From Pelagophyceae sp. CCMP2097 (lineage: Eukaryota; Sar; Pelagophyceae): 17,480 bases of DNA. Both the position numbers and the translations under genes were made by a program. Each line of letters starts with the position of its first letter. Position 1 is the stretch's first letter. Under the pieces are notes generated by a model, which saw nothing but the letters and a program-made list of their open reading frames with translations, ran no database searches and was not told the DNA's origin. Positions 1-17,480 of this stretch are shown piece by piece. The stretch spans positions 109,438-126,917 of the forward strand of contig MU657178.1 in the NCBI GenBank assembly GCA_026770575.1, given 5' to 3'.

Positions 1-355
1 TCGCGGCAATCGTACAGGATCGGTCATATACCACCCCAGTACGTATGGAACCGCCCCGTCACATAGCCAGAATTTCGATCCGTGAGGTCCTACAGTTGGC
101 AGCCGGGCCCGAACCTTTCCGATAGAGGAGGCAAAATCAAGTCAAAATCAAGGTAAGGAGGCAAATTAAGATTTTATCAAGTCCAAAATATTGGGGGAAG
201 CAACGCCCTTGTAAGGCGCCCTTCTCGAGGCTGATCATTTCACGGACACCCCAGGGGACAGGGAAGCCCATAGCGACCACGCACACCCCCGTAGGCGGCC
301 TCTGGGAGCCACAACTTTGCGTCACTTGAGACTGGCTTTATCGCCGATGCCCCTT
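1..355. repeat. Dispersed repeat, copy 1 (partner 2491-2850)
   Basis: This stretch aligns almost end to end, with small indels, to 2491-2850 in the same orientation. Both copies start TCGCGGCAATCGT and stop matching just after GATRCCCCTT. The left edge is the window edge, so the copy may extend further. Both copies hold a minus-strand open frame of about 62-64 codons with similar peptides, but it opens with GTG and has no ATG at the front, so I do not call it a gene. The sequence is less GC-rich than the neighbouring exons. It could be part of a transposon or a segmental duplication; no transposase or reverse transcriptase motif is visible. Confidence 0.8.
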
Positions 356-450
356 TTACAATTGTACGGGCAGTGTACGGGGGCCTGGGAAATACAACGG
401 CCGTCCAACGTACTTTTTCCTAACTCGTCGACGTCAATCCGACCGTCAAC

Positions 451-1593
451 ATGCTTGCCCGCGTCGCCCTGCTCCTCGCGTCGGCGGCGGCGTTCCACGC
501 GCCCGCGGCGCCGGCGGCGCGCGCGCAGACGCGCGTCCAGGCCTACGCGCCGGATGCGTTTGCGGCGGTCAGCGAGACCCTTACGCTCGTTGAAGAGACG
601 TTTGGCGCAGCGTCTCTCGCAAGCGAGCGCTGCCAACGACCTTCGCGCCGCCGGGCCGCCTAGGACGCATCCGGGAGAGGCGATGGACGCGGGGAGAGGC
701 GCGGACGGGCCGGCTTGAGGTTTGGCCGCCGGCGCCGTCTTTAAGCGAAAGGCCATTCGAGGCCGGCGATGAGGCCTCTCGGCGCCTAAAAGCGGGCCCG
801 CCGGGGAGAGGCGGGCCTTTCAAGAGGGCGCGCCGGGTTCTCGAATAGGGATCTCCCAGGCTCCCGTAGGGAGCCGAAGATGATGCTTTGACATCGCAGC
901 CTGGGAAATTATAGCTCGGGCAAAGTCTTTCTATCCATCGAGGCTCCCTACTGGAGCCTGGTTAAAAGCAACATAAGCAGCGGCTCCCTACGGGAGCCTG
1001 GGAAATGCCTGCGACTAGGCGCCTCCTGAGCAAGGTGGCCAAGCTGGGCCTCCTCACCAAGCTGGAAAAGGCGGGCCTCACGCTCCGCGACGTCGGCCCT
1101 TTCCTTGTCCTTGCGGAGAAGAACGGGCTCATCGGCGCGCTCGGTGCGTCTTTTTGCACCGGGGAACCAAATGCACCAACGGACGGTTTGCGTAGGCGCG
1201 CTGAACGACGACCTCCTCCCGCTCCTGCCGCAAGTCGTCAAGTTCGCCCCTCTGGCTCTGCCGATCGCGGGCACGGCGCTGAACGTGCCCCCGCCCGCAT
1301 TTTACGGCGGCGCGGCGGCGTCCGTCGTCGCCGCCCTCGTGGTGACGTCGATCCCGGACGACAACGTGTGCGTACCCTCTCTAATCTTGGAAACGCCGTC
1401 CCGATCCGCCCCTCGAAAAAGTCGGCAGACGATTTGCACCGCGGCGGACGATGAATCTAGGATCTCCGTCGCTTTGCAGACTTTCCTCGCCATCCCGCTG
1501 GCCATCGTCCTCCCCGCCGCCCTCGCCGGCGCCGGCTTCGCCGTGGGCAAGCTCAACGCGGGGCAGTTTACCAGCGGTACCTTCCTCAACTAG
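451..1593 (+). CDS. Plastid-targeted DUF1118 (RIQ-like) thylakoid protein, four exons
   Basis: Proposed exons are 451-599, 1019-1143, 1196-1365 and 1480-1593, giving about 185 residues. The start is MLARVALLLASAAAFHAP: a signal peptide followed by an A|F-H-A-P site, the presequence of secondary red plastids. The mature part has RRLLSKVAKLGLLTKLEKAGL, then a hydrophobic segment ending in SIPDD and a second one (FLAIPLAIVLPAALAGAGFA). This layout is that of DUF1118, the family of plant RIQ1/RIQ2, which affect grana stacking and non-photochemical quenching. Introns 1144-1195 (52 nt, GTGCGT...GTAG) and 1366-1479 (114 nt, GTGTGC...TTGCAG) restore the frame well. The end of exon 1 is uncertain: GT at 600 fits the phase, and 558 also would. 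Intron 1 carries a repeat element. The family call rests on pattern recognition without alignment. Confidence 0.72.
851..1006 (+). mobile_element. Palindromic-end repeat element, copy A, inside intron 1 of the DUF1118 gene
   Basis: The element opens near 851 with a slightly diverged ATCTCCCAGGCTCCCG and closes with GGAGCCTGGGAAAT at 1006, so its ends are inverted repeats of about 25 bp. Each end is itself a hairpin (GGCTCCC, TAC or GTA, GGGAGCC). The middle has TGATGCTTTGACATCGCAGCC, a third imperfect GGCTCCC palindrome near 943-957, and AAGCAACATAAGCAGC. It has no coding capacity, so it is non-autonomous. I could not find a target-site duplication. Its right end is 12 nt before the predicted splice acceptor (TAG at 1016-1018). 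Related copies are at 1669-2107, 4853-5001 and, reversed, 6073-6212. Confidence 0.75.
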
Positions 1594-1628
1594 AAAGCGC
1601 CACGGGGCGATCAAACGTATTACGGTTC

Positions 1629-1634
1629 AATAAA
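1629..1634 (+). terminator. Possible polyadenylation signal of the DUF1118 gene
   Basis: An AATAAA hexamer lies 36 nt after the stop codon at 1591-1593, a normal distance for a poly(A) signal. Use of this signal in this lineage is not established, so this is only a candidate. Confidence 0.3.
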
Positions 1635-1668
1635 ATCGCCCGCGACTCTTTGAGGAGGGGCAAAAGGG

Positions 1669-2107
1669 ATTTCCCAGGCTCCCGTAGGGAGCCGAAGATG
1701 ATGCTTTGACATCGCAGCTGTGGCGGAATTATAGCTCGGGCAAACCTTTCTACCATCGAGGCTCCCTACTGGAGCCTGGTTGAAAGCAATATAAGTAGCA
1801 GCTCCCTACTGGAGCCTATCTTCAGCAGGGCTCGACCAATGAATTATGGGCAGCGGCTCCCTACGGAAGCCTGGGAAACTTACCAGCGGCAGATGATGCT
1901 TTGACATCGCAGCTGTGGCGGAATTATAGCTCGGGCAAACCTTTCTACCATCGAGGCTCCCTACGGGAGCCTGGTTGAAAGCAATATAAGCAGCAGCTCC
2001 CTACGGGAGCCTTTCTTCAGCAGGGCTCGACCAATGAATTATGGGCAGCGGCTCCCTACGGAAGCCTGGGAAACTTACCAGCGGCTCCCTACGGGAGCCT
2101 GGAAATT
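1669..2107 (+). repeat. Palindromic-end repeat element, copy B, with an internal 195-bp tandem duplication
   Basis: It begins ATTTCCCAGGCTCCCGTAGG at 1669, the same left end as copy A, and is in the same orientation. Two near-identical 195-bp units follow head to tail: 1696-1890 and 1891-2085. Both begin AGATGATGCTTTGACATCGC and end TTACCAGCGGC. Each unit holds several GGCTCCCTAC(G/T)GGAGCC palindromes, and differences between units are mostly G/T changes in those loops (CTACTGG against CTACGGG). The open frame that runs through this region is an artefact of the repeats. The block starts about 35 bp after the candidate poly(A) signal. Confidence 0.8.
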
Positions 2108-2120
2108 TACAAGGGGGAAA

Positions 2121-2308
2121 GGAAGTCCTTTCCCCTATTGGATTCAGGATCCCCTATTGGATTCCAACCTTCTTCTGAACTTTTCACACTTTTTAAGCTC
2201 TTGGATTGGAGCAAAAACGCTTTTTCTGAACAAATTGCATTTTCAAGCCCTCTCATTGGCCATTCCGAATCCAATAGGGAGCAGAATCCAATAGGGGACG
2301 GAACTTCC
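2121..2308. mobile_element. MITE-like element with about 45-bp terminal inverted repeats
   Basis: The left end (GGAAGTCCTTTCCCCTATTG and on to about 2166) pairs with the reverse complement of 2262-2308 over roughly 45 bp with few mismatches. Each arm contains CCCTATTGGATTC twice. The centre (about 2167-2261) is AT-richer, with no coding signal. Total length is 188 bp. No clear target-site duplication is visible in the flanks. The size, inverted arms and absence of genes fit a miniature inverted-repeat element, or a long hairpin made by an inverted duplication. Confidence 0.65.
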
Positions 2309-2490
2309 TAGGTTATAACCCCAAGGACTTTCTGCCAATTGCAGTTTTCGTCGGGGGCTGTTTTGCTCCTGTTGGGGGTGGTAGGGGACGTCGCGCTGAG
2401 TCCCACGATGCCCGGTCCCGCAAAAATCTTCTGTTAAAAACGCTCAAACTGAAAATAAAAACGTCAGTTTTGGCTCGTCTGAAGTGCCAT

Positions 2491-2850
2491 TCGCGGCAAT
2501 CGTGCGGGACCGGTCATTTACCACCCCAGTACGTATGGACCCGCCCCGTCACATAGCCAGAATTTCGATCCGTGAGGTCCTGCGATAGGCAGCCGGGCCC
2601 GAACCTTCGCAATACGGAGGCAAAATCAAGTCAAAATCAAGGTAAGGAGGCAAATAATGATTTTATCGAGTCCAAAATATTGGTGGAAGCGCTTGTTCAC
2701 GCCCTTGCAAGGCGCCTCCTCGAGGCTGATAATTTCACGGACACCCCGGCGGGTAGGGAAGCCCATAGCGACCACGCCCACGCCCGCGGGCGGCCTAGGA
2801 GAGCCAAAACTTTGCGTCACTTGAGACCGGTTTCATCGCCGATACCCCTT
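2491..2850. repeat. Dispersed repeat, copy 2 (partner 1-355)
   Basis: Direct-orientation copy of 1-355. Shared blocks include ACCCCGCCCCGTCACATAGC-like sequence near 2530-2560, CGATCCGTGAGGTCCT, a GTCAAAATCAAGGTAAGGAG block, TTTTATC.AGTCCAAAATATT and TTTGCGTCACTTGAGAC. Copy 2 has a short insertion near 2690-2700 relative to copy 1. On its right it runs directly into the 70-bp repeat at 2851-2920, whereas copy 1 does not, so this right boundary is a true edge of the shared unit. Function unknown. Confidence 0.8.
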
Positions 2851-2974
2851 GTACTTATCCTGAGCATTGGGCTCCTGGTAAGGAAACATACGAGAGCTCA
2901 ATAAGAAGGATTTTATTTTAAGCTGTAGGAGCCTGGCAAATATCATCTTCGGCTCCCTACGGGAGCCTGGGAAA
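2851..2974. repeat. 70-bp dispersed repeat plus a fragment of the palindromic element
   Basis: 2851-2920 (TACTTATCCTGAGC, then GGCTCCTGGTAAGGAAAC and ATAAGAAGGATTTTATTTTA) recurs at about 5073-5140 and, from 5930 to 5981, a third time, all in the same orientation. 2942-2974 is a short reversed fragment of the left end of the palindromic element (reverse complement TTTCCCAGGCTCCCGTAGGG, then AGCCGAAGATGAT). Together they suggest repeated insertion into older repeats. Confidence 0.7.
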
Positions 2975-3351
2975 AGCCATGCGATGTCCCGGGGCCCTCT
3001 GCGTGATGCGGGCGAGGCCCCGCCTCTTCGGGGCTCGTCCAGTTGCAATGCCACTGTCCACTGCAGTGGCAGGGAGGATTTTAAGCAAGCAACGTCCAAA
3101 TTAAAACGGCGTGCTTGGCACTGCTTCTTTCGATGCCCGATGCGATCCGATCCCAAGCGGAGCAGCCTCCGCCGATTCGGCCGAGAAGCCCCCAAGGGCG
3201 TTGGATTTGCACAGCGGCGCTCAGGATTGGATTTGACGATAATTGAGATTTGAATCAAGCGTTTTAAAAGATTGAGCGATTTTCGGTGAATCGCGTACGC
3301 ACGTCACTTGCACGGGAAGCTTAAACGCACCTCTACGGCCGCCCTCAGAGG
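2975..3351. other. Upstream region of BTB-kelch gene 1; no gene seen
   Basis: About 380 bp between the repeats and the ATG at 3352. It includes a GC-rich hairpin near 3008-3030 (GCCCCGCCTCTTCGGGGC) and a CCACTGCAGTGG-type palindrome near 3055. Closer to the gene it is AT-richer (3220-3290). No open frame here looks like coding sequence. It presumably contains the promoter, but I see no recognisable core element. Confidence 0.4.
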
Positions 3352-4871
3352 ATGGCGACGGTCGCCGCTTTAGAGACGGTGCGGCGCACGAATACGGCGC
3401 ACGCCGCCGCCATCAGGGCCCTCGAGCGGGCCGTTTGTGGCGATATGGTAAGCACCGAGACGTTGAAGCGCCTTCCGATGCAACCTCCTAGGCCCAGCTC
3501 GCGAGCGACCGCCAAACGCTTCAAGACGACCGCGCGGCCTTTGCCAAGGAATCGGAGGACAAGGTCGCGCGCGAAGAAGCTAAGCTCGACGAGAAGCGCG
3601 CTGCCGTCGAGCGCGAACGCACCGAGTGGGACGACGAGCAGGCGCGCATTAAAGCGGCCGCGCCGCCGCCCGACGAGGTGGTCAAGCTCAACGTGGGCGG
3701 CGCGCGCTTCGAGACATCAAGGGCCGTGCTCACGAAGGTCGAGGACTCGATGCTCGGCCGCATGTTCGGCCGCTGCGACGCGATGCTGCAGCCGGACCCT
3801 CTCGATGGAACCATCTTCATCGACCGCGACGGCGCGCGCTTCGGCGTGATCCTCGACTTCCTGCGCGACCTCGACGGCGCGCGCACGCAGAGGGCGATCC
3901 GCGCTCTAGCCGAGGCCGCGCAGGAATGCATGATGAAGGAGCTCGACTTTTTCGGCCTCGAGGTTTCCGTGTTCGGCGCGCGACCATGGATCGAGTTGGC
4001 GTCCTTCCGTGCGGGCCCTTTCATGCAGGAAGAGCGGCTGTATTGCGCAGCCGTGGCTGCTGGAGGGCGTGTGGTGGTGTTTGGCGGTTGGTCGGGGGAG
4101 TCAATCCTAAGATCAACGGAAGTTCTCGACACTCAGAATATGGCCGTTACCGCCGGTCCGGACATGCTCACGGCGCGGTACGGCTGCGCGGCCGTCCAGC
4201 TCGATGGAGATCGGGTGTTGGTGTTGGGTGGTGCAGAATTTTCTGACGGGGCATTAAACACGACGGAAATCTTCCACCTAAAATCCCGCACCTTCACACC
4301 AGGCCCGAACATGCATTCCGCTCGGAATGATTGCGCCGCCGTTTCACTCGACGCTCATAGGATTTTAGTCGTCGGCGGTTCCGACGGTACCTCGAGACTC
4401 TCTACCACCGAAATCTTCAGCCTCGACACCATGGCCTTTTCGCCGGGGCCAGACATGGCCACTCGACGCTGGGGGCTCGCTGCCATTTCGCTCGACGAGC
4501 ACCGCGTTATAATAGCCGGTGGCTCTTCAGGTTCAGGATATTTGACGACGACCGAGGTCCTCGACGTCAGGACGATGACGTTCACGCCCGGCCCGAATAT
4601 GGGCTCGGCACGCTGTTACTGCGCGGCTGTGCAAGTCGATGCTGAACATGTCCTCATCATCGGCGGGCAGGACTCGGCAAACACGCCACTGGCTACGACG
4701 GAGCTCCTCGACCTGGCGACGATGGAGTTCGCGCCCGGGCCGGCCACGCAGGCTGAGCGCAGTGGCTTCGCAGCCGTTCGCATCGACGCTGCGGAGGAAG
4801 AATCGTGGATCCTCGTGCTTGGGGGAGGTTTATCTTCGACGGAGGTGCTCGCATTTCCCAGGCTCGCGTAG
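3352..4871 (+). CDS. BTB/KCTD-kelch repeat protein 1, two exons
   Basis: Exon 1 is 3352-3447 and exon 2 is 3492-4871, joined across a 44-nt phase-0 intron (GTAAGC...CTCCTAG), giving 491 residues. Without the splice the BTB frame has no ATG. Residues 33-90 form a charged coiled coil (DEKRAAVERERTEWDDEQAR). Residues 95-187 are a BTB/T1 domain of the KCTD type (VVKLNVGGARFET, GTIFIDRDG, ILDFLRD). Residues 215-491 hold six kelch blades of about 48 residues, each with C-A-A-V, a V-L-V-x-G-G strand and T-T-E. Such proteins commonly act as cullin-3 adaptors or scaffolds; the substrate is unknown. The C-terminal residues and the TAG stop come from repeat copy D, so the original tail is lost. The paralog is at 10848-12290. 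Confidence 0.85.
3448..3491 (+). other. 44-nt intron of BTB-kelch gene 1
   Basis: The donor is ATG|GTAAGC and the acceptor CTCCTAG|GCC. The length is not a multiple of three, and removing it joins the ATG-containing frame (3352) to the BTB-kelch frame in phase 0. Both frames look coding on their own sides and neither does across the intron. Confidence 0.8.
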
Positions 4872-5001
4872 GGAGCCGATGATGCTTTGACATCGCAGCC
4901 TGAGAAATAGCTCGACCAAGCTTTTCTAATTAACGAGGCTCCCTACTGGAGCCGTAGTAAAAGCAACATAAGCAGCGGCTCCCTACGGGAGCCTGGAAAA
5001 T
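4853..5001 (+). mobile_element. Palindromic-end repeat element, copy D, truncating kelch gene 1
   Basis: It starts ATTTCCCAGGCTCGCGTAGG and ends GGAGCCTGGAAAAT, matching copy A along its length (TGATGCTTTGACATCGCAGCC, GAGGCTCCCTACTGGAGCC, AAAGCAACATAAGCAGCGGC). The first 19 bases lie inside the kelch reading frame, and the TAG of its hairpin loop (CGTAGGG) is the stop codon used. No target-site duplication is evident. Confidence 0.75.
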
Positions 5002-5140
5002 TCATTATCCTGGGTATGCACGGCTCGGTCAAAGAATTATGGGCAGCGGCTCCCTACGGGAGCCTGGGAAGTTACTTATCCTGGGCATGGGCTCCTGGTA
5101 AGGAAACTGTCGAGAGCTCGATAAGAAGGATTTTATTTTA
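5002..5140 (+). repeat. Further palindrome units and second copy of the 70-bp repeat
   Basis: After copy D come TCATTATCCTGGG, another GGCTCCCTACGGGAGCC at about 5049-5065, then TTACTTATCCTGGGCATGGG and the block 5090-5140, which matches 2870-2920 and 5930-5981 closely. The order palindrome, TTACTTATCC, 70-bp repeat is seen again near 5881-5981. Confidence 0.7.
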
Positions 5141-5280
5141 ACACTTGTTTGGCCCGCGATGAAGCGGGCGTTGGTGCGGACGTCCTCGACGCACGCGCGC
5201 GACCGCGCGCATCGTCCGCGCGCATCGCCCGCTCGCCAAGATTTCTCAAACATTTCTCTCTCCTTTAAAATTGCCTTACC

Positions 5281-5754
5281 CTGCGAGCAAGGCTGGTAAA
5301 AACGTAAATTTGCCCCCCCTGGGGCAATTGCCCAGGGAACATGTTTGGAACAACGTTTCCAGGCTATTTCATAAAACATCCAAAAACACGTGAATAAAAC
5401 ATGCCACGGCGACTGCATCCGAGGCGACGTTGATGGGCACGCGCATCTATCCGGTCAACGAGTCGCTCGTGGGCCTCATCCTCGCCGAGGACAACCCGCT
5501 CTACACCTTCCGAGGGTCGTGAGACGGGCTGCCCGTAACTGCCCTGCGGATTGAATCCTAAATATTATCCCAATTTGAGTTATTCATCTCTCCGAGAGGG
5601 CTCTCCAGAGGTCCAGCCGGTGGCCCCGGTGGTGCCACACGCGGGGGGAATAAGAGCACGTGTTTTTTTCCGGTGGTGGGAACAAAACAAACACGTGTTT
5701 TTTAGGGATTTGATCAAAACAACGTTTTACGTTTTTACCAGCCTTGCCTGCGAG
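5281..5754. mobile_element. Inverted-repeat-bounded segment with a captured coding fragment
   Basis: A perfect 22-bp inverted repeat (left 5287-5308, core GGCTGGTAAAAACGTAAA; right 5726-5747) bounds about 470 bp; with gaps the arms reach 5281 and 5754. Internal CACGTGTTTTT-type motifs near 5379, 5657 and 5693 add further inverted symmetry. No transposase is seen. The segment sits between two opposite copies of the palindromic element (D at 4853-5001 and the reversed copy at 6073-6212), so the island is a nest of inverted repeats. It may be a non-autonomous transposon that picked up host sequence. Confidence 0.5.
5394..5522 (+). pseudogene. Coding-like fragment of unknown origin
   Basis: From about 5412 to the TGA at 5520-5522 the sequence switches abruptly to the GC-rich codon use of the host exons and reads MGTRIYPVNESLVGLILAED from an ATG at 5433, followed by NPLYTFRGS and the stop. 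An upstream TGA at 5391-5393 limits the frame to about 42 codons. I do not recognise the family. It resembles the last exon of a gene carried inside the surrounding inverted-repeat segment. It could also be a real small exon with splice sites I cannot identify. Confidence 0.35.
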
Positions 5755-5800
5755 AGCCTGGGAAATCTTCAGCGCGGCTCGATCAAAACGTTCTACCCAC

Positions 5801-5914
5801 CGAGGCTCCTACGGGAGCCTGAGAAATTACTTATCCTGGGTAGGCTCCCTACGGGAGCCTGGGAAACTCATTATCCTGCGTAGGCTCCCTACGGGAGCCT
5901 GGGAAATTACTTAC
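5801..5914 (+). repeat. Three 40-bp tandem units of the palindrome
   Basis: Units 5801-5840, 5841-5880 and 5881-5914 (the last one partial) each carry GGCTCCCTACGGGAGCCTG and then RGAAA.T(T/C)A.TTATCCTG. This is a local tandem expansion of the palindromic end together with its TTATCCTG spacer. Confidence 0.75.
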
Positions 5915-5929
5915 TAGTAGCGTGCACAT

Positions 5930-5981
5930 GGGCTCCTAGTAAGGAAACTGCCGGGAGCTCAATAAGAATGATTTTATTTTA
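5930..5981 (+). repeat. Third copy of the dispersed TAAGGAAAC...TTTTATTTTA repeat
   Basis: It matches 2870-2920 and 5090-5140 with a few substitutions (CTAGTAAGGAAACTGCCGGG, then AATAAGAATGATTTTATTTT). The T-rich right end is conserved in all three copies. Confidence 0.7.
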
Positions 5982-6072
5982 ATCCCTGTGAGATCCCGGC
6001 ACAGCTCGATCAAAATCGGTTCCCTATCTAGGGAGCCGCTTCGTATAATGCTTTGATTGAGCCGTGCTGAAG

Positions 6073-6212
6073 ATTTCCCAGGCTCCCTTAGGGAGCCCCT
6101 GCTTATGTTGCTTCTACCAGGCTCCCGTAGGGAGACGATGGTCGAACGGTTTGGTCGAGCTCTATTTCTCAGGCTGCGATGTGAAAGCACCATCTACGGG
6201 AGCCTGGGAAAT
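6073..6212 (-). mobile_element. Palindromic-end repeat element, reversed copy
   Basis: Read on the minus strand, this segment starts ATTTCCCAGGCTCCCGTAGA, continues with GCTTTCACATCGCAGCCTGA and AGCAACATAAGCAGGGGC, and ends GGAGCCTGGGAAAT, so it is a full copy of the family in the opposite orientation to copies A, B and D. Both ends show the 25-bp inverted repeat. No duplication flanks it. Confidence 0.75.
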
Positions 6213-6422
6213 GCGGGGCCTCACGGCGCCCCGGGGCCATCCGCGGATGCGAGGGGCGTGGAGACGTGGCTGGAGACCGATCGGAGAGGCACCGAGGACC
6301 ACTCCACCGGACCACAAATGGATCGAATCGTGCCCCTCGGGTCGCTCTTGGCGAGCCGTTCCTTAGGTGGCGGCCCTTGGGTGGTTAAATCGAGAAAGGC
6401 CCTTTCTAGGTGGGCGGCTGCC

Positions 6423-9400
6423 TCATGTCGTCGATTCGGCCAAGCCGAGGGCGCGGTTCCGCGGGGCGTCCCAGACGTGGGCGAGCGAGTGGAACTCGCC
6501 CTTTTCGCCGAATTCGTCAAAGCCGCTGGCCACCGCGCACCGCCGCAAGTCGGCGTCGAAGAGCATTCCGACTTCGACGCCGGCCACTGCCGCCTCGACG
6601 GCGGAGATGCGGCAGGGCACTTCTGAGCGGTCGAGGTCCGAAACGAGATCTTGATAATCATTTTGCCAGAGGGGATATTCTAACAAACACCCGAGCTGCG
6701 GCCCGACGTGCACCTCGCGCCAATTTCGAATCGATTCAAGGTGCAAGTCACCGAAGACGACGGATTCGATGTCCGCGCCTTTGAGCAAGAGGAGCGCGGT
6801 CTGAAGGCGGTCGACATAGGATGAGCCTTCGGATTTGTCCAAAGGCACGCCGATGAGGGGCAATCTTAAATGCTCAGCCTGCCGCACCACGTCGGAAATG
6901 GACACGTTCTGGTGCGCCTAAAGTGGGCGTGGAGGCAGATTCATCAGAACCAGATTCATCAGAACGCAGATTCATTAGAACGCAGATTCATTATAACCTT
7001 GCAAAAAGGGCCGTTGAAGAGCCATCCGGACCCTGCAAGGCCTCGTTCGCGGCCACTTGCAAGGCCTCTGCGCGGTAACTTGTAAGACCTCTTCCGAGGG
7101 CCCCATCAAGCCCCCACGCAGGGTTCCTTGCAAGATACCCGTATTCGGGCCCTTGCAGGTTCCCTTGACGGCTCCTCGCCTGGGAGATACCATACGGTTC
7201 GATAGTCCGGGGACCCGCCCGAGGGACCGTCCGAGGGATCGTCCAAGCGACCGTCCGAGCGACTGTCCGAGGACCCGTCCAGGTGATGTCGCAGAGGGGG
7301 CGCAGACGAGGGGGCGGCAGCCGATTGACCGCCCAAGGAACCGTATAGGGGCCGCCGTCAACGCGACGGTCACAGAGGGCCTGTCGAGGGACCGCCCAAG
7401 GAACAGTCCAAAGGAAGTGCCCAAAGGGCCGCCCAAGCGATCGTCCGAGGGACCGTCCAAGGGGCCGTCCAAGCGACCGTCCAAGCGACCGTCCGAGGGA
7501 CCGTCCGAGAGACCATCCAAGCGACCGTCCGTGGGACCGCCCAGAGGGAAAGAGGGGCCGCAGTCGAGGAGACGGCAGCCGAGCGACCTCCCAAGGAACT
7601 GTCCGAGGGACCCTACACGGGGCTGCCGCAAAGGGACCGTCGAGGGACCGTCCAAGGGACCGTCAAAGGGATCGTCCACGGAACCGTCGCAGAGGGACTC
7701 AGTCGGACCGCCCAATGAACCGCCCAAGGAACAGTCCAAACATGGACCAAAGGAAGTGTCCAAAGGACCGCCAAAGGGACCGTCCGAAAGATCGTTCGAG
7801 GGACCATCCAAACGACCGTCCGAGGGACCGTCCACGGGACTGTCGCAGAGGGCCCGTCTCCGGGCCCGTCGAGAGATAGCTCAAGGGACCGTCAAAGGAA
7901 CTGTAAAAAAAGACTGTCTTAAGGCCCGCCCAAGGGACTGTCGCAAGGTCCGCCCGCGGGTCCGTCCGCGGGACGTCGCAGAGGGGCCGCAGTCGAGCGG
8001 ACGTCCAAACGACCGTCCAATGGACCGTCCACGGGACCGTCGCATTGGGACCGTCGAGGGACCATCGAGGGACCCTCCAAGGGACCCTCCAAGGGAACTG
8101 TCCAAAGGAACTGCCCAAAGGAACTGTCCAAAGGAACTGTCCAAAGGAACTGTCCAAAGGACCGCCCGAGGGGTCGTCCGAGGAACCGTCGAGGGACTGC
8201 CCGAGGGACTGTCCGAGGGACCGTCCGAGGGACCGTCCAAGCGACTGTACGAGCGACCGTCCGAGGACCCGTCCAGGGGACTTAAAGGGGCTGCAGTCGA
8301 GGGACCGGCAGCCGAGTGACCGTCCAAGGGACCGTCGAGAAACAGCCGTCAAAGCGACCGTCGCAGAGGGCCCGCCGAGAGACCATCCAAGGAGCTGTCC
8401 AAAGGAACTGTCCAGACGACCAAGCCCGAGCGACCGTCCGAGGGACCGTCCGAGCCCTCCAGGGGCCATCGTCGCGGCGCCGTTTCGAATGGCCGTCAAA
8501 AGGAGCCGTCTCGAGGGGCGCAGCATCATCCGAGCCTTGCAAAGCGTCTTCCCGGGCTCTAACTCTGCTTTTCCAGGTGGTGACTCTGTCTTCCCAGGTG
8601 GTATCTGCCCGTCCAATCCCGGCGCTGCGTCAAATCTCGGCGCTGCTTTGTACGACGTTTCGCGTCGCCGCGTCAAACGTCGTGAGGAGGATGATCCGGT
8701 CGATGGATGCGGATTTTACGGTTTGGCGTAGTGCCAAGAACGAGTCCTTCCCTCCGCTCCAAGAAACCACCTTCACCCCGACCGCCCCACCGTCGACCGC
8801 TCGCGGTGGCCAGACCGCGGGTTTTACAAGCCACGCCGGCTGCTTGATGTTTGCGGCCTTGTCTTTGACGTTGGCGTGGTCGTACGGGCCTAGGAGGCGT
8901 GGGGCCTTCTGGCTCCGCCCGTCGATCGGCGCCACGCAGGCGCCTCGTCCAAGCGACGCAAGCCCCTGGCCCGAGCGCGGATGTCGACGGAGTCTCTATG
9001 GTACCGTCCCCGCTGGCGTCGACGGGGCATCTGTGACGCCGCCCCGCTGGCGCCGCTCTCTGCTGCGACGTTTCGGGTTTCCTGACGTTTCGGATTTTCT
9101 TACCGGCGCCACGCAGGAACCGCACAGTGCCGGCAGCCGCTGCCGCAGCAGTGGCCGCGCCGCAGCGCCGCCAACGACGTGAAGACCTAGGGTGGTGCGT
9201 GGTTGGCCTTTTTGTGCCGACGGAGCATCATATTGAGAAGACGCTCCCCTTGCCAATCGTTCCCCGACCCTTTGCAGGCGCGGCTACGCGCCGTGTAGCC
9301 CGTTTCCGGGTCGTCGTAGGTCAGCCGCTTTTCGGAAACGGCGGCGGCGTGCGCGGCGGCCCAGCCGTTGGGAGCTTCGGCGAAGTCTTCAATGTCGACG

Positions 9401-10485
9401 CCGCACGAACCGTAATGAGGCGCCTCAGAGACGCTTTGAACGTCCGTCGTCGTCGCCGTCTTCGTCGTCATCGCCGCTGCCGCGTCAAAAAGGTCCACGC
9501 GCCGCCACGCCGTCGACCGCCCGTCAGCAGATGCAGGCATAAAGTCCAGCGAATCCAACCTCTCCGCGACACCCGCGTCGTCGTCAAACGCGCACCGCGC
9601 GAGCACGGCGGCGCCGATTGATACGGCCTGAGACGGGCGGGCGAAGTATCTGTCCGCATCCACGGCGTACACGCGCGGTGGTGTATACGGGAAGAGGCTC
9701 AAGAGCTCCTTCGAATGCAATTTGGCGTCTTTCACGTTCCTCTCTAGCCCAAAGCCGCAGCAGGCGATGATGACGACGTCTGGCTTGAGGGAAGCGAGGT
9801 CGGGCCAGGCGACGCCGATGGATTTCGCGCCTGGGGCATTCCTCGATGGAAAACACCCTGCCGCCTGGATTTGGCAAGGCACCCAGTGCCCCCCATCAAA
9901 CGCCGGCTGCAGCCACTCGAGCAATAGCACGGACTTTTGGTTCGCGGTGACGGCGGCGGAAACGCGTCGTAAACGGTCCTCGCATTCCCGCTTCAATAAA
10001 AGCCCGCGCTCGTGCACACCACAAACCTCCGCTATAAGTGAGATCGTCGCAAATACGTCTGCGGCCGTGTGTGGCTCGAGGTTGATGATCTTGGTCGTAT
10101 TGCCGCTCAAGTCGACGAGGCCGAGATCCGAGACGTCCTTTGCTGAGATCGCACAGACGTCGCATAAACCCTGCGTAAGGACAACCGTCGGATGCAACCG
10201 CTTCAAAGCGGCGACGTCGACGGCGTAGAGCGAGAGCTTTGAAGAAACGGAAGCTTTTACGGCAGAGTCGATGTCACTTTGGGATAATGACATTTCTAAA
10301 GACGTGGATGTCACCCGCTCTGCGACCTTCAACACCTCCGCCATACCCTTGGCGTCGGGGCAGACGTCGCACTCATGCGTCACGCCGACGATGTAGGCGG
10401 AGAGGCATAGGCCGCCGAGGATTTCCGTTGCACTCGGGAGGAGCGAAACGATGCGCAGCCCGCCAGGCGCGGCGGGGGTCGCCAT
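6423..10485 (-). CDS. BtuF-like corrinoid-binding / DUF5522 / DUF71 PP-loop ATPase fusion, four exons
   Basis: Exons are 10485-9292, 9186-9126, 8889-8654 and 6917-6423, giving 661 residues. Residues 10-310 are a BtuF/TroA-type binding domain (RIVSLLPSATEI, VTHECD 35-40, TQGLCDVCA 104-112, GGHWVP 198-203, YFARP 280-284). Residues 387-439 carry YDDPETGYT, then VFTSLAALRRGHCCGSGCRH and CPYDHANVKDKAANIKQPAWL, a DUF5522-type Cys motif that becomes continuous only after splicing. Residues 457-661 are a DUF71/COG2102 ATPase (SGGKDS PP-loop 463-468, LTTFDA, AHQNVSISDVVRQA, FGDLHLE 552-558, GEFHS 637-641). The ATG at 10485 is the first in frame. No signal peptide is seen, so a cytosolic site is likely. 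The domain set points to cobalamin salvage rather than diphthamide synthesis (inference). Confidence 0.82.
6936..6998. repeat. Four-copy tandem repeat of about 16 bp beside the splice acceptor
   Basis: Units are CAGATTCATCAGAAC, CAGATTCATCAGAACG, CAGATTCATTAGAACG and CAGATTCATTATAACC. The array ends 18 bp from the intron 3 acceptor. On the sense strand of the gene it would read GTTCTGATGAATCTG. Confidence 0.85.
7010..7170. repeat. Degenerate (C)TTGCAAGGCCTC repeat
   Basis: Imperfect units around TGCAAGGCCTC, TGCAAGGCCTC, TGTAAGACCTC, CTTGCAAGATACC and CTTGCAGGTTCCC occur at irregular spacing of 25-35 bp. They form a transition between the 16-bp array and the minisatellite. Confidence 0.5.
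7211..8452. repeat. 12-bp minisatellite, about 1.2 kb
   Basis: The unit is (A/G)AGGGACCGTCC(A/G)-like, with variants such as AAGCGACCGTCC, GAGGGACTGTCC and AAAGGAACTGTCC. Because 12 is a multiple of three and the unit has no stops, long open frames appear on both strands (420 codons on plus, 325 on minus). They are Arg/Pro/Gly/Ser-rich repeats and not genes. A higher-order unit is visible: a GCAGTCGAG...GGCAGCCGA.. block recurs near 7300, 7560, 7990 and 8290, so segments of a few hundred bp were duplicated after the 12-bp array formed. Confidence 0.9.
8890..9125 (-). other. 236-nt intron 2 of the fusion gene
   Basis: The donor is CAC T|GTGCGG and the acceptor CCTCCTAG|GC. It is a phase-1 intron that splits the last Cys codon of the C-R-H-C motif and restores C-R-H-C-P-Y. 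The acceptor-side frame has no ATG between an upstream TAG (near 9000) and the PP-loop, which rules out a separate gene starting here in this frame. Confidence 0.75.
9187..9291 (-). other. 105-nt intron 1 of the fusion gene, apparently GC-AG
   Basis: To keep the GYT|VFT junction of the DUF5522 motif, the intron must begin GCGCGTAGCC and end CACCCTAG. Its length is a multiple of three, and the acceptor TAG is also the in-frame stop of the unspliced frame, so a transcript that keeps the intron would encode a 432-residue protein of the BtuF domain only. No GT donor gives the right phase. A one-base sequence error near the donor is the alternative. Confidence 0.6.
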
Positions 10486-10847
10486 TGACCGGGCGCGGCG
10501 CCGGGGCGCTGGAGCCGATTGGGGCCGGCTGGCGGTCGCAGCTGGCGGGGGAAGGCGCAGGCGGTGCACTCGGGCAGCCCTGGCCGTGCAGGGCTCTCCG
10601 ACACGGACCGTCGAGTCACGAGCAGGATATATCGCTAAATGAACGGCTCGCTAAAAGACGGAGGCGCGCCGCGCGCGCGATGGCGGCGATGCATACAGGA
10701 ATTCCTATTGAACACGGCACTCCGTGAGTCTCCGCCGCCACCCTCGACGTCCGCGCACGACGGGACGGTGCTTCGAGGGCGCGCGCGCCTCCTCCCTCGA
10801 GGACGGCCCGGGCCCAGCCCGCACTCAAAAACGACGCAAACGAGTCG
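10486..10847. other. Divergent intergenic region between the fusion gene and BTB-kelch gene 2
   Basis: These 362 bp separate a minus-strand start at 10485 from a plus-strand start at 10848, so both promoters should lie here. There is a short ATG frame at 10680 followed by a strong donor-like GTGAGT at 10724, and the kelch 2 frame stays open upstream of 10848 to beyond 10779. An extra 5' exon for kelch 2 is therefore possible but unproven. No TATA-like element stands out. Confidence 0.4.
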
Positions 10848-12290
10848 ATGAGCGAACTCTCGCGCGACGACGCCGCGCTCAAACGCAGACGCGCGTCGGC
10901 GGGGCGCGACGGCGCCGCGGCGGACGACGACGACGTGCGCTCGAGGGCATCATCGACGCCCGACGGCGTCGTCAAGCTCAACGTGGGCGGCGCGCGCTTC
11001 GAAACAACAAGGGCCGTGCTGACAAAGGTCGAGGACTCGATGCTCGGGCGCATGTTCGGCCGCTGCGACGCGATGTTGCAGGCGGACCCTTCAGATGGAT
11101 CAATCTTCATCGACCGCGATGGCGAGTGCTTCCGACTGATCCTCGACTTCCTCCGCGGCGACCCTCCCGAGGGCCCGGGCATGCAGAGGATGATTCGCGC
11201 GTTACCCGAGGCCACGCAGGACGCGCTGGTCCAGGAGCTGGACTACTTAGGGCCTCTTTAGGGCCGTCTTCGGCGCGCGGCTGTGGACCGACTTCGCGGC
11301 GTTCCGGCCGGGGCCGGAGATGGGCTCCGAATCTGACGAATTCTTCGGTTGCGCTGCCGTGCTTGCCGGCGGGCGCGTCATCGTGGTCGGTGGCTGGTGC
11401 CATGATGCTTGTGCCGCGACGGGAGTCATCGACGCGCAGAAGATGGCCTTGACGCGTGGGCCGGACCTGCTGACGGGACGGGCAGGCTGCGCGGCCATCT
11501 TGCTCGACGCGGACCGCGTGCTCGTGGTGGGTGGAACGGACGACAATGGTTATGCTTTAAAGACGACTGAGATCTTGCACCTCTCGACGCGCACGTTCGC
11601 GCCAGGATCGGACATGCTCACGGCGCGTGATTGCTGTGCTGCGGTCGCACTCGACGCTCGCAGGATCCTCGTCGTCGGCGGCTCCTCTAGCGTGACTCAA
11701 CTGTCGACTACCGAGATTTTCAGCCTCGACACGATGGCCTTTGCGCCGGGGCCCGCCATGGCCGCTCCGGGCGAAAGCTGCGCGGCCGTCGCGCTCGACA
11801 ATCATCGCGTCATGGTGGCTGGTGGCCGTTCAGTTTCAGACAGTTTGATCACAACGGAGGTCCTCGACGTCCGGACAATGGCGTTCACGCCCGGCCCGTC
11901 GATGGGCTCGGGACGCTGTTACTGCGCGGCCGTGCCCGTCGACGCTCAGCACGTCCTCGTCATCGCCGGGGGGGATTTCAAGCGTCGCCGGTGCCGACGA
12001 CGGAGCTCCTCGACCTGGCGTCAATGGAGTTTGAGCCCGGGCCGGCCATGCAGACTGGGCGCTGTGGTTGTGCAGCGGCACGGCTCGACGTGTCGGCGGG
12101 ACGGCCCCGGATCCTGGTGCTGGGTGGCAACGCCGTTGCCGCACCGGTGCTCCACGACGACTCGCAGCCCGATTACTCGGACTCGGACGATTACGACGAA
12201 GACAATGTCGATTGCATCTTCTTGACGATGGCCGAGGTGCTCGCCGTCGTCGTCGACGACGACGACAACAACGACGATGAGCACGAATGA
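10848..12290 (+). pseudogene. BTB/KCTD-kelch repeat protein 2, with two frame breaks
   Basis: Paralog of 3352-4871 in the same orientation; the BTB segment (VVKLNVGGARFETTRAVLTK) is nearly identical. The frame opens at 10848 (MSELSRDDAALKRRR) and stops at TAG 11259-11261 in a CTTTAGG context. One base fewer in the T run would continue into AVFGARLW, exactly where the paralog reads SVFGARPW. Six kelch blades follow in the next frame until a G7 run at 11968-11974, after which the blade TTELLDLASMEFEPGP and an acidic tail (SDSDDYDEDN, then DDDDNNDDEHE) are back in the first frame, ending at TGA 12288-12290. Both breaks are at homopolymers, so either sequencing error or recent decay is possible. 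If intact it would be about 480 residues, and its tail shows what gene 1 lost. Confidence 0.8.
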
Positions 12291-12690
12291 CGGAGGTCAT
12301 CCCGACGCGCAGCCGCCCCGGTCCCGCGATCTAGGAGCATCGACGCCCCGCGACCAAGAACCCAGGGACCCGACGCCCGACGATGCCAAGAACACGCTCC
12401 GCGGACATGCGATTCGACACTTATTTCCAGAGAGCCCGATCCCATGCAAAGGTCATCCAGCGAGACCGCCGACGGCTCCACGCCCCGGCTCCGGAGGCGT
12501 ACCACAAGCCTGCGACGCCGCCTAGGCTGGCACCGGCTCGCAAGAAGGCGGCGACCGCTCGTTGGGCCGCGCGCGACGAGGAGCTGCCAGGCCCCTGGAT
12601 GTAGGCCGCTCGAGCTGCCCGGGCCCGTGCGAGTCACGTCCAAGCTCGACTCCCTTCGACGGTTCGAGGACTGAAGCTTGGCCAACGTTA
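12291..12690. other. Stretch without a supported gene
   Basis: About 400 GC-rich bases. A plus-strand frame at 12383-12604 (MPRTRSADMRFDTYFQRARS, 73 codons) is the only one that looks somewhat protein-like, being Arg/Ala-rich and basic, but it has no recognised domain and could be chance in high-GC sequence. Confidence 0.3.
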
Positions 12691-13110
12691 GAGAAACATG
12701 CCAGAGCCGCGCTCGTCTCCGCGTCCCAGAGCCGCGCCGTCGTTGTCGGCGCTCGACGTCACGACGGACATCGCTCGAGGACGCGCCGCTGTGGAATCAG
12801 CTGGTGTGGCCCTCGAGCGTCGCCTGCGGCGCGCCCGCTTCGGCGTCCCAGAGCCGCGCCGTCTTGTCGTCGCTCGCCGTGACGAGGCGCTTGCCCTTTG
12901 GAGAGAACGCACAGCGCATGACGTAGCTGGTGTGCCCCTCGAGCGTTGCCTGCGGTGCGCCCGTCTTGGTGTCCCAGAGTCGAGCCGTCATGTCGCCGCT
13001 CGTCATCACGAGGCGCTTGCCGTCGGGCGAGAACGCGCACCTCCAGAAAACTCTTGGTGTGCCCCTCGAGAATTGCCAGTGTGGTGCCCTTCCAGAATCC
13101 GGTCCTTCTA
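12691..13110 (-). pseudogene. WD40 repeat gene remnant
   Basis: Minus-strand reading gives LAILEGHTKS, then CAFSPDGKRLVMTSGDMTAR and LWDTKTGAPQATLEGHTSYV, then CAFSPKGKRLVTASDDKTAR and LWDAEAGAPQATLEGHTS, clear WD40 blades with the GH and WD dipeptides. The frame shifts by one base within AAGAGTTTTCTGG (near 13055). After the last LEGHTS there is a TGA (12797-12799), and the next blade survives only as VVTSSADN and, one frame over, TARLWDAETSAALA near 12710-12760. The remnant has about three to four blades. Its similarity to the WD40 gene at the window end suggests one family. It could be the broken 3' end of a gene whose 5' part lies between 13110 and 13400, but nothing there is convincing. 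Confidence 0.75.
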
Positions 13111-13568
13111 GACGGGTCTGCGCAAAGCCGGCGCCACGGCAGGCGCGTTGCGAGCAGGGCATCAAAAAGGTCCGGGTTTGGATTTTCAACCGAGTTCGAC
13201 TCGGACTCGGCCGATGCGGGGTGCTTTTTAAGCCGAAACGGCTTCTCGGGCTGGGTAAGCTGGGCTAATGACCAAAGGCTCGTGGCCTTTGGCCTCGACA
13301 AGCACCCGCACAGGATACAATCCTCGGACGACGCGGCCCGCCGGGAAACGCGCGGTCGGGGTACGGCCGCCGGCGCACCAGGCCCGCCCGCGGAATAATC
13401 ATACAAGCGTGTTAGAGGCAGGGCGTAAAGCCGGGGTGGAAGGAGCGCGGGCCGCGCTCGTCAAACTTGGCTCGCGGAGGCGTCTCCACGCGCGAGCGCG
13501 AGCATGGCCTCGACGGGCCCACGCCGTGTCCCACGACGTCGTGGGGGCACCGGCGGTGCCAGGACTTT
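13111..13568. other. Stretch without a supported gene
   Basis: This lies between the WD40 remnant and the stop of the membrane protein gene. A minus-strand frame runs from 13406 into the remnant (LFDALLATRLPWRRLCADPS near 13110-13170) and might be a decayed N-terminus. The rest probably includes the 3' untranslated region of the 13569-15298 gene. No repeat is visible. Confidence 0.3.
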
Positions 13569-15298
13569 TCAGGCGGCGCAATCGTTTCGCCACTTGACGT
13601 AGCGGGTGTGGCCTTCTTCTTTGCGCAGATCCTCGAAGCTCTTGAGGCCGATCTGGAGCTCGCAGACGTGGTACTCGACGTTGTGCGTCAAGGAGAAGGT
13701 GTCGACGAAGCAGACGGAGAGCGCGATGTTCCGATAGCTCAGCGACTCTTGGACGTCGTAGGACTCGCGGAACCGGTCCTTGGAGAAGACGACGACGAAG
13801 CGGTCGTCGGCCTTGATGGCACGGAGGCAGCGGAGGAGCGCCTCGGCGTCCTTGCACTTGATGGAGCACCGCACGAGGTCCGTCAGCCGCGAGGCGTCGC
13901 CGTCGTAGTTCCGGAAGAGCTTTTCGATGGCGCGCTTCCGGCGCTTGACGTTCGAGTGGTCGACGAGGACGTCGGCCTTGGTCGCGACGACGGCGACCGC
14001 GGCCTGGAAGGCTTCCTGGAGCCGCGCCGCCTGGGCGAAGAGGCAGGCGAGGTCGCCGACGAGCTGCCGCGGCTTTGAGCGCTTGGATACCCCTTTCTCC
14101 GGGCAAAACTTCTGAACGTCGGCGCGGACATCTCGGACCAGATTGTGGTGGGGCTCCTTGGCGGTGTACTCGCCCGTCTCTAAGTCTTTTAGCTCATCCC
14201 GGATAGACTTCCAGACTTTGTCACCCTGATGAGGCTTCATCTCTTCCCAGACGGCCTCGTACTTCTTGATGTCATCTTTGACGGTTTTGTTCGCCTCCTT
14301 TTTCTGCTGCTGCAATGTGCGCGCGAAGCAGGCGTGGACGATGATAACGGACAGGGACGCGAGGGCGAACCCGATGCCGCCCGCGTGGCCGACGCCGCCC
14401 ACGTGGGTGTCGTAGACGAGGAATCTATAGAGGCTACAGGCAAAAGTTAACTCGACGATGTGCAAACGCAGCCAGTAGAACTGCTCCGAGGCGCGTCGCG
14501 TCTTCTTGGACTGCATCAGGTTGCCGACGTACCAAAAGTGCAGGAATGCGACGATATAGTTGGCTAAGAAGATGGGCTTCAACACGGGGAAGTTTTCGCC
14601 TTTGCACCGCATGCCCAGGTGGGGAAAGGCCAGGGAACAGATGAGTATGATCTTGGCGGACCGCGTCACGCCGACGCCTAGGGAAACGAGGGCCTTGACG
14701 GGCTCCTTGTCCCAGAGATACCAGGCGCGCTGGAGGAAGCCGCAGGAAAGCGCCGCGTAGAAGAGCATGAAAAGCATGCTCTCGAGGACGCTCAATTGGC
14801 AGCCTTTGCCGTTGGGCACAAAGGGGAGGCGCGTGGCGTGCGCCTGGACGAGCCACGCGACGGCGACGACGCCGAAGAAGACGCCGAAGAAGATCCAGAA
14901 GACGAGCAAATACGTCGACTGGCCGCCCAGGAAGCCGGCGCTGAGGATGACGCGCTCGGCCGCGAGCTTGCCTATGTTGGGCGAAGCTCCAAACGTTCGC
15001 GGAGTTCTGATCGACCGATCGATGCAGAGCCCGAAAGGGCCGGGTCTTTGCCAGGCGTCGGCACCGCACCCGCCTTGACGAGCGACTCCACCTCCCGCTC
15101 GCGCACGTACTGGATGATCACGGGCGGCTCCGCGGGCGCGCGTCTCTTCGCCTCGGGGACCCGCGTCATCGTCGCCTCGGGCAGCGCGGCCGCCGCGGCG
15201 CACGGCGCCTCCATGTCGGTGACCCAGCACAGCGGCAGCGGCGCGTCCGCGGGGTGCACGCGGCTCGGCGGCGTGCTGCAGTCGACCAAGCGGGCCAT
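13569..15298 (-). CDS. Polytopic membrane protein with C-terminal RelA/SpoT-like domain, two exons
   Basis: Exon 1 is 15298-15016 and exon 2 is 14971-13569, joined over a 44-nt phase-1 intron (GTCGATCAG...CATAG), giving 561 residues. The long minus-strand frame that continues up to 15431 past the acceptor is not coding. Residues 1-94 are a soluble head. About six membrane segments follow (near 112-137, 156-178, 186-211, 225-247, 262-282 and 291-311), then a charged, probably helical linker (KKYEAVWEEMKPHQG). Residues 426-556 resemble the RelA/SpoT nucleotidyltransferase fold: VKRRKRAIEKLFRNYDGD, RLTDLVRCSI 456-465, YRNIALSV, ELQI 532-535 and GHTRY 548-552. Such domains are abundant in stramenopile genomes. 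Whether this one makes (p)ppGpp is unknown; the full set of synthetase residues is not evident, and a sensory or inactive role is possible. Confidence 0.75.
14972..15015 (-). other. 44-nt intron of the RelA/SpoT-like membrane protein gene
   Basis: It starts GTCGATCAGAAC and ends CCCAACATAG. Its TAG would end the exon 1 frame if retained. Removal joins SGSASIG to KLAAERVILS. The length is the same as in BTB-kelch gene 1. Confidence 0.65.
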
Positions 15299-15960
15299 CG
15301 AACCCTGAAACGACAAAGGGCCGACTCGGGATATGAACGCGCAGCGGGAGCGCGTGGCTGAGCGCTGATCTCAAGAGAACACGTGACGTTACTGGAGAAA
15401 CGTTACAAAATTGAAGCAAAAAAAAAGCCAAATAGAGTGAAGGTCAATTTAAGAAACGCTACTTGCGAACCCGGGCACTTTCCCGTTTGCACCCCACGGG
15501 AAAACCCACTTTCGGTTTCGCTGTTCCGTTTCTGGGGGCGGGAAATATCTTAAAATATTTTGACTTTGTCAATATTTCCAAAACGTCACTCAATAATTTA
15601 AATCCAGCAACTTTGTGTGAAAATCAAGAGATTTGACTCTATTTCATGTGAAAATCAAGGTTATTGGCTTCATTTCAGTTGAAATGAAGCCTAGAATCTA
15701 CGATTTTCGGCGGGAAGTCGGAATTTTGGTGTGCACAAACTGGGAGGGGTTAAGAGTGGGATTTTCGTACTTTTTGATTTTCCCGCTTTTTGTTTTCGTA
15801 CTTCGATTTTTGGCCGGGGTTTATGGACTTATGGGAAGTTGGCCGGGTCGTCCAGTAAAGACTTTGGCTCTTTGGTCGGTTTTGTTGGGGAAGCCTTGTG
15901 GGGGGCGAGTGGCGTCGGCGGCTTCAAATAACGAGGGCGAAGTCACTTGAAACTACGATT
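15299..15960. other. Upstream region with an AT-rich island; no gene supported
   Basis: This covers the presumed promoter of the minus-strand membrane protein gene. 15540-15720 is markedly AT-rich for this window, with inverted GGAAATAT...ATATTTCC (15541-15580) and a direct GTGAAAATCAAG repeat (about 15618 and 15648). A 105-codon plus-strand frame at 15633-15950 is hydrophobic and low in GC, has no family resemblance and is probably chance. Confidence 0.4.
15666..15691. repeat. Perfect 12-bp stem hairpin
   Basis: GGCTTCATTTCA and TGAAATGAAGCC are perfect reverse complements separated by two bases (GT). It lies in the AT-rich island upstream of the membrane protein gene. It could be an extruding cruciform, a dimeric protein site or a transposon end. 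Confidence 0.7.
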
Positions 15961-16559
15961 AATTATAATATTTTGCCAAATAACGAGCGCCACGGAACCC
16001 GACGGGTCGTCCTCTGTGGCGCTCCCTGACGCGCGCCGAACGTCGTCGAGGAGAGGACGCAAGTTTGGACGCAAGTTTGCGGCGGACGGGGCGTCGCACG
16101 GAGCCGCTTTGATCCACGGTCCTTGAATCGGAGCCACCGAAAGGGAAAAGCACGCGTGCTTCCGAGGTCCGCCGCCCGAGAGAGCCGAGGCTGCCGAGGA
16201 CCCCTTTTTGTGGTCGACGTTGCAAGGAAGTTTGGGTGCTTCGCAGGGATGGTCCCCTCGTCGCGCAGACGAGCGTCCTGCGTCTCAGACGCCGAAGAAC
16301 GTAGATGCGGCACAGGAGGAGACCCCGATTTCAAGAGAGGCGCCTTTGCAAAATATCGGGCAGCCCGCGCTCCCGACGTCTCGACGGCCCATCGGAGGGC
16401 GCCCTGCTCGACGACCAAAGCGACAGTCCCGTCATCGAGGAAGATGCCGGGTCGAGAATTATAATCAGGTTTGGGTCCGAGCGGCCAGGGCGATCGACCA
16501 GCGGCCTCCAGGGGCCGGCTTGCGCCGCTGAGGTGTGGACGACGCTAGGGCGCGACGTC
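15961..16559. other. Stretch without a supported gene
   Basis: GC rises again here. Several overlapping plus-strand frames run from 16123 to 16811, the most protein-like being that of 16208-16531 (PKNVDAAQEETPISREAPLQ), but no domain is recognised and no start or splice choice is compelling. A short direct repeat ACGCAAGTTTG occurs twice near 16056-16080. Part may be 3' flank of the WD40 gene to the right. Confidence 0.3.
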
Positions 16560-16943
16560 TCAGAGCCGCGCCGTCCCGTTTTCGCTCCCCGTCACGACGC
16601 GCTCGCCGTCGGGCGAGAACGCGCAGCAGAAGATGTTGCTCTGCCCCTCGAGCGTCTTCCACAGCACGCCCGTCACGGCGCTCACCGTCACGATGCGCGT
16701 GTCGTCGGGCGAGAACGCGCAGCTGTAGATGTCGCCGGTGTGCCCCTCGAGCGTCTTCAGCAGCGCGCCCGTCGTGGCGTCCCAGAGCTTGATGTGCCCC
16801 TCAAGCGTTAGCAGCAGAGTGCCCGTTGCAGCGTCCCAGAGCCGCGTCGTTCTGTCGCGGCTCGCCGTCGCGACGCGTTTGTTATCGGGCCATCGGGCGA
16901 AAATGTGCAGCTAAAGACGGTGCCGGTGTGTCCCTCGAGCATC

Positions 16944-17374
16944 CTGGGTCGTCGCGTAGGGTACTACGTAGGGCCCTACGACCCTACGTAGGGTAGGCTG
17001 GACCCTACGCGGCCCCGTAGGGTCCCCATACGGAAGGCTCCGCGGGATTTTGGCGAGTCCGAGTCCGACGGCGAGGCCGCCGACTCGCCACGCAGCGTCT
17101 TCGTCGACGAGACGGAGGACGCCGACGAGGACCTGTTCGGCGACCCCGACGCGGACCTGGACGTCCAGGACTACTCGGACTCAGACGACGAGCCCGCCGA
17201 GCCCGAGGCCGTCGACGACGACGATGACGACATCGCGGGCGACGCCTAAATGGTGCTAACAAAACCCCTTCATTTCACGGTACCCTACGTGGGATCCTAC
17301 GTAGGGCCCTACGACCCTACGTAGGGTCACGGTAGGCTGGACCCTACGGCCCTAAACCCTACGCGACGACCCAG
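16944..17374 (-). mobile_element. 431-bp TIR element with 8-bp target-site duplication in a WD40 gene (introner-like)
   Basis: The ends are perfect inverted repeats of at least 18 bp (CTGGGTCGTCGCGTAGGG). The flanks are identical 8-mers: CGAGCATC at 16936-16943 and 17375-17382. Deleting the element and one 8-mer restores an unbroken WD40 sequence (LLLM then LEGHTG), so this is a clean insertion. A subterminal direct repeat (CTACGTAGGGCCCTACGACC, then CTACGTAGGGT and AGGCTGGACCCTACG) is at 16964-17009 and 17297-17348. On the minus strand the terminal repeats supply CTGG|GT at the 5' side and CCCAG| at the 3' side. Splicing there removes 427 nt and leaves 12 extra bases, so the frame is kept. 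It has no transposase and is non-autonomous. Confidence 0.85.
17031..17249 (+). CDS. Acidic coding-like exon carried inside the 431-bp element
   Basis: The plus strand from about 17046 to the TAA at 17247-17249 reads GESESDGEAADSPRSVFVDE, then TEDADEDLFGDPDADLDVQD and YSDSDDEPAEPEAVDDDDDD: very acidic, with the host's C/G-ending codons. The frame is open upstream only to a TAG near 16989 and has no ATG, so it would have to be a last exon joined by splicing, or a captured piece of one. It runs antisense to the WD40 gene. It resembles in composition the acidic tail of kelch gene 2 (YSDSDDYDEDN), though that may reflect composition only. Confidence 0.4.
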   Translation, partial: RKAPRDFGESESDGEAADSPRSVFVDETEDADEDLFGDPDADLDVQDYSDSDDEPAEPEAVDDDDDDIAGDA

Positions 17375-17480
17375 CGAGCATCAGAAGCAGCGCGCCCGTC
17401 TCGGCGTCCCAGAGCCGCGCCGTCTCATCGATGCTCGCTGTCACGATGCGCTTGGAGTCGGGCGAGTACGCGCAGCTGTA

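Follow-up and report, generated by a model that had tools for sequence, protein, structure and literature searches.

A four-exon algal gene joining a BtuF-like domain, DUF5522 and a DUF71 PP-loop domain, with a probable role in vitamin B12 handling

Four exons on the minus strand of a window of 17,480 nucleotides from the alga Pelagophyceae sp. CCMP2097 (the whole stretch of DNA analysed; positions are counted from its first letter) encode one protein, in which a BtuF-like domain, DUF5522 and a DUF71 domain follow one another in this order, confirming what the initial annotation had observed. We propose that this single protein of 661 residues has a role in the handling of vitamin B12 (corrinoids), at a probability of roughly 0.85, because the bacterial relatives of its parts sit in vitamin-B12-controlled gene clusters. 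The best reading is that of a probably cytosolic, ATP-dependent corrinoid-handling enzyme, the exact reaction being a proposal. DUF71-B12 has stood as a B12 protein without an assigned function since 2012 (PMC3541065), its function is still entered as unknown in PMC5041015, and how algae use B12 inside the cell, and which enzyme remodels it there, has yet to be settled (PMC4850488, PMC7733943). Conserved in diatoms and other algae and probably cytosolic, the union of a B12-binder-like domain with this ATPase offers one protein on which the DUF71-B12 question could be tested.

Exon 1 (9292..10485, on the minus strand like all features given here) carries the ATG, the BtuF-like domain, a linker and the first part of DUF5522; it encodes residues 1-398 and matches the deposited gene model P0001. 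Intron 1 (9187..9291) has 105 nt and GC-AG ends, and exon 2 (9126..9186) encodes the middle of DUF5522, from VFT to CCGSGCRH, together with the base that begins the following Cys codon. Intron 2 (8890..9125; 236 nt, GT-AG) follows in phase 1, and exon 3 (8654..8889) completes DUF5522 (to about 8870) before DUF71 starts with its SGGKDS PP-loop (from about 8770). After intron 3 (6918..8653; 1736 nt, GT-AG), exon 4 (6423..6917) supplies the remaining DUF71 sequence, with GDLHLE and GEKGEFH, and the stop codon. Joined in phase, the four exons amount to 1986 nt, or 661 codons and a stop, and the positions singled out earlier for transcript checks (9291/9187, 9125/8890 and 8653/6918) mark the outermost bases of each of the three introns. 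The deposited model, of 504 aa, shares joins 1 and 2, both identical at the protein level; it does not treat intron 3 as an intron, runs into it and stops there. Intron 3 is far longer than introns 1 and 2, and most of it is filled by a tandem repeat of a 12-bp type that recurs across the genome.

A profile of 119 homologs was used to score every GT/GC...AG join that lies no more than 60 nt from the third junction and keeps the frame free of stops (n = 26); the proposed third join ranked at the top, with 804.6 bits against 794.7 for the next candidate; the deposited 504-aa version scored 574.2 bits and exon 4 alone 211.2 bits. Homology thus supports join 3, and with the 661-aa frame, the homolog profile and the two joins found in P0001 the earlier proposal of four in-phase exons encoding one polypeptide is upheld. 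The stop of the deposited model inside intron 3, and the length and repeat content of that intron, would also suit a pair of genes, or a recent disruption of one gene by the repeat, with the 504-aa protein being made and exon 4 left as a remnant. We consider this improbable, since exon 4 is open, is as conserved as in other species and keeps the phase when spliced at the site with the highest score, and since 101 of the 102 near-invariant columns are retained across the whole protein. Exon 4 is also implausible as an independent gene, because its only Met, ahead of which there is no start codon, is residue 118 of its 164.

Of the three domains expected from the initial annotation, Pfam recovered two: DUF5522 (PF17653) at residues 378-425 (75.9 bits against a cut-off of 25, covering profile positions 1-48 of 48) and PF01902 at residues 459-649 (55.9 bits against 23.2), while PF01497 remained below its cut-off (14.2 against 27.5 bits). 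The exon 2 stretch was the only PF17653 match found in a profile search of the genome. PF01497 exceeds its cut-off in some bacterial relatives and appears in the entries of most of the 120 homologs examined; because it does not do so here, the BtuF-like assignment rests on full-length homologs and on the fold of a relative of 637 aa.

Homologs of similar length numbered 467, of which the best 120 were examined, and once the alga's own deposited model was set aside the three part profiles, built from these same 119 homolog rows, matched in the same order in 119 of 119. The named sources among these best 120 include diatoms (with Thalassiosira species among the matches listed), one green alga, one red alga and Polyangiaceae bacteria; the same domain order, which the initial annotation had suggested looking for, is thus found elsewhere and is not peculiar to algae. 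A search with the green-algal sequence gave 74 matches, most of them nameless, and no land plant was named among them. Eleven motif patterns occurred in 118, 115, 115, 110, 109, 101, 95, 80, 51, 39 and 20 of the 119 homologs, the count of 51 belonging to an over-strict form of the PP-loop; the plain S-x-GKD is present in all 119, and no PP-loop column varies across alignments of 35 and of 96. The CCGxGCRHC-type motif was found in 109, and 115 carry an HEC-type motif within their BtuF part. Our literature searches found no account of a fusion of BtuF-like, DUF5522 and DUF71 domains.

The BtuF-like domain (PF01497 fold; 9526..10464, residues ~8-320) is assigned in part through the 637-aa relative P0003, in which fold comparison indicated a BtuF-type two-lobed fold in the N-terminal part. 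Across the two models compared by fold, the aligned rows took in residues 8-327 in the first and 80-262 in the second. The median identity of this part to the family is 0.44, against 0.46-0.49 in nine reference homologs, making it slightly less family-like. By eye, the domain begins about 10 residues past the Met with no N-terminal extension, and the fusion protein is probably cytosolic, with an unsecreted look; in the family, the N-terminal motif, located in 103 of 120 proteins, lies more than 40 residues in for 16 of the 103. Periplasmic BtuF differs from the fusion in that the latter lacks an N-terminal extension, is joined to enzyme domains and is encoded in a genome without a match to the FecCD permease (PF01032; controls matched in 13 of 14, and intron-split genes can be missed). 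The N-terminal fold is matched equally well by heme binders, siderophore binders and BtuF, so that the ligand is assigned from context alone.

For the DUF71 part, the sequence argues for the B12 branch that the initial annotation had favoured over Dph6. An ENGEF/YH-type motif in place of EGGE/DxE marks DUF71-B12 against Dph6 (PMC3541065); the algal protein has EKGEFH, a type shared by 115 of the 119 homologs, and lacks the Dph6-type motif. In a DUF71 tree that holds no eukaryotic Dph6, a branch with 100/100 support sets nine Dph6-type rows apart from 41 others, and the protein falls outside the Dph6 clade. The AU test left its placement with Dph6 borderline (p 0.066, not rejected at 0.05) and gave p 0.44 for the grouping of the eight other B12-type rows as one side; a firm placement with Dph6, named earlier as fatal to the B12 assignment, was thus not obtained. 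With the cobalamin riboswitches at bacterial relatives, these results support membership of the B12 branch. That the domain is instead a second Dph6 making diphthamide seems next to impossible: the Pfam name of PF01902 (Diphthamide synthase) and the borderline AU value speak for it, but the motif, the tree position and a score far under the TIGR03679 equivalog cut-off (39.1 against 197.3 bits) led us to reject Dph6 as the function, with the AU value as a caveat. A separate Dph6-like gene lies elsewhere in the genome, and relatives occur in bacteria, which do not make diphthamide (PMC3541065). The nearest solved structures to the DUF71 domain are nonetheless the Dph6 diphthine-ammonia ligases PF0828 and PH1257, from which it is set apart by motif, tree position and domain partners; the change from Glu to His has been argued to imply a reaction unlike that of Dph6 (PMC3541065).

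The association with B12 comes from bacteria, where a gene-cluster survey placed DUF71-B12 genes beside B12 transport genes (PMC3541065). We examined 79 bacterial loci drawn from the best 80 of at least 303 confirmed ones, ranked by full-length query match, so the class sizes do not reflect frequencies in nature. In 15 of the 79, the genes for BtuF and DUF71 lie side by side, with a cobalamin riboswitch in six of these and none in the other nine; of the 36 loci in which DUF5522-DUF71 occurs and BtuF is missing from the locus, not one showed the riboswitch, nor did L013, the single full bacterial fusion retrieved. The riboswitch scan covered all of the 79 loci but 10, each of which matched either DUF5522 by itself or none of the modules. 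A further riboswitch operon, L053, also contains TonB, FecCD, ABC and CobQ-like genes, the last a CobQ/CbiP-like corrin amidase gene; of its two BtuF-like proteins, the unsecreted-looking one scored 286 bits with the family profile and the second 18. The riboswitch cases with both parts (n = 7) stem from few lineages: Erythrobacter relatives, Pseudomonadales, Planctomycetales and one unplaced proteobacterium. Clustering with B12 transport or salvage genes was thus found, in the bacterial relatives only. The algal genome for its part encodes B12-dependent enzymes, and METE was not found there in a search that intron-split genes can escape, in agreement with PMC11439496.

We suggest that the protein would handle corrinoids once taken up, probably in the cytosol: the BtuF-like domain could clamp the corrinoid, the DUF71 PP-loop domain could drive the ATP-dependent activation of a corrinoid carboxylate or amide, much as the substrate of Dph6 is activated by that enzyme, and the DUF5522 Cys motif between them may hold a metal or cluster or touch the cobalt. 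The chemistry judged most likely, by analogy and tentatively, would use ATP to act on an amide bond of a corrinoid side chain; removal of the lower ligand is a less likely one, and processing of the upper ligand somewhat less likely again. A more specific and rather speculative version is a B12 repair enzyme, in which the BtuF-like domain would hold a corrinoid that had lost a side-chain amide and the PP-loop domain would restore it with ATP, from carboxylate and ammonia in a Dph6-like manner. Repair would explain both the retention of the protein where B12 is, to all appearance, neither made nor remodelled and the siting with uptake genes and a corrin amidase gene in L053.

Among the alternatives that keep one protein, the fusion could be the missing algal cobamide-remodelling enzyme, with DUF71-B12 replacing CbiZ and cutting the nucleotide loop from pseudocobalamin. 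This is possible, though we hold it unlikely. A CbiZ role was predicted for bacterial DUF71-B12 from the anticorrelation of the two in bacteria (PMC3541065); cbiZ and cbiB were not found in the algal genomes analysed, and Aureococcus, another pelagophyte, has CobT and CobC matches and, when DMB is very high, uses pseudocobalamin (PMC4850488). The algal remodelling enzyme has been described as yet to be discovered (PMC7733943). Against this, CobS, CobT and CbiB gave no match in the algal genome (controls matched in 10, 7 and 8 of 14, respectively), a weak point since intron-split genes can be missed by a six-frame search. Indeed, the genome search with PF01902 missed the DUF71 exons of the fusion gene itself, so that these absences, and those of FecCD and METE, are weak. 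Hydrolysis, moreover, does not require ATP. The fusion is also present in Thalassiosira species, of which T. pseudonana, reported as not appearing to remodel, is not among the matches listed, and the remodeller C. reinhardtii is not among the names returned by the green-algal query, most of them lacking. CbiZ and CbiR are different enzymes (PMC3541065, PMC7733943), set apart from the fusion by description, and may be functional analogues in corrinoid salvage.

Somewhat less likely again is a chaperone that processes and hands over B12, removing the upper ligand with the Cys motif at the cobalt and delivering the product to METH and MCM. Both B12-dependent enzymes are present in the algal genome, the lower-loop genes were not found, weak as this is, and the Cys and HEC-type motifs are well kept; such a role leaves the retention of the PP-loop in every homolog unexplained. 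Handling of heme or an iron chelate in place of B12, to which the fold comparison would lend itself equally, is very improbable in the face of the DUF71-B12 motif, the published gene-cluster survey and the bacterial riboswitches with their TonB, FecCD and CobQ-like neighbours.

The corrinoid-handling enzyme that we favour resembles the DUF71-B12 subgroup of COG2102/PF01902 in its SGGKDS PP-loop, its E-x-G-E-F-H motif and its relatives' genes near B12 transport genes; that group comprises bacterial and a few extra archaeal copies (PMC3541065), whereas here the domain occurs in eukaryotic algae and shares one chain with DUF5522 and a BtuF-like domain of unsecreted look. CBA1, the algal cobalamin acquisition protein 1, is likewise an algal protein likened to BtuF by structure, but is described as membrane- or ER-associated and needed for uptake (PMC10828217), whereas the fusion carries an ATPase domain; the main text of that paper, as far as available, does not mention DUF71. 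Pfam scans of bacterial neighbours covered the genes of L013, L014, L021, L037, L053, L058, L063 and L085. Most of the recurring neighbour groups of the bacterial loci appeared antisense or lineage-specific. Our literature searches found no paper naming DUF5522 or DUF6580; the loci link the former to B12-controlled operons and bring in the latter as a riboswitch-controlled neighbour.

A strong case can be made for assigning to B12 the protein encoded by this minus-strand gene, whose four exons (10485-9292, 9186-9126, 8889-8654 and 6917-6423) join in phase to give a stop-free frame of 661 residues; the splice coordinates of the initial annotation coincide exactly with the intron ends. That annotation had read the product as a BtuF-like, DUF5522 and DUF71 fusion, and when the 661-aa protein was compared with Pfam, DUF5522 (residues 378-425) and PF01902 (DUF71, residues 459-649) scored above their cut-offs, whereas the BtuF-like PF01497 stayed below its own. 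Two similar open regions on the plus strand flank the gene, one on each side (3492-4871 and 10728-12225), and by eye they resemble a BTB/potassium-channel-tetramerisation part with Kelch-like repeats.

The deposited model, P0001 (Pelagophyceae sp. CCMP2097; 99% identity to the query over 76% of its length), has the first two joins in common with the four-exon model, and is a DUF71-truncated form caused by reading into intron 3, ending at 504 aa inside the DUF71 domain (window 8631-10485). Homology supports the third join as first annotated: among 26 candidates (in-frame, stop-free GT/GC...AG joins up to 60 nt either side), scored with a profile of 119 homologs, it ranked top at 804.6 bits, followed by a runner-up at 794.7, with 574.2 bits for the deposited form and 211.2 for exon 4 alone. 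Exon 4 does not appear to be a free gene, since its sole Met is residue 118 of 164. In median identity to the homologs, exon 4 (0.49) falls within the range of the corresponding stretch of nine reference homologs (0.47-0.51), while the BtuF part (0.44 vs 0.46-0.49) and the DUF71 stretch of exon 3 (0.55 vs 0.57-0.62) are slightly below theirs, and at near-invariant columns (at least 97% one residue in homologs) the window agrees at 101 of 102. Full-length transcript-derived proteins of the same architecture occur in other eukaryotes (P0040, P0043, P0105). Intron 3 (6918-8653) holds a tandem array with units of about 12 bp, of GGACGGTCC type, with relatives at many sites in the genome (at least 186 matches, from 40 of 545 candidates scored).

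Scoring in the homolog search was confined to the 7995 candidates with the most shared words; 467 proteins passed E<=0.001, and the best 120 were examined further. Leaving P0001 aside, all the remaining 119 match profiles of the three parts in the order BtuF, DUF5522, DUF71; because the part profiles were built from these same 119 rows, this demonstrates order, not independence. Among the named sources of the homologs listed are diatoms (Cyclotella, Stephanocyclus, Thalassiosira and, from an incomplete name, Detonula), a green alga (Chlamydomonas sp. UWO 241), a red alga (Rhodosorus marinus) and bacteria of the Polyangiaceae; CFRG7444T1 is, judging by its prefix, presumably from the ichthyosporean Creolimax. 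Three motifs are widely kept: GExGE[FYL]H-type (115/119), GDLHL-type (118/119) and CCGxGCRHC (109/119). One 911-aa eukprot protein, P0131, combines DUF71 and DUF5522 with PF01266 and methyltransferase Pfam domains, and is possibly a mis-joined model.

The DUF71 family has been divided into Dph6 (EGGE/DxE) and DUF71-B12 (ENGEF/YH), the genes of the latter adjoining B12 transport genes, according to PMC3541065. The window reads EKGEFH and scores 39.1 bits against the Dph6 equivalog cut-off of 197.3. In a 50-row tree, rooted on Dph6 by choice, a 100/100 branch sets nine Dph6-type rows (seven with archaeal names, two unnamed, no eukaryote) apart from the other 41, which comprise 18 fusion rows that a branch separates from Dph6, and 23 other bacterial rows in neither group. 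Constraining the window with Dph6 cost 23 log units without formal rejection (AU p 0.066); a constraint holding eight other B12-type rows together was likewise not rejected (p 0.44). A separate PF01902 piece in the same genome (contig C6:694000-703500, about 3400-5640 within that locus, minus strand), found by profile search and read by eye, belongs to a Dph6-like gene whose frame reads GEGGEYESL (an EGGEYE motif); nearby frames look RidA-like by eye. In the same tree, the Polyangiaceae fusions P0018 and L013, with P0049 and P0009, nest among fusions including eukaryotic ones (87/88 support), a placement that hints at a transfer of the gene from bacteria to eukaryotes or the reverse.

The bacterial counterparts were surveyed by a scan of genome contigs, in which 303 loci were confirmed; the 79 ranking highest by full-length query match were classed by profiles of the three parts. 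One (L013) carries the full fusion, 15 have a BtuF-like gene no more than 600 nt from a DUF71 gene on the same strand (BtuF first in 12, DUF71 first in three; DUF5522 comes after DUF71 in L034), and one (L053) has both apart; 36 have DUF5522-DUF71 with no BtuF in the locus, five DUF71 alone, three BtuF-DUF5522, three BtuF alone, and 15 DUF5522 alone or no profile match. Every pair of the three parts is thus fused or adjacent in some locus, a pattern that links all three functionally.

Rfam scans, covering 69 of these loci, found cobalamin riboswitches in nine: six of the 15 adjacent-pair loci (L021, L025, L037, L042, L063, L069), L053, L074 (BtuF alone) and L085 (DUF71 alone). None was detected in the 36 DUF5522-DUF71 loci without BtuF, the three BtuF-DUF5522 loci or L013; for 6/15 against 0/36, Fisher p is 0.0003, with lineages that are not independent. 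At L021, a riboswitch at 7294-7463 is followed by a DUF6580 membrane protein (7502-8029), a BtuF-like gene (7998) and DUF5522-DUF71 (8719), an order repeated in L042, L069, L025 and L037; in L063 it lies upstream of DUF71 and BtuF-DUF5522. L053 (2226-11108) has a single riboswitch on the same strand as a downstream TonB receptor, DUF6580 and two BtuF-like genes, then a CobQ/CbiP-like amidotransferase, FecCD permease, ABC ATPase and DUF5522-DUF71. Its first BtuF-like protein lacks a leader and scores 286 bits with the family profile, and the second has a signal-like start and scores 18, so that two distinct subfamilies stand in a single operon. DUF6580 recurs in nine loci, by Pfam in L021, L053 (4630-5154) and L085 (5238-5765) and by similarity in L025, L037, L042, L062, L069 and L081, and in six of the nine a riboswitch precedes the DUF6580, BtuF and DUF71 modules. 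It may be a B12 transporter component; no paper naming it was found in the literature searched, which took in neither subscription journals nor preprints.

In our best reading, the BtuF-like domain would hold a corrinoid, the PP-loop domain would carry out ATP-dependent amide-type chemistry, and the DUF5522 Cys motif would be a metal, cluster or cobalt contact. A Dph6-like amidation fits the DUF71 fold, although the Glu-to-His change has been argued to mean a reaction other than that of Dph6 (PMC3541065). Cobamide remodelling has the appeal that PMC4850488 and PMC7733943 describe the enzyme for it in algae as unknown, but a diatom genus in which the fusion occurs includes one species that reportedly does not seem to remodel. 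The boldest reading, of low probability, is that the fusion may repair damaged B12 amides. Among the papers listed from the same literature, none described the three-part fusion in its title or the opening of its abstract.

The host is itself a predicted B12 auxotroph, since METH and MCM are present in its genome and METE domains had no match; neither did CobS, CobT, CbiB or FecCD, in searches that are weak for intron-split genes (that for PF01902 missed the window's own exons). METE is also reported absent from strain CCMP2097 (PMC11439496), and for the pelagophyte Aureococcus PMC4850488 reports matches to CobT and CobC, not CobS. In a betaproteobacterium (L058:7055-9379), METE, the methionine synthase that does not need B12, adjoins a BtuF-like gene whose product looks unsecreted.
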